Source: Kiritimatiellia bacterium
Lineage (GTDB): Bacteria > Verrucomicrobiota > Kiritimatiellia > RFP12 > UBA1067
Assembly (NCBI GenBank): GCA_017406465.1
Contig: JAFQYM010000027.1
Coordinates: 1 to 64,000, forward strand
Length of the DNA stretch: 64,000 bases
Direction of reading: 5' to 3'
Shown here in pieces: positions 1-64,000 of the stretch. The notes under the pieces were generated by a model. The model did not search any database. It saw nothing but the letters and a program-made list of their open reading frames with translations, and was not told where the DNA came from. Made by a program: the position numbers and the translations under genes. Each line of letters opens with the position of its first letter. Position 1 is the first letter of the stretch.

Positions 1-2351
1 CCGCCGCCGCCGCCGCCGAGGCCGGCGACGCCGGCCGCCGCGATCTTGTCCTCCGCGACGTTGGACTCCTGGCCGCCGCGGCCGCCGCCGCCGTCGCCGC
101 CGCCAGCCGGCGTGGAATAGGTGTTGCTGGAATAGCGATATGTCCCGCCGCCGCCGCCGCCGCCTGCATAGTAGATCGTTTCGCCCGTAATGTCGCAGGG
201 CTTCCCGGCGCCGCCGCTTCCTCCGTTCCACGTGGCCTGGTTTGAGGCCTTGGATCCGTTTGCTCCGGCGGCGTTCGCGCCGCCGCCGCCACCCGCGTAT
301 AGGGCGGACGCGTCCGTCCCCTTGCCGCCCGCGTTGCCCTGGCCAGACGTCCCCGCGCCCCCGTTCGCGTTGGAAAACGCCGAGCCGCCGCCGCTGCCGC
401 CCGCAACACCGGCTGCGTAGCCGCTGGCGCCGTTGCCGCCAGCGCCGCCGCCGATGGCGACAAGGTTGACGCCCGTGCCGACGATCGACGAATCGCTGCC
501 GTTTCCGCCGTAGGCGCTTGCGCTCGCCGACGCGACACCGCCAGTGCCGACGTTGATGGCGTAGGTCGAGCCGCCCGTCACGTCAAGGGCCGCGTTGTAG
601 ATGTAGCCTCCCGCGCCGCCGCCGCCGCCAAGGTAATATCCGCCCGGGCCGCCGCCGCCGACGACGAGCGCCTGGACGCTGGAGACGTAGCTCGGCGGCG
701 TGAACTCGAAGGCCGTCTCGTCCTCCTCGACCCGGAAGGTGTGGATGACGTCCTCGTTGTAGAACACGATGCTGCCGCCCGTGCCGGGGACGCCGATCTC
801 CGCCGTCTCGAACGTTCCGGAGACGACCTCCGAGTCCGTGCCGAGGTTGTTCGTGATCTTGAACTTGTAGGAATAGGGCGTCCGCGTGGCGAGGCCCGTG
901 GAGATGCGGGCCACGGCGTCCTGGTCGACGAGGCCGGACTGGAGCTCCGTCCAGTCGGGTTCGGCGTCGGCCGTCGGCCAGAGCTTCAGATAGGCCGTCG
1001 CGGACGCCGCGCCGCCGCCGACCGAGTTGACCGAGCCGGAGAACTTCGCATACGCCGCGCCGAAGTCGTCGAGGGCGAACGCCGCGACGGGCTTGGCCGA
1101 TTCGCCGAAGGACTCCACCGCGCCGCTCGACAGGAACGCCGCGCTGCACTCGTTCGAATACGTGGCCGCGACCCAGTTGGCGTCGACGACGCCGCAGCGG
1201 AGGCGGACTTCGTCCATGTCGCCCTGAAGCGCACGCGCGCTCGTTCCGCCCGTGTGGCCTCCGATGGCCAGGTTGAACGTGGAGTCGCTGCCCTGGCCCT
1301 GGACGGCGACCGGAAGCGCGGCATTGTCTTTGACCTTGACGCCGTCCCAGTAGAAGTCGAACTTCGCCGTGCTCTTGTAGACCGCGTCGACCTTGTGCCA
1401 GTTCCCGCCGCTGAGACCCGTCAGGCCGGTTGCCGACTTGCGGCCGACGCCGTCGTTGCCGCCCCGGACGAACATGCGGATCTCCTCCGCGTTGTCGCCC
1501 GTCTGGAGCGCCCAGGTCGCCGTGTTGTCGTCCGCCTTTCGGCCAATCAGGTACATCCAGCCCTGGGATCCCTTGCGGTTCTTCATCCAGAACGAAACGG
1601 TAAACTCGGAGCCGAGCGAGTTCACGGCGGCGAGCTTCGCGGCATTGGCCGTACCTTGGAGATTGACCACGATCGAGTATGACTTCTTGTCGTAGGCCGT
1701 GGAGATCTGGCGGGCGCCGCCGAGGGGGCTGGACTGCTCCAACGACTTCGAGCTGGCCGTGCCGTGCAGCTGGTTCGTCGTGGAGTCATAGACGTTGACT
1801 TCGCCGTTGCCCGGCTCGCCCATGTGCCAGACGCCGACGAAGTTCGTCCAGGCGTTGGCATCGCTGACGAGCGCGCCGGCTCCCTCGGTCGTGCAGCGGT
1901 AGCACATCACGAACTCCGCGCCGTTCGTCATCACGGGAAGCGTGACCCAGACGTGCGACGTGCCGGTTTTGGTCCAGGCGTTCGTGTCGATCTCGAACGC
2001 GAGCGGCGCACCGTCCATGCCGACGAAGCACAGGTCGCTGCCCGTGTCGGGATACATCAGGTCCGAGTAGTGGAAGCCCGATGGAGAGTCATCCGAGAGG
2101 CGCACGAGGACGGGGAAGTTCGTGAGCGCGGGCTTCGCGGCGTCATAGCCCGCGACGGAGAACTTCACGCCGCGCGCGAACTCGGCGACGGTCGGGTCGG
2201 GGCGCGGCAAGGTCGGTTCATCATCCGCAATGGCAGGCAGAGCGAACGCGAGGGCGAGGATGCCGGCCAGAAGATAATTAAGAGGATTTGCCCCCCCCCC
2301 TGAAATTCGGCTAATTATGCTTCGCATGAGTACTGAGCGAATGGATTTCAT
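1..2351 (-). CDS. Gly-rich LamG/DUF2341-like secreted surface protein (3' end beyond window)
   Basis: The frame is open from an ATG at 2351 to base 1, so at least 783 residues are visible and the C-terminus is missing. AAAGGAG lies 8 nt before the ATG, which fixes the start. A signal peptide is seen at about residues 26-42 (hydrophobic LLAGILALAFALPAIA followed by ADDEP). Residues ~60-150 resemble DUF2341, ~165-350 a LamG/jelly-roll domain (FTVSFWMKNR, GDMDEVRLR), ~360-440 an Ig-like segment, and from ~455 onward the chain is glycine-rich with runs such as GGGGGGG, like Gly-rich surface or appendage proteins. Codons 18-21 lie in a run of ten G (2291-2300), so a one-base slip would destroy the frame before the signal peptide. 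It follows the AAA ATPase gene by 13 nt and may be cotranscribed with it. Ligand unknown; a surface or adhesion role is inferred. Confidence 0.8.
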   Translation of the reverse strand, partial: MKSIRSVLMRSIISRISGGGANPLNYLLAGILALAFALPAIADDEPTLPRPDPTVAEFARGVKFSVAGYDAAKPALTNFPVLVRLSDDSPSGFHYSDLMYPDTGSDLCFVGMDGAPLAFEIDTNAWTKTGTSHVWVTLPVMTNGAEFVMCYRCTTEGAGALVSDANAWTNFVGVWHMGEPGNGEVNVYDSTTNQLHGTASSKSLEQSSPLGGARQISTAYDKKSYSIVVNLQGTANAAKLAAVNSLGSEFTVSFWMKNRKGSQGWMYLIGRKADDNTATWALQTGDNAEEIRMFVRGGNDGVGRKSATGLTGLSGGNWHKVDAVYKSTAKFDFYWDGVKVKDNAALPVAVQGQGSDSTFNLAIGGHTGGTSARALQGDMDEVRLRCGVVDANWVAATYSNECSAAFLSSGAVESFGESAKPVAAFALDDFGAAYAKFSGSVNSVGGGAASATAYLKLWPTADAEPDWTELQSGLVDQDAVARISTGLATRTPYSYKFKITNNLGTDSEVVSGTFETAEIGVPGTGGSIVFYNEDVIHTFRVEEDETAFEFTPPSYVSSVQALVVGGGGPGGYYLGGGGGAGGYIYNAALDVTGGSTYAINVGTGGVASASASAYGGNGSDSSIVGTGVNLVAIGGGAGGNGASGYAAGVAGGSGGGSAFSNANGGAGTSGQGNAGGKGTDASALYAGGGGGANAAGANGSKASNQATWNGGSGGAGKPCDITGETIYYAGGGGGGGTYRYSSNTYSTPAGGGDGGGGRGGQESNVAEDKIAAAGVAGLGGGGG
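2291..2300. repeat. Homopolymer tract, ten C (ten G on coding strand)
   Basis: Ten consecutive C on the plus strand read as codons GGG GGG GGG G.. just upstream of the signal-peptide core of the Gly-rich surface protein. Tracts of this kind in the 5' part of surface genes are typical sites of slipped-strand phase variation. The length seen here keeps the gene in frame. Confidence 0.85.
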
Positions 2352-2364
2352 TGTGTTTTCTCCT

Positions 2365-3492
2365 TTACTTTGATGCAAGATGGTATGCAAGCAGTGGATC
2401 TGCAAGCGTGTAAACGCCATTTTGGGATTCGACGATGGACTCCTTTACAAGTCGCCGCAGGGCGGTATTCACCGTCGATGTGGACGGAAGCGAGTGCCTG
2501 TCACGATACGTCTCGTCGAAACGAGCCGACGGCTCCTTGGCAAGCGCACGCATCAGAAGCCGCTGGCTTTCAGGCCGAGACGCAAACACGCTTTCCAAAA
2601 GAATCGTCTCGGTGGCATAGAACGAGTGAAACGCCTCATCCACGTCTGCCGAACGGACAGTCTTCGATCGGCCTCCGGCAACCGTTCCATACACCCACGA
2701 CGACACGGCTTGCACGTAATACGGCACATTGCCGGCGAGGGTGACGACCTTTTCGGCAAGGGGTTCAGAAATCGAAATGCCAACCGAGCGGAAGCGCTCG
2801 ACGACAAAGCGACGGCTCTCCTCGACAGGCGGACGGGACAGCATGAACTTCTGCGCTGAATTGTAGAACGGGCGCGAGGGCGATGCAAACATGCGCTCCA
2901 GCATGTGAGTCTTAGAGCCGAGAAAAACGTAGGCGATGTCAGGCTGGTTCTGGATGACAGACCGCATCGTGCGCTCGAACTGCTGCCCGAGGCCAAGCGA
3001 CTCCACCTCCTGGAACTCGTCAAACACGACAAGCGTACGCCCCGCAGGACATATCTTCGCGGGAAGCTCCAGTACATCGCGCAACGCCGCGACGCCAGCC
3101 TTGCGCGACGATATCTCGAACTTCAGCTCGGGCCTGCCGTCGTCGGAAATCGAGACGGCAGGCGTGACGCGCTTGAAGAGCCCGGCTACATGACGGATGG
3201 TCCCGACAACAGGCGACGCCTCGCGGTAAAGGGCCCGCGCATACTGCGAGACGAAGTCCTCGAGCGAAGCCACATCCATCAAGTTCACCTCGGCGCAAAC
3301 CCAGCCCTTGCCGCGCAGTCGCGACATGATCTCTCCCACGAGCGACGACTTGCCGTAACGCCTCGGCCCGTAAAGGACGATGTTGTTGCCGCCGTCTATG
3401 ACATCCAGCATGTCGCGAATGATGCGCTCGCGGTCGAAGAACGCGCCGCCTGTCACTCGCGAACCATATCTGAATGGATTTCTCATGCGCAT
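2365..3492 (-). CDS. AAA-type ATPase, archaeal ATPase_2-like family
   Basis: 375 residues. Walker A is GPRRYGKSS (~41-49), Walker B is LVVFDEFQE (~155-163), and the C-terminal ~80 residues look like a winged helix (LRRLVKESIVESQNGVYTL). This matches the AAA families often found as single, sporadically distributed genes in anaerobes; their substrate is generally unknown. Two ATGs lie at the start (MRMR); neither has a clean Shine-Dalgarno, and the only AGG nearby is inside a 19-bp perfect inverted repeat ending 8 nt before the first ATG, so translation or transcription may be controlled there. The gene lies between two surface-protein genes, 13 nt upstream of the Gly-rich one. It could be a regulator, a toxin-antitoxin-like or a mobile cargo ATPase; no partner identifies it. 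Confidence 0.75.
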   Translation of the reverse strand: MRMRNPFRYGSRVTGGAFFDRERIIRDMLDVIDGGNNIVLYGPRRYGKSSLVGEIMSRLRGKGWVCAEVNLMDVASLEDFVSQYARALYREASPVVGTIRHVAGLFKRVTPAVSISDDGRPELKFEISSRKAGVAALRDVLELPAKICPAGRTLVVFDEFQEVESLGLGQQFERTMRSVIQNQPDIAYVFLGSKTHMLERMFASPSRPFYNSAQKFMLSRPPVEESRRFVVERFRSVGISISEPLAEKVVTLAGNVPYYVQAVSSWVYGTVAGGRSKTVRSADVDEAFHSFYATETILLESVFASRPESQRLLMRALAKEPSARFDETYRDRHSLPSTSTVNTALRRLVKESIVESQNGVYTLADPLLAYHLASK

Positions 3493-3500
3493 GCCAGTTC

Positions 3501-3541
3501 AAACCTATTCAAATCTGAATTATTCAGATTTGAATAGGTTT
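3501..3541. promoter_or_regulatory. Perfect 19-bp inverted repeat before the AAA ATPase gene
   Basis: Arms 3501-3519 and 3523-3541 are perfectly complementary around the loop TTA. The T-run lies on the plus-strand side (3539-3545), so it does not form a classical terminator for the minus-strand CotH gene ending at 3551. It ends 8 nt before the ATPase start and contains its only AGG, which suits an operator or an RNA hairpin hiding the ribosome site. Confidence 0.6.
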
Positions 3542-3550
3542 TTTTCACCT

Positions 3551-6500
3551 TCACTCGATCTTCAGGCGGTAGAAGCGGGCGGGCGGAATCGGCGCGCCGG
3601 AGCCGTTGTCAGTCTGCTCGACAGGGAACGTCGGCGGATCGATAACTATGTACTTGTTCGGATCATCGGAGGTCATGTCCAACGCCTCAAGCGTGTCGGC
3701 GTAGTAGAGGCGCAATTCGCGGCGAATCGTTGTCTCAACTTCAGTGCCGTGGTTCAACAGCTCGCCTTCGATGACCGGCTTGCCGTTCTCGTCAAACGTG
3801 ATCGACGGTATCGTAAGCTCAATCTCCGGGTTGGAATCTGGCAGGATGTTAAACTCGTAGCATGTCACCAGCGCGTTGGTCGATCCGGTGAAGTTCGTGA
3901 TCGCGGTGTAGCCGGCCTCGGTCGCGCCGAGCTCGACGAGCCATGGCTCGATGCGGTCGTCATACTCCATCAAGTCGAGGACATCCGCCTGGGTGGTTGC
4001 GTCCTCCGGAAGCGGGATGGCGGGGGCGACGGAATTGGTCGCCCACTGGGACTCCAGCGTGACTTCGCCGCCGTCGGTGTCACCGAGGAACTCGAGCGCG
4101 ACGAACCAGCGGCCTGTCTTGTCGCAGGCATGGATTTCCTTGCCCTTGTCATTGAACTCGCCCGTCGGGAACCATGTCCCCGAATCGACGCGGGCGTTCT
4201 GGATGCGCTTGCCGTTGAAGTCGCGGAGCTCAACGTAGATCTCTCCGTTCTTCAGTTTCGTCTCGCCGATCCAGTTGGCGGGCTGCGTCAGCTTAATCGT
4301 CCCACCCACCGCAAGCTCGACGCCCGCGCCGATCTCGGCGAGCTTGACGAGCGCATTGCCGGCCTTCTCGCTCCAGATGGAGAGCCCTTCCAGCGAGACG
4401 GCCCGATCGAGGGTGTTCGTCAGGATAATGAACTCGTCAGCAGGATCGTTGACCGCCGCGTTGAGGATCTCCGCGATGCGGATGCCGTAGCGCTGGTCGT
4501 TCGGGACGTCCGACTCAAGCGTGACCTCTTCAAGCGCGGACCACTCGCCGCTCTTCAGCGTGCGGGCGCGGATCGTCGCGCCTTCGTCCGGGATGGCGAA
4601 GCCGTTGCCGTCATAGACATTCGCGCCGGCGTCCATCGGATCGCTTCCGTCGAGCGTGTAGTAGGTCGTGCCTTCCGCATCGGCGGAGAGATAGACTTTC
4701 GCGAGATACGGAACTTCTCCGCCCTCTTCGTAGATATCGCCATTGCCGTTCACGACACGCGGCGTGTCGAGGGACGGATACCACCCGCGGGCACGGTACT
4801 GCGAGAGCATGTAGGGCATGCGGGCCGCGAGGAAGCCGTTCGTGCAGGTCTTGCAGGCATTCAGCCACGTGCTGCGCGAGAATCCGCTGCCGGTTCCGTC
4901 TGGTCCCTTGCCCCAGCGCGCCGCCTCGCAGACGATCGCGTCGTCGATCTCGGCCATGCGCTTCGCGAAGCGCTCGATGTTCTTCTCGGTCGTCATCGCT
5001 CCTCCCGGACGCAGGAAGAACTTGTCGAACTGGTCGGCGCAGGCGCGACGGTATGCAGCGCTCTTTTCAAGTTCCCAGTGGAGCTTCACCGGGCTGAAGC
5101 CCTCGAGCGTGTTCCAGAACGCGTCGTACTTGTTGAAGCTGTCGACCGTCGTGGGGTCACCGGAGCCCCAGCCGGTCGGGTCGGCCGTCACGCCAACGTT
5201 GCTGCGCTTGCCGAAGGACATCTCGGCGTCGTGGCGCAGGTGGAAGAAGCCGTGAACGCTCGTCGGGCCGTCGGTGCGGTCGTAGAGGGCGTACATGTTG
5301 TTGAGGTGCTTGCTCTGCGGCGTCACCGGCCCGTCGCCGTCGACGACATAGTGCGTGATGAGCGCATAGGCCATCAGGTTCGTCGGGTTGAGGAGCTCCG
5401 GATAGGCCGTGTTGCGCGTACCGTCGGGATTGTTGCCGAGGACGCGCTGGTAGATGGCGTCCGCGGAGAGCCCGGCCTCGTTGACGACGACGGTATCCCA
5501 GAGGTTGCTCCAGGCGTCAAGCGTCCCTTCGTCGGCCTCGAGGACGTATTTCTCGGTTTCACCCGTCGTCTCATTTACGCGCGTCGTCGTCTTGATCACG
5601 TCCCAGTCGAGCGAGTCGCCGCCGGCGTAGGATTCGGCGAAGTGCTCGTCGCCGCGCTCCTGCGTCTGGTAGAGGCCCCAGTACTGGCCGTTGATGAAGA
5701 GGTTGTAGTAGCGGCTCCTGGTGTGGAACTGCCCCATGTCGCGCTGCGAGTCGCGCGAGAACACCTCGTGGATGAAGGTGTCCGCATTGTTGTTTTCGTT
5801 GGCCCACGAGAAGTTCTGGGAGCAGCGCAGGTCGATCTTGTCGTATTCGCCTGCTTCCTTGTCCGGCTCGCCCGGGAAGATATCGTGCTCGAGCGAGCTC
5901 ACGCCGTAGGAGCTGCGGAAGAAGAGGCGGAGCGCGTGCTTCGGGCGGCTGGCCGTTCGGCTGTTCGAGCCGCGGATGCGCAGGCCCGCCGGCATGGAGA
6001 AGCCATCCTTCGGGTCGAGCGGATTGATCTGTTCGAGCATCGTCTGACGCTCCCACTCCTCGCCGCGCCCGGCCGGGTTGACGTAGATGCCCGTCGAGCT
6101 GTTGAAGAGGTTCTCCGGGTCGATGACGAGCGAGATCGTCGCGATCGAGTTCGTGAAGCCGCAAAGCAAGCGGTCGCGGTCGGAGCCGTTCACGACGTCT
6201 TGCCGCATGCCGTACAGCATCTTGTGGCTCTTGACCGTGCCGCTGTCCGGGAAGCCAACGGCCGACTCTGGGGCGGTCGTTGACTGCGCCTGCGCGAGAA
6301 CGTCGTCAAGGAAGATGTAGGTCGCGGACGTGTCGAACTGGAGGACAGAGGTCGGGTCCGGCACAGCGGCGCGGACGACCGTAGTCTTCGAGATCGGGAT
6401 CGCGTTCGTGTAGAGGATTGAGTCCGTCGTGGGCGAAGTGCCGTCGAGCGTGTAGTAGATGGCCGCTTCGGGATCGGCGCAGGAGAGCGTCAGCTCGAAA

Positions 6501-8002
6501 GCCTCCGTCTTGTAGCCGTGCGGCTCGCTGAACGCGACGGCGGGCGTGAAGTCGCCCCAGCCCTGGGTGACATTGGCGGCGCCGGGCGTAGCCGTCTTCA
6601 TGTAGACGTAGGGGCCATTGCCGGGAACGAGCTCCGAGCCGACCTGGACGGAGACTGGGCCGTAGGAGTAGCCCTTGATCTGGGGCTTGTTCTTGAAGTC
6701 AATGCTCTGGCCGGCGACGACCGTGCCGGTCGAATCCGCGAGCTGGATCAGGTCGCCGGAAGACGAGAGGCCGAGCGCGACGTATGCCTCGTCGGCTGCG
6801 TAGTCCGCGGGATCGACATGGATCTTGTCGACCCAGACGATCTTGTAGCCCTTCGCCGGAATGACGCAGTAGCCATTGATCTGAGCTTTCATCGGCTTCT
6901 TGACGCTATCGGAGAAATACCAGCCGGTGATGTCGATGTCTTGCGCCGAGCCATTGTAGAGCTCGATCCAGTCCATCTCGGCGATGCCCTTCTCACTCGC
7001 GATGCCGCCCTTGTCCACGGACGGGTTCGACGCCATGATTTCGTTGATCGTGATTGCCTGCGCCGGCGTGATCGCGGTCGGGACGGATTCGGAGGAGACC
7101 TCCGTATCGCCGTCGATGTTCACAACGACCGTCGTGGAACCAGTAAGGACATACCCATCGGCGGCGGCAAAGGTGACAGTGACGGTGGCATGGTCAAATA
7201 CATAATAGACGCCCTCGTCTGCGGCGATTCCGATACCGTTGGTCGTCACGGAAACAAGCGTCACGTTAGCCGGAAGCTCGCCAAGGGTAAGAGTCGCCAT
7301 CGCCGGTGGCTCGGGCGGCACAATCTCTTCAGTAACGGTCTTTGCGGAGAGAGCAGAAAGACTATAGCCCGTGCCGGCGAACTTGGCACCTTGGAGGGAG
7401 GCTTCAGAAGCTGCAAGCTCAAGCCATGAAGAATCGTTGTATGTCAGCACGGTGTCGCCGACCGCGTATTGCACCTTAAGGACGTCATTTTCGGTTTTCA
7501 CGCTCACAAAGACATCGGTTGCGGCGTTGGCAACAGGCGTCGCGCCAGAGAGGACGACCCAAATATCTGTCGAACCGTCCGGCTCCTTCGCGCGACCACA
7601 GTAGACAGGCGAGCCCCCGCTACTTGCGACAGCAAGGCCGGCCTTGATTCCGCTTCCTGGATCTGACAGTCCGGAGACGTCGGTCAAGGCCGAAGGGAAT
7701 GTCATCGTCGCAGAGTAGACAACGGTCGTTTCCGCGAAGGCATCAACGGTCGATGCGGCCTCGAAAGTCAACTTGTCGTCACCTTCGCAATTAACCGTGA
7801 GGGCCTCGTCTGCAAACGTGGCGCAAGCCGTGTTTGTCCACATGCCCTGGCCTTCGACAGTCTTGTTCGAGCCATCACTCGGCCAAGAGTCGTAGGCGTT
7901 AATCCCCGCGTCAAACCAGTCATTGGTTGCCGCGTGAGCATTAGAAACGATGCTGACGGCAAATGCCGACAGTACGACAGAAGTGAAGAGTCCCCTTTTC
8001 AT
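3551..8002 (-). CDS. Secreted CotH-kinase/lamin-tail-domain protein
   Basis: 1,483 residues with a signal peptide (FTSVVLSAFAVSIVSNAHA). Domains by eye: an InlB/repeat-like stretch ~235-300; a lamin-tail domain from ~320 (INEIMASNPSVDKGG, WIELYNGSAQDIDITGWYFSD); a chitobiase-type C-terminal domain near 515 (IYYTLDGTSPTTDS); a CotH domain ~630-970 (GLRIRGSNSR, RYYNLFINGQYWGLYQTQERGD, FFHLRHDAEMSFG); a second chitobiase-type repeat near 1110 (TYYTLDGSDP); and a second lamin-tail domain ~1180-1250. CotH domains include spore-coat protein kinases, and this combination is common in large secreted proteins of Verrucomicrobiota and Planctomycetota. No anchor is obvious. A promoter (TTGACA, 18 bp, TAAAAT) ends 10 nt before the ATG and no Shine-Dalgarno is present, so the mRNA is probably leaderless. 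Confidence 0.85.
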   Translation of the reverse strand: MKRGLFTSVVLSAFAVSIVSNAHAATNDWFDAGINAYDSWPSDGSNKTVEGQGMWTNTACATFADEALTVNCEGDDKLTFEAASTVDAFAETTVVYSATMTFPSALTDVSGLSDPGSGIKAGLAVASSGGSPVYCGRAKEPDGSTDIWVVLSGATPVANAATDVFVSVKTENDVLKVQYAVGDTVLTYNDSSWLELAASEASLQGAKFAGTGYSLSALSAKTVTEEIVPPEPPAMATLTLGELPANVTLVSVTTNGIGIAADEGVYYVFDHATVTVTFAAADGYVLTGSTTVVVNIDGDTEVSSESVPTAITPAQAITINEIMASNPSVDKGGIASEKGIAEMDWIELYNGSAQDIDITGWYFSDSVKKPMKAQINGYCVIPAKGYKIVWVDKIHVDPADYAADEAYVALGLSSSGDLIQLADSTGTVVAGQSIDFKNKPQIKGYSYGPVSVQVGSELVPGNGPYVYMKTATPGAANVTQGWGDFTPAVAFSEPHGYKTEAFELTLSCADPEAAIYYTLDGTSPTTDSILYTNAIPISKTTVVRAAVPDPTSVLQFDTSATYIFLDDVLAQAQSTTAPESAVGFPDSGTVKSHKMLYGMRQDVVNGSDRDRLLCGFTNSIATISLVIDPENLFNSSTGIYVNPAGRGEEWERQTMLEQINPLDPKDGFSMPAGLRIRGSNSRTASRPKHALRLFFRSSYGVSSLEHDIFPGEPDKEAGEYDKIDLRCSQNFSWANENNNADTFIHEVFSRDSQRDMGQFHTRSRYYNLFINGQYWGLYQTQERGDEHFAESYAGGDSLDWDVIKTTTRVNETTGETEKYVLEADEGTLDAWSNLWDTVVVNEAGLSADAIYQRVLGNNPDGTRNTAYPELLNPTNLMAYALITHYVVDGDGPVTPQSKHLNNMYALYDRTDGPTSVHGFFHLRHDAEMSFGKRSNVGVTADPTGWGSGDPTTVDSFNKYDAFWNTLEGFSPVKLHWELEKSAAYRRACADQFDKFFLRPGGAMTTEKNIERFAKRMAEIDDAIVCEAARWGKGPDGTGSGFSRSTWLNACKTCTNGFLAARMPYMLSQYRARGWYPSLDTPRVVNGNGDIYEEGGEVPYLAKVYLSADAEGTTYYTLDGSDPMDAGANVYDGNGFAIPDEGATIRARTLKSGEWSALEEVTLESDVPNDQRYGIRIAEILNAAVNDPADEFIILTNTLDRAVSLEGLSIWSEKAGNALVKLAEIGAGVELAVGGTIKLTQPANWIGETKLKNGEIYVELRDFNGKRIQNARVDSGTWFPTGEFNDKGKEIHACDKTGRWFVALEFLGDTDGGEVTLESQWATNSVAPAIPLPEDATTQADVLDLMEYDDRIEPWLVELGATEAGYTAITNFTGSTNALVTCYEFNILPDSNPEIELTIPSITFDENGKPVIEGELLNHGTEVETTIRRELRLYYADTLEALDMTSDDPNKYIVIDPPTFPVEQTDNGSGAPIPPARFYRLKIE

Positions 8003-8012
8003 AGTGTTGGGA

Positions 8013-8042
8013 ATTTTAGCACTTAACCTCTTGTGTTGTCAA
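8013..8042 (-). promoter_or_regulatory. Sigma-70-type promoter of the CotH gene
   Basis: Minus-strand TTGACA (8042-8037), 18-bp spacer, TAAAAT (8018-8013) with TG one base upstream of the -10 box. The -10 box ends 10 nt before the ATG at 8002, leaving only a few nucleotides of leader. Confidence 0.75.
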
Positions 8043-8083
8043 GCGTCAAGAGGAAAAAAAAGAAGTTGCAGCGCAAACCGCTA
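8043..8083 (-). terminator. Weak possible terminator after the response regulator gene
   Basis: Directly after the TAG stop an AGCG/CGCT stem with a 5-nt loop is followed by GCAACTTC and eight T on the minus strand. The stem is only 4 bp, so termination efficiency is doubtful. Confidence 0.3.
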
Positions 8084-8764
8084 CTTGACGAGCTTGTAGC
8101 CGACGCCGCGGGCGTTGGCGATGAGCTCGCCCGCGCGACCGAGCTTCGCCTTGAGGCGCTTCGCGATGCAGCGGACGGCATTGTCGTCGCCAATATACCC
8201 TTCGCCGCGCAAGGCCGCGAAGATCTCGTCGAACGAAAAGCACCTGCCGCGTTCCGAGGCGAGCAGCCGCAGGAAAAACGACTCCGACTTCGTAAGCTCC
8301 TCGGAAACGCCATCTCCAGAGGCCGTCATCGTCGCAAAGTCCACGGTTACGCCGCCGAGGGACAATTTGTCCCGCTTGTCCGAGGCGATGACACTTGCGC
8401 GGCGCAGCACCGCGGCGACGCGGGCAAGAAGCTCATCGGGCGACTTCGCCTTGTCGATGTAATCATCCGCGCCGAGGCCGAGCGCACGCACCGCGCCGAC
8501 GTCGGACGGCATAGCGGTGAAGAAGAGTATCGGGACGAGCGGATCGGACTTCCTTATTTCTGCACAAGCGATAATGCCGTTCATCTTTGGCATCATCACG
8601 TCGAGAAGAACGGCGTCGGGGCGACTTTCCCTGAACTTCGCAAGCGCCTCTTCGCCGTCCCGCGCGGTCCTAACCGCATATCCCTCGCCCTCAAAAAGCG
8701 CACGAAAGCCCCTGCGGGCCGATGGTTCGTCTTCGGCGATGAGGATTTCAGCACGCGGCACCAA
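8081..8764 (-). CDS. OmpR-family response regulator
   Basis: 227 residues. The N-terminal receiver has the acidic pair ED (IAEDEPSA), the phospho-acceptor Asp in VLLDVMMPKMNG (~55), the Thr of FFTAMP (~83) and Lys in DYIDKAKSP (~107). The C-terminal ~90 residues form a winged-helix Trans_reg_C DNA-binding domain ending in ARGVGYKLVK. The start is TTG at 8764: AAGGA, inside the end of lolD, sits 7-8 nt upstream; GTG at 8761 is the alternative. It follows the lolD stop by 4 nt, so it ends the envelope operon. No histidine kinase is encoded in the window; its regulon is unknown. Confidence 0.9.
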   Translation of the reverse strand: MVPRAEILIAEDEPSARRGFRALFEGEGYAVRTARDGEEALAKFRESRPDAVLLDVMMPKMNGIIACAEIRKSDPLVPILFFTAMPSDVGAVRALGLGADDYIDKAKSPDELLARVAAVLRRASVIASDKRDKLSLGGVTVDFATMTASGDGVSEELTKSESFFLRLLASERGRCFSFDEIFAALRGEGYIGDDNAVRCIAKRLKAKLGRAGELIANARGVGYKLVK

Positions 8765-8768
8765 GTCG

Positions 8769-9410
8769 TTATCCTTTCCTTATGAGAACACCGTCTTCGA
8801 GCGTGAGCGTGCGGTCGCAGACCGCTGCCGCCGCAGGCGAGTGGGTCACCATCACGAGCGAAGTCTTGCCGTCACCGGAAAGCTCGGACAGCATGCGGAG
8901 GATGTCGGCCCCTGTCATCGCGTCAAGGTTGCCAGTCGGCTCGTCGGCGAGAACGAGCGCGGGGTCGGTGACGAGTGCACGTGCGAGCGCGACGCGCTGA
9001 CGCTCGCCGCCCGAAAGCTCTGCGGGGAGGTGGTCGAGCCGCTTGCCGAGGCCGACTTTCTCGAGGAGATCGCGCGCGCGCGCTTCGCTCGCGGCCCGCG
9101 TCGCAAGTGCCGCGGCGCGGCGGGCCATCGTCGGGAGAAGCACGTTTTCAAGGACCGTCAGCTCGGGCATCAGGTGGTACGACTGGAAAACGAAACCGAA
9201 GTTCTTCGGGCGCGAGACCGTTCCAGAGGTCGGCTTCAAGAGCCCTCCGAGGATGTTGAGCAGTGTCGACTTGCCCGCGCCAGAGCGCCCGACGATCGCG
9301 ACCTTCTCGCCCTCGCGGACGGAAAAGCTCACGCCCTTCAGGACCTCGATGGGCTTCTGCCCCGGAATCTTGAATGTCTTCTTAACGTCTAATGTGCTCA
9401 AGACAGCCAT
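8769..9410 (-). CDS. lolD: LolD-like ABC transporter ATP-binding protein
   Basis: 213 residues. Walker A GRSGAGKSTLL (~41-51), Q-loop VFQSYHL, signature LSGGERQRVALARAL, Walker B LVLADEPTGNLD and switch His in VMVTHSP are all present, with the length and LPAELSGGE context of the LolD/MacB/FtsE group. Paired with the FtsX-type permease upstream, it probably powers release of lipoproteins from the inner membrane (LolCDE). Another MacB-like export role is possible, because only one permease gene is adjacent. It is separated from lolC by 157 nt holding an iterated palindromic repeat and is followed after 4 nt by a response regulator. Confidence 0.88.
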   Translation of the reverse strand: MAVLSTLDVKKTFKIPGQKPIEVLKGVSFSVREGEKVAIVGRSGAGKSTLLNILGGLLKPTSGTVSRPKNFGFVFQSYHLMPELTVLENVLLPTMARRAAALATRAASEARARDLLEKVGLGKRLDHLPAELSGGERQRVALARALVTDPALVLADEPTGNLDAMTGADILRMLSELSGDGKTSLVMVTHSPAAAAVCDRTLTLEDGVLIRKG

Positions 9411-9451
9411 TTTTAGCTTTCCAATACTACTCCGCCTTTCAACGAATTATT

Positions 9452-9513
9452 AGCCGTGTAGAACGTGTAGAAACATGTAGAATTTCTACATGATCTACAT
9501 GATCTACATGGTT
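9452..9513. repeat. Iterated palindromic element, TGTAGAWC family, copy 1
   Basis: The 9-nt word CRTGTAGAW is repeated three times and then follows as its reverse complement three times, bounded by TAGCC and GGTTAA. The transcript would form a long hairpin. It lies between lolD and lolC. Two related copies are at 10834-10897 (opposite orientation) and 40031-40095. Confidence 0.85.
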
Positions 9514-9567
9514 AAATATGATGTTCTGCAACTGACTCACTTTTAGCTTTGCCCGTTAGACTTCAAA

Positions 9568-10821
9568 CTACTCCAACGCCTTGACAGGATCTTTTGTCGA
9601 GGCGATGAGAGCGGGGATGAACGATGCAAGAAGCCCAAACGCGTATACGAACGCGACAGTCCAGACGATGTCGGAGAATATCACGCGATGTGGTATCTCC
9701 GCAAGCCCGTAGACCGACTCGGGGAATACGGGAACGCCTATCGAGCCAAGCCACTCGACGATGCGCTGGAGATTCGAGAGGACGCCCCAGCTCGCAAGAA
9801 GCCCAAGGACGATTCCCGCCGTGCACTGGACGAGCCCGTGCGTCATGAATACGCCCATTATCTCGCGGCGCGAGAAGCCAAGCGCCTTCAAAAGCCCGAT
9901 CTCGGGCGTCTTCTGGACGGTGAGAACGAGGAGCGTGTTCATAACGCAGAAGAGCGCGACGAGGGAAATCAGAAGCAACAAAACGGCCGTCATGTTCTTC
10001 TCGACGGCGAGCGCGGCAAATAGCTCGCGGTCTGCCTCGCGCCAGGTGAGGGCGCGAACAGGAGTTGGGGAGTGGAGGAGTGGGGAAGTGGATGAGTTGG
10101 CAGTTTCCACGACAGTTTCTACGAGGGCGTGGAACTTCGCGGGATCGGTTGGGCAGTCGGTCTTTACGTGGATTGCGAACACGCCCTTCTCAAGCCCCAT
10201 CAAGTCGCGCACATTCGCGAGCGACGCGACGGCATAGCCGGAATCGTAGTCGTACTGGCCGCACGAGAAGATGCCGACGACCTTCCACTTGATCGGGAGG
10301 AACACCTCGTCCTGCGAGGCGAGCGTCTTCGGGGAATAGACGGTAACCTCGTCGCCGACCCAGCACCCGAGCTGGCGCGCGGCGTGGACTCCAAGCACGA
10401 TGGAGTCGCCTTCGAGGTCGAAAGTTCCTGCGCGCGGGGCGCCGATCTTGTAGGCCGCCGTAAAGTCGCCCGCGTCCACGCCGAGAAGAACGGGCGCAAG
10501 AACGCGATTGCGGTACGAAAGAAGAACTCGAGTGTCGACCTCGGGCGTGACGCACGTGACGCCAGGAAGCGCACGAACTGCCGCGGCGACATTGTCTTCG
10601 TTCGCAACGACGTTGCCCCGCACCGGCAAAATGGAGATATGGGGCTTGAAGCTGAGGATCTTCTTTTCCCACTCGTCGCCAAAGCCGGTCATCACGCTTC
10701 TAACGATGATGACGGCGGCGACGCCGAGCATTACGCCGAGAATCGAGACGCAGGTAATGACTGACGCGACCGAGCGTTTCGGTTTAAGATATTTAGTAGC
10801 TAAAAAAAACGAAAATCGCAT
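9568..10821 (-). CDS. LolC/LolE-like lipoprotein-release permease (FtsX family)
   Basis: 417 residues from the ATG at 10821 (RFSFFLATKYLKPKRS, the typical LolC/E start); an in-frame TTG at 10830 is less likely. A first membrane helix (VITCVSILGVMLGVAAVIIV), a periplasmic MacB-like domain ~45-260 (FKPHISI, DTRVLLSY), then three C-terminal helices with the FtsX signature (EKNMTAVLLLLISLVALFCVMNTL, VQKTPEIGLLKALGFSRREIMGVF). It would form a lipoprotein-release complex with the LolD-like ATPase downstream. Odd: residues ~240-254 (SSTSPLLHSPTPV) are encoded by a 40-bp run of five 8-nt repeats, which reads as an in-frame insertion just before the conserved TWREADRELFAALAVEK. Confidence 0.88.
   Translation of the reverse strand: MRFSFFLATKYLKPKRSVASVITCVSILGVMLGVAAVIIVRSVMTGFGDEWEKKILSFKPHISILPVRGNVVANEDNVAAAVRALPGVTCVTPEVDTRVLLSYRNRVLAPVLLGVDAGDFTAAYKIGAPRAGTFDLEGDSIVLGVHAARQLGCWVGDEVTVYSPKTLASQDEVFLPIKWKVVGIFSCGQYDYDSGYAVASLANVRDLMGLEKGVFAIHVKTDCPTDPAKFHALVETVVETANSSTSPLLHSPTPVRALTWREADRELFAALAVEKNMTAVLLLLISLVALFCVMNTLLVLTVQKTPEIGLLKALGFSRREIMGVFMTHGLVQCTAGIVLGLLASWGVLSNLQRIVEWLGSIGVPVFPESVYGLAEIPHRVIFSDIVWTVAFVYAFGLLASFIPALIASTKDPVKALE
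10062..10101. repeat. Five 8-nt repeats inside lolC
   Basis: GAGTTGGG, GAGTGGAG, GAGTGGGG, AAGTGGAT and GAGTTGGC follow each other without gaps on the plus strand. On the coding strand they are translated in frame as a Ser/Pro-rich loop in the periplasmic domain. Confidence 0.85.
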
Positions 10822-10833
10822 GGTTATCAATCA

Positions 10834-10897
10834 ACCATGTAGAACGTGCAGAACATGCAGAAGTTCTACACGATCTACATGTTCTACACGGCTAACC
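10834..10897. repeat. Iterated palindromic element, TGTAGAWC family, copy 2
   Basis: Same structure as the copy at 9452 but inverted (AACCATGTAG ... CGGCTAACC). It lies between the TonB-like/toroid gene and lolC and ends 12 nt before the lolC ATG, so it forms much of the lolC leader. Confidence 0.85.
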
Positions 10898-10900
10898 ATA

Positions 10901-12616
10901 TTAGATGTCAACCGTGACGGGGACGTCCTTAGACTTGTCAATTGCCTGTGCGGCGTCTTCGCCGCCTTCGGCCGCTTCATCCTCGCCGGCCTTGACCGAC
11001 GTCGTCGGGAGGTAGCGGTAGTAGACCATCAGCTGAAGCGCCGCGAGACACGTGTCCATGTAGGGGCGCGTGGTGTGCGCGTCCTTGTTTTCGAAGTAAC
11101 CCTGCTTGTGCTCCTTGCCCGTATAGTCCGGCACTTTCTCGGGGAGGTCGATGATGGACGCAGGGTAGAGCTTCTTCATGGCGAGGTTCCACTGCTGCCA
11201 GGTCACCTCGTCGTTCTTGAGCGCACCCGCCTTCATGCCCGCCTGGTACTTGCACTGCGTCGCGTAGTAGCAGTAGTACTGGGGGCTGTTGCCGGGCTTC
11301 TTGGCAGAAAGCTGGTCTGGGTCAAACGACGGTTTCCAGTCGCGCATGACCTCGAGCGCGTTCTGCGCCTCAGGCTCGGAACCGCGGCCGAGAAGCTGCA
11401 TCGCAAGGGTGCCGACTCCCGCAAGCCCCGTCGCTCCGCCGTTGTTGCCGTTCGTCGGCGTGTAGGTGAAGCCGCCGGACTTCGAGTAGCTGCGCCTCTT
11501 AAGGCAGTTGATCGCCTTGTTGATCGCCGTCTGGAGGCCTTCGGGGTGGAGACCCGCCATCTTGCCGGCCTTGAGCGCCTGAATCGCCCATCCAGCGAAG
11601 GAGAGGTCGTCTCGTGTCGAGTTCTTGTTCAGCTTGTAGTCCCAGCCACCCGTCGAAGACTGGTTTTCGACAATGCGGTAGAGGCACTGGTGCGCCGCTT
11701 CCTTGCAGTTCGGGTTCTTCGTCATGCCATACGCCTCGCAGAGGGCGTATGTCGCAATGAGGAAGCTGTACTCGTTGCCATCGGTGGGGCTGAAGTGCGG
11801 CACGTTGTCGGCCCCAGTCTGGAGGTGGCTGATCAGGTAGTCAATCGCCATCTGCACGGTTGGCCCGAAGTCGCGCTTGTAGGGCGAGGGGGAGCCGGGA
11901 TATTCACCATGCGCGAGGTAGGTAAGGACAGCGAGGGCGGTATTGGCCACCTGATACTGCTTGCCCCAGCTGCCGTCGGTGTTCTGGTGCGCCTTGAGCC
12001 ACCAGAGAACCTTCATGACAGCCGCTTCGGTGGTGGCATCGCCGTATCCAGCGCCACCTCGCGTCGCCGCGCCGATCGAACCAGGCGTCCGCGAGCCGGT
12101 CATGGACTTCATGGTGACGGGTGACTTGACGATGGCGACCGAATCCATCGGGGCGGGCTTCACGGAAACCTGCGAAGACGGCGGCGAAGGCATCGGCGTC
12201 ACGTTCGAGACGGGGTTGGGATTGGGCGTGTCGACAGTGATCTCGACCTCCTCCATCGGCGGGGGCTCGATGTCGTCGGGCGGGATCTCCTCCTCTTCCT
12301 TGAGCTCCTCGGGCTCTTCCTCTATTTGGGCGATGTCGGCGATGATGACGTCCTTCTTCTGGCCTGAGATCATCGTCACGACGCAGAGGACGACGCCGAA
12401 CACGATAGGCACGACGATTGCCGTTAGAGGGGCGGCGAGGCGCTGGAGCTCTATTCTCGCAATTTTGTATTCGCGGGTGTCATGGGGCTTGCTGAGCCCC
12501 TTGAACATTTCGCCGAGACGCTTGAAGAAGCCCTTTTCCTCGTATTTCTTCGCAATCTCGTCGAGGTCAATGGCAATTTCTTCTTCGACTATTTCTTCCG
12601 TCATTTCGTCGCTCAT
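10901..12616 (-). CDS. TonB-like membrane protein fused to an alpha/alpha-toroid (cyclase-like) domain
   Basis: 571 residues from the ATG at 12616, with AGGGGG 9 nt upstream. A cytoplasmic acidic N-terminus (~1-65) is followed by one membrane helix (LAAPLTAIVVPIVFGVVLCVVTMI), a Glu/Pro-rich periplasmic linker as in TonB (EEEPEELKEEEEIPPDDIEPPP), then a domain of ~350 residues with toroid repeats of the prenyltransferase/squalene-hopene-cyclase fold (MKVLWWLKAHQNTDGSWG, DLSFAGWAIQALKAGKMAG, TGLAGVGTLAMQLLGRG). A TonB C-terminal domain is missing. It sits last in an ExbB-ExbD-ExbD series, so it is probably the energised periplasmic arm of that motor. A cyclase DXDD acid motif was not seen, so binding rather than catalysis is likely. 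Confidence 0.78.
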   Translation of the reverse strand: MSDEMTEEIVEEEIAIDLDEIAKKYEEKGFFKRLGEMFKGLSKPHDTREYKIARIELQRLAAPLTAIVVPIVFGVVLCVVTMISGQKKDVIIADIAQIEEEPEELKEEEEIPPDDIEPPPMEEVEITVDTPNPNPVSNVTPMPSPPSSQVSVKPAPMDSVAIVKSPVTMKSMTGSRTPGSIGAATRGGAGYGDATTEAAVMKVLWWLKAHQNTDGSWGKQYQVANTALAVLTYLAHGEYPGSPSPYKRDFGPTVQMAIDYLISHLQTGADNVPHFSPTDGNEYSFLIATYALCEAYGMTKNPNCKEAAHQCLYRIVENQSSTGGWDYKLNKNSTRDDLSFAGWAIQALKAGKMAGLHPEGLQTAINKAINCLKRRSYSKSGGFTYTPTNGNNGGATGLAGVGTLAMQLLGRGSEPEAQNALEVMRDWKPSFDPDQLSAKKPGNSPQYYCYYATQCKYQAGMKAGALKNDEVTWQQWNLAMKKLYPASIIDLPEKVPDYTGKEHKQGYFENKDAHTTRPYMDTCLAALQLMVYYRYLPTTSVKAGEDEAAEGGEDAAQAIDKSKDVPVTVDI

Positions 12617-12644
12617 TTTTTCGTTCCCCCTAAAGACCAGGTAA

Positions 12645-13058
12645 TTACATCGTAAACACGCTAACGCTGAAAAGCTCGTTGTGGTAGCAGATGTCCAATA
12701 CGTCGACCAGCGCCTTGTGCGGGCTGTCTTCGGCACACTTCACGATGATCGGCGTCGTCTTCTTGACCTTCGCGATCTCGCGGAGCGCCGCGTCGAGCTC
12801 GGTGCGCTTTACCTCGCGCTTGTTGTAGAGGATGACACCCTGGGGGCTACCGTCGTAGCGGCGGCCGATCTCGATGTTGACCGTGATGTCGTCCTTCTCG
12901 GAGGCCTGGCCCGTCGCGGGGGCGGGGCGGTTGCAGTTAAGCTTGGAGAATATGTCCTCCTGCTTGATCGTGACAACGAAGAAGATGATGAGCTCGAACA
13001 CGACGTCGATCATCGGCGTCATGTCAAGCTGCGGGTTTTCCTGCGGTTTTCTCGCCAT
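12645..13058 (-). CDS. ExbD/TolR-type proton-channel subunit (second copy)
   Basis: 137 residues. One N-terminal helix carries the conserved Asp of the family (QLDMTPMIDVVFELIIFFVVT), followed by a periplasmic domain. GGAGG lies 7 nt before the ATG. It follows the first ExbD gene by 13 nt and precedes the TonB-like gene by 28 nt. It probably works with the ExbB-type protein as a proton-driven motor. The N-terminal ~30 codons are nearly identical in DNA to the other ExbD gene while the rest has diverged. Confidence 0.9.
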   Translation of the reverse strand: MARKPQENPQLDMTPMIDVVFELIIFFVVTIKQEDIFSKLNCNRPAPATGQASEKDDITVNIEIGRRYDGSPQGVILYNKREVKRTELDAALREIAKVKKTTPIIVKCAEDSPHKALVDVLDICYHNELFSVSVFTM

Positions 13059-13071
13059 TTCGGTACCTCCG

Positions 13072-13545
13072 CTACTTCTTGATCTTCTTCAGCCGCTTGC
13101 GCGCGTTGGTCTTGTCCTCCTGGACGGCGACGAACGAGATCTTCCAGACGCCGGCCTCGGTGCAGGCGTTCATGACCTGCGCGACCGCCTTGTGCGGAAC
13201 GGCGAAGTCTGCGCGCACCATCACCGGGAAGTCCTTGTACTTCTTGAGGCGCTGCGCGACACGGTTCTTTATCTCCGCCGGAGTTATTTCGATATCGCCC
13301 ATGGAGATGCGGGGCTTGCCCTTCTTCGGGCCATTCTGATGGAGCCCTATGTCGATCTGCATGTGCGTAGGCGGCAGCTCCTCCGGCGTCAGCACGATGC
13401 CGTGCTTGCCGTCCTCCAGCTCGATCGACTCGTCCTTCTTCTGCGCCTCGACGAGCGTGACGACGAAGAAGATGATGAGTTCGAACACGACGTCGATCAT
13501 CGGCGTCATGTCGAGCTGCGGGTTTTCCTGTGGCTTCTTGCCCAT
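13072..13545 (-). CDS. ExbD/TolR-type proton-channel subunit (first copy)
   Basis: 157 residues, with the same N-terminal helix and Asp (QLDMTPMIDVVFELIIFFVVT) and a longer, more basic periplasmic domain ending RKRLKKIKK. Periplasmic motifs such as NRVAQRLKKYKDFPVMVRAD match the ExbD/TolR fold. It lies 24 nt after the ExbB gene and has no clear Shine-Dalgarno, so translation may be coupled to the preceding gene. Two non-identical ExbD proteins beside one ExbB are frequent in Verrucomicrobiota and Planctomycetota and may form a heteromeric pair. Confidence 0.9.
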   Translation of the reverse strand: MGKKPQENPQLDMTPMIDVVFELIIFFVVTLVEAQKKDESIELEDGKHGIVLTPEELPPTHMQIDIGLHQNGPKKGKPRISMGDIEITPAEIKNRVAQRLKKYKDFPVMVRADFAVPHKAVAQVMNACTEAGVWKISFVAVQEDKTNARKRLKKIKK

Positions 13546-13569
13546 GGTGTTTTTCTATGCGCCTGTCCC

Positions 13570-14382
13570 TTACGCCTCCACCGCGCCCTCTTCAGGGGCG
13601 ACCTCGACATTGCGAAGCCCGTTCAGGAACTCCATCGTGACGGCTGTCATGCGGAGAATGAGGCGGTTCGCGTTGTTACGGAGAGAGTAGAAGACGGTGA
13701 TGCTCGGGATCGACACGATAAGGCCGCCGGCCGTCGTCCAAAGCGCCTGGCCGATCGAGCTCGCGAGCGCGGCCGCGTCGCCTGCGCCGCCCTGCGCGAG
13801 GGCCTGGAACGTCAGAATCATTCCCTGCACCGTACCGAGAAGGCCGAGCGACGGGCCGAGGTTGGAGCACACCGAAATCCAGGTCAGGCGCTGCATAAGC
13901 TTCTCCTGCTCGAGGTCGGAAGCCGCATTGACCGCCTCCTGAATGACATCGAAGCCCTCCTCGACGTGCTGGAACGCCGCGGTGAGGATGTTGGACATGA
14001 CGGACGGGGTGTTCTGGCAGGCCTCCATCGCCGCCACGATGTCGCCTTCGCTCATCGCCTTCTGGACCTGGTCGATGAGACGGGCGGGCATGAGCTTCTC
14101 GGGCTTGATGAGAATGAAGCAGTCAACCGAGAAGTAGATTGCGAGAGCGCCGTCACCAAAGAGGGCGAACCACAGCAGCATACCGACGACGCCCGAACCG
14201 AAGACGATGTCGACGAAGCCGCCACCCTTCTTGCCGCTCGACTGCGTCGTGTTGGCACTGACGGCCTCGCCACTGTCGGTGCTTGTCAATTCCTGCCCCA
14301 TCGACTGGAGCGCCGCCATCGGGGCCACGCAGGTTCCGACGAGGATCATGAATGCCATCAACGATTTTCTTGCCTTGCTCAT
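13570..14382 (-). CDS. MotA/TolQ/ExbB proton-channel family protein
   Basis: 270 residues. An N-terminal signal or signal-anchor segment (FMILVGTCVAPMAALQS), a helix at ~55-80 (GVVGMLLWFALFGDGALAIYF), and the conserved MotA/TolQ/ExbB core (SNLGPSLGLLGTVQGMILTF, IGQALWTTAGGLIVSIPSITVFY). AAGGA lies ~10 nt before the ATG. It should form the stator pore with the two ExbD proteins encoded next and energise the TonB-like/toroid protein. Gene order ExbB-ExbD-ExbD-TonB supports this. Confidence 0.92.
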   Translation of the reverse strand: MSKARKSLMAFMILVGTCVAPMAALQSMGQELTSTDSGEAVSANTTQSSGKKGGGFVDIVFGSGVVGMLLWFALFGDGALAIYFSVDCFILIKPEKLMPARLIDQVQKAMSEGDIVAAMEACQNTPSVMSNILTAAFQHVEEGFDVIQEAVNAASDLEQEKLMQRLTWISVCSNLGPSLGLLGTVQGMILTFQALAQGGAGDAAALASSIGQALWTTAGGLIVSIPSITVFYSLRNNANRLILRMTAVTMEFLNGLRNVEVAPEEGAVEA

Positions 14383-14423
14383 TTGTTTGTTTCCTTCGGT
14401 GGTTGGTTAAGAGTGATTTAAAA

Positions 14424-14451
14424 GTTGAAAGGTTGGAAGGTTTGGAAGGTT
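14424..14451. repeat. Iterated short repeat, GGTTGGAA type
   Basis: GTTGAAAGG, TTGGAAGG and TTTGGAAGG follow one another in the 77-nt gap between the small secreted-protein gene and the ExbB gene. Only one arm is present; no inverted partner was found. Confidence 0.6.
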
Positions 14452-14459
14452 AAATGGGG

Positions 14460-15230
14460 TTAGAGTTTGCGGGCCTGGGAGCGAAGATGCTCTGCGCGAG
14501 CCGCCTGGCCGAGCTTGTCGAAGCAGTTGGCCGCGCGCTGCATCGCGTCGATCCTCGCCTCGCGGCAGGGCTCGTCGGCGTACATCAGGACGACGCGGAG
14601 ATAGGCGTCGGTGAGCGCCTTCCTGAGCCCGTCGGGCGACTCGCCCTCGGAAGCGAGGATCATGTCTCCGCGCATGACGAGCGCGTTGGCGCTGGCGGCA
14701 CGGTCGCCGCTGATCGCGGCCTTCTTGACGAGACCTTCGAGCTGCTGCGTCTTGCCGAGCTTAAGGAGCGCCTGCCAGTAGGCCGGGGCGAGATCGCCCT
14801 TCCAGGCGGCGGACTTGTCTTCGTTGATGACGCTCGTCGCGATCTCGAACGCCTTCTGGGCGTTGTTCGCCGAGATGTACGCCTCGACGAGATAGCGGCC
14901 AGCGGGCTTGTCCCAAACGAGCATCTTGTAGTCCTGAACGACCTTCGTGAGGACGCCGATCGCCGCGGCACCATTGCCGCGCTTGACGTTCTCGACGGCC
15001 TTGTCGTAGCCGACGGGCTTTTCGATGTCGAGCTCGACGACTTCGCCAAGGGGATACTCGGCGCTGACCATCGTGTTCCCCTTCTTGAACGAGACGGCGT
15101 ACGACTTCGAGCGGCTCTGCCACTTGATGTCGCCCTTCTTGGAGTCGGTCTCCGTGCGAATCGTGCCCTGGATCGCCCAGAGCGGCGAAGTCGCGGCGGC
15201 GACGGCGAACAGAATCATCAATCTCTTCAT
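14460..15230 (-). CDS. Small secreted repeat (TPR-like) protein
   Basis: 256 residues with a signal peptide (LMILFAVAAATSPLWA, cleavage before IQG). AAGGAG lies 9 nt before the ATG. The first ~70 residues look like a beta-rich segment (KSYAVSFKKGNTMVSAEYPLGEVVELDI); the remainder is alpha-helical in TPR-like pairs (AVENVKRGNGAAAIGVLTKVV, PAYWQALLKLGKTQQLEGLV, RIDAMQRAANCFDKLGQAA). It stands between the large TPR protein and the ExbB-ExbD motor genes with short gaps and is likely a periplasmic partner in the same operon. No family name is certain and no catalytic motif is visible. Confidence 0.7.
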   Translation of the reverse strand: MKRLMILFAVAAATSPLWAIQGTIRTETDSKKGDIKWQSRSKSYAVSFKKGNTMVSAEYPLGEVVELDIEKPVGYDKAVENVKRGNGAAAIGVLTKVVQDYKMLVWDKPAGRYLVEAYISANNAQKAFEIATSVINEDKSAAWKGDLAPAYWQALLKLGKTQQLEGLVKKAAISGDRAASANALVMRGDMILASEGESPDGLRKALTDAYLRVVLMYADEPCREARIDAMQRAANCFDKLGQAARAEHLRSQARKL

Positions 15231-15251
15231 TGGTTGCTTCTCCTTAAGAAA

Positions 15252-18200
15252 TTAGTTTTCGGCAGCGGGTTCGGCCTCCGCAGGGGCTTCAGCCGCGGGT
15301 TCTGCAGCGGGGGCTTCGGCCTCAGGTTCGGCGGCGGGAGCGGTGTCGGCCGCATGAGCCGCCGTTGGCGCGGCCACCTTGCCGCCGGCGGTCTTGGCCT
15401 GGTTCATCGCGTTCTGCACATCGATGCGCGCCTTGCCGTTCGGGAAGAGGTCAAGATACTCCTGGCCGAACTTCAGGACATTGTCGGCAAAGTCGCTGCC
15501 AAGCGTCGCGCAGAGCGGGACGAGCGTCGCATAGCAGCGCTCGAGGTTCCCAAGCTCGCCGGGGGTCATCTTGTCGGCCGGGTGGTTCTCGTCGACGCAA
15601 TGCGACTGCAGGAAGCCAAGGAGCGTCGAAGCCGCCGTGCGGCCAGACTGCTCGGCCTCTTCCTTGAGCCCCATCGCCTCTTCGGCGGCCATCTGGCGGA
15701 GCTTGACGTCGGCCGACATGAGATCGACGGAATCCTGCTCCCACTGCGGCTTGTTCTTCCAGTAGTTGCGGAGCTTCTTGACGGAGCCGATGGCCTTGCC
15801 GAAATGCTTGGAGCGGAGGTCGGAGTCCTTTTCGGTGCGGCCCTGCTCGGAGGCAACCTCGACCATGAGCTGGTGCGCGTCGACGGCGATGGACATCTTC
15901 GACATCTTCGGGTCGTCGAGGAACTGGTCGAGCGCGTCGCGCGCCTGGACGTACATCTTCTGCTTGTAGAGCGACTTTGCCTCGCCGAGGCGCGCCCTCG
16001 CGACGACAAGGAGCTGGTTTGTGCCGGCCTTGTGGATGGCCTTCTCGAAGGCGTCGTTAGCGAGCGACCAGCTCTTGGCCTCGATAAGCGCCTCGCCGGC
16101 GTTGACGAACTGCCACGCGGAGTAGGCGCCGTCGGTACGGAGCATCTCGGCGTAGATCTCGGTGCCCTCCTTCTTCATGCCCATCTCGATGAGCGACTTC
16201 GCAAGCTGGGGCTTCGCGTTCTTCGCCTCGGGCGAGTTGGGGAACGCCTTGGAGAGGCGGTCGAGGGCATTGCGCGACTTTTCAGTGTCGCCGAGCGCGG
16301 TGTAGATCGTGCCGAGGCGGACGTACGCATTGGTGGAGAAACGCCCCTCGGGATAGGCGGAGAGATAGTCTTCGTAGCTCTTCGCGGCGTTCTCGCGGAA
16401 CATGTTGAGCTTGGCCTCGGGCTTAGTCATGCGGCGCCAGCAGTCGCCCACGAGGAAGAGGGCCTGTTCCCTGAGGAGGTTGTACTTGGCCTTGTCGGCC
16501 TTTGTGAGCGAGGGGTCGGCAAGCGCCTTGTCGGCCTTGTCGGCGAAAGCGCGGAACTCCTTTATGCCGCGGACGATCTGGGCGGAGCCCGCCTTAAGCG
16601 CGGCGGCGACCGCCTCGGGCGTCTCGTTGGTTTCAGCGCCGGAAACGATGTCGAAGCCCTCCTTCTGGTACATCTGGGCGAGCGCCATGCGGGCCTGCTC
16701 GCGCGCGATGCCGTCCTTCTCGACCTCGACGTACTTCTTCATCGTGGCGATCGCCTCGGCCTGCTCGCCGAGCTTGGAGTGGCAGTAGGACTCCTGCGAG
16801 TAGGAAGTCGCGTAGTAGAGGGAGTTGGAATAGTGCTGCTGGATGATGCCGCAGAGCTTTATCGCGTCGTTCCAGCGCTCGCCCTGAATCGCCTCGCCAA
16901 GCAGCATGGAGGCCTGGTTCGGCGCACTGACGTGGCGGCGGTAGTTCGTCAGGAACTCGCCATAGAGCCGATCGGCGCGGGCGAGCTGGCCGAGCTGCTT
17001 CTCGTAGGCCGCAAGACGCAGGACCGACTCGCCGGCCATCGTCATGAGCTCGCGGTCCTTGAGCCCCGCGAAGCGCTCGGCGAGATAGCCCTCGATCGCG
17101 TCGGCGTCAATGCGCCAGTCGGCGGCCCTGGGATCTTCCTTGTTGGCCTGAATGAGCCCGAGAAGCCCGCGGATCACCTCTTCTACAGCATAGATGGACT
17201 CCTTGACCTCGGGATAACGGGCAAGGACCTCGAGATACTCCTTGATCGCCTCCTCGACCTTGTCCTCGGCCATCTTCTCGGAAGGCGAGCGGAACTGCAT
17301 CTGGCGGACATTTGCGAGCTGCTCGGGGGTGATGTTCACGCTGAGCTTCGCGTTGTAGTTCTTTTCGGCGAAATCCTTGATTTTCTCGGCCATCTCGCCG
17401 GCGTCGGCGGCCCACGTGGACTCGGGATACTGGATGAAGACGTTGAGCGCGTGGTTGTACGCGCCGAGGCCGTTGCGCTTGCCGGAGGGCAGCTTGTCGC
17501 CGAAGAGGAGCGCCTTGATGCGGTCGTCGTCGCGCTTCGGCTTCTTGAACTCGGCCTGGGCCTCGTCCCACAGCATCTTCGCGAGCATGAAGCGGCAGAG
17601 CGGCATCGGAGAGAACTTCCTCAGGCCCTCCTTGCCCTCGGGGTCGAACTCGACGATCGACTGGTGGAGCTGCTCGAGCTGCTGCATGTACTCGTTGATC
17701 GTCTGCTGGGCCTTGGCGACATCGCCCTTCAAGAGCTCGGAGTTTGCCTTCATCGCGATGGCGCGGCCGAAGTAGACGGGACGGTCAGACTCCCACAGGA
17801 GGGCGTCGATGATCTTTCGCGCGGGGTCGATGTACTGCTTGCGGTTCTTGACGTTGGGCTGGTCGGACGCGAGCTTCAGGTACATCTCTGCCGTCTCGCA
17901 GGCGACGTTGCACCACGTGTTCGCGTCGTCGTCGCTCTTCTTCTTGTTGATCTGCGCAAGGAGCCCGGCGTAGACCTTCACGGCCTCCTCGAAGCGCTTG
18001 TCGCCGACGAGGATCTGTCCCCAGGCGTAGCACGCCTGCATGTAGAACTCGCGGATCGCCTTCGTGGGCTTCGGGAACGCCTTGAAGAACTCGTCGTAGA
18101 TCTTCGAGCACTCGGCCTTCTTGCCGCGGAAGAAGAGGTTGTTGGCGACTTCGAGGCGCGCCGCCCAGTACTTAGGGCCGTTGCGGTCGGGGAGCGCCGC

Positions 18201-18512
18201 GATCTTCTTCTCGGCCTCCTCGAACTTGCCCAAGGAGAGCATGCCGCGGATCTCAATGGCGAAAAACTTCGTCTCGGCCTCGGGCCATTTCTTCTTCGTC
18301 GCCTCGATGACGGGCTCCGCGAAGTCTGGATAGCCATACTCTATCAGCGCCTCGACATAGCGGATTTCGAGCTCGAGCGCGGGATCGGTCTCCTCGACGG
18401 GAGCCTCGGCTGCGGGCGCTGTCGCAGGGTCGTCGGCGACGGCCACGAAAGGCGTGGACGACGCCAAAAGCAGGGCTGCGCACCCGCAAAAGACTGGTAC
18501 CTTCCTGTACAT
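15252..18512 (-). CDS. Large periplasmic TPR-repeat protein
   Basis: 1,086 residues from the second of two adjacent ATGs (18512; the first is 18515). I favour the second because the upstream TATACT box (18527-18522) then lies 9 nt away, as in other leaderless genes here. A signal peptide (VFCGCAALLLASSTPFVAVA) precedes ~950 residues of helical TPR-like repeats (KFEEAEKKIAALPDR, YLEVLARYPEVKESIYAVE, RLGTIYTALGDTEKSRNALDRLSKAFP) and an Ala/Pro/Glu-rich tail of ~45 residues. It resembles the tol-pal/YbgF-like TPR proteins that accompany ExbB-ExbD clusters and is probably a periplasmic scaffold for that motor. It starts 12 nt after the murJ stop. Confidence 0.8.
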   Translation of the reverse strand: MYRKVPVFCGCAALLLASSTPFVAVADDPATAPAAEAPVEETDPALELEIRYVEALIEYGYPDFAEPVIEATKKKWPEAETKFFAIEIRGMLSLGKFEEAEKKIAALPDRNGPKYWAARLEVANNLFFRGKKAECSKIYDEFFKAFPKPTKAIREFYMQACYAWGQILVGDKRFEEAVKVYAGLLAQINKKKSDDDANTWCNVACETAEMYLKLASDQPNVKNRKQYIDPARKIIDALLWESDRPVYFGRAIAMKANSELLKGDVAKAQQTINEYMQQLEQLHQSIVEFDPEGKEGLRKFSPMPLCRFMLAKMLWDEAQAEFKKPKRDDDRIKALLFGDKLPSGKRNGLGAYNHALNVFIQYPESTWAADAGEMAEKIKDFAEKNYNAKLSVNITPEQLANVRQMQFRSPSEKMAEDKVEEAIKEYLEVLARYPEVKESIYAVEEVIRGLLGLIQANKEDPRAADWRIDADAIEGYLAERFAGLKDRELMTMAGESVLRLAAYEKQLGQLARADRLYGEFLTNYRRHVSAPNQASMLLGEAIQGERWNDAIKLCGIIQQHYSNSLYYATSYSQESYCHSKLGEQAEAIATMKKYVEVEKDGIAREQARMALAQMYQKEGFDIVSGAETNETPEAVAAALKAGSAQIVRGIKEFRAFADKADKALADPSLTKADKAKYNLLREQALFLVGDCWRRMTKPEAKLNMFRENAAKSYEDYLSAYPEGRFSTNAYVRLGTIYTALGDTEKSRNALDRLSKAFPNSPEAKNAKPQLAKSLIEMGMKKEGTEIYAEMLRTDGAYSAWQFVNAGEALIEAKSWSLANDAFEKAIHKAGTNQLLVVARARLGEAKSLYKQKMYVQARDALDQFLDDPKMSKMSIAVDAHQLMVEVASEQGRTEKDSDLRSKHFGKAIGSVKKLRNYWKNKPQWEQDSVDLMSADVKLRQMAAEEAMGLKEEAEQSGRTAASTLLGFLQSHCVDENHPADKMTPGELGNLERCYATLVPLCATLGSDFADNVLKFGQEYLDLFPNGKARIDVQNAMNQAKTAGGKVAAPTAAHAADTAPAAEPEAEAPAAEPAAEAPAEAEPAAEN

Positions 18513-18521
18513 CATGCCGTT

Positions 18522-18527
18522 AGTATA
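18522..18527 (-). promoter_or_regulatory. Possible -10 box before the large TPR gene
   Basis: TATACT lies 9 nt before the second ATG (18512), just after the murJ stop. No TGn extension or clear -35 box is present, so this is weaker than the other boxes. Confidence 0.35.
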
Positions 18528-20114
18528 CTATATTCTACGTCTGAAGCGCAAGTGAAAACCACGGAGTTGTTCACGCATGAAAAGAAGCGAGAGGACGCCG
18601 TAGACGACTGCGCCAAGCGCGATAAGCACTGCAAGGGCCGCAATCGCAGGGCCGTTGGCGACAAGCGGCTTGGCCGCGGCGACGGCAAATCCCATGAGGA
18701 TCGAGGCCCCAAGCATCTTCAGGAGCGGACCGGGCGCGCCGATCACGCCAAAGGCCTTGCGCAAGCCGAGCGAGCCGTTGCGCCGCCGCGCGAGGACAAC
18801 GAGCAGGGCGCAACCAATCGCGGCGCAGAGCACCGTCGAGAGCGCGAGCCCGACGTGCCGCCACTCCACGGGAAGAAGCCACACGGCGAGAATATTGAGA
18901 ACCGCGTTCACGGCCACGGTCAGCACGGAGACCCTGAGAGGCGTCTTCATGTCGTTCTGCGCATGAAACCACGGGACAAGCGTCTTCTGGAAGCCGAAGA
19001 AGCCGAGCCCTGCCGCATAAACCGCAAGCGCGCGCGACACGCGCACAGTCGCGAGCGCGTCGAATTCGCCGCGCTCGTAGACGACGCGCGTTATCTCGGG
19101 CGCAAGCACGAGGAGTCCGGCCGCCGCGGGCAACATGACGAACATCAGCGAGCGGACGGAAGACGCAAGCGCCTCCCTCGCGCCTTCGACGTCGCCCTTG
19201 GCGAAAAGCCCCGCGAACGTCGGCAGAAGCACGGTTCCGAAAGCGACGCCGATCACTCCGAGAGGAAGGTCCATAAGCCGCTCCGCATAGCCGATCACAC
19301 CGGCCGCCCACGGACTCGCCAGCTGTCCGAGGACCTGGTCGAGCATGTAATTCACCTGCACCGCCCCGGCGCCAAGCGCCGCGATGCCGAGGTTCCGCCA
19401 GACGAGCCGCACCTTCTCCGAGCCCCAGCCCGAGAATAGCGGACGCGCGCTCACTCCTGCGCGGGACATGCAGCGGAACATGAACGCCGTCTGCGCGAAT
19501 CCAGCGACGAGAATCGCGCCGGCCACGATGCGCACGCGAACCGCGACGGGAAGAGCCGGAAACGGAACAAGCGCGACGAGCGCGGCGATCCAGAAAAGAT
19601 TCAGGAACGCGGGCATGAAGCTCGAGGCCTTGAATCTGCCGAGCGCGTTCAGGACGCCCATCCCGAACGCCGCACCGCATATCGCGATCATGTACGGTAC
19701 GAGAATGGTCACGAGGGAGATGACGAGGCATCGCCGGTCGTCGCCGGTGAACGCCCGCCATCCGGTAAGCAGTCCGTCGGCCGCGACGAGCGCCGCGAGC
19801 GCGACGGCAACGGCGCACGCGAGAACGGCAAGCACCATCGTCATGACGATGCGCGCGAGACGTTCCGCCTTTTCGAGCCCGACCGTCTCGACTTCCCCCT
19901 TGAATACAGGGACAAACGCGGCGGTGAGAGCGCCCTCTCCGAAGAGCTTGCGCGCCATGTTCGGAACCGCAAACGCAAGGGCAAACGCGCTCTGCGCGAC
20001 GCCCGCGCCGATCAGGCACGCCTGCAGCACCTCGCGGACAAGCCCGAGGACGCGCGAGAGCATCGTGAACGCCCCGACGGTAAACACATTTCTCAGTGTC
20101 TTCGGAGCGGACAT
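18528..20114 (-). CDS. murJ: Lipid II flippase MurJ
   Basis: 528 residues, the usual MurJ length, with about 14 hydrophobic helices. The MviN signatures at the N-terminus (FTMLSRVLGLVREVLQACLIG, FAFAVPNMARKLFGEGALTAAFVPVF) are clear, as is the AERLMDLPLGVIGVAFGTVLLPTF region. It flips undecaprenyl-linked peptidoglycan precursor across the inner membrane. AGAGGG lies 7 nt before the ATG. It follows tkt by 12 nt and precedes the TPR protein by 12-15 nt, so it opens the envelope part of a long operon. Confidence 0.95.
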   Translation of the reverse strand: MSAPKTLRNVFTVGAFTMLSRVLGLVREVLQACLIGAGVAQSAFALAFAVPNMARKLFGEGALTAAFVPVFKGEVETVGLEKAERLARIVMTMVLAVLACAVAVALAALVAADGLLTGWRAFTGDDRRCLVISLVTILVPYMIAICGAAFGMGVLNALGRFKASSFMPAFLNLFWIAALVALVPFPALPVAVRVRIVAGAILVAGFAQTAFMFRCMSRAGVSARPLFSGWGSEKVRLVWRNLGIAALGAGAVQVNYMLDQVLGQLASPWAAGVIGYAERLMDLPLGVIGVAFGTVLLPTFAGLFAKGDVEGAREALASSVRSLMFVMLPAAAGLLVLAPEITRVVYERGEFDALATVRVSRALAVYAAGLGFFGFQKTLVPWFHAQNDMKTPLRVSVLTVAVNAVLNILAVWLLPVEWRHVGLALSTVLCAAIGCALLVVLARRRNGSLGLRKAFGVIGAPGPLLKMLGASILMGFAVAAAKPLVANGPAIAALAVLIALGAVVYGVLSLLFMREQLRGFHLRFRRRI

Positions 20115-20126
20115 CGGCTACCCTCT

Positions 20127-22064
20127 TTAGGCGATCGTCTTCGCGACGTTGTAGACGTTCTCGGGCGTGAAGCCGAACTTGACGGAGAGCGTCTGGTACG
20201 GCGCGGACGCGCCGAAGCGGTCGAGCGTGACGAACGCAGTGGTGCGGAAGTCAAGGCGGAAGCGGTCAAGCCCGTACCTCACACCCGCCTCGACGATCAC
20301 GCGGCGCTTCATCTCCTGCGGCATGACCTCGCAGCGGTACTCCGGCGTCGTCTCGAGGTAGAAGCGCTCGATGCACGGGAAGCTCGCGACCCTCACGCCG
20401 CGGCCTTCCGCCGCGAGGCGCTTCGCGGCCTCGATGCAGATCGAGACTTCGGACCCCGTCGCGATGAAGAGAATCGTCTCGGAGTCCTGCTTTCCGGACT
20501 GGTACACGACATATCCGCCCTTCGCGACTCCCTCGGGCGTGACGCCCTCGAGGATCGGCAGGTTCTGGCGCGTCGTCAGGATGCAGCTCGGGCCGTCGGT
20601 GCGCATAAGCATCTCGACCCACGCGTATGCCGTCTCGTTCGCGTCGGCCGGGCGCCACGTGCGGACGTTCGGCATGGACCTGAGGCTCGCGAGCTGCTCG
20701 ATCGGCTCGTGCGTCGGGCCGTCCTCGCCGACGCAGTAGCTGTCGTGGGAGAAGACGAAGATCGACGGAAGCTCCATGAGCGCCGCGAGGCGGATCGCCG
20801 GCTTGCAGTAGTCGGAGAAGACGAAGAACGTCGCGCCGTAGCCGCGCAGGCCCTGGCCGAACGCAGTGATGCCGTTGACGATCGCCGTCATCGCGAGCTC
20901 GCGGATGCCGAAGTGGATGTTGCGTCCCTCGTATGAGCCGGGACCGACGTCGCCGAGCCCCTTGAGGTAGGTCTTGTTGGACGGTCCGAGATCGGCCGAG
21001 CCGCCGACAAGCCCGGTGAAGACCGGCGCAAGCGCGTTCATGACCGTGCCGCAGGCGGCGCGCGTCGCGACGCTCTTCGCGGGATCGAATGCGGGCAGCG
21101 CCTTGAGGAGGTCCTTGCGCGTGGGCGCAGGGGCGGTCTCCTCGGCGGGTTTCGCCGTCTTCTTGGCGAAACGGTGCTGCTGGGTCGTGCGGAACTTGAA
21201 GACGGAGTAGACTTCCTCCGGAACGTAGAAGCTCTTCTCCGGGTCGAAGCCGAGCGCCTTCTTCGTGGCAGCAAGCTCATCGGCGCCGAGCGGCGCCCCG
21301 TGGCAGTCTGCCGTGTCGTGCTTCGTCGGCGCGCCACATCCGATATGCGTGGACGCGATGATTATCGAGGGCTGTCCGGCGACCTTCTTCGCGCGGGAGA
21401 GGACGCGGTCGATCGCGGCTGGATCGTGACCGTCGACCTCGAAGACCTTCCAGCCATAGCTCTCGAAGCGCTTTTTGGCGTCGTCGGCCATCGCAAGAGC
21501 GGTGTCGCCCTCGATGGTGATGTGGTTGGAGTCGTATATGAGCGTGAGATTGTCGAGCTTGAGAGCGCCCGCGAGGCTCGCCGCCTCGTGGGAGATTCCC
21601 TCCTCGAGGTCGCCATCGCCGCAGAAGACCCACGTGCGGTTCTGGACGCCCTTCTTCTTCGCAGCGAGCGCGAGACCGACGGCCATCGCGATGCCCTGGC
21701 CGAGCGGACCCGTCGTCACCTCGACGCCGGGCGTCACGCCGCGCTCGGGGTGGCCGGCGCAGCGGCTGCCCCACTGGCGGAACTCCATTAGCTCCTCCAT
21801 CTTAAGTCCGCCCATGCCGGAGAGGTGGAAGAGAGCGTATACGAGGGAAGAGGCGTGTCCGCCGGAGAAGACGAGCCGGTCGCGACCGGCCCATTCCGGG
21901 TCCTTGGGGTCGACATTGAGGTGCTTGAGCCAGAGGACTGAAGCGAGGTCGGCCATGCCCATCGGGGCGCCGGGGTGGCCTGATTTCGCCTTTTCAACCA
22001 TATCCGCGCAGAGGCAGCGGATGGTGTTGGCGACGAGACGGAATGTTTCTTCGGTGAGTTTCAT
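20127..22064 (-). CDS. tkt: Transketolase
   Basis: 645 residues from the ATG at 22064; an in-frame upstream ATG at 22154 would add residues that are rnc sequence read out of frame. The thiamine-diphosphate motif GDGDLEEGISHEAASLAGALKLDNLTLIYDSN region, the N-terminal KSGHPGAPMGMADLASVLW, the ITAFGQGLRGYGATFFVFSDYCKPAIR pyrimidine-domain segment and the C-terminal domain are intact. It transfers two-carbon units in the non-oxidative pentose phosphate pathway. No Shine-Dalgarno is present; an extended -10 TGGTATAAT ends 9 nt before the ATG and overlaps the rnc stop, so the mRNA is probably leaderless. murJ follows after 12 nt. Confidence 0.96.
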   Translation of the reverse strand: MKLTEETFRLVANTIRCLCADMVEKAKSGHPGAPMGMADLASVLWLKHLNVDPKDPEWAGRDRLVFSGGHASSLVYALFHLSGMGGLKMEELMEFRQWGSRCAGHPERGVTPGVEVTTGPLGQGIAMAVGLALAAKKKGVQNRTWVFCGDGDLEEGISHEAASLAGALKLDNLTLIYDSNHITIEGDTALAMADDAKKRFESYGWKVFEVDGHDPAAIDRVLSRAKKVAGQPSIIIASTHIGCGAPTKHDTADCHGAPLGADELAATKKALGFDPEKSFYVPEEVYSVFKFRTTQQHRFAKKTAKPAEETAPAPTRKDLLKALPAFDPAKSVATRAACGTVMNALAPVFTGLVGGSADLGPSNKTYLKGLGDVGPGSYEGRNIHFGIRELAMTAIVNGITAFGQGLRGYGATFFVFSDYCKPAIRLAALMELPSIFVFSHDSYCVGEDGPTHEPIEQLASLRSMPNVRTWRPADANETAYAWVEMLMRTDGPSCILTTRQNLPILEGVTPEGVAKGGYVVYQSGKQDSETILFIATGSEVSICIEAAKRLAAEGRGVRVASFPCIERFYLETTPEYRCEVMPQEMKRRVIVEAGVRYGLDRFRLDFRTTAFVTLDRFGASAPYQTLSVKFGFTPENVYNVAKTIA

Positions 22065-22073
22065 AGGGGGTAT

Positions 22074-22082
22074 ATTATACCA
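22074..22082 (-). promoter_or_regulatory. Extended -10 promoter of tkt
   Basis: TGGTATAAT on the minus strand, with the -10 box ending 9 nt before the ATG. The rnc stop codon TAA is part of the box. No -35 consensus is seen, as expected for an extended -10 promoter. Confidence 0.65.
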
Positions 22083-22725
22083 TAGATAGGAGTTTCGCGG
22101 CGGCCATGGCCTCGGCTTCCTTGTGGCTGTGCGCCGACGCAGAAGCGGTTCCAAGACCGTCTACGGTGACTTCCACGGTGAAGACCGGCTCGTGGTCGCT
22201 GCCCTCGGTCTTGACGAGCTGGTAGGTGGGGTGGCGCGGCGGAGTCATTGCCTGCGCGCGGATCTGGAGGTCGCCCTTGGGGTTGAAACCGGCAGTGTCG
22301 GCCATCGAGGCGAGATCCAAGGCGTCGAAAATCGTCCGCGCAGCGTCAAGACCGCCGTCGAGGAATGCGGCGCCGATTACAGCCTCTACTGCGTCGGCGA
22401 GCGTCTTCGAGTTTTCCGGCAGCGGCGCCGCGCCCTTGTTGCGCCTGAGCCGCGAGGCGAGATCGTGGCGCGAGGCCGCCTCGCAGAGCGCGGCGGAGGA
22501 GACCATGTGCGTGCGCTTTACGGTGAGAACGCCTTCCGGCGCGTCGGGCAGGGAGCCGTAGAGCCGCTCCGCCGCGATGAAGCCGAGGACGGCGTCGCCG
22601 AGGAATTCAAGCCGCTGGTTGTCGGCCGCGTCCGGGCTGCTCATCTTGAACGACGGCGTCGTCAGCGCTTCTTCGAGAAGCGCGGCGTTTTTGAAAGAGT
22701 AGCCGAATATTTCCATGATGGACAT
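22075..22725 (-). CDS. rnc: Ribonuclease III
   Basis: 216 residues. The signature QRLEFLGDAVLGF (~36-48) and the second acidic site in AVIGAAFLDGG are present, followed by a double-stranded RNA-binding domain (PTYQLVKTEGSDHEPVFTVEV ... KEAEAMAAAKLL). It processes rRNA precursors and structured mRNAs. ATG at 22725 or 22716 may be the start; neither has a good Shine-Dalgarno. Odd: the leader and first start codon are made of an iterated repeat (CACAGAGATG), so the repeat abuts the coding sequence. Confidence 0.93.
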   Translation of the reverse strand: MSIMEIFGYSFKNAALLEEALTTPSFKMSSPDAADNQRLEFLGDAVLGFIAAERLYGSLPDAPEGVLTVKRTHMVSSAALCEAASRHDLASRLRRNKGAAPLPENSKTLADAVEAVIGAAFLDGGLDAARTIFDALDLASMADTAGFNPKGDLQIRAQAMTPPRHPTYQLVKTEGSDHEPVFTVEVTVDGLGTASASAHSHKEAEAMAAAKLLSMV

Positions 22726-22753
22726 CTCTGTGTTCTCAGCGCCTCTGCGTGAG
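22725..22753. repeat. Iterated short repeat, CGCAGAGGC type, at the rnc start
   Basis: On the minus strand ACGCAGAGG, CGCTGAGAA and CACAGAGAT follow with a 9-nt period and run into the rnc start codon. A second copy of this word family is at 35471-35495. Confidence 0.7.
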
Positions 22754-22773
22754 ACATTTGCGAAGTTTAGGTC

Positions 22774-22862
<89 letters not shown>

Positions 22863-22871
22863 GTTTCCAAC

Positions 22872-22880
22872 AGTCTACCA
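22872..22880 (-). promoter_or_regulatory. Extended -10 promoter of tRNA-Leu
   Basis: TGGTAGACT on the minus strand ends 9 nt before the first tRNA base. It fits the extended -10 pattern seen before several protein genes here. Confidence 0.5.
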
Positions 22881-22955
22881 AATCGCGCCCCTCGTGGCAA
22901 TGCCCAGCAGCTTGCTTGTCGGAGAGATGTGGCATCTTCGGAAAATCGACTCGCT

Positions 22956-23783
22956 TCACTTGCGCTTATGCCACAGCCCGATATGCGTCCCGATGCGTGC
23001 CAGCAGCAACCCGAGACGCGTCTTGACTCCATAACGTTCCATTTTCCGTTTCAGCCGGGACTCCCTCTTGCGCCTGGCTTCCTCGCGCCTCTGGCTGGCG
23101 TCGAACATGCGCCGCTCGTCGTCAGTACGGTAGTCATGCGCCGTCACCCCCAGCTCGGTCAGTGCCTGGGCGGTGAATTCGAAGGCGACGTCGCGCACCG
23201 GATCGCGATAGCCGAATGCGATCTGCGTGACGCCCTCGGCGGGATGCAGTACGCGCCTGTCCGCGAACGTCCTGCCGTCCTCGTTCACAAACTGCACGAT
23301 GTCGAACGTCCTACCGGGGAAGGTCTCCGCGAGCCTCTGCCGGCATTTCGTCAGTTCTTCCACCGGCTCAGCCGCCTCGTCCGGGCGCGTGATGTATGCC
23401 ACCAGCACTCGCCGTGACGAATCAAGCATCTGGTAGAGCCGTTCGATGCGGCGGCGGTACTTCTCGCGCACTTCGCCGTAGGCCTGCTCTATCGGACCTG
23501 CGGGAAAGTCGTGCGGATGCCGGAATCCCGTGCGCCGGTTGATGAACACGCCCAGGCCGTTCTTCGGATTGACGCCGTGGTAGGTGAAGTCCTCCTTCTC
23601 AAGCCACCCCGCAAAGCGCGAGGCGACTAGGGCGGTGCGCGAAGCGAGCGAGCCGCCGCTCACCCAGTCGAGCGGGAACGAGGCGAACTGCAGTCCTGCG
23701 TGCCTCAGGGTCATCGAACAGGTGCACGCCTGTCCCATGCTGAAGACAAAATCATAATCATAGTCCTGCGTCTCAGTGTCCAT
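22956..23783 (-). CDS. DUF1796-family (putative papain-like cysteine peptidase) protein
   Basis: 275 residues. The N-terminus FVFSMGQACTCSMTLRHAGLQFASFPLDWV matches the DUF1796 family, in which a conserved Cys and later His suggest a papain-like fold; FVNEDGRTF and YRDPVRDV further along also fit. The last ~60 residues are strongly basic (RREEARRKRESRLKRKMERYG) and may bind nucleic acid, membrane lipids or a partner. In other bacteria the family often appears near glycan genes, but here its neighbours are parE and a tRNA, which do not define its role. A TGGTATACT box lies 12 nt before the ATG and no Shine-Dalgarno is seen. Confidence 0.75.
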   Translation of the reverse strand: MDTETQDYDYDFVFSMGQACTCSMTLRHAGLQFASFPLDWVSGGSLASRTALVASRFAGWLEKEDFTYHGVNPKNGLGVFINRRTGFRHPHDFPAGPIEQAYGEVREKYRRRIERLYQMLDSSRRVLVAYITRPDEAAEPVEELTKCRQRLAETFPGRTFDIVQFVNEDGRTFADRRVLHPAEGVTQIAFGYRDPVRDVAFEFTAQALTELGVTAHDYRTDDERRMFDASQRREEARRKRESRLKRKMERYGVKTRLGLLLARIGTHIGLWHKRK

Positions 23784-23795
23784 GGCGTGAAATGA

Positions 23796-23804
23796 AGTAT
23801 ACCA
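23796..23804 (-). promoter_or_regulatory. Extended -10 promoter of the DUF1796 gene
   Basis: Minus-strand TGGTATACT, with the box ending 12 nt before the ATG at 23783, leaves a leader of about 5 nt. Confidence 0.5.
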
Positions 23805-23847
23805 TTATGTGCGGCCGGCGCGCAATCGCATTTCTACCCGAAACGCG

Positions 23848-25692
23848 TCAGAAATCGGCGGCGTCGCAGACGAGCGACTCCATGATGTAGTCCTTGCGCT
23901 CGGGCGTGTTGGCGCCCATGTAGAACTTGATCGTCTTCTCGACGTCGGTGTCGTCGGAGCACGTCACGGGCGTAAGGCGCATCTCCTCGCCGATGAAGCC
24001 CCTGAAGTCCTCCTTGTCGATCTCGCCAAGTCCCTTGAAGCGCGTGATCTCGCAGCCGCGCCCGCACTTCTTTATCGCGTCCTCGCGCTCCTCGTCGGTG
24101 TAGCAGAAGTAATGCTCCTTCTTGTTCCTGACGCGGAAGAGCGGCGTTTCGAGAATGAAAACGCGCCCGTCGAGGATGAGCTGGCGGTAAAAGCGCATGA
24201 AGAACGTCGTGAGGAGCATCCTGATGTGGAGTCCATCGACATCGGCATCGGTCGCGAATATGATCTTGCCGTAGCGAAGGTGCTCGAGCGTGTCCTCGAT
24301 GTCGAGCGTCTTGATAAGGTTGAAGAACTCCTCGTTCTTGTAAAGGACGTCCTTGTTGAGCCCGCAAGTGTTGAGGCACTTGCCGCGCAGGAAGAAGACC
24401 GCCTGGTTCATCGCGTCGCGCGCGCCGCCGAGCGTACCGCCCGCGGACTGGCCCTCGGTGAGGAAGATCATCGTGTCCTCGCCCTCGGCCTTGCCCGTCT
24501 TCTTGTCGACCTTGTCGAGCTTCAGGTGGTTCTTGCAGTCCTTGAGCTGGGGAACGCGCACCGAAACGGCCTGCGACCTCTCGCGCGCCTGCTTCTTTAT
24601 CGTGTTGAGCTGCGAGCGGATCTTCCCAGTCTCCTCGACCTTGGAGATGAGCTTGTCGGCCTCGGACGGCGAGCGGTGGAGAGCCGCCTCGATCTCCTTC
24701 TTCATCTGCTGGACGAGCTCGGACTTGATGTCGTTCATCACGAACTTGATCTTCGTCTGTCCTTCGAAGACCGGGTTCATGATCCTCACCGAAACCGCGC
24801 CGAGAAGCCCGTCGCGGATGTCGTCGCCATCGAACTTCTTCTTCGGGTCGTAGTCGTTGAGCGCCTTGGTGAGCGCCTCCTTGAACGCCGTGAGGTGCGT
24901 GCCGCCGTCGGTCGTGTACTGGCCGTTGACGAACGTGTGGTATTCCTCGCCGAAGCGGTTGGTGTGCGTGAAGATTATCTCGAGCGACTTCGTCTTCACG
25001 TGGAACGGCTGGTAGAGCTTCTCGAACTGCGCCTCGTCCGCGATGAGGTCGGCGAGCCCGCGGTCGGAGCATATCTCCTGGCCGTTCAGGACTATCGTCA
25101 GCCCCGCGTTCACGTAGCAGTACATCTTCATGCGCCTGAGGACGTGCTCCTCGCGCACCTTGAACTTCTTCAGCACCTTGAGGTCGGGCTTGTAGCGGAT
25201 GTAGGTTCCCGAATGCTCGTTGGTCTTGAGCTTGCCGCGCTTCTTGGACTTTAGCCGCCCTTCCTCGAAATACGCCTCGGAGAACTCGCCGTCGCGGAAC
25301 GAGCGCACCTCGAAGAACTCGGAGAGGGCGTTCACGGCCTTCGTGCCGACGCCGTTCATGCCGGCGGAGAACTGGTAGTTCTCGTTGTCGTACTTTCCGC
25401 CCGTGTTCATCTGCGAGACGCAGTCTACGACCTTGCCGAGCGGTATGCCGCGCCCGTAGTCGCGCACGGACACTTCGCCCGTGTCGTAGTTGACGTTCAC
25501 GTCGATGCGCTTGCCGAAACCCTGTCCAAACTCGTCGATCGCGTTGTCGATCACTTCCTTCATCAGGATGTAGATACAGTCGTGGTACATCGCGCCCGTT
25601 CCGGGCTCGCCGACGTACATGCCGGGGCGCAGCCTTATGTGCGTCACCGGATCGAGAGTCTTTATGCTTTTATCACCGTAGTCTGTAGCCAT
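23848..25692 (-). CDS. parE: DNA topoisomerase IV subunit B (ParE-type GyrB/ParE)
   Basis: 614 residues from the ATG at 25692. A longer in-frame start at 25893 is rejected because it would read through the upstream ~0.5-kb element. The GHKL ATPase motifs (EVIDNAIDEFGQGFG, RDYGRGIPLG, GMNGVGTKAVNALSEFF), the transducer domain and the TOPRIM domain (DADVDGLHIRMLLTTFF) are present. The TOPRIM glutamate motif reads EGQSA instead of the usual EGDSA, keeping the catalytic Glu. Features such as YNEEF-like NEEFFNLIKTLDIEDTLEHLRYGK and TPLFRVRNKKEHYFCYTDEE match the Bacteroidetes/Chlamydia ParE group. No parC lies nearby. TGGTATAAT ends 9 nt before the ATG; no Shine-Dalgarno. Confidence 0.92.
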   Translation of the reverse strand: MATDYGDKSIKTLDPVTHIRLRPGMYVGEPGTGAMYHDCIYILMKEVIDNAIDEFGQGFGKRIDVNVNYDTGEVSVRDYGRGIPLGKVVDCVSQMNTGGKYDNENYQFSAGMNGVGTKAVNALSEFFEVRSFRDGEFSEAYFEEGRLKSKKRGKLKTNEHSGTYIRYKPDLKVLKKFKVREEHVLRRMKMYCYVNAGLTIVLNGQEICSDRGLADLIADEAQFEKLYQPFHVKTKSLEIIFTHTNRFGEEYHTFVNGQYTTDGGTHLTAFKEALTKALNDYDPKKKFDGDDIRDGLLGAVSVRIMNPVFEGQTKIKFVMNDIKSELVQQMKKEIEAALHRSPSEADKLISKVEETGKIRSQLNTIKKQARERSQAVSVRVPQLKDCKNHLKLDKVDKKTGKAEGEDTMIFLTEGQSAGGTLGGARDAMNQAVFFLRGKCLNTCGLNKDVLYKNEEFFNLIKTLDIEDTLEHLRYGKIIFATDADVDGLHIRMLLTTFFMRFYRQLILDGRVFILETPLFRVRNKKEHYFCYTDEEREDAIKKCGRGCEITRFKGLGEIDKEDFRGFIGEEMRLTPVTCSDDTDVEKTIKFYMGANTPERKDYIMESLVCDAADF

Positions 25693-25701
25693 TAACCTGA
25701 T

Positions 25702-25710
25702 ATTATACCA
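25702..25710 (-). promoter_or_regulatory. Extended -10 promoter of parE
   Basis: TGGTATAAT on the minus strand, with the box ending 9 nt before the ATG at 25692. It lies 32 nt beyond the end of the ~0.5-kb element copy 1. Confidence 0.65.
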
Positions 25711-25741
25711 TACTACGGGCGATGCCGTTGCCGCTTTTGCT

Positions 25742-26270
25742 GGCAGTGCTTCGCGTTGGATGTGGGTGTACTGTGGCTTGCTCTGTGCTTGGTTGCCTTC
25801 CAGTGTGCGGTCACGGTCGAAGATTGCTCCGGTGAGCTGCGCGAAGGCTCGCCTAACCCGTCGGGTCTTGTCATCGCGACGGCTCTCACACATCAGACAA
25901 TGAGCCGAGTTTAGCCTGCCATGCCTCGGCGTCTATCACTGGTTGCGTACGCAAGCGCCTCTTACGCCTGCGAGACAAGACCGCTCCTCTTACGCGACCT
26001 TCGCCTCCGCCCACCTACGCCATGGTGCCCTCGCTTCGCTCGGGAATGTCACTCCTCCCGCGCGCTGCATCCACCGTCCGCAGCGCGATACTTCGTCGGC
26101 GGAATACCGCCTTCTCGTCTCGCTTGCGTCCTGTGGCGCATCACGCGAACTGTCGTCGCGCCGTTCCCCTGCGCTTGCTCCTTACACATGCGCCGTTAGC
26201 CCGACCTTCCGCTATGGCGCGTTTTCCTTCGTAGCCTCAGCGCTCGCCGACTCATCGTCGTCTCGCTTAA
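25742..26270 (-). repeat. ~0.5-kb element of unknown type, copy 1
   Basis: This fills the 595-nt stretch between the zinc-ribbon gene and parE. Read on the minus strand it shares three blocks, in the same order and spacing, with 26861-27370 on the plus strand: block I at 26249-26199 (GGCGAGCGCTGAGGCTACGA ...), block II at 26132-26091 (GGCGG-TATT-CCGCC hairpin then GACGAAG), block III at 25819-25742 (CGACCGTGACCGCAC ... ACGCGAAGCA). Stops interrupt all long frames, so it is not an obvious gene. It could be a structured RNA, a decayed mobile element or a repeat family. It does not show RNase P RNA or tmRNA signatures. Confidence 0.6.
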
Positions 26271-26287
26271 CTACTTGTGACCGTGCA

Positions 26288-26626
26288 CTATCGGTAAATG
26301 CCGTCGGGGCCTTTCGTGTAGCCCATGCTCCTGATCGCTTTCTCGGGATCGCTAATCGTTCGGTTATTCACCCGCGCATAGACGATCAAACCAACCAACG
26401 CGAGGCCGAGAGCCAGAAAGAATACAAGAAGGATTCGCGACTCCAGACTCATGCGCCCCGAGCTGGCAAAATGCTCGGCCCAGAAATCCTCGGCCTTTTG
26501 TGCAGTATACCGCACGAAGAATTGCTTGCCGCAGCCCGTGCATGTCTTTGAACGCGACTCTCCGCCACGCATAAACAACATGAAAAGCTCATTCTCTTTT
26601 CCACAATATGGACATTTGAAAATCAT
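26288..26626 (-). CDS. Zinc-ribbon single-pass membrane protein, hypothetical
   Basis: 112 residues. The N-terminus has two Cys pairs (CPYC at 5-8 and CTGC at ~29-32), as in MJ0042/zinc-ribbon proteins, then a helix at ~63-84 (ILLVFFLALGLALVGLIVYAR) and a short tail. The start overlaps the stop of a possible 27-codon ORF by ATGA and no Shine-Dalgarno is present, so translation may be coupled. Copies of the ~0.5-kb element lie on both sides, pointing away from it. Function unknown; codon use looks AT-richer than the neighbours. Confidence 0.7.
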   Translation of the reverse strand: MIFKCPYCGKENELFMLFMRGGESRSKTCTGCGKQFFVRYTAQKAEDFWAEHFASSGRMSLESRILLVFFLALGLALVGLIVYARVNNRTISDPEKAIRSMGYTKGPDGIYR

Positions 26627-26706
26627 AACTCAATCAAATGGGGAAACACCCCTTTGGCGTTGCCCTTTTTATCGCCCATTTTGATGTTTTCTTTCACTTT
26701 CCTCAT
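26623..26706 (-). CDS. Possible 27-residue ORF coupled to the zinc-ribbon gene
   Basis: ATG at 26706, Lys-rich peptide starting MRKVKENIKMGDKK, and TGA overlapping the next ATG as ATGA. A TATAAT (26731-26726) lies ~20 nt upstream. There is no Shine-Dalgarno and the ORF is short enough to be chance; a leader peptide is a fair guess only. Confidence 0.35.
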   Translation of the reverse strand: MRKVKENIKMGDKKGNAKGVFPHLIEL

Positions 26707-26800
26707 TTTTAACGGCGTTGGGCATATTATAGCGAAACTTCCGCGCTGAAATCAAGCGCGGCGAAATGAGATTACGGTGCGGACGAAATTATTCGCGAAG
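26707..26800. other. AT-richer intergenic stretch
   Basis: It contains a TATAAT at 26731-26726 (minus strand) that may serve the small ORF and zinc-ribbon gene. Nothing else is recognisable. Confidence 0.4.
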
Positions 26801-26845
26801 CAGTTAGGGTCGATTAGGGTCATATAGCGTCGGATGGCGTCGCGG
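26801..26845. repeat. Iterated short repeat, TTAGGGTC type
   Basis: Four 10-nt units (cagTTAGGGT, cgaTTAGGGT, catATAGCGT, cggATGGCGT) run in register, just before copy 2 of the ~0.5-kb element. The same word is iterated inside kdsD at 49280-49402. Confidence 0.8.
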
Positions 26846-26860
26846 CACATTTGTCGTGGA

Positions 26861-27370
26861 TTAAGCTCGCTGACGGGACGGCGGCGAGCGCAGATGCTAC
26901 GAAGAAAAACGCGCCTTATGGAAGGTGAGGCAAGGGACGAGGGGTCGAGTGCCGAACTGAGCGACATGCAACGACGCGGTTCGTCGGATGCGCAGCGAGA
27001 CACGCCGCAAGGCGAGGAGGCGTATCCGCCGACGAAGCATTGCGGCGCGTATCGCCGCGAAGACGACGGGAGCGGCGGCGCATGGAGCGGGAGAGAGGCC
27101 AAGACCGCGAGCACCGCGCCGAACTCGACCAGAGGTGCCAAGCGCGGTCACGGTCGGGGCCGCAGCGGGGCGGAACCCGCGAAAATGAGACGAGTCGCGC
27201 AGGACTGCGACCCGAAGACATATATGTATATGTCGAGCGGTCGCAAGGACGCGCGAATCGGCCATTTCTCGCGGGCGAGCACCGTTGCCCCGACCGTGAC
27301 CGCACGTTGACAGGCAAACCGGCACAGATCAGCACACGCGCATCACCAGAATGACGCGAAGCAAAGTGCC
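26861..27370 (+). repeat. ~0.5-kb element of unknown type, copy 2
   Basis: It fills most of the 746-nt gap between the small ORF and the radical SAM gene. It carries the same ordered blocks as copy 1: 26882-26931, 27007-27037 and 27291-27370. The first block agrees at about 42 of 49 positions by eye, and the start of the third at roughly 36 of 45. A short perfect hairpin GACATATA/TGTATATGTC is at 27217-27234. ORFs inside are Arg-rich and show no family. The right end stops 2 nt before the stop of the convergent radical SAM gene. Confidence 0.6.
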
Positions 27371-27372
27371 GG

Positions 27373-28143
27373 TTAGAGGAGGTCGAGGGGGGTTTTGCGC
27401 CTGGCGCCGGGAAGGTCGGCGACGAAGCGCGGGAGCGCAAGGCCACCAATGCGCTCGGCGCAGTAGGCCTCGATCTTTTTCGCACGGGCAAGCGGAACGC
27501 CAAAGCGTTCCTGAAGCCCCTCGACGGGATCGCACTGGAAGACATAGTAGGGCCGAATCCTCGCGGCGGAAAGTGCGCGGAGAAGCGCAAGCATCTTGCG
27601 CGGCGTGTCGTTGAGCCCGCGAAGAAGCACCGTCTGCGACGAAACGGGAATGCCGCAGTCGACGAGCCGCGCCGCCGCCTCGCGCGCAAGATGCGCCTCT
27701 TCAGCCGTGTTGATGTGGACATTCGCCCAAACCTTGCCGCGCCCGACGCGGCGCAAGAGCCGCGCGAGACGAACGGTGACTCTCGCAGGACTGACGACTG
27801 GCGCGCGTGTGCAGATGCGAACGACTTCTATCTGGTCAAGCTTCGCAAACGCCTCGACGAACCTTGCCACTTTCGCGTCGGGAAGCGTAAGGACGTCGCC
27901 GCCGGAAAGGAGCACGTCGCGCACTTTCGTATGGCGCTTTACGTAATCGACGCAGGCGGCGAGCCGTTCGGGCGAGTCGACGACAGGCGACTTCCCGAGG
28001 ATGAACTTTCGCGTGCAGTGCGGGCACGCGCAGAAACAGCGGTCCGTCGTCATGACGAGCACACGGTCGGGAAACCTCTGCTTCAGACCCGGCGGCAGCG
28101 AACGGCGCGGCGCCAATTCTCCAAACGGATCCTTGCTACTCAT
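27373..28143 (-). CDS. KamA/EpmB-type radical SAM protein (short form)
   Basis: 256 residues. The radical SAM cluster motif is CFCACPHC (CX3CX2C, ~36-43) after RVLVMTTDR, followed by VLLSGGDVLTLPD and QIEVVRICTRAPVVSPARVT, which are characteristic of the lysine 2,3-aminomutase/EpmB family, and by NVHINTAEEAHLAREAAARL and QTVLLRGLNDTPR. Family members are usually ~330-420 residues, so the N-terminal extension and C-terminal zinc/dimer region are shortened here. Its ATG overlaps the stop of the AT/DH/PPTase gene by 8 nt, so it is translated with the polyketide-like proteins. No EF-P gene is nearby to support an EpmB role. Substrate unknown; an aminomutase acting on an amino acid or an acyl precursor is possible. 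Confidence 0.82.
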   Translation of the reverse strand: MSSKDPFGELAPRRSLPPGLKQRFPDRVLVMTTDRCFCACPHCTRKFILGKSPVVDSPERLAACVDYVKRHTKVRDVLLSGGDVLTLPDAKVARFVEAFAKLDQIEVVRICTRAPVVSPARVTVRLARLLRRVGRGKVWANVHINTAEEAHLAREAAARLVDCGIPVSSQTVLLRGLNDTPRKMLALLRALSAARIRPYYVFQCDPVEGLQERFGVPLARAKKIEAYCAERIGGLALPRFVADLPGARRKTPLDLL

Positions 28144-31100
28144 CGAACAGCGTCATTGGAATGAAACAGAAGGCGAGCGCATGGTCGCGCATCACGCGCG
28201 ACACGACGTCGATGTCGCGGCCACGGAATTTCTTGAAGGCGTCGAGCCACGCGCCCTCGAGCCGGACGATGAGCTTCCCGGTGTCCGGCTGGTATTCGGT
28301 GACGTGCATCTCGCGGGGGCTGTAGCGAATGCCGGTGCCGAGCGCCTTGGAGACGGCCTCCTTCGCGCACCAGAAGCGGATTATCGCCTGCGACGCATTC
28401 GCCGCGTTCGCCGCAAGCTCGAGTTCCTCGGGAACGAACACTCCCGCCGTGAACTCCTCGGAAAGATCGCGTTCGACCGACTCGACGTCGACGCCGACGC
28501 GCGCGTTCGCCGCCGCGAGCGCGATGATGAACTGCGCCGTGTGCGCGATCGCGATGTCGATCTTCGTCGAGAGATAGTCGCCCCATGCCCCAAGCGCATG
28601 GGGCTTCCCCGAGTCGTCGCGCCAGATCTGTATGTCGGCGTCGCTCCACCTCGCCTGGTGGAAGTCCTTGAGGTAGCGCCTGACGGCCTCCTTCGCCGCG
28701 ACGCGGCCGAACAGCCATTCGGTGCGGCGCGAAGTGGAGCCCGGCATGCTGCGGAACTCGTCGCGCTCCTGCGCCCCGAGGACGACGTGCGAGAGCGTCT
28801 TCAGCCAAATCTCCTCGTTCCGCTCGAAGATCGGATACGGAACGTCGGTGATGAACGCGCTCGCGACGTCTGTCGCGGGGTCTCCGAGCATGTCGGTCGA
28901 GACGCGCCGCGTGAGAAACGCGTTGGCGGGCTGAAGGACAAGTTCGCGGTATTCTGCGGGAACGCGCTCGGTGAGCTCCTCCCAACCGGAGATAGACATT
29001 ATGGCGACGCCGTTTCCATCTGTGGCCGTGATGTCGCAGACATGCGATTTAGGCGTCACGCCCGTAAGCCGCAGGTAGCACTTGAGCCGAGACCCCTCGT
29101 GCGGCTGCGAACCGAAGAACTCGAGCTTCCTCAGCCGGAACGGGAACGAAAACGCGCCGGTGAACCGCTCGTGGCTGCGCCAGAGCGCAAAGCCGCTCGT
29201 GATGGCGCCAAGGAGCAGCGGGTTCACAAGCCACAGCGGGAAGCGCGTGAAGACGACGGCGTCGGAAAGCGACGGAACCTCGACCTCGTAATCAAGCCCG
29301 GACTCGCTCCACGACTCGACGAATCGAATGTCCCTCAGCCGACGTCCGTAGCAAAGGCGCGTAGGATATATGTCGCGGTCCGACCAGTGGACCGTCCGGG
29401 GCTTGAACATCGGAGGCGTGGAGACAGGCACCATGGGGGCATGCTGGTCGGCCATGACAAACACGCCGTCCATGACGGGCCATGTATAGGCAGAGTTCGG
29501 GGAATCGTCCCGTATCTGAACGTTGACGGCCGCGAGCTTTGCGTCTCCCGAAGCGACGCGCTCAGCCTTTATGAAAAGCTTCAGCTCGCCGCCGGTGAAC
29601 GAAACCATGCGCCTGCAGCCCAGGTTCTCGATCGAGACGAGCGTCCTGTTCGGAACGAGCATTCGCGCGACCTCTGCCATCATCTCGGCGGCAACGGGAA
29701 TCGACAGCACGACGAGACCCTTGAGGTTCGGGTCGGAATAGGAAAGCTGGCTCGCGCCAAGCGCGAAGTCCGCGAGAAACGGCGCGTCGGAAGTGCGGAA
29801 AGTCTTCGAGATCTCGATCGAGACGCCAGGACTCTGCGCGAGGATGTCCGCATCTGAGACGAGCGGATTCGCGGCGCCAAAGTCGAACTGGCGCTGGCGG
29901 CGGGCCTTCGCCGCTACCGCCGCCGCCCTCTGCGCGGCCTTTGCGCCGCGGCCCGTCGGCTCGGTGAGGAAGTTCGCTCCCTGCAGGAAAGTCTCGTCGC
30001 CGAGCAAGGTGAGACGCGGAAACGCGCTCGAGAGGCGCATCTCCGCGTCGCGACGCTCTTCAAGGGAAAGCACGGAGTCGAAGTCGAGCTTTTTCGGGCG
30101 GCGACGCTCGAACGACTTCGAGAAGTCGAATTTCACGCCGTACGCGGCAAGCTGCCCAAGCGCGTGGCATGCCTGCAGGACTCCGCGGCGGTGTATCGAG
30201 TTGAGCGCAATCGCCGCAAAGTTGGAGCCCTTCAGAGTCTCGGAGACCGCCGTCGTCATCAGCCCGCGCGGACCGACCTCGAGAAACACGCGGTAGCCGT
30301 CGGCATGCATCTTGAGAATCGTCTCGCGAAACCTCACCGGCTGCGCCCAGCGCTCGGCGGTGTCGTTGCGCGCGGGACGCGCTTTCCTAGGAAGCTTCTC
30401 GGCCTGGGCGCACGAATATACGTCGCACACAGACTCGTGCTTCATCCAGTCGCCAGCGAACTTCTTGACGCCCGCGACTATCGGCTTGCACTTCGACGTG
30501 TTGAAGGGACGCTCGAGCGCAAGCTTCATCGTGCGGATGCCCGCGTCGGCAAACGCCTTTAGCGCCGCCTCCTCGTAGTCTGACGCGACGGCGTACGTGC
30601 GCTGGCGCGGCGAGAAGTCGAGCGCAAGCACAACCTTGTCCGTCGGGAAGCCCTTCACAACCTCGTCCGCCTCGCCTTCGTGCTTGAGGAGAACTGAAAT
30701 CATGGCGGTCTTTGGAAGCCCTGAATGATCCACCGCCTTGTCGACGATCTTGTAGATGTCGCGAATGGCGCGCACCCTGACCGGCCGAGGGTTGTCAATG
30801 CCAGCCGCACCGGAGCGCATAACCGCGGCAAGATCGCCGCCCACGCAGCCAACGACGCCGTCGGGCTGGACGCCAAGCCGGTCAAGAAGCCGGGACATGG
30901 CTACGCACCCGGAGAACGACGCTACGAACGCCTGCGCATACGCGCCGGAACTGAAGATGTCGGCATCGTGGCGGTAGTAGGGAGCCGGCGGGAAGATGAA
31001 GCTCGACGGCGTGAAGTCCGGGTCGTCGGAAAGCGCCTCCTCGAGCTCGTCGAACGCCGCGCGGCACTCCGGATGGAGTATCGCGATGTCGCGGAGCATG

Positions 31101-31462
31101 TCGGGATAGTAGCTCATCACGCCGGGATAGACGAACGCGAGCTTCCCGGTTCCCTCGCCGGCAAGATGTTCGCGGAAGTAGTAGGTGCCGCTCTTGTCGC
31201 GTATCCGCGCCGCTCCCGACATGATGCGCGAACGCGCGGAGAGAAGCCGCACCCTCAGCTCGTTGACGCTCGAGACTACGAGCGCGAGAACGGCGTCGCC
31301 TCGCGCAAGGGAGCACGTGTAGGCGACATCGGCGAGTGGCGCGTCGGGAATGCGGTCGAGAAATGCCGCAAGGCGGGAAATCTCGGCGACAAGCGCCTCG
31401 TCGTCCGCCGCCGAGACGAGGACTAGCTCGGTTCTCCCCACAGCTCCGAATTCCGCCGTCAC
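28136..31462 (-). CDS. AT-like/DH-like polyketide-type protein with C-terminal phosphopantetheinyl transferase
   Basis: 1,108 residues, GTG start at 31462 overlapping the ketosynthase-like stop (GTGA). Residues ~100-420 resemble an acyltransferase, but the GHSxG nucleophile site reads GCVGGD (Val207 for Ser) and the active-site His region reads RPFNTSK (Asn321). Residues ~500-860 resemble a double-hotdog dehydratase, with FLADFALG where LADH is expected and NPLLLGA where HPxLLDA is expected. From ~960 to the end is a Sfp/AcpS-type transferase with VGVDVE (~990) and FWCAKEAVSKALG (~1030) intact. No ACP, KR or ER is seen. It resembles PUFA-synthase/Pfa-like components. It probably works with an active synthase encoded elsewhere, activating its carrier protein. 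Confidence 0.8.
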   Translation of the reverse strand: MTAEFGAVGRTELVLVSAADDEALVAEISRLAAFLDRIPDAPLADVAYTCSLARGDAVLALVVSSVNELRVRLLSARSRIMSGAARIRDKSGTYYFREHLAGEGTGKLAFVYPGVMSYYPDMLRDIAILHPECRAAFDELEEALSDDPDFTPSSFIFPPAPYYRHDADIFSSGAYAQAFVASFSGCVAMSRLLDRLGVQPDGVVGCVGGDLAAVMRSGAAGIDNPRPVRVRAIRDIYKIVDKAVDHSGLPKTAMISVLLKHEGEADEVVKGFPTDKVVLALDFSPRQRTYAVASDYEEAALKAFADAGIRTMKLALERPFNTSKCKPIVAGVKKFAGDWMKHESVCDVYSCAQAEKLPRKARPARNDTAERWAQPVRFRETILKMHADGYRVFLEVGPRGLMTTAVSETLKGSNFAAIALNSIHRRGVLQACHALGQLAAYGVKFDFSKSFERRRPKKLDFDSVLSLEERRDAEMRLSSAFPRLTLLGDETFLQGANFLTEPTGRGAKAAQRAAAVAAKARRQRQFDFGAANPLVSDADILAQSPGVSIEISKTFRTSDAPFLADFALGASQLSYSDPNLKGLVVLSIPVAAEMMAEVARMLVPNRTLVSIENLGCRRMVSFTGGELKLFIKAERVASGDAKLAAVNVQIRDDSPNSAYTWPVMDGVFVMADQHAPMVPVSTPPMFKPRTVHWSDRDIYPTRLCYGRRLRDIRFVESWSESGLDYEVEVPSLSDAVVFTRFPLWLVNPLLLGAITSGFALWRSHERFTGAFSFPFRLRKLEFFGSQPHEGSRLKCYLRLTGVTPKSHVCDITATDGNGVAIMSISGWEELTERVPAEYRELVLQPANAFLTRRVSTDMLGDPATDVASAFITDVPYPIFERNEEIWLKTLSHVVLGAQERDEFRSMPGSTSRRTEWLFGRVAAKEAVRRYLKDFHQARWSDADIQIWRDDSGKPHALGAWGDYLSTKIDIAIAHTAQFIIALAAANARVGVDVESVERDLSEEFTAGVFVPEELELAANAANASQAIIRFWCAKEAVSKALGTGIRYSPREMHVTEYQPDTGKLIVRLEGAWLDAFKKFRGRDIDVVSRVMRDHALAFCFIPMTLFDE

Positions 31463-32862
31463 AGTCGATCCTCCGGTTCCTCTTCAAGCACTATCGCGGC
31501 GGCGCGGCCGCCCTTCGAGGTGGTTCCAACCGGGTCGATGGCGTCGAAGTTTGCGCCAAGCACGACGGCGCGGCGCGGACTCGAGCTGTCGCCGGTTATC
31601 CACGGACGCGCCTCGTCGAGAAGATATGCGCTCGACGCGAGGTTCGCAAGCGATTCATGCGGCCGCTCCGGCGATATCTGCGGCGGCAGGACACGGCGGG
31701 AAAGCGCGAGCACGGCTTTCGCGACGCCGGCGGCCATCGCCGCGCGGAGCGTGTGGCCGATATTACCCTTCACGGAACCCATCGCGACAAGCGGTCCGCC
31801 AGGGCGGTGCTCGCCCCAGAGCCGGTGGACGGCGTCGATCTCGCGCTGCTCGGCGACGGCAATCCCCGAGCCATCCGCCTCTATGAGCCCGACTGTCTTG
31901 ACGGGGATGCCGCTTCCCTCGGTCGCCTGCGCGAAGATGGCGGACGGATCGTCCTCTGGGTTGTGGCCTATCGCGATGGAGCGGACGAGGGCGTAGATCT
32001 TGTCATGGTCGCGCAGCGCGTCGGCGCGACGCTTCAAGACGAAGAACGCGCCGCCTTCGCCGGGAATCGTGCCGTCCTGTTCCTGGGCAAAAGGATGAAG
32101 CTCCGTACGCGCCGAGAACGACACCTCGCCGGAAAGCCCCTCGAGATAGGCGCGCGGAATCGGCGGCGTGAGCGCGCCTGCAAGGGCGACGTCCACCTGG
32201 CCGGAAACGAGGTCGGCTATCGCGTCCTGCAACGTCGCGGCGCCGGTGAGAAGTCCGGCGTCCATCGTCGTCGCAACGCCCGCAAAGGAACACTCACGAG
32301 CGATCCACGACGCAAAGCGGTAGCCGGTGCCGAGCAGGAAGGAAGACGCGTTCGGCTCTGGCAGGGATTCGACAAGCTTCTCCTTCACGACACCAAGCGA
32401 CTCCTCGGGCGCATGCGGGAAGAAGCGGCGGATGATGTCCATCGTCTGGTCGAGGAACGCAGTATGCTGAAGCCAGTTCACCGTCGAGGCGTTGAAAGGC
32501 GGCGCATAGCCGACGCGCACGCTGCCCTTTACGGGAGTCGGCGAATGCGGGCGGAACCCCGCGTCGGCAAGTGCGTCAAACGCAAGCTGCGTCGCGAAGT
32601 AGAGGTCCTGGTTTTCGCCGGCGTTCACCTGGCGCGGAAAATTCTGCATCGAGGGAACACACGCGAAAAGCGGCCCAAGCTGTCCCATCCTCACGGGATA
32701 GGGCCTCTCGAAGACATTGCGCTGGCCGAGCGGCAGCTCTGCGTCGGGGCCAAGCGGCGTCAGGCAGCAGCGGCGCGCCATCACGGCGCCCCAAAAGGCC
32801 GACGGCGTCGGGCACCCTGCAAACCGGCACGACATGCCGACTATGGCGATGGGAGATTCCAC
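31459..32862 (-). CDS. Ketosynthase-like protein lacking the catalytic Cys and first His
   Basis: 467 residues, GTG start at 32862. The thiolase/KS fold is recognisable from IAIVGMSCRFAGCPTPSAFW, GTGYRFASWIA, GQVDVALAGALTPP, PGEGGAFFVLKRRADAL and GSVKGNIGHT. At the nucleophile elbow, DTACSSS is replaced by DAGLLTG (Leu204 at the Cys position), HGTGT is replaced by DGSG (Asp330), and His370 of GNIGH remains. It is therefore probably non-condensing, like chain-length factors or other KS homologues that act as partners. It overlaps the AT/DH/PPTase gene by 4 nt. TGATATAAT ends 8 nt before the GTG with no Shine-Dalgarno, so it is likely leaderless. tRNA-Ser(GCT) ends 34 nt upstream. Confidence 0.85.
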   Translation of the reverse strand: MESPIAIVGMSCRFAGCPTPSAFWGAVMARRCCLTPLGPDAELPLGQRNVFERPYPVRMGQLGPLFACVPSMQNFPRQVNAGENQDLYFATQLAFDALADAGFRPHSPTPVKGSVRVGYAPPFNASTVNWLQHTAFLDQTMDIIRRFFPHAPEESLGVVKEKLVESLPEPNASSFLLGTGYRFASWIARECSFAGVATTMDAGLLTGAATLQDAIADLVSGQVDVALAGALTPPIPRAYLEGLSGEVSFSARTELHPFAQEQDGTIPGEGGAFFVLKRRADALRDHDKIYALVRSIAIGHNPEDDPSAIFAQATEGSGIPVKTVGLIEADGSGIAVAEQREIDAVHRLWGEHRPGGPLVAMGSVKGNIGHTLRAAMAAGVAKAVLALSRRVLPPQISPERPHESLANLASSAYLLDEARPWITGDSSSPRRAVVLGANFDAIDPVGTTSKGGRAAAIVLEEEPEDRL

Positions 32863-32870
32863 TGTTCCGT

Positions 32871-32879
32871 ATTATATCA
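32871..32879 (-). promoter_or_regulatory. Extended -10 promoter of the ketosynthase-like operon
   Basis: TGATATAAT on the minus strand, with the box ending 8 nt before the GTG at 32862. This predicts a leaderless mRNA for the three-gene unit. Confidence 0.65.
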
Positions 32880-32896
32880 AAAAACGGAGGGGAAAA

Positions 32897-32990
32897 TGGC
32901 GGAGAGAGAGGGATTCGAACCCTCGGTACGGAAATTAACCCGTACGACGATTTAGCAAACCGTTGCCTTCAGCCACTCGGCCATCTCTCC
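32897..32990 (-). tRNA. tRNA-Ser (anticodon GCT)
   Basis: Acceptor GGAGAGA pairs with TCTCTCC, CCA is encoded, the anticodon loop is TTGCTAA, the long variable arm (GTACGG...CCGTAC) marks class II, and the T arm is GAGGGTTCGAATCCCTC. It lies between nagA and the ketosynthase-like gene. Confidence 0.97.
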
Positions 32991-33006
32991 AAATCGTTCG
33001 GCGCGT

Positions 33007-33015
33007 ATTGTATCA
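33007..33015 (-). promoter_or_regulatory. Extended -10 box before tRNA-Ser(GCT)
   Basis: TGATACAAT on the minus strand; the TGA is the nagA stop codon. The box ends 16 nt before the tRNA. Fit to consensus is moderate. Confidence 0.45.
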
Positions 33016-34176
33016 AATGCGCTGTTCGCCGTCAATGAAGACGGCGGACGGCTTCCATCTGCGCGGGTTGATCACGACGAGGTCGGCAATGTATCCCTTC
33101 TCGACCTTGCCGAGCGTCTTGCCCCAGCCGAGCTCAATCGCCTGGTTCCACGAGGTCGTGCGGACGAGGTCCTTGAGCGGAATGCCGGTGACGTCGTGGA
33201 CGTTCTTGAGGCCCATGCCCATCCAGAGCGTAGAACCAGCGAGGTTGCCGCCCTTGACAAGACGCGCCTCGCCGTTCTCGAGCTTGACCTCGAGGCCGCC
33301 CATCGTGAACGCGTAGCCGTCCTTGCAGTGCGAGCAGCGGAGCGAGTCGGTGATCATCTGGACGTGCGCGAGACTGCGGCGCGTGAAGATGAGGTTCAGC
33401 ATGTCGGGGCAGAGGTGGATCTTGTCGCAGATGACCTCGGTGTTGAGGTCCTCGACGAGAAAGCCCGCGCCGACCATGCCGATCTCGCGGTGGTGGAGCG
33501 GGGTCATCTGGTTGCAGAAGTGCGTCATGTGGCGGAGGCCGTTCTTGTACGCCTTCTTGAGGTCGGCGAACTTGGCGCCCGTGTGGCCGCAGCTCGGAAC
33601 AACGCCGGCCTTAAAGCATTCCTTCGCGAACTTGTCGCCGCCCTCGGTCTCGACGGCGTAGGAGATGAGCTTCACAGGATAGACCTTCGCGATCTCCTTC
33701 ACTTCCTTGATGTCGGGCTTGCGGACGAACTTCGGGTTCTGCGCACCGCAGCACTTCACGTTGATAAACGGTCCTTCGAGGTGGATGCCGGGGACCTTCG
33801 CATAGGGCATGCCGGCGTCGGCGTAGGCCTTGGCGTTTTTCGCCGCTGCCTTAAGCTCGCCGTTGGAGACAGTGAGAGTCGTCGGGAGGACGGTCGTCAC
33901 GCCCTCCTGGAGCTTGGCCTTTGCGAACTCGAAAATCGCCTTGGGGTCGGCGTCGCAGAAGTCGTAGCCAAGCGCACCGTGGGTATGGACATCGATGAAG
34001 CCAGGCATCACGTACTGCCCGCGCACGTCGACGACAGTCGTGTTCGCGTCGGCCTTGACGGACTTGGAGCCCTTGATGACCTTCTTTATCTTCTTGCCCT
34101 CGACGACTATCGTGGCTTTCTCGATGTCGACGCCGGGGGAAACGACGTGTGCGTTTACGATTACGGTCTTCTTCAT
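33013..34176 (-). CDS. nagA: N-acetylglucosamine-6-phosphate deacetylase
   Basis: 387 residues. The amidohydrolase metal motif PGFIDVHTHG (~58-67), the EGPF motif in HLEGPFINV, His in SCGHTGA and THFCNQMTPLHHR, and the catalytic Asp in MITDSLR are present, with the C-terminal beta-sandwich GKVEKGYIADLVVINP. It removes the acetyl group from GlcNAc-6-phosphate in amino-sugar use or wall recycling. AAGGAG lies 7 nt before the ATG, so unlike several neighbours it has a normal ribosome site. It lies between two tRNA-Ser genes; no nagB is nearby. Confidence 0.93.
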   Translation of the reverse strand: MKKTVIVNAHVVSPGVDIEKATIVVEGKKIKKVIKGSKSVKADANTTVVDVRGQYVMPGFIDVHTHGALGYDFCDADPKAIFEFAKAKLQEGVTTVLPTTLTVSNGELKAAAKNAKAYADAGMPYAKVPGIHLEGPFINVKCCGAQNPKFVRKPDIKEVKEIAKVYPVKLISYAVETEGGDKFAKECFKAGVVPSCGHTGAKFADLKKAYKNGLRHMTHFCNQMTPLHHREIGMVGAGFLVEDLNTEVICDKIHLCPDMLNLIFTRRSLAHVQMITDSLRCSHCKDGYAFTMGGLEVKLENGEARLVKGGNLAGSTLWMGMGLKNVHDVTGIPLKDLVRTTSWNQAIELGWGKTLGKVEKGYIADLVVINPRRWKPSAVFIDGEQRI

Positions 34177-34209
34177 TTTCTGTCTCCTTTTTTAGAGTTC
34201 CTGTCAAAG

Positions 34210-34299
34210 TGGCGGAGAGTGAGGGATTCGAACCCCCGGAGGACTTGCATCCTCAACGGTTTTCAAGACCGCCGCGTTCAACCACTCCGCCAACTCTCC
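34210..34299 (-). tRNA. tRNA-Ser (anticodon TGA)
   Basis: Acceptor GGAGAGT pairs with ACTCTCC, CCA is encoded, the anticodon loop is CTTGAAA, a long variable arm is present, and the T arm contains GGGGTTCGAATCCC. It lies between recA and nagA. Confidence 0.97.
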
Positions 34300-34316
34300 G
34301 TTAGTTGAGGCTCGTC

Positions 34317-34424
34317 CCTTCGTTCGTTCCGCTTCGCTCACTCGCTCCGGGACTCGCAAAATCTTTTCTTACTTGCCTTCGTTCGTTCCTCTTCGCCCAC
34401 TCGCTCCGGGACTCGCAAAATCTT

Positions 34425-34426
<2 letters not shown>
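34317..34426. repeat. Direct repeat of 51 bp, two copies, period 59
   Basis: 34317-34367 and 34376-34426 differ at only two positions (CTTCGTTCGTTCC ... CTCGCTCCGGGACTCGCAAA ...). The second copy overlaps the recA stop codon. The unit is rich in GAACGAAC and GCGAGT words. No homology to the neighbouring tRNA 3' end is seen. Confidence 0.8.
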
Positions 34427-35453
<1,027 letters not shown>

Positions 35454-35470
35454 TGCTTGAAATGTCTTAA

Positions 35471-35495
35471 CGCAGAGGCGCAGAGCCGCAGAGCG
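35471..35495. repeat. Iterated short repeat, CGCAGAGGC type, in the recA leader
   Basis: CGCAGAGGC, GCAGAGCC and GCAGAGCG follow one another 18 nt upstream of the recA start. Same word family as the copy at the rnc start. Confidence 0.7.
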
Positions 35496-35559
35496 TGGAT
35501 GCTTCGGACTGGCGTGCAGATTTTCTCATGGTTGGTTTCGGTTGAATGTCACTGCCGAT

Positions 35560-35568
35560 ATTATATCA
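35560..35568 (-). promoter_or_regulatory. Extended -10 promoter upstream of recA
   Basis: TGATATAAT on the minus strand directly follows the uvrA terminator hairpin and lies ~107 nt before the recA ATG. No LexA-box palindrome was recognised in the leader. Confidence 0.55.
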
Positions 35569-35594
35569 AAAAGGGCGGCTTACAAAAAGCGCCC
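35568..35594 (-). terminator. Rho-independent terminator of uvrA
   Basis: On the minus strand GGGCGCTT and AAGCCGCCC form an 8-bp stem with one bulge, overlapping the uvrA stop codon, followed by five T (TTTTTG). Confidence 0.6.
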
Positions 35595-38456
35595 AGTGAT
35601 GGAAGATTTGCATGCCTTAATGGCCGAAATGGGCCCCTCGCAGACAAGCTCGCCGCCTGCGTCGCCGCCGCCAGGACCGAGATCGACGATCCAGTCGGCG
35701 CATCGCATCACGTCGACATTGTGCTCGATGACGATCACAGTGTTCCCCTGGTCGCGGAGCCGCAGGAGAAGCTTCATCAGCTTCGCCACGTCGTCGAAGT
35801 GAAGCCCCGTCGTCGGCTCGTCGAGGAGATAGAGCGTGCGGCCCGTCGAGCGGCGGGAAAGTTCAGTCGCGAGCTTGATGCGCTGGGCCTCACCACCCGA
35901 AAGCGTCGTCGCAGACTGCCCGAGCGCAACATAGCCAAGCCCGACGTCGACAAGCGTCTGGAGCTTGCGGGCGAGAGACGGTACCTTCGCGAAGAACTCG
36001 CATCCCTCGGCGACCGTCATCTCGAGAACGTCCGCAATGTTCTTGCCGCCGTAGGTGACTTCAAGAGTCTCGGCGTTGAACCGCTTGCCGCCGCACTGGT
36101 CGCACGTGACGTAGACGTCGGGAAGGAAACTCATCTCGAGCTTCTGCAGCCCGTCGCCGCCGCACGTCTCGCAGCGACCGCCCTTCACGTTGAAGGAAAA
36201 GCGTCCCGCCGTGTAGCCGCGCGCGCGCGCAGATTCCGTCTTCGCGAAAAGCTCGCGTATCTCGGAGAAGAAGCCGACGTAGGTCGCTGGGTTCGAACGC
36301 GGCGTGCGGCCGATAGGCGACTGGTCGATCTCCACGACCTTGTCGAAGTTCTCCCAGCCAGCAAGCTTCTTGAACTTGCCTGGGACGTCCTTCGCGTGGT
36401 AGAACTTTTGGAGAAGCGCCCGCTTAAGCGTCTCGTCGACGAGCGTCGACTTGCCAGAGCCAGAGACGCCGGTCACGACCGTGAACGCGCCGACGGGGAA
36501 ACGTGCGGTGATGTTCTTGAGGTTGTGCTCCGTGCAGCCGGAAATGGTGAGGGAGCCTTTTGCCTTTGACATTCGGCAGCCGTCGACCGACATCCCGCTC
36601 GACTGACGACTTGCGACTGTCGGCCGTCGACCGTCTGCTGTCATCACTTTTTTTCTCCCCGTCAGGTAATCTGCCGTCAGCGATTTCGACTTGAGGAGCC
36701 CTTTGAAGTTGCCCTGGTACATTACTTGTCCGCCCTCGCGCCCTGCGCCGGGACCAAGGTCGACGATGTAGTCGGCGTTCCTCATCATCTCTTCGTCATG
36801 CTCGACGACGACTACGGTATTGCCGCGGTCGCGGAGCCCCTTGAGGGTCGAGATAAGCCGCTCGTTGTCGCGCGGGTGAAGCCCTATCGTCGGCTCGTCG
36901 AGGACATAGAGAACTCCGGTGAGCCCAGAGCCGATCTGCGTCGCAAGGCGGATGCGCTGCATCTCACCGCCGGAGAGAGTTGATGCCGCGCGGTCGAGCG
37001 TCAGGTAGTCAAGACCTACGTCGAGAAGGAACTGGAGCCGCCGCACAATCTCGGCTATGATGTCCTTGAGTCCGGCAAGCTTGGCGGATGGTGCGGCGGT
37101 AGAGGCAAACTCCTTGAAGAACTCCAATGCCTCGGTGACCGGCATCGCCATCACCTCGACAATCGACTTCCCGGCGACAGTCGCCGCGCGTGACTCGGGC
37201 CTAAGCCGCGAGCCGCCGCAGTCGGGGCAGGTGCGGAAGCTCTGGTACGCCTCAAACTTCGCGCGCATCTCGTCGTCCTCCGCCTCGTCTAAGCGCCGCT
37301 GAAGCGACGCGAGGACTCCTTCAAACGGCCGGTCGACGCGCCGCCACGGGAGAACGAGATCGTCCTTGAAACCGTGCATAAGCCCGTGTCGAAACTTTGC
37401 CGGCAGTTTCTCGTATGGCGTCGAGAGCTTTACCTTGTACTGCTTTGCGATATGCGAAAGAAGCTCCTTGTGATAGAGGATGTTCATCTGCCCCATACGA
37501 CGCCAGGGGTGTATCGCCTCCTCGAGTGGAAGCGACTTGTCGGGCACGACGAGGTCTTCGTCGAAGTAGTAGAGCTGCCCGAGCCCCGCGCAAGTCGGGC
37601 ACGCGCCAAAAGGCGAGTTGAACGAAAACGACCGCGCCTTCAACTCGTCGAAGGAAATACCGCAATCGGGACAAGCGTTAAGTTCAGAGTATATATCCAG
37701 TTCCCCGTTACCCAATCTCTCCACCTCCATTATCCCCTTGCCGGTCTTTAGGGCGAGCTCGACGGAATCGGTGAGACGCGTCTTGAACGCGGCATCGGGC
37801 GCCGCTGGAATCACGAGGCGGTCAACCACGACGTCAATGGTGTGCGCCTTTTTCTTATCGAGCGCTGGAAGCTCGTCGACGGGATAGATCGTGCCGTCGA
37901 TTTTGACGCGCGCAAAACCATTGCGCTTCACGGCCGCAAGCGGTTCTTCGTGCCTGCCCTTCTTGCCCTTCACGAGAGGGGCGTAGATGATAATTTTTGC
38001 GCCACCTGCCCGTTCCCCGTTCCCCATTCCCCATTCCCCGAGAATCGCCTCCACAATCTGCTCGGCCGACTGCTTCACGACTGGCTTGCCGCAATGCGGA
38101 CAGTGCGCGACCGCAATTGAACCGTAGAGGATTCTTAAGTAGTCGTGTATCTCGGTGACGGTCGCGACGATCGAGCGCGGGTTGCCGCTCGTCGTGCGCT
38201 GCTCGATGGAAATCGCAGGCGAAAGCCCTTCTATCTTCTCGACATCCGGCTTCTGCATCCTGTCGAGGAACTGCCTCGCATACGCAGAAAGCGACTCGAC
38301 GTAGCGGCGCTGGCCTTCCGCATAGAGCGTGTCGAACGCGAGCGACGACTTGCCCGAACCCGAAAGTCCCGTCACGACCGTGAGAGAGTCGCGGGGAATC
38401 GTGACGTCGATTCCCCGCAGGTTGTGGACCTTTGCGTTCTTTATCGTGATGTCCAT
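35580..38456 (-). CDS. uvrA: Excinuclease ABC subunit A
   Basis: 958 residues from the ATG at 38456 ([15 protein letters not shown]), overlapping the rho stop by one base (TGATG). Both ABC modules are complete: Walker [15 protein letters not shown] and [14 protein letters not shown], signatures [14 protein letters not shown] and [14 protein letters not shown], and the zinc modules HCPHCG, CPDCG...CPTC and CETCGG...CDQCGG. It recognises DNA damage in nucleotide excision repair. Odd: two surface segments are made from iterated DNA repeats translated in frame, [13 protein letters not shown] (from 38012-38039) and [18 protein letters not shown] (from 36568-36642), both in positions where UvrA homologues vary in length. 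Confidence 0.97.
36568..36642. repeat. Iterated heptamer palindrome inside uvrA
   Basis: Plus-strand heptamers GACATTC, GGCAGCC, GTCGACC, GACATCC are followed after CGCTC by GACTGAC, GACTTGC, GACTGTC, GGCCGTC, GACCGTC, TGCTGTC. The two halves are imperfect inverted repeats around GTCGAC. Translated in frame in the linker before the second ABC module. Confidence 0.7.
38012..38039. repeat. Four GTTCCCC/ATTCCCC heptamers inside uvrA
   Basis: GTTCCCC, GTTCCCC, ATTCCCC, ATTCCCC without gaps. Together with adjacent bases it encodes the Gly-rich insertion [13 protein letters not shown]. The same heptamer recurs between genes at 48159-48187, which marks it as an inserted repeat rather than family sequence. 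Confidence 0.8.
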
Positions 38457-40012
38457 CAGAGATTCTTCAGGTCGAGCGCAAGCAGGAACTCGGGGTTGGA
38501 CTGCGTCTTCTTCAGCGAGTTTAGAACCGACTTCATGGCACTCTCGGGGCCCGCGTCGGAAAGGATGCGGCGCATGCCCCACGTCTTCTCGAGTTCGACC
38601 GGGTCAAGCAAGAGGTCTTCCTTGCGCGTCCCCGACTTGTCGATGTCGATCGCCGGATAGATGCGCTTGTCTGCAAGCCCTCGGTCAAGGACGATTTCCA
38701 TGTTGCCGGTGCCCTTGAACTCCTCGAAGATGACCTCGTCCATCCTGGAACCCGTGTCGACAAGCCCCGTCGCGATAATCGTGAGCGAACCCCCGCCCTC
38801 AATGTTGCGCGCCGCGCCGAAAAACCTCTTGGGCCTGTGCATCGCAAGCGCGTCGACACCGCCTGTAAGGATCTTGCCGGAGTGCGGCTGCACTGTGTTG
38901 TAGGCGCGCGCCATTCTTGTGAGCGAGTCCATGAGAATAATCACGTCGCGGCCGTTCTCGACCTGGCGCTTCGACATCTCAAGGACCATCTCGGTGACGC
39001 TCACGTGATGCTGGGGTTCTTCGTCAAATGTCGACGAAAGCACCATCGCCTTCGTGTTGCGTTGCATGTCGGTGACTTCCTCGGGGCGCTCGTCGATGAG
39101 AAGGATGATGAGCATCGCCTCGGGATAGTTCTTGGAAATCGCGTTCGCCATCTTCTGAAGGAGAACCGTCTTGCCGACGCGCGGCGGCGCGATGATGAGA
39201 CCGCGCTGGCCAAAGCCGATCGGGGTGAAGAGGTCGACGACGCGCGTCGAGAACTCCTTGGGGTCGGTCTCGAGGATGATGCGCCGCGTCGGGAACGTGG
39301 CGGTCAAGTTCTCGAAGTGGATGACGCGAGCGGCGACAGACGGCTCCTTGCCGTTGACAGTCGCGACGTTGCCAAGGCAGAAGAAGCGGTCGCGGTCGCG
39401 AGGGTCGCGAATCGGGCCCTCAACGATGTCGCCTGTCCTGAGCGCATGGCGGCGAATCTGCTGCTGCGTGACAAAGACGTCCTCTGGATACGCGAGGAAG
39501 TTGTTCTTCGCGGAGCGTAGGAAGCCGTGCCCTTCGCGGACGATCTCAAGGCAGCCGGAGGCGAGCACCGCGCCGCCATTCGCAAGATACCTTCGTATCG
39601 CGGCGAAGATGAGCTCGTGCTTGCGGTAGGTGCCGAGTTCCTCTGGATCGGCGCCCGGCATCATGCGCTCGACAATCTCCGGCGCAGTCCAGGTCTGGAT
39701 GTCGGCGAGGCGATATTCAGGAAGATCGGGATTGCGGTTGGGGTTCGCAGGCGCGTCGGGTTCGAACGTGCGCTGTTCCGTCGGAAGCGGGGCGTTGAGG
39801 AGCGGGTTTACGCTCTCCTCGCCGTTCGCGCCGCGAATCGGGGAGTTGTTCGGCTTGCCAGGGCCACGGTTGAAGTTCTTGCCGCCGCGGTTGTGGAACC
39901 GCTTTTTCTGGCCATTGTTGCCGCCGCTCCCCTGCTGCTGCTGGGGTTGCTGGGGCTTCGGCGCGGCGCTCTTGGTAACAGCGCTCGCAAACACATCGAG
40001 TTCTTCTGACAT
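38456..40012 (-). CDS. rho: Transcription termination factor Rho
   Basis: 518 residues from the ATG at 40012; the longer frame to 40072 only translates the adjacent repeat. The N-terminal ~100 residues are Gln/Asn/Gly-rich and basic ([26 protein letters not shown]), an extension seen in many high-GC or anaerobic bacteria, then the RNA-binding domain ([28 protein letters not shown]) and the ATPase with Walker [31 protein letters not shown] and [17 protein letters not shown]. It terminates transcripts as a hexameric helicase. uvrA starts on its stop codon. Confidence 0.97.
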
Positions 40013-40030
40013 AATCTTATCTATCTTTTT

Positions 40031-40095
40031 TAGCCGTGTAGAACATGTAGATCGTGTAGAGCATTTCTGCATGTTCTACACGTTCTACATGGTTA
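40031..40095. repeat. Iterated palindromic element, TGTAGAWC family, copy 3
   Basis: TAGCCGTGTAGAAC ... TTCTACATGGTTAA, in the same orientation as the copy at 9452. It fills the rho leader, and its outer TTAACC end supplies the coaE stop codon (40095-40093). Confidence 0.85.
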
Positions 40096-40698
40096 ATCAT
40101 TCGCCAGTTTTAGCTGCATCTGTTTCGACGTTAGAAACTTGAGGAACGCGGCAGCTTGCGCTTTGAGTTCCTCGGCTGTGCCGTCGTTATGGATGACGTA
40201 ATGCGAACGCTTGGCTTTTTCCTCGACAGGCAACTGCGCCACGAGCCGGGCCTCGGCTTCCGCATGTGTCATCCCCCGTGTCGTCGTCATCCGTTCGATT
40301 TGCTTCTCCCGAGAGGAGACGACGCAACATATTATATCAAAATTTTTCTCCCAGTGTGCCTCGAATAAAAGCGGAATTATAGCGACACGAACAGGACAGA
40401 CGAGACCACCGAGACTAACGGGACAATCGCCAGTCTCGTTCGTCCCGTCTGTCCCGTTTGTCCCGTCGAGCCAGTTGACAATTCTCTCCTTTACCAACGG
40501 GTGAATCTTCGCCTCGAGGGCGCGGCGCTTCTCAGGGTCGGCAAACACTTCGGCGGCAATGCGGCGACGCTCCTCTGGGTCGGGGAGGAGCTCGTGCACG
40601 ATATCATCGGCATCAAGGGTCTCGACGCCAAGTTCGTTCAGAAACTGGGAAAGGAGGGATTTGCCGCAGGCAATCCCTCCCGTTAGTGCAACTTTCAT
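40093..40698 (-). CDS. coaE: Dephospho-CoA kinase
   Basis: 201 residues. P-loop GGIACGKSLLSQF (~7-19), DADDIVHELL, and RMTTTRGMTHAEAEARLVAQLPVEEK are typical of CoaE, which phosphorylates dephospho-CoA in the last step of coenzyme A synthesis. Odd: between NWL and VAIIPLLFEAHW lie ~27 extra residues (DGTNGTDGTNETGD ...) encoded by an iterated 9-nt palindromic repeat at 40383-40469; typical CoaE has a much shorter loop here. It precedes rho and follows the secretin gene by 6 nt. Confidence 0.93.
   Translation of the reverse strand: MKVALTGGIACGKSLLSQFLNELGVETLDADDIVHELLPDPEERRRIAAEVFADPEKRRALEAKIHPLVKERIVNWLDGTNGTDGTNETGDCPVSLGGLVCPVRVAIIPLLFEAHWEKNFDIICCVVSSREKQIERMTTTRGMTHAEAEARLVAQLPVEEKAKRSHYVIHNDGTAEELKAQAAAFLKFLTSKQMQLKLAND
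40383..40469. repeat. Iterated 9-nt palindromic element inside coaE
   Basis: On the coding strand GACGGGACA, AACGGGACA, GACGGGACG, AACGAGACT are followed, after a short loop, by the reverse-complement series. About 25 of 30 arm positions pair. It is translated in frame as an Asn/Gly/Thr-rich loop. Confidence 0.85.
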
Positions 40699-40704
40699 TT
40701 TCCC

Positions 40705-43700
40705 TTAGTTAGCCGGCGCCTCGGGCGCTTCCCTCACTTCGCTGCCTTCCTGCTCGGCAATCTCAAAGCCCTCGTTGTGCATCTCACGGCCACGGCCATC
40801 GACGATGCGAGTCGTGACGAAGATGAGGAGGTTGCGCTTCGAGGTCTGCTCGGAATGGCTGCGGAAGAAACGACCGAGGAACGGAATGTCGCCGAGGAAC
40901 GGAATCTTGTCGTCCATCGCCTTGCGGGCCTCGGTGATGAGACCGCCCATGACGATCGTCGCGCCAGGATAGACCGAAACCTTCGAGTCGACAGAGCGAA
41001 CATGGAAGAACGGCTGTTCCATCGGAGCATCGTAGTAGGTGATATTGTTCGATGTTCCGCCAAGCCTGTTGGCAAGAGAGTTGATGAGGTTGACATAGGC
41101 CGCCATCATCGTGTCCCAGACCGGAGCAAGCTGTTCGGTCGTAGGAGCAAACCCTTCGAGCGTCGGTGGCTGAGGCCAAGTTCCGATGGAAAGATCCGAG
41201 CTGTTGCCCGTGAACGGAATCCTCATGCCGTAGTTTTTCCACGTCGGCTCGTCGACGACCTGCGTGTTGAGTTCGAGATCCACTACGTTGCCGTCGTCCG
41301 TCAGGGTCGGAGTGACCTGGAGAATGACGCCTACTTCGCGCATCGTGAAGCTCTGGGGCTCGACGACGGCGAGAATCGCAGACTGGCTGCCGCCGTTGTT
41401 GCCATTGCCGCTGGACGAACTCGACTGGAGCTGGACATCGTAGTCGGTCGGGTAGATGTATTCCGTCACGACCTTCATGACGGCCTCTTCGCCTGGACGC
41501 GTCAGCACCTTCGGCGCGGAGAGGAGGTCGGTGTCGCTGCGCTGCGAGAGCATGTGCAGAATCATCGAGAGGTCTGCCGAGCCAAGGAAGGCGTTAAGTT
41601 TCATGAACTGGTCGTTCGTGGACTTCGACTCGCCCGAAATGTGGTTGCCGAGCGTAGAGAGATAGCGCTGGCCGGTCGAATAGTCTTCGCCGAATTTGTT
41701 GATGCCAACATTGCGGTTGCGCCCGCCGCGCGTCCAACCGCTCGGCATGGTTGTCGTTGTGGTCGACGACGTGTCGGCCGAAGGCGTTGGCGCAATCGAG
41801 GAGCTGGAATCCGTCGTGCCACCGCCAGACGCCGAACTGCCAAACGGGCTGTCGGCCGTCGAGGTTGAAGACGACGAAGAAGACGAAGAAGAAGAGTTCG
41901 GCGAGGATGCAAGGGTCGCGCCCGATCCAAAGGAGCCGCCGCGTATGCCAAGGGCCTTGGCAAGATGCTTGTTGAGTCCAAGCGTGTAGTCGCTGTTGAG
42001 GATCCACTCGAAGCCGAGCGAGTTCAGGTCGTCCTGGCAAACCTCGATGAATCTCGTCTCGATCTCGACGAGCGTGACCTGCTGGTTGAGCTGGGCGAGG
42101 ACATTCTCGAACTCAGCGAGGTTGTCCTGGGTGTTCTTGACAAAGAGACGGCCGACCGTCTTCACATAGAAGATCGAGCTGCCCTCGGGCCACTTGACGC
42201 CGAGAAGCGAGAAGAACTCCTTCCAGTCGCGCTCTTCGTTTTCCTCGCCGTCGTCGTTCTTGCGAGAACTGCCGCCAAAGCCGCTGTTGCTCGAACGCAT
42301 CGTCGTGATGTCGCCCTTCGCGCTTTCCATCTTCTCGGTGAAGGACGAGAGAACCGGGAAGGAGCGCGTGACGAGCTCTTCGACCGACATGTCCTTGTGC
42401 ATGACCATGACGATCGGGCCCTGCACGGTGAACTTGTACTCGACGGACTCGCACACGAGCTTTAGGGCGTCGTAGAACGTGATGTCGCTCGCGGTGATCA
42501 TCGGGATTACCGGCACGCCAAGCGGTCCGCCGCCGCCCGCCGCATCGTCGGAACCCGTGTCGGAGAAGTCGTCGGCATCCTCGCTCGCCGCCGCGGCCGC
42601 CTGCATGCGGACGGCCTCGGGCGTCTTGAGGACGAAGTTGAAGCCGCGCTGCTCAAGCGGAATCTCGGGACGGTCGAAGTCCTTCGACGCGCCGCGGAAA
42701 TACTCGACGGCGTCGATAATCGTCGCCGGCGGCTTGAACGAGATCGCCGGGAGGCGCATCTCCTTCATGCGCTGGATGATCGTCTGCTCGATCGTGCGCT
42801 CCCTGTTGTTGGGGTCGGGCTTGGCCTTTACGGTGGCACCCTTCTTGTCGTCGCGGTCCTTGGCGTCGGTGGCGTATGGCGGACGCCACGCCTTGTCGAC
42901 ATCGGCCATCCACTTCTCGCGGGCGACTTCGCGCTCCTGCTTCAGGATGACGTCGCTCTTCCGGACGATGGAGTCCCTGAGGCGAATGGCCTCCTGGTTG
43001 TAGGGATCCTTCACGAGGACAAGCTCGCACTCGTCAAGCGCACGGTCGATCTCACGCTGGGCAAGCAACTGGCGCGCGCGCTTAAGGTGGCGGCGCTCAG
43101 TTTCGCGGCGAGCCTTGTAGTCGGCATCGTTGCGACGATGCGAAATCTCGGAGACATCGGTCTTGAGGGCATCGGGATCGACGGTGGAAAGCCATGCCTC
43201 AAGCTGGCGGCGGGCCTTCGGGTGGCGAAGATCTACGGCCTTCTCCATGTACTTTATGGCGCGCGCACGGCGACCGGTGCGCTCTTCCTCGAGCGCTGCC
43301 CTGTAAAGACCTTCGGCAATGCCCTCCGTGCACTCGGCCTTGTAGATCTTGGACTTCTCGCTGTCGTTCAGGAGCTTCGCGGCAATGCCGTAGTGGCGTA
43401 CGGCTTCGGCATACTCGCCGCTGGTCATCGCGGCACGGGCCTCCGAAATCTCGCGCATCGCCTGGGTGTCCATCGCCTCGCGGCGCAGTTTCTCAACCGT
43501 CAGGATCTCGCCGATAAGACCGCCGTCTTTCCTGTTCTGAAGCCGCTGCTTGACGGCTGATTCCTCCGACTCGGCGGCGGGAACAGGTTCCTCGGTAACG
43601 GGAACGGGCTCATCGGCAACGGGAACAGGCTCATCGGCAGCAGACGCAGGTGCTGGCTCCTCGACTTTGTTAGTCGGAACTTCATCCTCGCCCGCGAGTT

Positions 43701-44325
43701 CGTTGAGAAGATCAAGCGTATCATCGATCTTCTTGTCACCAGCCGTAGGTTCCTCGGCAGCAGGCGCGGGTTCATCGACTGCTGGCTCTTCAACCGCAGG
43801 CGCAGGTGCCGGTTCCTCGGCAGCAGGCGCGGGCTCATCGTCAGCAGGTGCCGGTTCCTCAGCCGCGGGCGCGGGCTCCTCGGCAGCAGGCGCGGGCTCC
43901 TCAGCAGCAGGCGCGGGCTCCTCGGCCGCGGGCGCGGGCTCTTCGGCAGCAGGTGCCGGCTCCTCGGCCGCGGGCGCGGGCTCTTCGGCAGCAGGTGCCG
44001 GCTCCTCGGCCGCGGGCGCGGGCTCTTCAGCCGCAGGTGCAGGTTCCTCAGCCGCGGGCTCCTCGGCAGTAGGTGCCGGTTCCTCAACAGCGGGGGCGGG
44101 CGCTTCAGCTGCAGGCGCGGGCGCTGGTTCCTCGACCGCAGGCGCTGGCTCTTCAGCCGCGGGCTCCTCGGCAGCAGGTGCAGGCGCAGCTGGTGTCGCG
44201 GCGGGGGCTTCGCCCTCGAGGTCGGCAAGCAGATCGTCAAGATCGTCCTGCGCGTTCATGCTCTGGCCGAGCGCTATGAAAGCGATGGTCGCCGTCAGCG
44301 CGACGTATGTCCTGAGGTTCGTCAT
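40705..44325 (-). CDS. Secretin (GspD/PilQ-type), Amuc_1098-like
   Basis: 1,206 residues from the ATG at 44325, with AGGAG 10 nt upstream. A signal peptide (TYVALTATIAFIALGQSMNA) is followed by an Ala/Pro/Glu-rich repeat of 7-residue units (EEPAPAA, ~45-200), helical TPR-like segments ~290-500, N-terminal secretin domains (LVEIETRFIEVCQDDLNSLGFEW), a Ser-rich loop and the secretin pore domain (LLSAPKVLTRPGEEA, MREVGVILQVTPTL, IPFLGDIPFLGRFFR). It should form an outer-membrane channel for a type IV-pilus-like or type II secretion-like machine. It is the last gene of the pilus-like locus; a TATAAT at 44363-44358 may give it its own promoter. Confidence 0.9.
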   Translation of the reverse strand: MTNLRTYVALTATIAFIALGQSMNAQDDLDDLLADLEGEAPAATPAAPAPAAEEPAAEEPAPAVEEPAPAPAAEAPAPAVEEPAPTAEEPAAEEPAPAAEEPAPAAEEPAPAAEEPAPAAEEPAPAAEEPAPAAEEPAPAAEEPAPAAEEPAPAAEEPAPADDEPAPAAEEPAPAPAVEEPAVDEPAPAAEEPTAGDKKIDDTLDLLNELAGEDEVPTNKVEEPAPASAADEPVPVADEPVPVTEEPVPAAESEESAVKQRLQNRKDGGLIGEILTVEKLRREAMDTQAMREISEARAAMTSGEYAEAVRHYGIAAKLLNDSEKSKIYKAECTEGIAEGLYRAALEEERTGRRARAIKYMEKAVDLRHPKARRQLEAWLSTVDPDALKTDVSEISHRRNDADYKARRETERRHLKRARQLLAQREIDRALDECELVLVKDPYNQEAIRLRDSIVRKSDVILKQEREVAREKWMADVDKAWRPPYATDAKDRDDKKGATVKAKPDPNNRERTIEQTIIQRMKEMRLPAISFKPPATIIDAVEYFRGASKDFDRPEIPLEQRGFNFVLKTPEAVRMQAAAAASEDADDFSDTGSDDAAGGGGPLGVPVIPMITASDITFYDALKLVCESVEYKFTVQGPIVMVMHKDMSVEELVTRSFPVLSSFTEKMESAKGDITTMRSSNSGFGGSSRKNDDGEENEERDWKEFFSLLGVKWPEGSSIFYVKTVGRLFVKNTQDNLAEFENVLAQLNQQVTLVEIETRFIEVCQDDLNSLGFEWILNSDYTLGLNKHLAKALGIRGGSFGSGATLASSPNSSSSSSSSSSTSTADSPFGSSASGGGTTDSSSSIAPTPSADTSSTTTTTMPSGWTRGGRNRNVGINKFGEDYSTGQRYLSTLGNHISGESKSTNDQFMKLNAFLGSADLSMILHMLSQRSDTDLLSAPKVLTRPGEEAVMKVVTEYIYPTDYDVQLQSSSSSGNGNNGGSQSAILAVVEPQSFTMREVGVILQVTPTLTDDGNVVDLELNTQVVDEPTWKNYGMRIPFTGNSSDLSIGTWPQPPTLEGFAPTTEQLAPVWDTMMAAYVNLINSLANRLGGTSNNITYYDAPMEQPFFHVRSVDSKVSVYPGATIVMGGLITEARKAMDDKIPFLGDIPFLGRFFRSHSEQTSKRNLLIFVTTRIVDGRGREMHNEGFEIAEQEGSEVREAPEAPAN
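43760..44190. repeat. 21-bp tandem repeats in the secretin gene
   Basis: The segment encoding EEPAPAA repeats consists of 21-bp units such as GGCGCGGGCTCCTCGGCAGC with frequent variants, about 16 in all. Copy number could change by slippage without breaking the frame. Confidence 0.8.
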
Positions 44326-44357
44326 ATCGAACATGCTCCTAATGTTTTGCATTGTGT

Positions 44358-44363
44358 ATTATA
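44358..44363 (-). promoter_or_regulatory. -10 box upstream of the secretin gene
   Basis: TATAAT on the minus strand, 32 nt before the ATG at 44325, with AGGAG between. It predicts a short leader carrying a ribosome site, unlike the leaderless genes. Confidence 0.5.
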
Positions 44364-44375
44364 TCCTAATTCTTC

Positions 44376-45461
44376 TCACTGTTCAAGGGTCTCTACAGTA
44401 CGAATTTTACCGAGTAGCACGTCTTCAAGAGTGACCTTTGCACCCTTTTCGACTCTTTTCACGTCCACAACCTTGTATTTGTTTCCGTACAAATCAACCG
44501 TTCCGCCCGGCACCACGACGAAGGTCTTCGTCTCGCCGCGGCTGAATTCGAGCGTCGCCTGCACGTCGACTGGCTTGCGCTTTTCGTCGAGCGCGAGCTC
44601 GAGTTCCTTGCCGTCCTTCTTGCGAACGATCGTCACGGCCGAGACATCGACGGCGCGCTCGACGTTAGATCCCTTGATCTTGACTTTCTTCTCCTTCTGC
44701 TCGAACGACTTGGCGGTGAAGCCAGTGTCGCCAATCTCCCCGCCGACGAGCACGGAGTAGCGATAACCGTTCTTCCCGTAGTCGTTGCGGCGCTTCGGAT
44801 CGAAGAACTCGAGCTTCATGCCACTCGGGGTCTTCATGTACGAGCGCAGGTAGAACGGGAGCACCGTCTCCTTCAGCGGAAGCACGAGCTTAAGCGAATC
44901 GAAGTAGTCCGGGTGCGAGTTCTTGTCGGAAGGATCCGTTCCCGCCGCATACTCCTCGGCATTGGTGAAGCCGTCGCCGTCCTTGTCGGCGTCGGCGTCA
45001 TTCTGCGCCACGTCGAGACCGTACTTCGTCTCCCAGTCGTCAGGAAGACCGTCGCCATCCGTGTCGACGGCGACCTTCTCCGGCTCGGGCTGGGTCTCGC
45101 CGCAGAACGGGCAGACCTTCGTGCCGTCGTGCATCGGCTTCTTGCAGAACTTGCAGAACACGCGCCGCGCGGAGACGAGGAAGTTCCCGCCCGTCTCCTC
45201 GATCTCGGAAATCGTCAACGGCTTGACAGCAAACTGGAGCGCGCGCTCGTACTGCGCCATGTCCACGGGCTTGACGCCGGTCTCGGCGCGCTTGGCCGCT
45301 TTCAGCCGGTCGACGGCCGCTCTCGCGTTCTCCTCGGGGTCGCCGCCACCCGTCATCACGAAAAGCACCACGCCGACAACGAGCGCAACGACTCCGGCCG
45401 CTGCCACGAGCCAGTCCCAATGCGCGGCGAAAAAGCCGCCTTCGGAATTCCTGGAGATCAT
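44376..45461 (-). CDS. Membrane protein with zinc ribbon and EF-hand-like repeats, Amuc_1099-like position
   Basis: 361 residues. One N-terminal helix (WLVAAAGVVALVVGVVLFVMTGG), a zinc ribbon (CKFCKKPMHDGTKVCPFC, ~100-120), two thrombospondin-3/EF-hand-like loops (DTDGDGLPDDWE, DADKDGDGFTNAEEYAAGTDP), then beta-rich segments (RNDYGKNGYRYSVLVGGEIGDTG, TKTFVVVPGGTVDLYGNKYKVVDV) that resemble PilP-like periplasmic domains. Its ATG overlaps the preceding stop (ATGA). It probably links the inner-membrane PilM/Amuc_1100-like pair to the secretin. Confidence 0.75.
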   Translation of the reverse strand: MISRNSEGGFFAAHWDWLVAAAGVVALVVGVVLFVMTGGGDPEENARAAVDRLKAAKRAETGVKPVDMAQYERALQFAVKPLTISEIEETGGNFLVSARRVFCKFCKKPMHDGTKVCPFCGETQPEPEKVAVDTDGDGLPDDWETKYGLDVAQNDADADKDGDGFTNAEEYAAGTDPSDKNSHPDYFDSLKLVLPLKETVLPFYLRSYMKTPSGMKLEFFDPKRRNDYGKNGYRYSVLVGGEIGDTGFTAKSFEQKEKKVKIKGSNVERAVDVSAVTIVRKKDGKELELALDEKRKPVDVQATLEFSRGETKTFVVVPGGTVDLYGNKYKVVDVKRVEKGAKVTLEDVLLGKIRTVETLEQ

Positions 45462-46513
45462 TCCTCGTCCTCCTTCTCTTCCTTGACTACCTCGGCCGCA
45501 GCTGGCTCGGCGCTCTCGCCGGCGACCGGCTTCGCTGCCAGGCCGAAATCATACGTCGCAACAACTGCATGCACGAGGAACGGATCCTCCTTCTCGGGAT
45601 CGTTCACGACGCCATTATCCGGCTCTTCGGCGCCCTCGGCCGGCTTCTCCTCCCCGAATCCGGCTTGCTCGCCGCGGCGCCTCCGCCGCGGACGCGAGGA
45701 TTGCTGCTCGGCCGCGCCCCTCTTGTCGCCCTCGCCGAGGGCCTTGCCGATCATGTCTCCCTCGCGCGCAAAGTCCAGCGTCTCTACGACGAGGAAACGC
45801 TGCGACGTCGCAAACGCGTTTACGACCTTGACGAGCGCCGCCGGCTTCGCACGGAAGTCGATTGCATATTTCTCCTCCGTATAGGCGGGCTTCACCTCCT
45901 CGGCGTCCTTCCGCCTGCGCTGACGCCTGTTCGTCTTCGCGTCCTTCTGCTGCTCGCTGGCCTGGGGCTGCTTCGCAAGGATGGGCTCGATCCTGACAAT
46001 CTCCACGATTCCGCAGTCGGCGAGCGCCTCGACGACAGTGCGGATGTCGGCCCACTGGCGCTGGAGCTGCGGAAGCTTCTCCTTCTCGGGAAGTTTGTCG
46101 CCCGTCACGAAATCGGGAAAGCCGAACGCGAAGTCGGGCTTGACGATCTTGCCCTCGACGCCGCCGGGGAGAGCGGAAAGGGCGCGAGCCTCGTCGACGA
46201 GCTTCTGCTTGAAGGCGGCCTCGTTGACGTCAGCTTCGACGACGCGGTCGCCTGCCGAAGCCGTCGAAAGCGCGGCCTCCGTCCAGCCCGCGAGGGCGGC
46301 GCTGTTGTCTTTCACCGCCTTTGTGCTCGCGGCGTCTGGGCTTATCGCGGCGCCGAGCAAGGCGCGAACCGCGGCGGAATCGCTTTCGAAAGCATCCTCC
46401 GCCTCGGACTTCGCGGAGTAGGCGCTAAATGCGAAATATCCAAGCACGGCCGAGGCGACAAGCGCAACTCCGCCTATCGCGAGCATCACTATCTGGTTCT
46501 TGGACAGGTTCAT
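45458..46513 (-). CDS. Amuc_1100-like pilus-locus protein (PilO-like topology)
   Basis: 351 residues. One N-terminal helix (NQIVMLAIGGVALVASAVLGYFAF), a helical segment, then PilO-like periplasmic domains. By memory of the Akkermansia sequence, VEALADCGIVEIVRIEPI corresponds to LAECGLSKFIKVYRP of Amuc_1100, FRAKPAALVKVVNAFATSQRFLVVETLDFARE to FQGDRESVLKAMNAITGMQDYLF and following, and DPFLVHAVVATYDF to QVFVQVSLNLVHF. Two basic, low-complexity inserts (TNRRQRRRKDAEE, SRPRRRRRGEQ) are extra. The ATG overlaps the pilM stop (ATGA). Amuc_1100 is an abundant envelope protein linked to pilus-like structures and host TLR2 signalling; that activity cannot be inferred here. Confidence 0.78.
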   Translation of the reverse strand: MNLSKNQIVMLAIGGVALVASAVLGYFAFSAYSAKSEAEDAFESDSAAVRALLGAAISPDAASTKAVKDNSAALAGWTEAALSTASAGDRVVEADVNEAAFKQKLVDEARALSALPGGVEGKIVKPDFAFGFPDFVTGDKLPEKEKLPQLQRQWADIRTVVEALADCGIVEIVRIEPILAKQPQASEQQKDAKTNRRQRRRKDAEEVKPAYTEEKYAIDFRAKPAALVKVVNAFATSQRFLVVETLDFAREGDMIGKALGEGDKRGAAEQQSSRPRRRRRGEQAGFGEEKPAEGAEEPDNGVVNDPEKEDPFLVHAVVATYDFGLAAKPVAGESAEPAAAEVVKEEKEDEE

Positions 46514-48147
46514 CGCTCTTCTCCCTTCCCGAACTTGAACTTGGCGACGACGACGATTTGCTTGAGCGCAGCGTCCTTGCCGACATCGGTCATCGACTCG
46601 ATCTTGACTGACGCCGGATCAACCACCGGCGAGCCCTTGAGCCGCGCCTCGATTATCTGCGCGGCCGTGGAGCCGCCCGTCTTCGTGCGCGAGACGAGCG
46701 TCTTGAGGTCATCCGCCCAGCCACGCACGGTGATGCGATCGCCCTCCCACTTCTCGATCCACATCTCGTTGCCGAGGGCGGAGCGAATCGCCATGATCTT
46801 CGTTACGGGAAGACTGCGCTTCGCAAAGAGCGCCTTAAACGAGTCCGCCCTGGCGGTAACCTGCTCCTCTTCCGCAATCGCTTCCTTGACCTTGGCTTCC
46901 ACGGAGCGGAGACGCGATACCTCGGCCGAGACAGCCGAACTCTTGGCCTCCGCTTCGGCGGCGCCTTTGTTGGCGGCGAGCATCACGAGCACAAGGGCCA
47001 CGACAAGCGATACGGCGCCAACGGCCACGAACGGGATCTTCGCGATGTCGGCGCGTTCCTTCACCAAAGAGGGCGGCAGAAGATTTATCGCAAACGTCGC
47101 GAGGCCCGCCAGATGGAGGGCAAGGCCGACCGTCGCCGCGAGCTGCGTTGCATCGCCCTCAAGCGCCTCGGCGTCGATCCTGGGGCCGACACCGACGACG
47201 TCGAACGGATTCACGTACTCGACTTCGAGCTGGAGACTTTCGGCGAAGAAGCGGTCGAGCTGAGGAAGAAGCGCGGTGCCGCCCGTGATGTAGAGCTTCA
47301 CGGGGACGCTCCCGCCCTGCTGCGAGCGGTAGAAGTTGATGGAACGCGACACTTCGGCGTGAAGGCGCGTCATCACCGCGCGGCAGACCTTGGACACGCG
47401 GTCGCGCGTCGCGTCCTCGTCCTCGACAACGCCGCCGAGGGCGACGTACGCGGCGGTGCGCTTGTATTCCTCCGCCTCCTCCGGCGTGCACCCGAGCGCG
47501 GCGACAATCTCCTTCGTGATCGTGTTGCCCGCGACGGGGATCGAGCGATTGTAGAGCTTGTCGCCGTCTACGATCACGAGCGACGTAGTCTTGGAGCCGA
47601 TGTCCAGGACAACGCAGCATCCGCCATCGGCGGCTCCCGCCTGGCGAAGCACGTTCGTGAGGGCGATGGGCGCGACGTCTACGAGCTCCGGCGTGAATCC
47701 CGCACCGCGAACAGCGGCCACAATGTCCTCGACCTGGTCGATCTTCGCGGCGACGATCATCACGTTCTTCTCGCCGTTTTCGTTGTCGCCGAGAACCTGC
47801 CTGTCGCAGATCATCTCGTCGATCGGGAACGGAATGTTCTGCTCGATCTCGAAACGAACCATCTGGTCGAACCGATCGGCTCCGCCGGCGGCAGCGATGG
47901 ACGCGAAGCGCGGGAACACCATCTGCCCAGAGATCGCGACCGCGACGGGCCCCGGCTTGATGCCCTTCTCGCGGACGATCTCGAGGAGCGCAGGCGAAAG
48001 AAGCGCGCCCGCGTTGCCCGCGTCCAAAGGAGCCGCGAGAGAGGCGATGCCGTAGTTGACGAGCGTCAGCCCCCCCTTGCCGCCTTCATACTCGGCAAGC
48101 TTCACCGCGGAAGCGCCGATGTCTAGTGTTAGGTATCGTTTAGCCAT
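46510..48147 (-). CDS. pilM: PilM-type actin-like ATPase with PilN-like C-terminal part
   Basis: 545 residues from the ATG at 48147 (AKRYLTLDIGASAVKL); a start at 48189 would translate a GTTCCCC repeat. Residues 1-340 are a PilM/FtsA-like fold (LDIGASAVKLAEYEGGKGG, VVLDIGSKTTSLVIVDG, LYITGGTALLPQLDRFFAESL). From ~360 a helix (IPFVAVGAVSLVVALVLVMLA), coiled coil and a PilN-like domain (MAIRSALGNEMWIEKWEGDRITVRG) follow, so PilM and PilN appear fused, as in Akkermansia Amuc_1101. It is the cytoplasmic/inner-membrane base of a type IV-pilus-like assembly platform. Confidence 0.9.
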   Translation of the reverse strand: MAKRYLTLDIGASAVKLAEYEGGKGGLTLVNYGIASLAAPLDAGNAGALLSPALLEIVREKGIKPGPVAVAISGQMVFPRFASIAAAGGADRFDQMVRFEIEQNIPFPIDEMICDRQVLGDNENGEKNVMIVAAKIDQVEDIVAAVRGAGFTPELVDVAPIALTNVLRQAGAADGGCCVVLDIGSKTTSLVIVDGDKLYNRSIPVAGNTITKEIVAALGCTPEEAEEYKRTAAYVALGGVVEDEDATRDRVSKVCRAVMTRLHAEVSRSINFYRSQQGGSVPVKLYITGGTALLPQLDRFFAESLQLEVEYVNPFDVVGVGPRIDAEALEGDATQLAATVGLALHLAGLATFAINLLPPSLVKERADIAKIPFVAVGAVSLVVALVLVMLAANKGAAEAEAKSSAVSAEVSRLRSVEAKVKEAIAEEEQVTARADSFKALFAKRSLPVTKIMAIRSALGNEMWIEKWEGDRITVRGWADDLKTLVSRTKTGGSTAAQIIEARLKGSPVVDPASVKIESMTDVGKDAALKQIVVVAKFKFGKGEER

Positions 48148-48158
48148 AGAAAGTTTCC

Positions 48159-48187
48159 GTTCCCCGGTTCCCGTTCCCCGTTCCCCC
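48159..48187. repeat. Iterated GTTCCCC heptamers upstream of pilM
   Basis: GTTCCCC, GGTTCCC, GTTCCCC and GTTCCCCC in the 42-nt gap between the small secreted-protein gene and pilM. The same unit is found inside uvrA. Confidence 0.75.
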
Positions 48188-48189
48188 AA

Positions 48190-48891
48190 TTACTGCGCGA
48201 CCTGCTCGTAGTCGTTCGGATTCACAAGAGCCCAAATCGTCTTGGAGCGGTCCATGAGCCCCTGACGGCGCTCGATGGTCGGCTTGCCGTCGGCCTGCTG
48301 GTCGTTCATGATCTTCTGGTCGTCCCACCACTTCGTGTGCGGCTTGATGGGTCCTACCGTGCCGTCGCTGTCGCCCTGCAGGATTTCGCCCTTTGCGTTT
48401 GTAATGACGAGGCCGACGACCTTGGCCTCGCCGAAGCGCTCGAGGTACGAGGGATGCAGGCACACGGAAGCCGCATGCGAACCCTGCGGGATGTTCTGAT
48501 ACGTGACGGAAGTCGTGAAGTAGGAGTAGGGGGCGAGACCTTCCTTGTTGCCCTTGTTCTCGGTCGCGCTCTTCGTCTCAAGCAGGACATGCCACGTGAA
48601 CGTGAGCTGGTCCTGCCACTTCACGAAGGTCGTGTACTTCGCCTCGAGGACGATCCAGCTCCTCGGCTTCGTGTAGCACTTGCCCACGATAGAGCCGCCC
48701 TGGAGCGATGGCGCCGCAAGAGTGGACTGGCGACCGAGTTTCGGGAACTGGTCGAGCATGATCTTGGCTTCTTTGCCGGTAGTAGGCGCGTCGTCGTCGG
48801 TTGCCACCGGCTTCTTCGAAGTCCTGGGGGCTGCAAACGCCACTGCAACAGCAAGCATCGCAATGGAAAATGTCATAAGCTTCTTGTTCAT
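48190..48891 (-). CDS. Secreted protein of the pilus-like locus, Amuc_1102-like position
   Basis: 233 residues with a signal peptide (LMTFSIAMLAVAVAFA). Beta-rich segments (RSWIVLEAKYTTFVKWQDQLTFTWHVLLETK, YFTTSVTYQNIPQGSHAASVCLHPSYLERFG, VVGLVITNAKGEIL) suggest a compact extracytoplasmic domain. AAGGA lies ~8-9 nt before the ATG. As first gene of the unit before pilM it stands where Amuc_1102 stands in Akkermansia. No class III pilin N-terminus is seen, so it is not a standard pilin. Confidence 0.7.
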   Translation of the reverse strand: MNKKLMTFSIAMLAVAVAFAAPRTSKKPVATDDDAPTTGKEAKIMLDQFPKLGRQSTLAAPSLQGGSIVGKCYTKPRSWIVLEAKYTTFVKWQDQLTFTWHVLLETKSATENKGNKEGLAPYSYFTTSVTYQNIPQGSHAASVCLHPSYLERFGEAKVVGLVITNAKGEILQGDSDGTVGPIKPHTKWWDDQKIMNDQQADGKPTIERRQGLMDRSKTIWALVNPNDYEQVAQ

Positions 48892-48957
48892 TTTGTTGTT
48901 CCTTTCCTGTTTGGTTTAACTTAAATTCCTCTGTTGTCCCAGACCTTGCCATCATTT

Positions 48958-49096
48958 AGCCACAAAGAACAGGAGATACAGGAGGCATTGTCTCGGCAAT
49001 TTGACGTTTCAACATCGCCGATTCCAATATCTCTCATCACCAAATGGGTGATATCTTTCTTTCTCATTCTCCTGTTTTCTCCTGTTCTTTGTGGCT
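48958..49096. repeat. Palindromic element, CACAAAGAACAGGAGA family
   Basis: Left arm 48958-48984 (AGCCACAAAGAACAGGAGAT ...) and right arm 49069-49096 are reverse complements with a ~84-nt interior that holds a further ATCACC-AAAT-GGTGAT hairpin. The word ACAGGAGA is repeated within each arm with a ~9-nt period. It lies in the 216-nt gap between kdsD and the pilus-like locus, where it could end or insulate transcripts. Confidence 0.8.
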
Positions 49097-49107
49097 TATA
49101 TCTTTAA

Positions 49108-50184
49108 TCACAATACTTTCATTTTTGGAAGGTCTTGGATGTCCACGAGTCCGACCACCCGGCCGGACCTGTCGCACACCGGCAGGTCGTCGATGCGCTT
49201 TTTCTCAAATATCTTCAGCAGCTCCGCCGCATACGCGTCGTCGTAGACGAAGAGCGGAGCCTTGGTCATGTAGAGGGAGATAGGGTCATTTAGGGTCGAA
49301 TAGGGTCCTTTAGCGTCGCTCAGGGGCGAATTAGAGTCGCTCAGGGTCTTGCCGACACTACCAGACTCTACACCGACGCTATTTGACCCTAACTTGCCCC
49401 TCTCGCTCATGATGCGGCGGAAGTCGCCGTCGGTGAAGATGCCAAGCAGCTTGCCGTCAGTGTCTGCGACAACGGCGCTGCCGCCCTGCGCCTTCGTCAT
49501 CGCCATCAGCGCGTCGAGAACGGTCGCCTGCGGGCCGACCTGCGCAAGCCGCTCGCCCGAGCGCATAACGTCTGTCACCTTCATGACAAGCGCCCTGCCA
49601 ATCGCGCCCGCCGGATGGTTCATCGCGTAGTCCTCGACCGGGAACTTCTGCGCGTCGATCATCACCATCGCAAGCGCATCGCCCATCGCCATCGTCGCCG
49701 TCGTCGAGTTCGTCGGCGCCATGCCAAACGGACACGCCTCCTTGCCGCACGGAATCTCGATGTGGATATCGCTCATCTGCGCAAGCGTCGAGTCGGGGCG
49801 GCCAGTCATCGAAATGACCTTGAGCCCGTGACGGCGGATCGCGGGAATCAAGTTGTTGACCTCGGCCGACTCGCCGGAGAAGCTAAGCGCGATAAGGACG
49901 TCCTTCGCAGAAACCATGCCGAGGTCGCCATGCATCGCCTGCACGGGATTGAGGACAATCGAGCGCGTGCCAGTCGAAGAGAAGATGGCGCTCATCTTCT
50001 CGGCGATGTGTAGATTCTTGCCGACGCCAGATACGACGACAATGCCGCCGTCCGCGACCGTTTCGAGAATCAGCCGGACCGCCTTGACAAAAGATGCACC
50101 GAGGGAGTCGCGGGTCTTCTCGAGACCCTCGATCTCTACCGCGAAGACTTGCTTCGCGCGCTCGATCATCTTGTTGTCTGTCAC
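49108..50184 (-). CDS. kdsD: Arabinose-5-phosphate isomerase (KdsD/KpsF/GutQ type)
   Basis: 358 residues, GTG start at 50184 overlapping the pta stop (GTGA). An SIS domain (GIVVVSGVGKNLHIAEKMSAIFSSTGTRS, VLIALSFSGESAEVNNLIPAIRRHGLKVISMTG) is followed by two CBS domains. It interconverts ribulose-5-phosphate and arabinose-5-phosphate, the first step to Kdo of lipopolysaccharide. Odd: between the CBS domains ~35 residues (GSNSVGVESGSVGKTLSDS ...) are encoded by an iterated 10-nt repeat, 49280-49402. Homologues run straight from the SERG-type turn to the second CBS start, so this is an in-frame insertion. Confidence 0.92.
   Translation of the reverse strand: MTDNKMIERAKQVFAVEIEGLEKTRDSLGASFVKAVRLILETVADGGIVVVSGVGKNLHIAEKMSAIFSSTGTRSIVLNPVQAMHGDLGMVSAKDVLIALSFSGESAEVNNLIPAIRRHGLKVISMTGRPDSTLAQMSDIHIEIPCGKEACPFGMAPTNSTTATMAMGDALAMVMIDAQKFPVEDYAMNHPAGAIGRALVMKVTDVMRSGERLAQVGPQATVLDALMAMTKAQGGSAVVADTDGKLLGIFTDGDFRRIMSERGKLGSNSVGVESGSVGKTLSDSNSPLSDAKGPYSTLNDPISLYMTKAPLFVYDDAYAAELLKIFEKKRIDDLPVCDRSGRVVGLVDIQDLPKMKVL
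49280..49402. repeat. Iterated 10-nt palindromic element inside kdsD
   Basis: Plus-strand units AGATAGGGTC, ATTTAGGGTC, GAATAGGGTC, CTTTAGCGTC, GCTCAGGGGC and related ones are followed by an inverted series (GACACTA, CCAGACTCTA, CACCGACGCTA, TTTGACCCTA). It is translated in frame on the minus strand. The same word is iterated at 26801-26845. Confidence 0.8.
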
Positions 50185-51218
50185 TTTGTCGTCGACTGAA
50201 GCAGCGTTACACAGATTGTTCCAACGATGTCCTCGGCGGAGCAGCCGCGCGAGAGGTCGTTCATCGCCTTGGCGAGTCCCTGGAGGTTCGGCCCGATGGC
50301 GTCGGCGCCGCCAATCCTCTGCGCGATCTTGTAGCCGATGTTGCCTGCGTTGAGGTCAGGGAAAATGAAGACGTTCGCGTCGCCCTGCACGGCGCCGTTC
50401 GGGTTCTTCTGCTTGCCGGTCGCAGGGACGATCGCCGCATCGAACTGCAGCTCGCCATCCATCTTGATGCCGGCTTCCTCGAAGCGGGGCTTTGCGAGCT
50501 CGACGGCCTTCTGGACCTTCTCGACGAGCGGACCCGCCGCGGAGCCCTTTGTGGAGAACGAGAGGTACGCGACGCGCGGCTCCTTGCCGGTGAGGTCGCG
50601 GTAGGTCTGCGCCGTAGCTAAGCCGATGTCGACGAGCTGCTCGGCCGTCGGATCGGGAATGACCGCGCAGTCGCCGAACGCGAGCACTTCGTCGCCCGAC
50701 GCCGTCGGGGTCTTGAGGTCGAGGATGAAGCAGCTCGACGCCGTCTTGACGCCCTTCTGCGTGCCAAGCGTGTGGAACGCCGCGCGAAGCATGTCGCCAG
50801 TCGAGGCGATGGAACCCGCGACAAGACCGTTGACGCGGCCGAGCTTAACCATCATGCCGCCGAAGTAGATGCGCTTCGTGCGGAGCGTCTTCTGCGCCGC
50901 GGCGAGGTCGATGATCTTCTGCTTCTCGGCGGGCTTCTTCGACTCCTTGGCGTTCCACGCCTCGAGATACGCGGCTTCGAGTTCGGCGTCGCCTTGGGTG
51001 TAGTCAATCGTCTTGATGCCGCGGTCGGCAAGCTTGAGCCCGGCCTTCGCCTCGGCGTCGGCGATTTCCGCAGGAGTGCCGAGGACGACGGGCGTCGCGA
51101 TCTTGCGGTCGACGCAAGCGCACGCGGCGGTTATGACGCGGGGGTCCATGCCCTCGGGCAGAACGACCGTGCCGTTCAGCTTCGAGGCCTTTTCAATGAT
51201 GTTCTTGATTGCGTTCAT
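50181..51218 (-). CDS. pta: Phosphate acetyltransferase
   Basis: 345 residues, the short Pta form. Motifs VLPEGMDPRVITAACACVDRKIATPVVLG, SCFILDL, DCAVIPDPTAEQLVDIGLATAQTYRDL, VAYLSFSTKGSA and VFIFPDLNAGNIGYKIAQRIGGADAIGPNLQGL are diagnostic. It makes acetyl phosphate from acetyl-CoA. The ATG overlaps the ackA stop (ATGA), so the two are coupled and together produce acetate and ATP in fermentation. Confidence 0.96.
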   Translation of the reverse strand: MNAIKNIIEKASKLNGTVVLPEGMDPRVITAACACVDRKIATPVVLGTPAEIADAEAKAGLKLADRGIKTIDYTQGDAELEAAYLEAWNAKESKKPAEKQKIIDLAAAQKTLRTKRIYFGGMMVKLGRVNGLVAGSIASTGDMLRAAFHTLGTQKGVKTASSCFILDLKTPTASGDEVLAFGDCAVIPDPTAEQLVDIGLATAQTYRDLTGKEPRVAYLSFSTKGSAAGPLVEKVQKAVELAKPRFEEAGIKMDGELQFDAAIVPATGKQKNPNGAVQGDANVFIFPDLNAGNIGYKIAQRIGGADAIGPNLQGLAKAMNDLSRGCSAEDIVGTICVTLLQSTTK

Positions 51219-52351
51219 TTTTCCAATACCTTTACTGTATCCTTTGCAATCATGAGCTCCTCGTTGGTGGGGATGACGACGACAGGGATCTTCGAGCCCT
51301 TCGCGCTGATGATCTTGACTTCGCCGCGAACCTTGTTGGCCTTCGGGTCGAGCTTGATGCCGAGCGCGCCGAGGCGGCGGATGATCCTCTCGCGGACTTC
51401 CTTCGAGTTCTCGCCGATGCCGCCGGTCATGATGATCGCGTCTGCACCGCCTATGACGGTGTTGTACGCGCCGATGTAGAGCGCGACGCGGTAGGCAAGC
51501 ATCTCGAGCGCGAGCTCGGCCTGCTTGTCGCCCTTGTCGGCCTTCGAGCAGATGTCACGGCAGTCGCTCGACCCGGCAAGCGCAAGAAGCCCAGACTTCT
51601 TGTTGAGCAAGGTGTCCATCTCGGCCGGGGTCTTCTTCTCGGCCTCCATGATGGAGAGAACCGCCGCGGCGTCGATGTCGCCGCAGCGCGTCCCCATCAC
51701 CATGCCGGCGAGAGGCGTGAGCCCCATCGACGTGTCCACGACGCCGCCGTTCTTGATCGCGGCGAGAGACGAGCCGTTGCCGAGATGGCAAGTGACAAGA
51801 TTCACCTTCGCAAGCGGCTTCTTGAGGAACTTCGCCGCGGCCTGCGTGATGAACTTGTGCGAGGTGCCATGGAAGCCGTACTTGCGGATTCCCATCTTCT
51901 TGTAGTATTTCGGGTCGATCGCGTACATTCCCGCGCAGTCGGGCATCGTAGCGATGTGGAACGCCGTGTCGAAGACGCCGACGTTCGGAACGCCCTTGAA
52001 GATCTTCTCGCACGCCTCGACGCCGCCGAGGTTCGCCGGCATGTGGAGAGGCCCGAACTTGACGAGCTTCTTTGCCTTCGCCATGTTCGCCTTGTTCATG
52101 AGCGCGGAGTCCTTGAAGACCTCGCCGCCGTGCAGGATGCGGTGGCCGATTGCGTCGATGCCCTTCGCGGCGTCGCCCAGGTCGGCGACGACCTGCGCGA
52201 GCGCGGCCGCGTGGTCCTTGGGACCGCCGCAGCCGATGCGCTCGACGAGGCCCTTCGCGAGCCGCGTCTCCGTCTTCATGTCGAAGAGCTGGTACTTGAG
52301 CGAGCTCGAGCCCGAATTGATTACGAGAACTTTCCTTATCTGCTTTTTCAT
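51215..52351 (-). CDS. ackA: Acetate kinase
   Basis: 378 residues. The ASKHA phosphate-1 motif VLVINSGSSSLKYQLFDM (~8-25), GHRILHGGE, FDTAFH, RKYGFHGTSHKFI, THLGNG-type CHLGNGSSLAAIKNG and VFTGGIGEN-type IMTGGIGENS are conserved. It converts acetyl phosphate and ADP to acetate and ATP. It starts 5 nt after the giant surface-protein gene without a Shine-Dalgarno and leads into pta and kdsD by 4-nt overlaps. Confidence 0.96.
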   Translation of the reverse strand: MKKQIRKVLVINSGSSSLKYQLFDMKTETRLAKGLVERIGCGGPKDHAAALAQVVADLGDAAKGIDAIGHRILHGGEVFKDSALMNKANMAKAKKLVKFGPLHMPANLGGVEACEKIFKGVPNVGVFDTAFHIATMPDCAGMYAIDPKYYKKMGIRKYGFHGTSHKFITQAAAKFLKKPLAKVNLVTCHLGNGSSLAAIKNGGVVDTSMGLTPLAGMVMGTRCGDIDAAAVLSIMEAEKKTPAEMDTLLNKKSGLLALAGSSDCRDICSKADKGDKQAELALEMLAYRVALYIGAYNTVIGGADAIIMTGGIGENSKEVRERIIRRLGALGIKLDPKANKVRGEVKIISAKGSKIPVVVIPTNEELMIAKDTVKVLEK

Positions 52352-52356
52352 GTTTC

Positions 52357-55300
52357 TTACTTTTCGAGTGTTGCCTTGAAGAAGCCGCTCTCGAGGTCGA
52401 CGTCGTCCGCAAGGTCGAACTCATACGTCGTGGACGTCTTGTTGATCTCGACGTCCCTCGTCTCGATGACCGTCCAGTTGCCGGACTCGAGCGAATCGCG
52501 GTGCCAGATGTTGCACGTCAGCGTGAGCGTGCTCGAGCCAGACGAGAACTCGTAGATGTCGGACAGGACGACAGTGGAGCCATTCTCCTTGCCCGCCGTC
52601 TCGGTCGTAATGAAGACCTTTCCGTTCTCGCGGTCAAGCTCGATCGACTTGATCGCCACGTAACTCGGTTCGGCCGAGGCGTCGCTCTGCGCCGAGTTGA
52701 GTCGGCTGTTCACCTGGGAGTCAGTGCCGGAGGCGTTGACCCCGAGCAGGAGCGCGGCGACGCGCGGCGACTTGAGGTTCGTCATCGCCATAACGGCAAG
52801 CCCGGACGAGAGGGCGCCCTTCGTCTCAATCGAACCGGACAGCGACTTCTTCATTGCGAAGCCACCCGCGTTCTGGTCTATGGACGCCGCGCCGTACGCG
52901 GTCAGGTTGCCATTCTGCTTCCACTCCCACGCGTCAGGCAGACTGTCGCGGTCCGTGTCGCAGTCTTCGACGTAGACCGGTATGATCTCGTTCGCGCCAT
53001 AGCCCGGGCCCACCGTGATGCTTCTCGGGGTGAAGATTGTCCCGAGCTTCATGTCACGCGTGCAGTAGCAGCCCCAGGACTCCCAGTAGTAGTGCTTGTC
53101 CGCATTGGAAGTCCAGAACGAACGGGTACCGTTGCCGTCGGTGTCGATGAACGCACGGATGTAGTACGAGCCGGTCTTGAGGCCGACAATCGTCGCGTTC
53201 GCCGTCTTGATCGCATTGGTCGAGGAGATGTCGGCCAGGCTGGTGACATATCCCTCGCCGACGGGCTCGCCCGAGAAGTCTGGCGTCTTGAACGCCTGTA
53301 CGCGGATCTTTCCGGACGACGCGACTTCGTCGGGACCATAGTACCTGACGGCGACACGCGCAGTCGCGTAGTCGGTCGAGTTCGTAAGGACATTTGCGAC
53401 AAAGCTGCCGCCAGAGGTCCAGAGATCGTCCTTGTACTTCGAGTTGTACGTCGAGATCTCCCACGAGTAGGTGCCGCCGTTCTTGAACTCGACGGTGCCG
53501 CCCGGGACTATCGCGCCGATCCTGAGCGGAGGCGTCCAGCTGTACACGCCGTTGGCATCGCGAGGCGGCAGGAGCATGTAGCCGCTCGTCCAGTTGACGC
53601 CGTTGCCGGTCACCCTGATGCGGAAGGCCGTATACGTCGTGTCGTCGCAGCGCCACTGGAACGTAGGCGCCGGCGGCTCGAGCAGCGTCGCGCCGGGGAT
53701 GGTCGTCGGCCTGACGCGGCTCGCGGCGAACTTGCGGACAATCGCCTTGCTGAGGATGTTCGCGTTCGTGACGGTCAACGGAACGATGGAGTCGTTGCCG
53801 ACGTACACCGTATAGTAGATGTTCGTGAACGCGACCGGCGTCTTGCCATCGGCGAGCTTGGCCGGCACGCCGTTCTGCGGCATCATTTCCTGGATGACCG
53901 ACGTCAGGGTCATGTGGTTCGGATCAAACGCAGCGGAGTTCCAGTCGATGTCAAAGGCGTTGCTCGCCATGTTCAGGATGTCGGCCTCGGTTATGACGGG
54001 ACGCCCTGTCTGAGTCAGGTCGTGGACGCGGTCGTAGACAACGGCCATGTATTTCTGCGGAAGGAGGCCTATTTCCATGCTGTCTATGGCGAAACGCGCG
54101 ATCCTAACGCGGACCCTGCCCTTCGCCTCGGCCGGATTGCCGCCGTTGACCGTGTAGACGTCCGTCGCATCGGACGGATAGATCACCTCGCGGTCGGTCG
54201 CCGCCTCTCCGGTCGTGCCGTTGTTGCCGCCTGCGCCGATTTCGGCGTTGCCGCCCTTCGTAAGGTCGTAGCGGGGCGTAGACGGATGCGTATCGGTCAA
54301 CCCGATCGATGCACGGGCGTAATTCCAGCCGACGTCGATGTCGCGAACCATTCCGTAGGGTTCGCCGGGCGTGTACTTGCCGTCGTTGTCGAGATCGTAG
54401 AACGCGATGAGCGTGTTAAGCCCCTGCTTGACGTGGCCGAGCGAATTGTTGTCGGCTCCGGGCACATCGGCCTCGGCGAGATAGTAGGTGTTGACCCTGC
54501 CGCCCGCGAGGAGCTTCGACTGCCAGTTGACGCGCACGTAGCTCTTCTGGAGGTTGTAGACCGACACCCAGCCGTTGCCCGTCGTGCTTTGCGAAATGTC
54601 GCCTTCCATCGCGAACCAGTCGGGGAACTTGGCAAAGTCGACCTTAAGCTCGCCAGTCGCGTAGTTGATCGTGCCGAAGGACTCGTCCGGATCGCCCTGG
54701 CGGACGATGTCGCCGATCTCGAGGTCGTCGTTGCGCGGCTGGTCGATGATCGAGCCCTCCCAGATCGCCAACGCCGGGTCCATCGTGTAGCCCTGGTCCG
54801 TCAGCATGTTGTAGAGTATCCAGCCGAGGTCCTTGAACTCGAACTCTATGCTGCCGGGAACGACGCTGCCGGGCGAGAGGTGCAGCAGCATCTCGCGCAG
54901 CGGGTTCATTCCGAAGTGCTTGACGCCGGTGACGACGTTCGAGGCACCGTTCTCGTACAGCTGAACGTCGCCCTGGCCGCCAAGCGTCCACACGGCGTCG
55001 GGAATGGTCGCAAGCGTCTGGTCGCTCCAAGCCTGGACGACCACGGGCTTGTCGCCGATGTTCTGCGTGCCGTGGTAGGAGATGGTTAGCTCGATCGTGG
55101 GAACGGGATACTCGTTCAGCTGCACTGCGTCGACGGTAAGCGAGGCAAGGACCGTCGGCTTCGTGCCGGACTGGAACTCCGCCTCGTTCGACCAGCCGTC
55201 GGCGTCGGCGTCGATGTCGGCGTCGTAGGCATACGGCGAGACGCTGTCGTTCTCGATGAGATGCTTCGCCTCCCACTGGTCCTTGATACGGTCGTGGTCG

Positions 55301-58300
55301 GTGAATATCTCGCCGATGTACAGCTTGTTCAGGCGGTAGAAGTAGTCGGACACGTTAAGGCTGACGCTATAGGCGTTGTCAGGCGCGAAGCGAATCCACT
55401 TGCCATCGCCCTCTCCCGCGCTCTTCAAGGTGAAGACCTCGGAGAGCATGTATTCGACGTAGTTGGAAAGGCCGTCGCCGTCGTCGTCGCCAGTAGCGCC
55501 CTGCTCAAGCGCGTAGATGTTCTGCCACCAGTCGAGAAGGCCGTCGCCGTCGATGTCGGAGGTCGAGGCATAGACGGGGTCGGCGTTGCCGTCGGGCATC
55601 ATGCCGCGCGCGAGATCGCGGAGATACGCCTCCCAGGCGGGCATGGCGGCGCCCTTCCAGGTTATTGTCTTCGCCCAGTCGCTCGGATCGTTTGGATCAA
55701 GGTCGTTCTCGGTCTCCCACCAGTCGGGGATTCCGTCGCCGTCGGAATCGGTCTTGGTCAGCTCCCAGAGATCGGACGAGCCCTGGCCGTCCCACATCTC
55801 GGGGCATGGCTTCGAGTAAGCGCCGCCCATCGGCACGAGGTCGGCCGTGCCGATGAAGTCGGAGCGAATCTCGTACTCGTAGCGGCAGACGAGGTCCTCG
55901 AGCGTCTCGTTCTCGGGATCCGTCGCGGCAATCTGGTTGAGCTTGAAGAGGCGCTGGTACCTTTCAAGGAAGTAGTTGTAGAACGGATACGGCATCGCCG
56001 AGTTGTTAAGCGCGTACCGCTGGAGATCGTGCCTCGACGCAGGCGTCGTGTAGCCGCCGAGATAGTCGGAGTAGAGGAACGAATCGACTACGCTGCCGTC
56101 CATGATGGGCAGGTGGTGGACCGTGTTCTTTACCCAGGGCACGATTGCGTAGTCGCCGTAGGCGGTGCTCTTGGTCTGGCAGGAATCCCACCAGCCGACA
56201 TTCTCGGTGAATTCCCCGCTGATGCCACCTGTGCTGACAAGCTGCCCGCGTACGGCGTTGTCGAAGCCGGAGGCGTTCTGCGCGACGTCCGCCGAACTGA
56301 GCGCGCCTGGCATGTCTGAGAAGTCGTAGAGCTGGACAAGCTCTGCCGTCAGGTCCTTGAGGCCGTCGTTGTCGTTCCTCGAGGAATCGGCCTCGGGGCC
56401 CATAAGGTGCGTGTAGACCTCGAGGCGGTTCGTGGCCGCGTCGTCCATCGTCATGTGCCTGTTGTACCACTGGGCGATCTCGGTCTCGGTCCTCGCGCCG
56501 TCCCAGATGCGGACTTCGTCGATGTAGCCCTTGAACCACTCGTCGTTCTTCATGGAGTCGTAGGTGATGGTGGCCGTATCGAACGCGTTGCCGCCGCCGT
56601 TCGCCGCGGTCTCGGGCCTGCCGCCGATGAAGAGCGCGCCGGGCACTGCCTCGTAGGCCGTCTGCGTGAAGGTGTTCGTGTAGGTCGGATCCTGGGCAAT
56701 GACGGTGACGCCGTTCGCGGGGATGAGGTGCGTCGGGGCGTTCGCCTGCTCCGTACCATTGACGTAGAGGACGAGCCGCTTGCCGTTGTAGCTCAGCGCA
56801 ACGTGCGTCCACTCGTTCGTCGGGACGACCTGTCCGATCACCGTCTGGCAGCTTTCGCTGTCCGCACGGACGGAAACCCTGGCGTCGTCGTTGTCGAACA
56901 TGCCGTAGAGCTTGCCTTCGTTTGTAATGCCGAGGCGGAAGTTCGTGCGGATCGCGGCATTGTCCTTGTTGATCGCGTCGTAGCCGTAGAGCGAGCAGCG
57001 GTCGATAATCGTCTGCTCGCCGATCTTCTCTGGACGGATCCACGCCTCGACGGTGAACTGCTTGAAGAAGTCGACCGTGGTTTTGCTCGGGACCGTGCCC
57101 ATGAAGATGTCGCGCATGAACGTGGCGCGCGACTGGACCCACGACTTGTCGCCGTCGAGGTAAAGCGCCTGGCGGCGGGCGGGATCGGTGAAGTTGAGCG
57201 GGTCGGTCGGCGCGCGGAACGTCCTCACGATCTCGCGTCCGTCGCTCTTCCAGTCGTTGTCGGTGTCGTAGCCCTCGTTCTCCTCGAACGAATACAGGAA
57301 CTGGAACCCGCCGTAGCCGCCGTCGGGCGTCTGGGCCGAATACGGGTCGTCGAAGCCGATCATGATCGGCCAGAACGGCATGGCGTTGACAGGCGCGGTG
57401 TTCTGGTAGTACTGCGTCACGTAGCTGTTGCCCGAACTCGAGTCGGTGTACCAGAGCGGCGTCGGGTCGGTGTGCGTCGTAATCGGGCTCGTCAGGTTCG
57501 CGGTTACGCGCTCAGAATCGTTTCTGAGCCCGTCGCCGTCGGGATCGGCCTCGCCGGCGCCCATCGCCCACGGATACAGGAGCGGGTCGAGCGCCGTGAT
57601 ATCCTGAATCGGCGGGTCGTCGCTGCCGGGCATGCCCTGGAGCGCCGCGATGCGGTTGAAGTCCTGCCTGCCCTTATCCGTGTTATGAGTCCACTCGTTC
57701 CAGAACGCGTTGAAATAGTTGGGCTGCCCCCATGCGGTCGCGATGATGTCCTTCGCCCCGGCCACAGTCGAGCCGAGCAACGGGTTGAGACCGTGGAACA
57801 TTTCGTAGAAGTCGTCCATGCCGTCGCCGTCGGTGTCGGCGATGCGCGGATCGGTCGAGACGTATGCGCCGGCAGGCGGCATCATGATGCTCGGCTGTAT
57901 CAAGTCGCACGTGATCATGCGGTCCCAGTAGCGGGTAGGCGACGCCATGTAGCCGTTATTGCGCCAGCCGGCTTCGACCCACGGCGTAGAGAACATATAG
58001 TTGTAGCCGGTGCCGGTGCGCTTGTTCGCGACGACTCCACCGCCCGTTATGTTTGTCACGACTTCGTAGTTCGGAATTTCCGTCACAACGCCTGTGAATT
58101 CGTTGGTGACGACCGTGTTCCCGACAAAGTTGCTGACGATCGAGAAGTCTTGATCGACCGCTCCTCCCCAGTTCATAAGCGCGGTGACCGAAAAATCGTC
58201 CGCGTCCTGCATCATCGGCGTAAAGGCAGTCGCCACATGGAGCTCGTGCGGGGCGAGAAGCGGACCTGTCGGATTCATCGGATCGTACAAGCCCTCGTCG

Positions 58301-61300
58301 AGATAGCGGCCCATGAGAGGAGTCGTGATGTCGTCGTAGCGGAAATGGCGCACCTGCTGGACGAGATACTCCTGATAGTTCTGGAGCCCATCGTGGTCGA
58401 AGTCGACGTCGCGCCGCGTGCCGAGGCGGGCGTCGGTCGAATGTCCGCCCTGGATCGGATCGGTCCAGCTGTCGCCGTTCCAGGTCGCGTCCATGCCGCC
58501 ACAGATGTAGACGGGGTTGTCCGGGATCGCGTAGTCGGGTGCATTGAGCCCGTCGGAAATGAACGTCGCCTCTGCGATCTCCGGGTTGAAGTTCGGTGCA
58601 GGACCCGCATACTGCCGCGTAGAGATGTCGACGACGATGCCGGCGTATGTCATTTCCCACGGGTCGGGGAGTCCGTCGATGTCGGTATCGACGGTGCAGG
58701 GGTTCATGCCGCCGCCGCGCACGCAGCAAGTGACGGAATCCTCCGGGTTGCCATAGATGAACGTCATGCCAGCCGCAGTGCCGGCGACAAGATACGTATT
58801 GCCGCCGTTTGCCCACGTGCCGAGCCAGGCCATTCCCTCGCCGCCGTCGACAATGCCGTCGCCGTCGGTGTCTGGTTCGTTGGGGTCGGTCGGGAAGAAC
58901 TTGTTGAACCAGCCCTGCTGGAAGCCCTCGCCCGCCGAATGGAGGCCCGGATGGTGACTGTAGATCGAATCGCAGTTCCTGTAGGCGTTGCACGAGTCCG
59001 TGCCGGCGTACTCCGCCACAAATCCGAGATAGTCCTCGTCGAAATCCCAAGGCGCCTGCAATCCCTCGTCGCTCTTTGCGGACGGAGCCGCGTTCGGGTT
59101 GCGTCCTACGTAGATCTCCCAGCCATCAGGCGCTCCGTCGCCGTCGGTATCGGCGCCGTGGCCAATGCGGGCGCGCTTGTTGCTGCCCGCCTGGGCGAAC
59201 GCCTCGGCAAGGTACTCGGCGATGTTGGCGGCCGCGACGAGATTCGCGGCCTCGCCCTCGCTGTACGCCGTTTCGTTCGTCGGGTTCAAGATCGCCTCGA
59301 TGTCGGTCTTGGCATAGGTCACGTTGGGCGAAGTCGTATAGCCGTTTATGGTCGCCCAGATGTCGTCTTCCTTCCACTCGGCATTATCAGGGTAGACGGG
59401 CGCAATGTTCCTGCCGTATTCGTCGACAGGAATGCCGTTTGCGTCCGTTTCGTTCTGGTAGTCGTGGCGGTAGCGCATGATGAGATATTCATCGTAGTCG
59501 CAATAGGGCTCGGTGTACATTGCGACGCCCGTCGTGTCGTTCGGGCTGAGCTCGCCGTTGATCGCCGGATTCCAGCGGTCGGCGACATAGCCGTTGGCGT
59601 CGCAATTCCACGCCGTGCGCGGATCGAAGCCGAAGGCCCTGCGAACCTGGTCGTGGACAATGACGAAGTCGCGGAATGCGACAGGTGTTCCCGCTGGATA
59701 AGTTACCTGATTCAGCGGTTCGATGTGCTTTAGCATCGGGCTGCCCCAGTGGAAGGGAATCGGCAAGTTGCCGTCGTATATCTCTATTTCCTCGGCGAAC
59801 GTCAGGCCATAGGTATAGGGCGTGCCGTCGGGGTTGAGCTTTTCGCCACCGCCGATCACTGTGATGGTGACATCGCGGATAAGGGCCAGGCCGCCGGCCG
59901 CGAGGTCAAAATCGTAGTCCACGCCGTACTGGAGCTGGTCGTAGACGTCGAACACATAGCGCGTGTTGCCATCGACGTCGATGCCATCCTCGATGGAAAT
60001 GTGCCCCTCGAGGGAAAGGATGGCCATGAAGTCGCCGTCGGGGTTGCCGTGCTTCGCGCCGGCAAGCGGATCGAGGGAGTTCATGACCTCCCAGCCGTCG
60101 CACATCTTGTCGCCGTCCGTGTCCCAGTGGCAGGGATTCGTGCCGATGAGAAGTTCCTCGTAGTCGGAGAGTCCGTCACGGTCGAAGTCGGGATTGAAGC
60201 CGTCGACGCTCGTATCGAGCGGCGTGCACGGATTGAAGCGCTCGAGCACTTCCGCAGCCGTAATCTCGGTGCCGACGAGGATGTCGGCGGAGTTGAACCT
60301 CTCGAAGACGAGCTTCTGGCCCTTCCTGGGCTTGCCGAGACCGACGTCGGCGCCGTTTTCCACTGCCGGCACCCAGACCTGCGCCTGGTACCAGAAGAAG
60401 TATTCCCAGCTGTCGGGGAAGTCGTCGCCGTCAGTGTCGGCAACCGTGGGATTCATCCGAATGTAGTCGCCGCGCGGCTCGGGACTCCACACGAGGAGAT
60501 CGCGCGCAGCCGGGTCGAGCCCGTTGTCGGCTGCATACTTCTCCCATGCCTTCTGCTCGTCCTCGCCGAAGTCCGGATCGGATATGACGGTGAGTGTGCC
60601 GCGCTTTTCGTCAATGTAGTTCAGCCCCTCGTGGAAGCCGCGGATCTTGCGGAAGGCGGTGAACGCGTGGCCGATCGGGGCGTAGCTCGCGCCTGCATTC
60701 TCCTTGAGGGTGACCTCGCCCTTTACCTGCCAGACGCCGGGCAGGTACTCGTCCACATGGTTGTACGTCGTCAGCGTCGCCATGTCGTCCCCGAGCGCGA
60801 TCGTCGGCGAACCACCCATCGCCACCAGGAGCTTCTTCGCGAAGATGTCGGGAATGCCGTCCTGGTTGATGTCGCCGACGTTGTCCGCCTCGAGGAACTC
60901 GCGCGAGAAGACGACCTCTACATATCGGTCGGGATACGCCACCGCGTCCTGCTCGGCGAGCGGCAGGCTTACCAGCTGGTTGACGGCGTTCGTCCCGATC
61001 TGCGGGTCGTTCTTCATCAGCTCGGGGGTGAACACGGAATTTTCGCCGGGAAGCTCGCTTATGAACGCGTAGACGTAGCTGCCCTCGTCGCCGAGCGCGG
61101 AAATCACCGCGGTGTTCTTCTCGACGGCGTAGTCCCAGATGTCGCCGTTGAGCGAGGAGCCGTCCGAGCCGTCGGCCGTCACTTTGCCCGAGCCAAGCCC
61201 GTCTGCCGCGCCGTAGGCAGCCGCGACAATGTCGGACAGCGGGTCGTACGGCATGAGCGGCAGCGTGTAGAGCCGCTTCGACGCCTCGACATTGAAGTGC

Positions 61301-64000
61301 CACTCGTAGTAACAGCTGCCGCCGTCCTTGTCGTTGACCGAGAGCGATATCGTCTTGTCCCCGGCGGTGGAGAACTTCGTCTTGTACGTTCCACTCACGA
61401 CGTTGTTTGTTGTCATCGTCGACCCGGGCTCGGAAGAACTCCACGACACGGCGAAGTCGTTCGTCTCGTCCATGCGGATGAAGTCGGCGACGTTCCATTC
61501 TATCGTGATGTCCTGGTTCTGCGTGACCGTGACGACGTTGGTGGATGCAAGGCCTGCCACACTGTCGAACGCAATGCCGACGTTCGCCTTTATCGAGTTG
61601 AGCTTCGGGCTCCTGTTGAACACCGAGAAGTCGCATGCGCCCTCGCTGTAGAAGTCCTTCATCGGGATGTTGTTCGAGTTCTTTGTCTCGGTGATCACGA
61701 CCGCGTGGAGCGTATACTGGGAGTACGGTGTTCCGTCCATGCCGGTTATCCTGGGCGGCTGCGTCGGTCTATCGGCCATCCTGCCGATCTGCACATCGAC
61801 GTATTCATTGGTGCTCAGCCCGAGTTCCTTGCCCTTGATCTCAAGCGATCCGAGCTTGCCAATGTCGTTCGCCCCCACTCCTTCCGTGCGAGACGTGCGC
61901 TCGAGCCACAGCCGCACGGTGAGGGCCTGTTCGGCAGGCGTCGACAGGACCACGTCGAACTGGGCGGACGTCTGGCCCTCGTTGAAGCCGAGATTCCCGT
62001 CGGCATCCACGGTCGCGTTGACCGGCGTGACGGAAACGAACGCCTTCTCCGCGACGGGAACTATGACGCGGAACTCCGGGCCCCAGTCGTCTTCGGAGAG
62101 GGCGGACTCCCAATAGCCCGCCGGGTCCCCGTACGGAACGCCGCCCAGCCAGCTGACGATGTCCTGCCTTTCGATGCCGATGTCGAGCAGCTCGGCGATC
62201 ATGTCCTTGTCGAGCAGCTGCACCGCGACTTCGTTGTCGCCGATCGCCGTGAAGGTGAAGTTCGTGGAGACGTAGCACGAATCAACGCCGGACCTGGTGG
62301 AACCGACCGTGATGCGGGTATCAACCAGCATCCCGTTCGGGTTGTAGAACGACCACTTGGCGATGAGAAGTCCGTTGGTGAATTCGTCGGGATCCGCGCC
62401 GTTGATCCAGTCTATAAGCGACTCGTTGGGCTGCACGGGGAGCCGCCTGTCCGCCGCCACGTCGGAGAACGTGAACCGGAGGGAGACCGCGTTGTCGGCC
62501 GGAATGGCGGACGGCAGCGCCGCGTTGTTCGTGACGGTATAGGCGCCAACACGCATGGCCTTGCTCCCGGGCGCGGCCTGCGGCGCCACGTTCGCGCAGA
62601 TTATGCTGCAGTTGTCCGAAGCATAGCTGTTGTCGAGCTCCGTCGCGTCGTAGGTCTGCGTTTCGCAGAGGACGACGCGGAACGCGATCGTGCCGGGGCC
62701 GTCCTGCAGCACAAGATTCAGCTTGACCGGGCCCTTTGTGCCGGCCGGTATCTCCACGCCGGTCGCATAGGTCACACCCTCCCCGATAACCTGCTTGTTG
62801 CGGGCGGCGACAAGCGCGTTCGTCGCGTCTTCGTTCAAGGGTTCCACGAACGCGTACAGGGGGTTGCTGTTTTCGACGCTGATGCCGACGGAGAGCTCTA
62901 CGGTCTCGCCTTCGTTGTAGACGTACCCCCAGTCGTTGTAGTTGTTGCTCACCACGATCTTGTCGGGGTCGGATACCGTGACGGGCACGGTGATTTCAGA
63001 CGAAAGGCCGTCGGGGTTCGTGACCTTGACGGTCGCCGTGAAAGTGCCGGAGCGCGGATACGTCACGCCCGAAATGGACAGGACGCCGTTCGTGGGCGCC
63101 ACATAGACTGTGGGTAGCTTCGACCCCTTGCCGCCAAGCCCGCGTTCCCACGTCACTGCATAGAGATTCGTTCCCGAGCCAAGTGCGCCGTCGAACGCCA
63201 CGTCGTCGAGATAGCGCATGTTGCGGCACGAGTCGTCGATCTCGATCTCGATGTTTTGCAGCTCGACGCCGGCCGTCGGAGGATCGAACGTCACGCCGGA
63301 GATCTGCGGCTGCTCCGGCTCGATGTAGAGCGTTGCATCGCGCCTGTCCGCCGGCTTGTAGAAATCGGCGGCGTCCTCTCCGGTGACGGAGGTTATCTTG
63401 AACTCCACGCCGTATGCGTCGGCAATCGTCTCTTTCGTCGCGCCGAGAGGATAGATGTACAGGTACTTCTCCTTCTCGCCGGCGGCGAACTCGAGTTCCG
63501 TTTCCATCGCGCGCCAGCCGTTGGCGGAGCCCTTTTGCGCAGCCACGGCGACGAGATGGTTCGTATATGTCGCGAAGACGTCCTTTCCGTTGACAAACGG
63601 CTTTATCACCACTTTCACGGTGTTGGTGAACGCCTCGGAGAGCGACACGGCCATCTGCTTCGGATATGTCGTCTCCTTGTTGTATTCGCCGTTCGCCGTC
63701 GCCGTCGTCCAGGTGGTGTCGCCGAACTTGAGCTCGATAGACGGCTTTTTCTGCGGGCCGATCTTGACATAGCGCTTGACGGAAGTGTTGAGCTGAGTGC
63801 CGCTTGTCGCCGAATAGACGTTCGTCTTGGCGCTCGACATGTAAACCCAAGCGCCCTGTCCTTCGGTTCCCTTCGCCCTGAGCGTGAACGGCTTGGACTT
63901 GTCGCCGGTCGAGATCAGTATCGGAAGCGCTATCTTGCCGTCGACGATCTCAGTCTTCCCGACCGGAGAGAGAATGCTGTCGTCGCCGGTCCAGATCCAC
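52357..64000 (-). CDS. Giant surface protein with thrombospondin-3-like, LamG and Calx-beta-like modules (5' end beyond window)
   Basis: At least 3,881 residues; the frame stays open through 64000 and reads as protein (GKIALPILISTGDKSKPFTLRAK), so an internal ATG at 63840 is not the true start. Positions are counted from that ATG. Ig/Calx-beta-like segments ~180-900 (GFNEGQTSAQFDVVLSTPAE at ~620); then about a dozen calcium-binding-type loops from ~1137 on (DTDGDDFPDSWEYF, DTDGDKMCDGWEVMN, DTDGDGAPDGWEIYVG); a LamG/concanavalin domain near 2250 (QFTVEAWIRPEKIGEQTIIDR); more loops near 2705 (DSDGDGIPDWWETENDLDP); and beta-rich modules to the end. No C-terminal sorting motif or helix is obvious (ends SGFFKATLEK). 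Probably a secreted or surface structural or adhesive protein. Confidence 0.82.
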   Translation of the reverse strand, partial: WIWTGDDSILSPVGKTEIVDGKIALPILISTGDKSKPFTLRAKGTEGQGAWVYMSSAKTNVYSATSGTQLNTSVKRYVKIGPQKKPSIELKFGDTTWTTATANGEYNKETTYPKQMAVSLSEAFTNTVKVVIKPFVNGKDVFATYTNHLVAVAAQKGSANGWRAMETELEFAAGEKEKYLYIYPLGATKETIADAYGVEFKITSVTGEDAADFYKPADRRDATLYIEPEQPQISGVTFDPPTAGVELQNIEIEIDDSCRNMRYLDDVAFDGALGSGTNLYAVTWERGLGGKGSKLPTVYVAPTNGVLSISGVTYPRSGTFTATVKVTNPDGLSSEITVPVTVSDPDKIVVSNNYNDWGYVYNEGETVELSVGISVENSNPLYAFVEPLNEDATNALVAARNKQVIGEGVTYATGVEIPAGTKGPVKLNLVLQDGPGTIAFRVVLCETQTYDATELDNSYASDNCSIICANVAPQAAPGSKAMRVGAYTVTNNAALPSAIPADNAVSLRFTFSDVAADRRLPVQPNESLIDWINGADPDEFTNGLLIAKWSFYNPNGMLVDTRITVGSTRSGVDSCYVSTNFTFTAIGDNEVAVQLLDKDMIAELLDIGIERQDIVSWLGGVPYGDPAGYWESALSEDDWGPEFRVIVPVAEKAFVSVTPVNATVDADGNLGFNEGQTSAQFDVVLSTPAEQALTVRLWLERTSRTEGVGANDIGKLGSLEIKGKELGLSTNEYVDVQIGRMADRPTQPPRITGMDGTPYSQYTLHAVVITETKNSNNIPMKDFYSEGACDFSVFNRSPKLNSIKANVGIAFDSVAGLASTNVVTVTQNQDITIEWNVADFIRMDETNDFAVSWSSSEPGSTMTTNNVVSGTYKTKFSTAGDKTISLSVNDKDGGSCYYEWHFNVEASKRLYTLPLMPYDPLSDIVAAAYGAADGLGSGKVTADGSDGSSLNGDIWDYAVEKNTAVISALGDEGSYVYAFISELPGENSVFTPELMKNDPQIGTNAVNQLVSLPLAEQDAVAYPDRYVEVVFSREFLEADNVGDINQDGIPDIFAKKLLVAMGGSPTIALGDDMATLTTYNHVDEYLPGVWQVKGEVTLKENAGASYAPIGHAFTAFRKIRGFHEGLNYIDEKRGTLTVISDPDFGEDEQKAWEKYAADNGLDPAARDLLVWSPEPRGDYIRMNPTVADTDGDDFPDSWEYFFWYQAQVWVPAVENGADVGLGKPRKGQKLVFERFNSADILVGTEITAAEVLERFNPCTPLDTSVDGFNPDFDRDGLSDYEELLIGTNPCHWDTDGDKMCDGWEVMNSLDPLAGAKHGNPDGDFMAILSLEGHISIEDGIDVDGNTRYVFDVYDQLQYGVDYDFDLAAGGLALIRDVTITVIGGGEKLNPDGTPYTYGLTFAEEIEIYDGNLPIPFHWGSPMLKHIEPLNQVTYPAGTPVAFRDFVIVHDQVRRAFGFDPRTAWNCDANGYVADRWNPAINGELSPNDTTGVAMYTEPYCDYDEYLIMRYRHDYQNETDANGIPVDEYGRNIAPVYPDNAEWKEDDIWATINGYTTSPNVTYAKTDIEAILNPTNETAYSEGEAANLVAAANIAEYLAEAFAQAGSNKRARIGHGADTDGDGAPDGWEIYVGRNPNAAPSAKSDEGLQAPWDFDEDYLGFVAEYAGTDSCNAYRNCDSIYSHHPGLHSAGEGFQQGWFNKFFPTDPNEPDTDGDGIVDGGEGMAWLGTWANGGNTYLVAGTAAGMTFIYGNPEDSVTCCVRGGGMNPCTVDTDIDGLPDPWEMTYAGIVVDISTRQYAGPAPNFNPEIAEATFISDGLNAPDYAIPDNPVYICGGMDATWNGDSWTDPIQGGHSTDARLGTRRDVDFDHDGLQNYQEYLVQQVRHFRYDDITTPLMGRYLDEGLYDPMNPTGPLLAPHELHVATAFTPMMQDADDFSVTALMNWGGAVDQDFSIVSNFVGNTVVTNEFTGVVTEIPNYEVVTNITGGGVVANKRTGTGYNYMFSTPWVEAGWRNNGYMASPTRYWDRMITCDLIQPSIMMPPAGAYVSTDPRIADTDGDGMDDFYEMFHGLNPLLGSTVAGAKDIIATAWGQPNYFNAFWNEWTHNTDKGRQDFNRIAALQGMPGSDDPPIQDITALDPLLYPWAMGAGEADPDGDGLRNDSERVTANLTSPITTHTDPTPLWYTDSSSGNSYVTQYYQNTAPVNAMPFWPIMIGFDDPYSAQTPDGGYGGFQFLYSFEENEGYDTDNDWKSDGREIVRTFRAPTDPLNFTDPARRQALYLDGDKSWVQSRATFMRDIFMGTVPSKTTVDFFKQFTVEAWIRPEKIGEQTIIDRCSLYGYDAINKDNAAIRTNFRLGITNEGKLYGMFDNDDARVSVRADSESCQTVIGQVVPTNEWTHVALSYNGKRLVLYVNGTEQANAPTHLIPANGVTVIAQDPTYTNTFTQTAYEAVPGALFIGGRPETAANGGGNAFDTATITYDSMKNDEWFKGYIDEVRIWDGARTETEIAQWYNRHMTMDDAATNRLEVYTHLMGPEADSSRNDNDGLKDLTAELVQLYDFSDMPGALSSADVAQNASGFDNAVRGQLVSTGGISGEFTENVGWWDSCQTKSTAYGDYAIVPWVKNTVHHLPIMDGSVVDSFLYSDYLGGYTTPASRHDLQRYALNNSAMPYPFYNYFLERYQRLFKLNQIAATDPENETLEDLVCRYEYEIRSDFIGTADLVPMGGAYSKPCPEMWDGQGSSDLWELTKTDSDGDGIPDWWETENDLDPNDPSDWAKTITWKGAAMPAWEAYLRDLARGMMPDGNADPVYASTSDIDGDGLLDWWQNIYALEQGATGDDDGDGLSNYVEYMLSEVFTLKSAGEGDGKWIRFAPDNAYSVSLNVSDYFYRLNKLYIGEIFTDHDRIKDQWEAKHLIENDSVSPYAYDADIDADADGWSNEAEFQSGTKPTVLASLTVDAVQLNEYPVPTIELTISYHGTQNIGDKPVVVQAWSDQTLATIPDAVWTLGGQGDVQLYENGASNVVTGVKHFGMNPLREMLLHLSPGSVVPGSIEFEFKDLGWILYNMLTDQGYTMDPALAIWEGSIIDQPRNDDLEIGDIVRQGDPDESFGTINYATGELKVDFAKFPDWFAMEGDISQSTTGNGWVSVYNLQKSYVRVNWQSKLLAGGRVNTYYLAEADVPGADNNSLGHVKQGLNTLIAFYDLDNDGKYTPGEPYGMVRDIDVGWNYARASIGLTDTHPSTPRYDLTKGGNAEIGAGGNNGTTGEAATDREVIYPSDATDVYTVNGGNPAEAKGRVRVRIARFAIDSMEIGLLPQKYMAVVYDRVHDLTQTGRPVITEADILNMASNAFDIDWNSAAFDPNHMTLTSVIQEMMPQNGVPAKLADGKTPVAFTNIYYTVYVGNDSIVPLTVTNANILSKAIVRKFAASRVRPTTIPGATLLEPPAPTFQWRCDDTTYTAFRIRVTGNGVNWTSGYMLLPPRDANGVYSWTPPLRIGAIVPGGTVEFKNGGTYSWEISTYNSKYKDDLWTSGGSFVANVLTNSTDYATARVAVRYYGPDEVASSGKIRVQAFKTPDFSGEPVGEGYVTSLADISSTNAIKTANATIVGLKTGSYYIRAFIDTDGNGTRSFWTSNADKHYYWESWGCYCTRDMKLGTIFTPRSITVGPGYGANEIIPVYVEDCDTDRDSLPDAWEWKQNGNLTAYGAASIDQNAGGFAMKKSLSGSIETKGALSSGLAVMAMTNLKSPRVAALLLGVNASGTDSQVNSRLNSAQSDASAEPSYVAIKSIELDRENGKVFITTETAGKENGSTVVLSDIYEFSSGSSTLTLTCNIWHRDSLESGNWTVIETRDVEINKTSTTYEFDLADDVDLESGFFKATLEK

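What the first reader, a model, noticed from the sequence alone, without database searches (positions are those of the whole stretch)
25742..27370. Two diverged ~0.5-kb elements, head to head around a zinc-ribbon membrane protein
Three blocks match in order and spacing between the minus strand of 26270-25742 and the plus strand of 26861-27370. Overall lengths are nearly equal (529 and 510 nt). Neither copy holds an intact ORF, yet both ends are among the best conserved parts, and internal hairpins are present with changed sequence. This fits an undescribed large structured RNA or a non-autonomous element family.
Basis: partly seen in the sequence, partly recalled or inferred. Interest (0 to 1): 0.72.

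Follow-up and report, generated by a model that had tools for sequence, protein, structure and literature searches.

The report
Structured borders of exchangeable gene cassettes
The two half-kilobase sequences belong to an undescribed family of strongly folded elements, up to about 20 copies per genome in gut bacteria of one Kiritimatiellae genus, that sit as outward-pointing borders around small swappable genes, so they mark an unknown, integron-like way of exchanging genes between species.

Summary
Both elements are copies of a ~465-nt family: 20 matches to its 3' domain in the 3.5-Mb genome, related copies in 24 other species of the genus and in two further genera of its family, none outside the genus among 288 phylum genomes. 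Copies fold into one conserved structure. In the 3' domain 31 of 57 pairs show two-sided compensatory changes, and 32 diverged copies found with the covariance model keep it (91% of base-pair cells paired, 46 of 57 pairs with two-sided change). No reading frame is shared; Rfam has no match.

Elements alternate in orientation, 5' ends facing inward around one or more cassette genes with a shared promoter module and, in many, a shared 3' site. Two 5'-domain types mark the promoter end and the gene end. Their 3' sides abut core genes (parE here) conserved between species, while the 5'-side cargo is unrelated; conversely, near-identical cargo appears beside unrelated loci, and identity breaks inside the elements. 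These are borders of exchangeable gene-cassette arrays. Integron attC and integrase tests fail. Whether the folded form is RNA or single-stranded DNA, and which enzyme (if any) acts, is not shown.

The parts
25742..26270 (-). Left border element, 5'-domain type I (gene-3' end); conserved core 25791-26270, 3' end next to parE
   Evidence: nhmmer 25791-26270 minus, E 4.5e-61; 90% over 524 nt to G000:C84:9094-9619; type I at gene-3' end; RNA fold z -2.58
25874..25973 (-). Core of a second dispersed repeat that replaces the usual 3' domain of the left element (chimera)
   Evidence: 100-nt block occurs alone at about ten places at 89-95%; alignment with six other copies
26288..26626 (-). Cargo gene: 112-aa protein with CxxC pairs and one hydrophobic segment (weak zinc-ribbon match)
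   Evidence: ORF; PF13240 E 0.003, PF21957 E 0.004, both below cut-off
26615..26800 (-). Cassette 5' module: promoter-like TTGATT-18-TATAAT (26755-26726) and leader sequence repeated before other cassette genes
   Evidence: 29 hits in own genome, several in tandem; alignment; promoter scan (one found against 0.7 expected, so the scan alone is weak)
26861..27370 (+). Right border element, 5'-domain type II (promoter end); conserved core 26861-27320, 3' end next to a radical-SAM-like gene
   Evidence: nhmmer 26861-27320, E 6.5e-119; RNA fold z -8.94; R1 192.8 bits at 27140-27305
27144..27160 (+). 5' arm of the closing stem of the 3' domain
   Evidence: 17-nt perfect inverted repeat I5 with 27287-27303; 11 of 17 pairs with two-sided change
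27287..27303 (+). 3' arm of the closing stem of the 3' domain

Best explanation
Each element is a discrete ~465-nt folded border of a dispersed gene-cassette exchange system. A full locus reads: core gene, [3' element 5'], one or more cassettes (promoter module, gene, and often a 3' site, all in one direction), [5' element 3'], core gene. Type II elements mark the promoter end and type I the gene-3' end. Shown by sequence: the conserved fold, the polarity (5' end to variable cargo, 3' end to conserved core gene), the cassette modules, and swapping of cargo between places and species with identity breaks inside the borders. Inferred: exchange occurs mainly by homologous recombination or gene conversion across the repeated borders; inverted borders avoid deletion of the cargo; the fold is made by the strand read outward, so that any transcript leaving the array passes through it, which would suit an RNA insulating or processing element (or a folded single strand used in recombination).
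For: Fold: RNAalifold on 41 copies, 85 pairs of which 50 have two-sided changes; consensus energy -112 against a mean of -13 for column shuffles; 97.6% of cells paired and covariation 0.440 against at most 0.102 for slid partners; 32 untrained copies from other genomes: 1577 Watson-Crick and 71 G-T of 1813 cells, 46 of 57 pairs with two-sided change. Polarity: 24 of 26 neighbouring copies alternate, 18 with 5' ends facing (binomial p 1e-5); type I at gene-3' end 20 v 3, type II at promoter end 14 v 3 (Fisher p 1.5e-5). Exchange: about 40 cross-species pairs of elements with homologous outer flank, nearly all without homologous cargo, including parE in the window, RUG12088 and RUG673; near-identical cargo (98.9-99.8%) with no homologous outer flank found in L089/L094, L064/L162, L092/L100 (in L162 the contig ends inside the element, so that case is weaker); break points scattered inside the element. 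Cassettes: tandem same-strand arrays on C93, C8, C15, C32.
Against: No transcript data. Strand asymmetry of wobble pairs is weak: 19 GT v 14 AC in pairs common to both strand folds, 70 v 42 in helices defined without energies, 71 v 29 in independent copies. The 5' boundary is sharp against unrelated upstream sequences, which homologous recombination alone does not explain. No recombinase was linked to the system. Many contigs end inside copies, so neighbourhoods are incompletely assembled. The window's own cassette has no recognisable 3' site. Copies are related, so counts and p-values are not independent.
Confidence: 0.72

Rival explanations
1. The folded single strand of the element is DNA and is the substrate of a site-specific or HUH-type (Y1) enzyme that moves cassettes, analogous to folded attC sites or REPINs.
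For: Sharp 5' boundary against unrelated sequences; weak strand bias of wobble pairs; GGGGACAG-CCCC palindromes of the 3' site also occur in or near two of four Y1-transposase loci; mini-copies keep both ends with the interior lost.
Against: Break points scattered inside elements rather than at one point; no terminal inverted repeat (4.6 of 20 matching); no enzyme gene co-located; Y1 hits few and weak (27-30 bits).
Confidence: 0.3
2. A plain large non-coding RNA gene family with a cellular function, whose many copies serve only incidentally as recombination homology.
For: RNA-like conserved internal loops (AGGACT/AGGAC, CGA/CGAG) around covarying stems; sense strand folds better than antisense (-112 v -95.8); z -8.94; pairs with little or no cargo exist (L201, L053).
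Against: Up to 20 copies per genome, mostly paired and tied to cassette borders; no conserved promoter or terminator next to the element.
Confidence: 0.3
3. A MITE-like non-autonomous transposon that inserts anywhere.
For: Multi-copy, dispersed, modular and internally deleted copies.
Against: Alternating orientation and the same places beside the same core genes across species; no terminal inverted repeats; fold maintained by compensatory change across species.
Confidence: 0.1
4. Remains of a decayed protein gene.
For: Some long open frames in GC-rich sequence of single copies.
Against: No frame open across copies; substitutions follow base pairing, not codons.
Confidence: 0.01

Closest known systems
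Integrons and CALIN cassette arrays (attC sites, IntI integrase)
   Same: Tandem, same-direction, mostly unknown small genes plus toxin/antitoxin-like genes, many followed by a shared 3' site; exchange between species; structure-dependent recombination is known for attC (PMC2727003, abstract)
   Different: No attC R boxes above chance level in the shared sites (2 of 38, 0 of 22), no integrase above cut-off, cassettes carry their own promoter module, arrays dispersed over many places and bounded by 465-nt elements
Large ornate bacterial RNAs GOLLD, ROOL, OLE, HEARO (Rfam; PMC12286853)
   Same: Hundreds of nt long, heavily folded, known from environmental and gut sequence (partly own knowledge)
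   Different: No Rfam match to any of them even at E 1 to 10; multi-copy, paired, border position
REP/REPIN palindromes with Y1 (RAYT) transposases
   Same: Palindromic GGGGACAG-CCCC core in the cassette 3' site; Y1 genes with such palindromes in the same genome
   Different: REPs are short (own knowledge); the 465-nt element has no such layout and no linked Y1 gene
IS110 bridge RNAs (PMC11208160)
   Same: Structured RNA tied to DNA recombination; one IS110-like gene (named from its sequence, own knowledge) lies in a cassette array here (L159)
   Different: Bridge RNA comes from the insertion sequence that encodes its recombinase; here no recombinase accompanies the elements

Membership tests
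Integron / CALIN | attC sites with paired RYYYAAC / GTTRRRY boxes | tested here: not met
   3' sites 2 of 38, 5' modules 0 of 22, elements 0 of 45; shuffled controls up to 2-3
Integron / CALIN | Integron integrase IntI (integrons; CALIN lack it) | tested here: not met
   TIGR02249: best 80 bits against a cut-off of 265; all 14 control genomes also ring below cut-off; genome only 83% complete
Integron / CALIN | Tandem same-direction gene cassettes with a shared 3' site | tested here: met
   C93 array with several 3' sites on one strand, C8, C15, C32
Known Rfam RNA families | Match to a curated covariance model | tested here: not met
   nothing but two sub-threshold miRNA matches
MITE | Terminal inverted repeats | tested here: not met
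   4.6 of 20 terminal bases match on average, about chance level
MITE | Target-site duplication at empty/filled sites | tested here: inconclusive
   one filled/unfilled comparison (L016 v L064) has GACCCCGCGGAAC at both junctions, but it concerns an element with its gene, not a lone element
REP/REPIN | Short palindromes mobilised by a RAYT in trans | tested here: inconclusive
   four Y1 hits, two with GGGGACAG-CCCC palindromes nearby; link to cassette movement not testable here
Structured RNA (any) | Covariation in independent sequences | tested here: met
Structured RNA (any) | Transcript | not testable with these tools
   no RNA-seq available

The most novel reading that the evidence does not exclude
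An integrase-free gene-capture and exchange system in which a large folded nucleic acid, RNA or single strand, at each end of a cassette array is what the exchange machinery recognises, so that many core-gene loci of a bacterium act as docking sites for swappable genes.
Probability: 0.3. Interest if true: 0.92.

Novelty: categorically new. Interest (0 to 1): 0.8.

Why it matters
It would show a second way, besides integrons, in which bacteria keep and swap small unknown genes as cassettes, with the borders, not an integrase, as the constant part. It gives a ready covariance model (3' domain, 166 positions) for annotating these loci. It makes the role of large structured RNAs in gene exchange, and the spread of small secreted or membrane proteins and toxin-antitoxin-like genes in rumen Kiritimatiellae, directly testable.

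Tried and rejected
Decayed protein: no shared frame. Known RNA: Rfam scans negative. Phage or plasmid origin: no blastn match in 50,697 phage or 72,556 plasmid records; one IMG/VR contig (L100) has a pair, possibly host DNA, not resolved. Integron: failed attC and IntI tests. MITE: no terminal inverted repeats. Empty site at parE through the parE protein search: the 1.5-kb flanks of other species in that search showed no element and no conserved neighbour, so that place is informative only through L053/L063. Wobble asymmetry as a test of RNA against DNA: a lean to the sense strand, not decisive. Eisenbacteria (L098) and Enterovibrio (L046) pattern hits look like chance: L046 had no profile match, L098 only E 0.001. 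Papers on integrons in this group or structured RNAs at cassette borders: none found in the held library, titles and abstracts only.

Full report
WHAT WAS CHECKED. The two sequences are homologous and inverted: three collinear blocks of 58, 41 and 25 nt at 78-84%, and a global alignment across both copies. Each finds many other places in the window's own genome, a 3.5-Mb metagenome-assembled genome in 102 contigs: 45 matches for the left copy and 35 for the right. An exact pattern from the conserved 5' part found 56 stretches among 84,980 species genomes. All but two are from rumen MAGs or a goat-gut MAG, titled 'uncultured Lentisphaerae bacterium RUG673', 'Kiritimatiellae bacterium RGIG2521' and several RUG isolates; the other two (L046, L098) look like chance. 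A profile gives about 50 near full-length copies of very constant length, about 460 nt, with sharp ends.

IT IS A STRUCTURED FAMILY. RNAalifold of 41 copies predicts 85 pairs, 50 of them with at least one sequence changed on both sides and still paired. The closing stem of the 3' domain occurs as TCACGGTCGGG/CCCGACCGTGA, CTTTGTTTTGG/CCGAAACAAAG and CTTGCTTCGCC/GGCGAAGCAAG; the next arm as TGCGA/TCGCA, TCGCC/GGCGA, TCGAC/GTCGA, CGCGG/CCGCG. Seven helices can be defined from Watson-Crick covariation alone, without energies. On the 3' domain 97.6% of cells pair; sliding the partners by 1-3 columns drops this to 33-41%, and the covariation score from 0.440 to at most 0.102. The right copy alone folds 8.9 sd better than shuffles, the left 2.6; the left is a chimera (see below).

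INDEPENDENT TEST. A covariance model of the 3' domain (R1: 166 positions, 57 pairs) found matches in 27 of 114 genomes of the family: 25 of the own genus (including the window's genome) and one each of two further genera, up to 20 per genome. In 288 genomes drawn across the phylum only three genomes of the own genus matched. Thirty-two copies not used for training keep the structure: 1577 Watson-Crick and 71 G-T of 1813 cells, and 46 of 57 pairs vary on both sides (the copies were found with the model, which favours its own structure). No Rfam family matches.

RNA OR FOLDED DNA. The strand read outward folds better than its complement (-112.0 v -95.8) and has more G-T than A-C cells in independent copies (71 v 29) and in energy-free helices (70 v 42), but pairs common to both strand folds show almost none of this (19 v 14). 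I lean to RNA, about 60:40. No transcript evidence exists here. No frame is open across copies, so a protein origin is excluded.

WHERE THE ELEMENTS SIT. Neighbouring copies alternate in orientation in 24 of 26 cases, 18 with 5' ends facing each other. One of the two exceptions lies in L162, where comparison of the same stretch (L016) with its relative L064 shows an inserted element with its gene, flanked by GACCCCGCGGAAC. Between facing copies lie cassettes: a shared 5' module (promoter-like TATAAT and a leader that reads MRKVKENIEMGDKKSNAKGVSPHL...) and a shared 3' site GGGACAGNCCCCGCGGAACCGTTGTAAAAGGCCTGTTTGCGCG, which often encodes the last residues (..DPAEPL) of the gene. The own genome has 29 matches to the 5' module and 17 to the 3' site, with tandem arrays on C93, C8, C15 and C32, the cassettes of an array nearly always in one direction. 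Cargo is varied: membrane and lipoprotein-like proteins, a weakly LRR-like protein, HTH_3 (HigA-like) proteins, a zeta-toxin-like protein, a PIN protein, an AAA_14/DUF4143 ATPase. In the window the array is a single gene, 26288-26626; its 5' module is 26615-26800, and no 3' site is recognisable after it.

TWO END TYPES. The 5' domain comes in two types. Type I lies at the gene-3' end (20 v 3), type II at the promoter end (14 v 3; Fisher p 1.5e-5, copies not independent). In the window the left copy is type I and the right type II. This explains why the two are so unlike each other (about 70% in their shared parts) while each has matches of 84-90% elsewhere.

EXCHANGE. About 40 cross-species pairs of elements share a homologous flank on the 3' side (86-99% identical, in the clear cases a core gene), and nearly all of these have no homologous cargo on the 5' side; at parE, the window, RUG12088 (L053) and RUG673 (L063) have the element at the same offset. 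A few of these flank matches are short (150-270 nt) and may be other repeats. The reverse also occurs: cargo 98.9-99.8% identical without homologous 3' flanks (L089/L094, L092/L100; also L064/L162, where the contig ends). Identity along such pairs breaks inside the element, at different points. Pairs with little or no cargo exist (L053/L063 downstream of parE; L201 beside a phosphoglycerate-kinase-like gene), as do mini-copies with both ends but no interior (L076, L077). The elements are therefore borders of exchangeable cassettes, and homologous recombination or gene conversion in the borders is the simplest reading. The inverted layout would protect cargo from deletion. The fixed polarity (every transcript leaving an array reads the element in sense) suggests an insulating or processing RNA; this step is inference.

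WHAT IT IS NOT. Integron: attC boxes absent; IntI below cut-off, with the caveat that the genome is 83% complete. MITE: no terminal inverted repeats. REP/RAYT: two of four Y1 loci have GGGGACAG-CCCC palindromes like that of the 3' site, a lead for the cassette site, not for the 465-nt element. Phages and plasmids: no match.

CHIMERA. The left copy carries in 25874-25973 the core of a second dispersed repeat, ~300 nt with ends GTGTTTCGGC...GCCGAAACAC, whose core occurs without the element at about ten places. The same chimeric type recurs in L011, L013 and L019, so modules are exchanged between element families too.

VERDICT. Real, structured, widespread in one genus, tied to gene exchange, and outside the known families tested. 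The molecular mechanism is partly inferred.

Noticed in passing
window 25874-25973; L029:1587-1686, L030:1539-1637, L012:1266-1365, L022:1886-1983, L024:3703-3802: A second dispersed, probably structured repeat of ~300 nt with GTGTTTCGGC / GCCGAAACAC ends; one copy (G000:C22:116218-116317) lies just before a cassette 5' module (C22:116380).
   Followed up: partly
L201:1955-3027; L053:2708-3054; L063:2393-2927: Head-to-head element pairs with almost no cargo between them, as if empty docking places; L201 is beside a phosphoglycerate-kinase-like gene in another species, L053/L063 downstream of parE.
   Followed up: partly
L100 (IMG/VR contig, 38 kb): A contig listed as viral carries a head-to-head pair 4.3 kb apart with a cargo gene also found in rumen MAG RUG12190; could be host DNA or a provirus.
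   Followed up: no
L170:543-1621, L171:1855-2118: Two Y1 (RAYT-like) transposase genes with GGGGACAG-CCCC palindromes in or near them, the same core as the cassette 3' site.
   Followed up: partly
L047 about 3680-3807 (same stretch in L043): A run of short palindromes of the type TACCCCTAGGGGTA directly before the element's 5' end.
   Followed up: no
window 26780-26870: Upstream of several elements there are repeats of about 10 nt (GTCGATTAGG GTCATATAGC GTCGGATGGC), like helically phased protein-binding sites.
   Followed up: no

Follow-up and report, generated by a model that had tools for sequence, protein, structure and literature searches.

The synthesis of holo-ACP is essential, and textbook bacteria rely for it on AcpS, a protein of about 120 aa. 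In Pseudomonas, with PcpS, and in cyanobacteria, one Sfp-type PPTase appears to replace AcpS for the ACP of fatty acid synthase (FAS), and these enzymes are small stand-alone proteins. PPTases can also be covalently joined to a synthase, as in the alpha subunit of fungal FAS and in enediyne polyketide synthases (PKS), where the host synthase is active and supplies the substrate of its own PPTase. Ketosynthase (KS) folds that lack the nucleophilic Cys, including the chain length factor, KSQ and KS0, are a further known kind; these either accompany an active KS or serve as decarboxylases within functioning synthases.

The secondary lipid synthases encoded by pfaABCDE have been described together with their types (Shulse & Allen 2011, PMC3098273), including the case of Pseudoalteromonas sp. 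DS-12, in which the PPTase is incorporated in PfaC, while Verrucomicrobia and Lentisphaerae go unmentioned in that work. The gene pair analysed here is best read as the remnant of such a PUFA-synthase-like (Pfa-type) lipid synthase, minus its partner. The named examples of its bearers are rumen and gut bacteria belonging to one order of Kiritimatiellae, and its PPTase, the sole one, probably serves the ACP of FAS II on a platform that is itself non-catalytic.

The gene pair and its surroundings

The window, that is, the whole 64,000-nt stretch of DNA analysed, lies within contig C55 of a 3.5 Mb genome that is distributed over 102 contigs and is 82.9% complete. The KS gene and the gene of the second protein, referred to below as the fusion, share 4 nt, as the original prediction had stated, and together they encode ~1,570 residues of synthase-derived protein, with the PPTase at its end (Table 1). 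The Pfam domains of the fusion are a KS-AT linker, an acyltransferase (AT; PF00698, with a score barely over the cut-off), a dehydratase (PS-DH) and ACPS/PPTase. The last of these scores 65 bits for PF01648 against a cut-off of 25, and its GVDxE ... W(C/S)xKEAxxK motifs are those of Sfp-type (group II) PPTases. The nearest NCBIfam names are PKS_plus_SDR and PfaA, both far under their cut-offs.

Table 1. Coordinates in the window of the gene pair, its domains and altered codons, and neighbouring features
Feature	Position (nt)	Strand	Basis or remark
Pseudo-ketosynthase protein, 467 aa, KS fold	31459..32862	-	Pfam KS N and C domains
KS Cys204 to Leu codon	32251-32253		
KS His330 to Asp codon	31873-31875		His370 kept
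AT-DH-DH-PPTase protein (fusion), 1108 aa	28136..31462	-	Pfam
Pseudo-acyltransferase domain, residues ~106-425	30188..31147	-	PF00698, alignments, CurL KS-AT fold match
Pseudo-dehydratase double hot-dog region, residues ~536-835	28958..29857	-	PF14765, intact-relative alignment
Sfp-type PPTase domain, residues ~866-1108	28136..28867	-	PF01648, E 6.6e-18
Overlap of KS and fusion genes	31459-31462		4 nt
KamA-like gene, 256 aa	27373-28143	-	Named by eye
tRNA-Ser gene	32897-32990		
Sigma-70-like site	33035-33007		Immediately upstream of tRNA-Ser gene
Open reading frame, 1,215 aa	40705-44352	-	Described by eye
Open reading frame, 3,827 aa	52357-63840	-	

A clean promoter had been attributed to the pair. 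This is doubtful, as the lone sigma-70-like site may equally well belong to the tRNA-Ser gene and the number of such sites (1 observed) equals the shuffled expectation (0.9). The end of the fusion gene is overlapped by 8 nt by a short gene for a lysine-2,3-aminomutase/EpmB-like (KamA-like) radical SAM protein, which was considered as a conserved operon member and left outside the unit, since many members of the genus, but not every one, have it next to the fusion. The window also holds a very long open reading frame and another whose product combines a long EEPAPAA repeat with a secretin-like C-terminal part.

Loss of catalytic residues and retention of folds

Set against its intact relatives, in which the KS motifs read DAACASS, EAHGTG and GNIGH, the KS of the window reads DAGLLTG, EADGSG and GNIGH, with Leu at residue 204 (TMDAGLLTGAA), Asp at residue 330 (EADGSG) and His370 retained (GNIGHT). 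In the AT, GHSxGE and YHT are replaced by GCVGGD and FNT, leaving Val at residue 207 (GCVGGD) and Asn at residue 321 (RPFNTS). The dehydratase (DH) motif FLLDHTLG has become FLADFALG, with His replaced by Phe566, and in DH2 LLLDA has become LLLGA, with Asp replaced by Gly752. Apart from KS His370, the catalytic KS, AT and DH residues of a working Pfa synthase were not found in the pair, while the PPTase motifs GVDVE and WCAKEAVSKALG are intact in the fusion. The residue check and the alignments agree on every one of the KS, AT and DH losses that the original prediction had listed, and on its intact PPTase motifs.

These losses are not peculiar to the window. One genome-contig scan returned 43 homologous KS loci, with best segments 61-93% identical and with titles mostly of Kiritimatiellae, Verrucomicrobia, Lentisphaerae or uncultured (RUG) bacteria. 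That the substitutions should be conserved in homologues had been proposed as a check, and among rumen Kiritimatiellae they are so in 44 homologues of the KS and about 35 of the AT. The KS Cys column is never Cys (L, I, M, N, A or V in 44/44) and His330 is absent from all 44 (Asp in 42), with His370 retained in 42; the AT Ser is missing from 35/35 (A, V or G), as is the AT His (Asn in 34), and the DH His column never holds His. The GVDVE and WCAKEA motifs of the PPTase, by contrast with these losses, are invariant in 33/33 save for V/I at one position. Because the losses recur across homologues, they are fixed features of the protein family rather than errors.

The strong conservation in the genus of Asp330, Lys365 and His370 of the KS and of Asn321 of the AT could be taken to mark a migrated or new active site, endowing the KS or AT with a different catalytic activity. 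However, the same positions vary across the order, the KS motif at His330 being EMNASG in family f3 and EAHGSG in other genera of family f1, and the former active sites hold no invariant new Cys, Ser or His, which makes such a change of activity very unlikely.

Structure models predict that the KS and AT folds are kept. The AF2 model of the KS (pLDDT 76.9, pTM 0.81) finds its best PDB matches among PKS ketosynthases (Z 46.4, rmsd 2.5 over 364), and residues 5-463 of the fusion model (mean pLDDT 75.5, pTM 0.49) match the CurL KS-AT didomain (Z 37.9, rmsd 3.2 over 418). With respect to the two-half (pseudodimer) fold of Sfp-type PPTases, AF2 models two alpha/beta stretches over ~866-1104. The Foldseek/VIA matches of the 1108-aa model were nearly all to KS-AT/AT or whole-PKS structures, so the DH and PPTase folds are assigned from sequence profiles and from secondary structure. 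Malonyl-CoA binding through an AT Arg was considered and set aside, the position nearest the expected malonate-binding Arg (Arg234) being only partly conserved (25/35) in an approximate alignment.

Ancestry and graded loss across lineages

A search with an AT-DH-PPTase profile recovered the fusion in families f1-f5 of the order and not in f6, together with relatives in other orders of the class. In this search the A2 profile matches five genomes (G185, G213, G222, G171 and G200) at E 1e-70 to 1e-94, with shared domains. In four of the other-order loci (L090-L093), the AT is intact (GHSxGE...YHT/YHS) and the DH His present (LLDH/LRDH); the three with a KS gene in view (L091-L093) also have an intact KS, with DAACASS or DGACASS, EAHGTG or EAHATG, and IGH. 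All four genomes carry a long PKS frame of 1264-2543 aa, and the same region as one intact pair (L091, in G185) encodes an ER-KS-AT-ACP-KR protein resembling PfaD-PfaA. Domain order, sequence kinship and the tree all agree with descent from a Pfa-type secondary lipid synthase.

Within the order, the loss of catalytic residues is graded. In f4 (L104) the KS triad is kept and the AT Ser and DH His are lost; in f2 and f5 the AT Ser and His are kept and the KS Cys and DH His lost; in several other f1 genera KS His330 and the AT Ser survive and the AT His is lost; and f3 has lost the KS Cys, AT Ser and AT His alike. The PPTase motifs are intact in every sequence covering them across the order. The proteins group by family with good support in the tree, f4 and the intact proteins lying on one side of the midpoint root. 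As the families differ in the subset of residues kept, catalysis was lost piecemeal and by different routes in different lineages. The description of the catalytic residues as all missing consequently holds for the window and its genus, with the exception of His370 that had been noted from the start, and not for the wider order. Homologues of this architecture that do carry the catalytic residues, a finding that was to have counted against the original prediction, occur only outside the order (families f16 and f26); their genomes hold a long partner synthase, and they identify the ancestor without refuting the dead state here.

The fusion as the only PPTase

The genome of the window contains a single PF01648 match, which is the domain of the fusion. 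Across the order, 146 of the 162 genomes have such a match, and none of the 48 genomes with a completeness of at least 90% and a contamination of at most 5% is without one. In families f1, f3, f4 and f5, exactly one match was found in 126 of the 129 genomes with any, and the frame that holds it is almost always some 1100 aa long or longer. Family f6, without KS or fusion, has its PPTase in stand-alone form, as a rule in frames of ~275-390 aa. Among the genomes with an intact cluster, two (G185 and G213) have a stand-alone PPTase besides the fusion, and in two others (G171 and G222) a stand-alone PPTase accompanies an AT-DH protein without a recognisable one. Additional matches occur in G001, G002 (f2), G039 and G072; in f2, the fusion together with extra PPTases plausibly represents an intermediate state. 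The PF01648 search was positive in 10 of 14 control genomes, and ordinary AcpS is therefore detectable by it, though a PPTase too diverged for this profile would escape. The fusion is thus the only PPTase found, as befits a housekeeping holo-ACP synthase, with the caveat that these genomes are incomplete (83% for that of the window), so that a second PPTase could escape in any one of them, not plausibly in all.

The original prediction saw in the pair a scaffold or gatekeeper that primes a partner synthase, here taken as an active PKS of the cell. The intact PPTase fits this, as do the other-order relatives, which sit in genomes with a long synthase of KS-AT-ACP-KR type. Nevertheless, a KS search (PF00109) covering the genome of the window (83% complete) and 32 others found in the former only FabF and the pair's own KS and no partner synthase, and five relatives likewise have two KS matches each, one FabF-like and the other the pair's. 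An ACP-bearing KS-AT-ACP-KR (PfaA) partner was not found in the window's genome, and most relatives have no long PKS frame: such frames were seen in the four genomes with an intact cluster and, among 26 tested pair-family genomes, in G001 and G039 only. The priming of a partner synthase is accordingly unsupported and, as an account of the pair, extremely improbable. In G039 (L070) the long frame lies on contig C15 at ~21341-27504 and in G001 on contigs C87 and C176, in both cases with an extra PPTase, and these are possibly lipid synthases that were retained or re-acquired.

FAS II components are encoded elsewhere in the genome, namely FabF, FabD and a FAS-type ACP (C14:42387-42590; GADSLDS, with a DSL motif), and the dead domains are therefore dispensable for FAS chemistry. 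As the fusion carries the only PPTase, the housekeeping ACP of FAS II is its most likely substrate. The one other carrier protein found, a small ACP-like protein whose gene (L049, C51:27450-27635) adjoins a glycosyltransferase-like frame, is a candidate for another target.

Selection on the dead domains

Among seven close relatives, dN/dS is 0.095 for the KS, 0.095 for the AT, 0.13-0.15 for the DH region (DH2 and DH1, respectively), 0.22 for the KS-AT linker and 0.12 for the PF01648 domain; pairwise controls gave 0.05-0.14 for NagA, 0.03-0.06 for RecA and 0.12-0.13 for the KamA-like gene. Purifying selection acts on the dead KS and AT as strongly as on the PPTase, by which a reading of the pair as decaying pseudogenes is rejected for the genus. 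Together with the conserved residue losses, this agrees with the non-catalytic nature first proposed for the pair.

The earlier exclusion of decay holds less well in some other lineages. The KS is present in 131 genomes of the order, including 41 of the 42 high-quality genomes of f1-f5 and none of f6, while in-frame stops interrupt it in three (G052, G053 and G043), and the survey of the order detected no KS in two (G054 and G056). An in-frame stop also interrupts the fusion gene of G019. Stops in single genomes reflect either lineage decay or assembly errors; decay of the KS in g13 is possibly true, and the KS is dispensable or decaying in some lineages, which weakens the case for an obligatory role. 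In six genomes (loci L014, L028, L033, L034, L035 and L045) no fusion gene comes after that of the KS; the fusion lies elsewhere, as the sole PPTase, both genes persist, and the six KS occupy three positions in the KS tree.

The disrupted and missing KS genes, the faster evolution of DH and linkers relative to AT and PPTase, and the differences between lineages in the residues lost would all suit a relic, in which selection acts on the PPTase only and KS, AT and DH persist because their removal is hard or slow. Two observations make this quite unlikely: dN/dS in the dead KS and AT does not exceed the PPTase value, and the KS, a separate and easily lost gene, is kept in nearly all high-quality genomes and even after the locus has split. 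A regulatory function, with the dead pockets binding acyl-ACP or acyl-CoA, gating the fused PPTase and coupling holo-ACP supply to lipid status, is consistent with the predicted retention of the folds and with the strongly constrained sequences of KS and AT, which contain invariant blocks, and a sole essential PPTase would be a plausible point of control. Yet the residues of the catalytic pockets vary by lineage, the AT Arg234 position is conserved in only 25/35, and ligand binding finds no support in anything tested, so that we hold this function to be rather unlikely. For most of the order, use of the dead megasynthase as a regulatory, docking platform that gates the sole holo-ACP synthase is a tentative idea at best; if true, fatty acid synthesis would depend on a complex of a KS pseudoenzyme and an AT/DH pseudoenzyme-PPTase.

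The reading that we favour, a synthase remnant serving FAS II, would involve the following steps. A Pfa-type lipid synthase would have lost its partner, its C-terminal PPTase becoming the only one of the organism and converting the FAS II apo-ACP, along with any further carrier protein, into the holo form. KS, AT and DH, without their former catalysis, would have been kept as a folded, non-catalytic PPTase platform, which may dock the ACP on their old carrier-protein surfaces or stabilise the PPTase; docking, stability and gating are the scaffold roles that we infer. The dead pair is apparently retained because one of its proteins carries the cell's only ACP-activating PPTase.

Comparison with known systems

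Most of the order appears to rely on a PPTase that ends ~1,570 synthase-derived residues, the dead parts of which are under strong purifying selection. The series from intact through partly dead to fully dead forms illustrates how a multi-domain biosynthetic machine can lose catalysis and yet persist because a housekeeping task has passed to one of its domains. It also offers a setting in which the function of a dead KS is directly testable, as no active synthase is there to obscure the outcome. A search of the open-licence literature found no paper on a dead synthase bearing the sole PPTase in Kiritimatiellae.

With PUFA synthases, the pair shares a KS, an AT, tandem DH domains and a PPTase, encoded by genes that are neighbours or fused; unlike them, it has no ACP-bearing PfaA partner and no intact KS, AT or DH, and its PPTase is the only one of the cell. 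The Cys-less KS fold is shared with chain length factor, KSQ and KS0, whereas no working synthase was found for the pair. Fusion of the PPTase recalls fungal FAS and enediyne PKS, but the host synthase is here dead and without ACP. As in Pseudomonas and cyanobacteria, the sole PPTase is of the Sfp type, although here it forms the end of a dead megasynthase rather than a small protein. The pair is by descent a Pfa-type secondary lipid synthase, its proposed role is that of a holo-ACP synthase, and it falls outside the definition of a working lipid synthase; it combines known kinds, the pseudoenzyme scaffold and the integrated PPTase, in a combination of which we found no report.

Follow-up and report, generated by a model that had tools for sequence, protein, structure and literature searches.

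An in-frame palindromic array of iterated nonamers in the dephospho-CoA kinase gene of a Kiritimatiellia bacterium, and related arrays in its genus

Variable-number tandem repeats (VNTRs) are not palindromic, are not swapped wholesale for unrelated units and are seldom common to unrelated genes of one genome. Rickettsia palindromic elements (RPEs; Ogata et al.) are ~150 bp long, fall into ten families and encode a conserved peptide (PMC10969869, PMC2996958). In the P6b stem of the Nostoc tRNA-Leu(UAA) intron, both arms are made of iterated 7-nt motifs, and class II has repeatedly been replaced by class I (PMC4476775). REPs are single stem-loops of 20–40 nt, tagged at the end by a tetranucleotide of the GTAG/CGTC type, and are common in some Verrucomicrobia (PMC3733652). 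A relationship to PARCELs was considered and set aside, since these are amphipathic peptide repeats (PMC2996958). For palindromes of Kiritimatiellae, we found no description in the searchable, mostly non-subscription literature.

The palindrome analysed here lies in coaE of a Kiritimatiellia bacterium (genome G000), within a 64,000-nt stretch of DNA that was studied as a whole (the window) and compared with other genomes of the same genus (Gnnn labels). Such arrays work like RPEs but differ from them in size and in the matter of a conserved peptide, their architecture resembling that of the Nostoc trnL P6b stem.

The nonamer hairpin in coaE and its place in the CoaE fold

The features on which the analysis centres are as follows, with the evidence for each in brackets.

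40093..40698, minus strand: coaE, dephospho-CoA kinase, 201 aa, host of the insert (Pfam PF01121, E 1.5e-32)
40383..40469, minus strand: in-frame palindromic array of iterated nonamers, encoding DGTNGTDGTNETGDCPVSLGGLVCPV (repeat calls, orthologue alignment, low-pLDDT loop in the model)
40432..40461, minus strand: hairpin arm 1, made of units GGGACAAAC GGGACAGAC GGGACGAAC GAGACT as read in the coding direction (inverted-repeat search)
40425..40431, minus strand: hairpin centre GGCGATT (sequence)
40387..40416, minus strand: hairpin arm 2, in coding order an inverted copy of arm 1 (inverted-repeat search, 83% complementary)
40031..40096, no strand assigned: GTAGAACRT element, a separate nonamer hairpin in the coaE–rho interval (sequence, inverted-repeat search, pattern search)

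The identity of CoaE is also backed by matches in sequence and fold to solved CoaE structures. Its insert consists of ~80 nt of iterated NACGGGACN nonamers, in frame and folded as a hairpin whose 30-nt arms are complementary at 25 of 30 positions (83%) and separated by 15 nt. Read in the coding direction, the left arm is GACGGGACA AACGGGACA GACGGGACG AACGAGACT, followed by GGCGATT and the inverted units. A sequence-only reading of this DNA had described an in-frame palindromic repeat here with the same arm pairing, and this holds; it was also right that a nonamer is iterated, but the ACGGGACA that it quoted is only the 8-nt core of the true unit. Because the variable spacer bases agree between the two arms at ~5/8 positions (by eye), these seem to be genuine inverted copies rather than just two arrays of one consensus. 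Tandem Repeats Finder reported periods of 9 at 40442–40467 and of 18 at 40433–40467, the array thus extending slightly past the hairpin arms, to about 40467. The predicted RNA fold of the repeat region has an energy of −58.3 kcal/mol (z = −7.1), equalled by none of 200 shuffles, and the top inverted-repeat score in coaE was 17.5, against a mean of 7.6 and a maximum of 11.5 in codon shuffles (n = 400). GGCGATT is also the centre of a GGGAC hairpin in carB of three congeners (G002, G030 and G020), a candidate connection to the G000 coaE hairpin that is suggestive only.

To place the insert in the protein, an AlphaFold2 model was built from an alignment of 51 CoaE sequences, superseding a prediction from the single sequence that reached a pLDDT of only 47.5. 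The model agrees with solved CoaE structures and has a mean pLDDT of 91.6, falling to only 49–57 at residues 81–100. In it the insert forms a loop (residues 79–103) between helix 55–78 and strand 104–107, after the LHPLVKERI helix and before the IPLLFE strand, and the position in a surface loop of an essential enzyme is upheld. Moreover, when it is aligned with Thermus CoaE (1UF9), the query goes straight from residue 75 to 97 against an advance of only 99 to 102 in the Thermus chain, which indicates ~19 extra residues in the CoaE of the window.

Next to this insert, the GGTTAA end of the 40031–40096 element provides the TAA stop of coaE. There are three copies of such GTAGAACRT intergenic hairpins in the window (9450–9516, 10833–10896 and 40031–40096), with near-constant ends, TTAGCC...GGCTAA or GGTTAA.

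The CoaE loop among congeners

CoaE was searched for in same-genus genomes and 33 loops were compared, with a codon-shuffle test for 7–9 nt periodicity at an FDR of 5%. Significant arrays, mostly of differing sequence, were present in 11/33 loops, about two thirds of congeners thus having none, and the same periodicity test detected no array in any of 57 CoaE genes from outside the genus set. The loop spans 20–103 codons, with a median of 48 where there is an array and 26 where there is none; array-free loops themselves vary between 20 and 39 codons, and the loop is hence tolerant in any case. Congeners with short CoaE loops supply the empty-site orthologues that the sequence-only reading had called for, and relatives do not share a loop of equal length made of non-repetitive DNA, the outcome named beforehand as fatal to it: lengths vary over 20–103 aa, and many loops hold other palindromic repeats.

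In CoaE, G000, G008 and G004 have arrays of 9-mers, and the unit in G001, G010, G026 and G030 is the 7-mer AGGAGTC; G009 has a CTCCACT-type array, G034 one of the 8-mer TTCGATTA, and G002 carries large GC-rich palindromes. The eleventh significant loop, that of G033, is short and may be of a different kind. The proposal that a 9-nt unit lets the array grow by whole codons therefore needs qualifying. It is borne out once, by two near-identical CarB arrays with a length difference of exactly 9 nt, but as a general keeper of the frame the unit length fails, since 7-nt (G001, G010, G026, G030) and 8-nt (G034) arrays are in frame in the same CoaE loop, and selection on total length must maintain the frame there.

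On a CoaE tree computed with the loop left out, array state requires five changes, and a clade with 98/89 support (G000, G002, G030 and G008) carries four different arrays. GGGAC is present in the arrays of both G000 and G008, and these two may share a common origin. Within CoaE, we found no pair combining near-identical flanks (>95%) with unrelated arrays; evidence of that kind comes from CarB and the aminotransferase.

These comparisons bear on whether the insert has a selected function, either as a useful peptide loop of CoaE or as an mRNA hairpin controlling coaE. The great stability of the hairpin (z −7.1) and the preservation of the frame are what one would expect of such a function, but neither the sequence nor the length, unit or reading frame is conserved between sister species, some two thirds of congeners do without a significant array and the unit also occurs in unrelated proteins. 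We regard a selected function as very improbable, and the peptide encoded by the insert probably has no function of its own.

Dispersal, fixed-site replacement and unit-number change of arrays

The coaE insert had initially been viewed as a matter of a single locus. The insert itself is real, but arrays of this kind form a genus-wide system with many loci. By pattern search, GGGACNNAC arrays occur at several further sites of G000 and in 28/39 congeners, part of these at background level. In G000, reading of the loci placed the GGGACNNAC unit in frame in PriA, MutL and an aminotransferase; congeners have it in frame in LeuRS, CarB, RibD, MnmE, YidC, MutL and a nucleotidyl transferase. It is translated in several frames and on both strands (GTDGT, VPFVP, SRTSR), which marks it as a unit at the level of DNA.

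Unit families are species-specific, each species having its own abundant ones. Counted as pattern matches, in which overlapping matches inside one array are not separated from array copies, TTCGATTATTCG occurs 208 times in G034, which carries it in its CoaE and CarB, 60 times in G032, at most 14 times elsewhere and not at all in most genomes (reversed-pattern controls, 0–1 matches), and GTAGAACRT occurs 93 times in G000 and 36 times in G027. AGGAGTC is abundant in G030, G058, G010 and G026, and units lying elsewhere than in CoaE are enriched in the four genomes that have AGGAGTC arrays in CoaE (Mann–Whitney p = 1.6e-4). A scan of the window for hairpins only returned just three sites, because many arrays have degenerate arms. 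An open frame of at least 150 aa was tried as a test of whether an array lies in a gene (29/32 arrays in G034, 8/21 in G030) and was rejected, since several arrays precede likely true starts, such as those of DnaJ-like and prepilin-like genes.

Several other repeats were noted alongside. In the window, uvrA has an in-frame CCCGTTC heptamer array of 4.6 copies at 38009–38040, which looks like a further insertion into a conserved enzyme; an in-frame TAGGGTC-type array, with units also seen in the PriA insert of G000, lies at 49281–49348 within ORF 49111–50355, and an in-frame AGGAGTGGGG-type array at 10060–10124 within ORF 9571–10830. A long AAEEPAP repeat run with 21-nt and 42-nt periods occupies 43751–44211, near the start of ORF 40705–44352. 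Congeners have further in-frame arrays in proteins identified only by eye as ABC-F linker-like (L336), glycoside hydrolase-like (L321) and TatD-like (L306).

In the loop that connects the CarB halves, significant arrays of at least eight unit families are present in 17/27 congeners. Between G012 and G033, the flanks are mostly 91–100% identical within 105 nt while the arrays, an 8-mer and a 9-mer, are 36% identical; between G000 and G002 the values are 80–100% and 42%, and in the aminotransferase of the same two genomes, 96–100% for the adjoining flanks and 46% for the loop. The converse is also found. The CarB array of G059 is 97% identical to that of G022 on flanks of 53–93%, and more broadly the arrays of G059 or G033 match that of G022 at 94–97% on flanks mostly at 55–90%, identity between G033 and G022 being 58–87% immediately beyond the array. 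The array versions of G059 and G022 differ by exactly one 9-nt unit, the sole change in unit number that we saw. A second variable spot lies ~240–330 nt upstream of the main array loop of CarB (L312, L183 and loci L341–L370), and in G034 a TTCGATTA-type unit is found at both spots.

Local slippage with template switching would account for such arrays without anything moving: a tolerant, disordered loop would grow its own tandem repeat, and quasi-palindrome correction would turn this into a hairpin. Variation by whole units (the 9-nt gap between G022 and G059 in CarB), the normal build-up of low-complexity sequence in variable loops and the occurrence of different units at the same site in different species all accord with it. 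But unrelated loci in a single genome share the same unit, and the equivalent loop is free of arrays in the 57 CoaE from outside the genus set. Unrelated arrays on near-identical flanks, together with near-identical arrays on diverged ones, make slippage alone hard to sustain and indicate replacement of whole arrays, and we consider this account distinctly unlikely.

Interspecies gene conversion, or homologous recombination over short tracts, might also bring about replacement by swapping loop alleles, with the arrays as passengers rather than as mobile elements. G033 and G022 are distant in the CoaE tree and have near-identical CarB arrays, and G000 and G011 have a CarB array in common (93%) at the same position, as such exchange would produce. 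Against this, identity between G033 and G022 drops to 58–87% right outside the array, so that the tract would need to coincide with it, and the spread of one unit to unrelated genes and intergenic sites of one genome is left unexplained. Short-tract recombination between species may contribute to array swaps; that it accounts for the arrays as a whole is rather unlikely.

An assembly artefact is extremely improbable. The genus genomes are all drafts, mostly or wholly MAGs, and repeats are hard for short-read assemblers, but differing arrays keep the frame in dozens of independent assemblies from varied studies and hosts, among them a rumen-type RUG bin (RUG12478) and a yak-rectum MAG (RGIG9840), and the arrays are short enough for single reads to span.

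A proposed origin, and comparison with known systems

We consider it probable that the coaE insert is one copy of a dispersed palindromic DNA element, probably selfish, that consists of an iterated nonamer. The arrays would move or be copied as hairpin-forming units through a single-stranded DNA intermediate, driven perhaps by a Y1/RAYT-like enzyme acting in trans or by template switching during replication, and would afterwards gain or lose whole units. Insertions in genes would persist only if in frame and in disordered surface loops, so that the CoaE fold is kept. Dispersal, species-specific families, replacement at fixed sites and change in unit number are shown by the comparisons above; we infer that the arrays are mobile hairpin elements that selection has filtered to in-frame surface loops. 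No target-site duplication is evident by eye at the arrays, and we identified no enzyme dedicated to their movement.

Another reading is that the arrays are palindromes of the REP/REPIN type mobilised by RAYT (Y1) transposases. Y1_Tnp domains score over the cut-off in 25/39 congeners, with four matches in G000, and REPs described elsewhere are found within genes for replication and repair and furnish stop codons (PMC3733652), as is the case here in priA, mutL and uvrA and at the coaE stop. The GGGAC arrays, however, lack any one end tag of the GTAG or CGTC kind and comprise 3–5 units, as opposed to single 20–40 nt palindromes, and G034 combines 208 family matches with one weak Y1 match. Y1 and the GTAGAAC family are weakly correlated (rho 0.37), which may reflect no more than genome size, a quantity that both follow (about 0.6). 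We judge REP/RAYT mobilisation unlikely. More tentatively, the dispersed element that we favour for coaE could possibly represent mobile DNA of a class of its own, where a format, short word plus hairpin, spreads instead of a fixed sequence, 7–9-mer palindromes being written into preferred protein loops and overwritten by other families through a hairpin-copying or single-strand transposition activity not yet recognised.

Protein-coding palindromes are hereby extended well past Rickettsia and Wolbachia, to an animal-gut genus of Kiritimatiellae that occurs in gut and rumen, and many essential enzymes are affected together (CoaE, CarB, PriA, MutL, LeuRS, MnmE and RibD). Filled, empty and re-filled loops form a natural series that allows a direct test of insert neutrality, and cassette swaps between near-identical flanks make the origin and movement of short-word hairpins testable from sequence data.

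Among described systems, coding minisatellites and VNTRs likewise have tandem units of changing number, but their alleles differ only in the number of homologous units, whereas here unrelated arrays stand between near-identical flanks. REPs and REPINs are also short dispersed palindromes, at times within ORFs, notably of replication and repair genes, and can provide stops (PMC3733652); G000 has RAYT (Y1_Tnp) genes, with its four matches, but the GGGAC arrays are not 20–40 nt palindromes with a constant GTAG/CGTC end tag. The Nostoc P6b stem shares with our arrays arms of an iterated short motif, wholesale replacement at one site and change of length by whole units (PMC4476775), and the 7–9-mer hairpins of CoaE and CarB, like cyanobacterial heptanucleotide repeats (STRRs), have both stem arms made of short iterated words. 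Those repeats, however, have a 7-nt unit and reside in non-coding or structural RNA of cyanobacteria, as opposed to a 9-nt unit in a protein gene of Kiritimatiellae, and P6b is intron RNA with two motif classes described, as against at least eight families, with 7-, 8- or 9-nt units, in many protein loops. Like RPEs and the protein-coding palindromes of Wolbachia, the arrays are dispersed palindromes lying in frame in unstructured segments of unrelated housekeeping genes (PMC10969869, PMC2996958): in-frame palindromes in conserved genes have empty-site orthologues (CoaE, CarB, aminotransferase), and one element, the GGGAC array, is found in several unrelated genes of G000 (coaE, priA, mutL and the aminotransferase gene). 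In place of ~150 bp with a sequence or peptide conserved within the family, however, there are ~80 nt of degenerate nonamers used in several frames and strands, and, unlike RPEs, these arrays belong to another phylum, are built of 7–9 nt words that differ by species and can fill one and the same loop with unrelated sequence in sister species.
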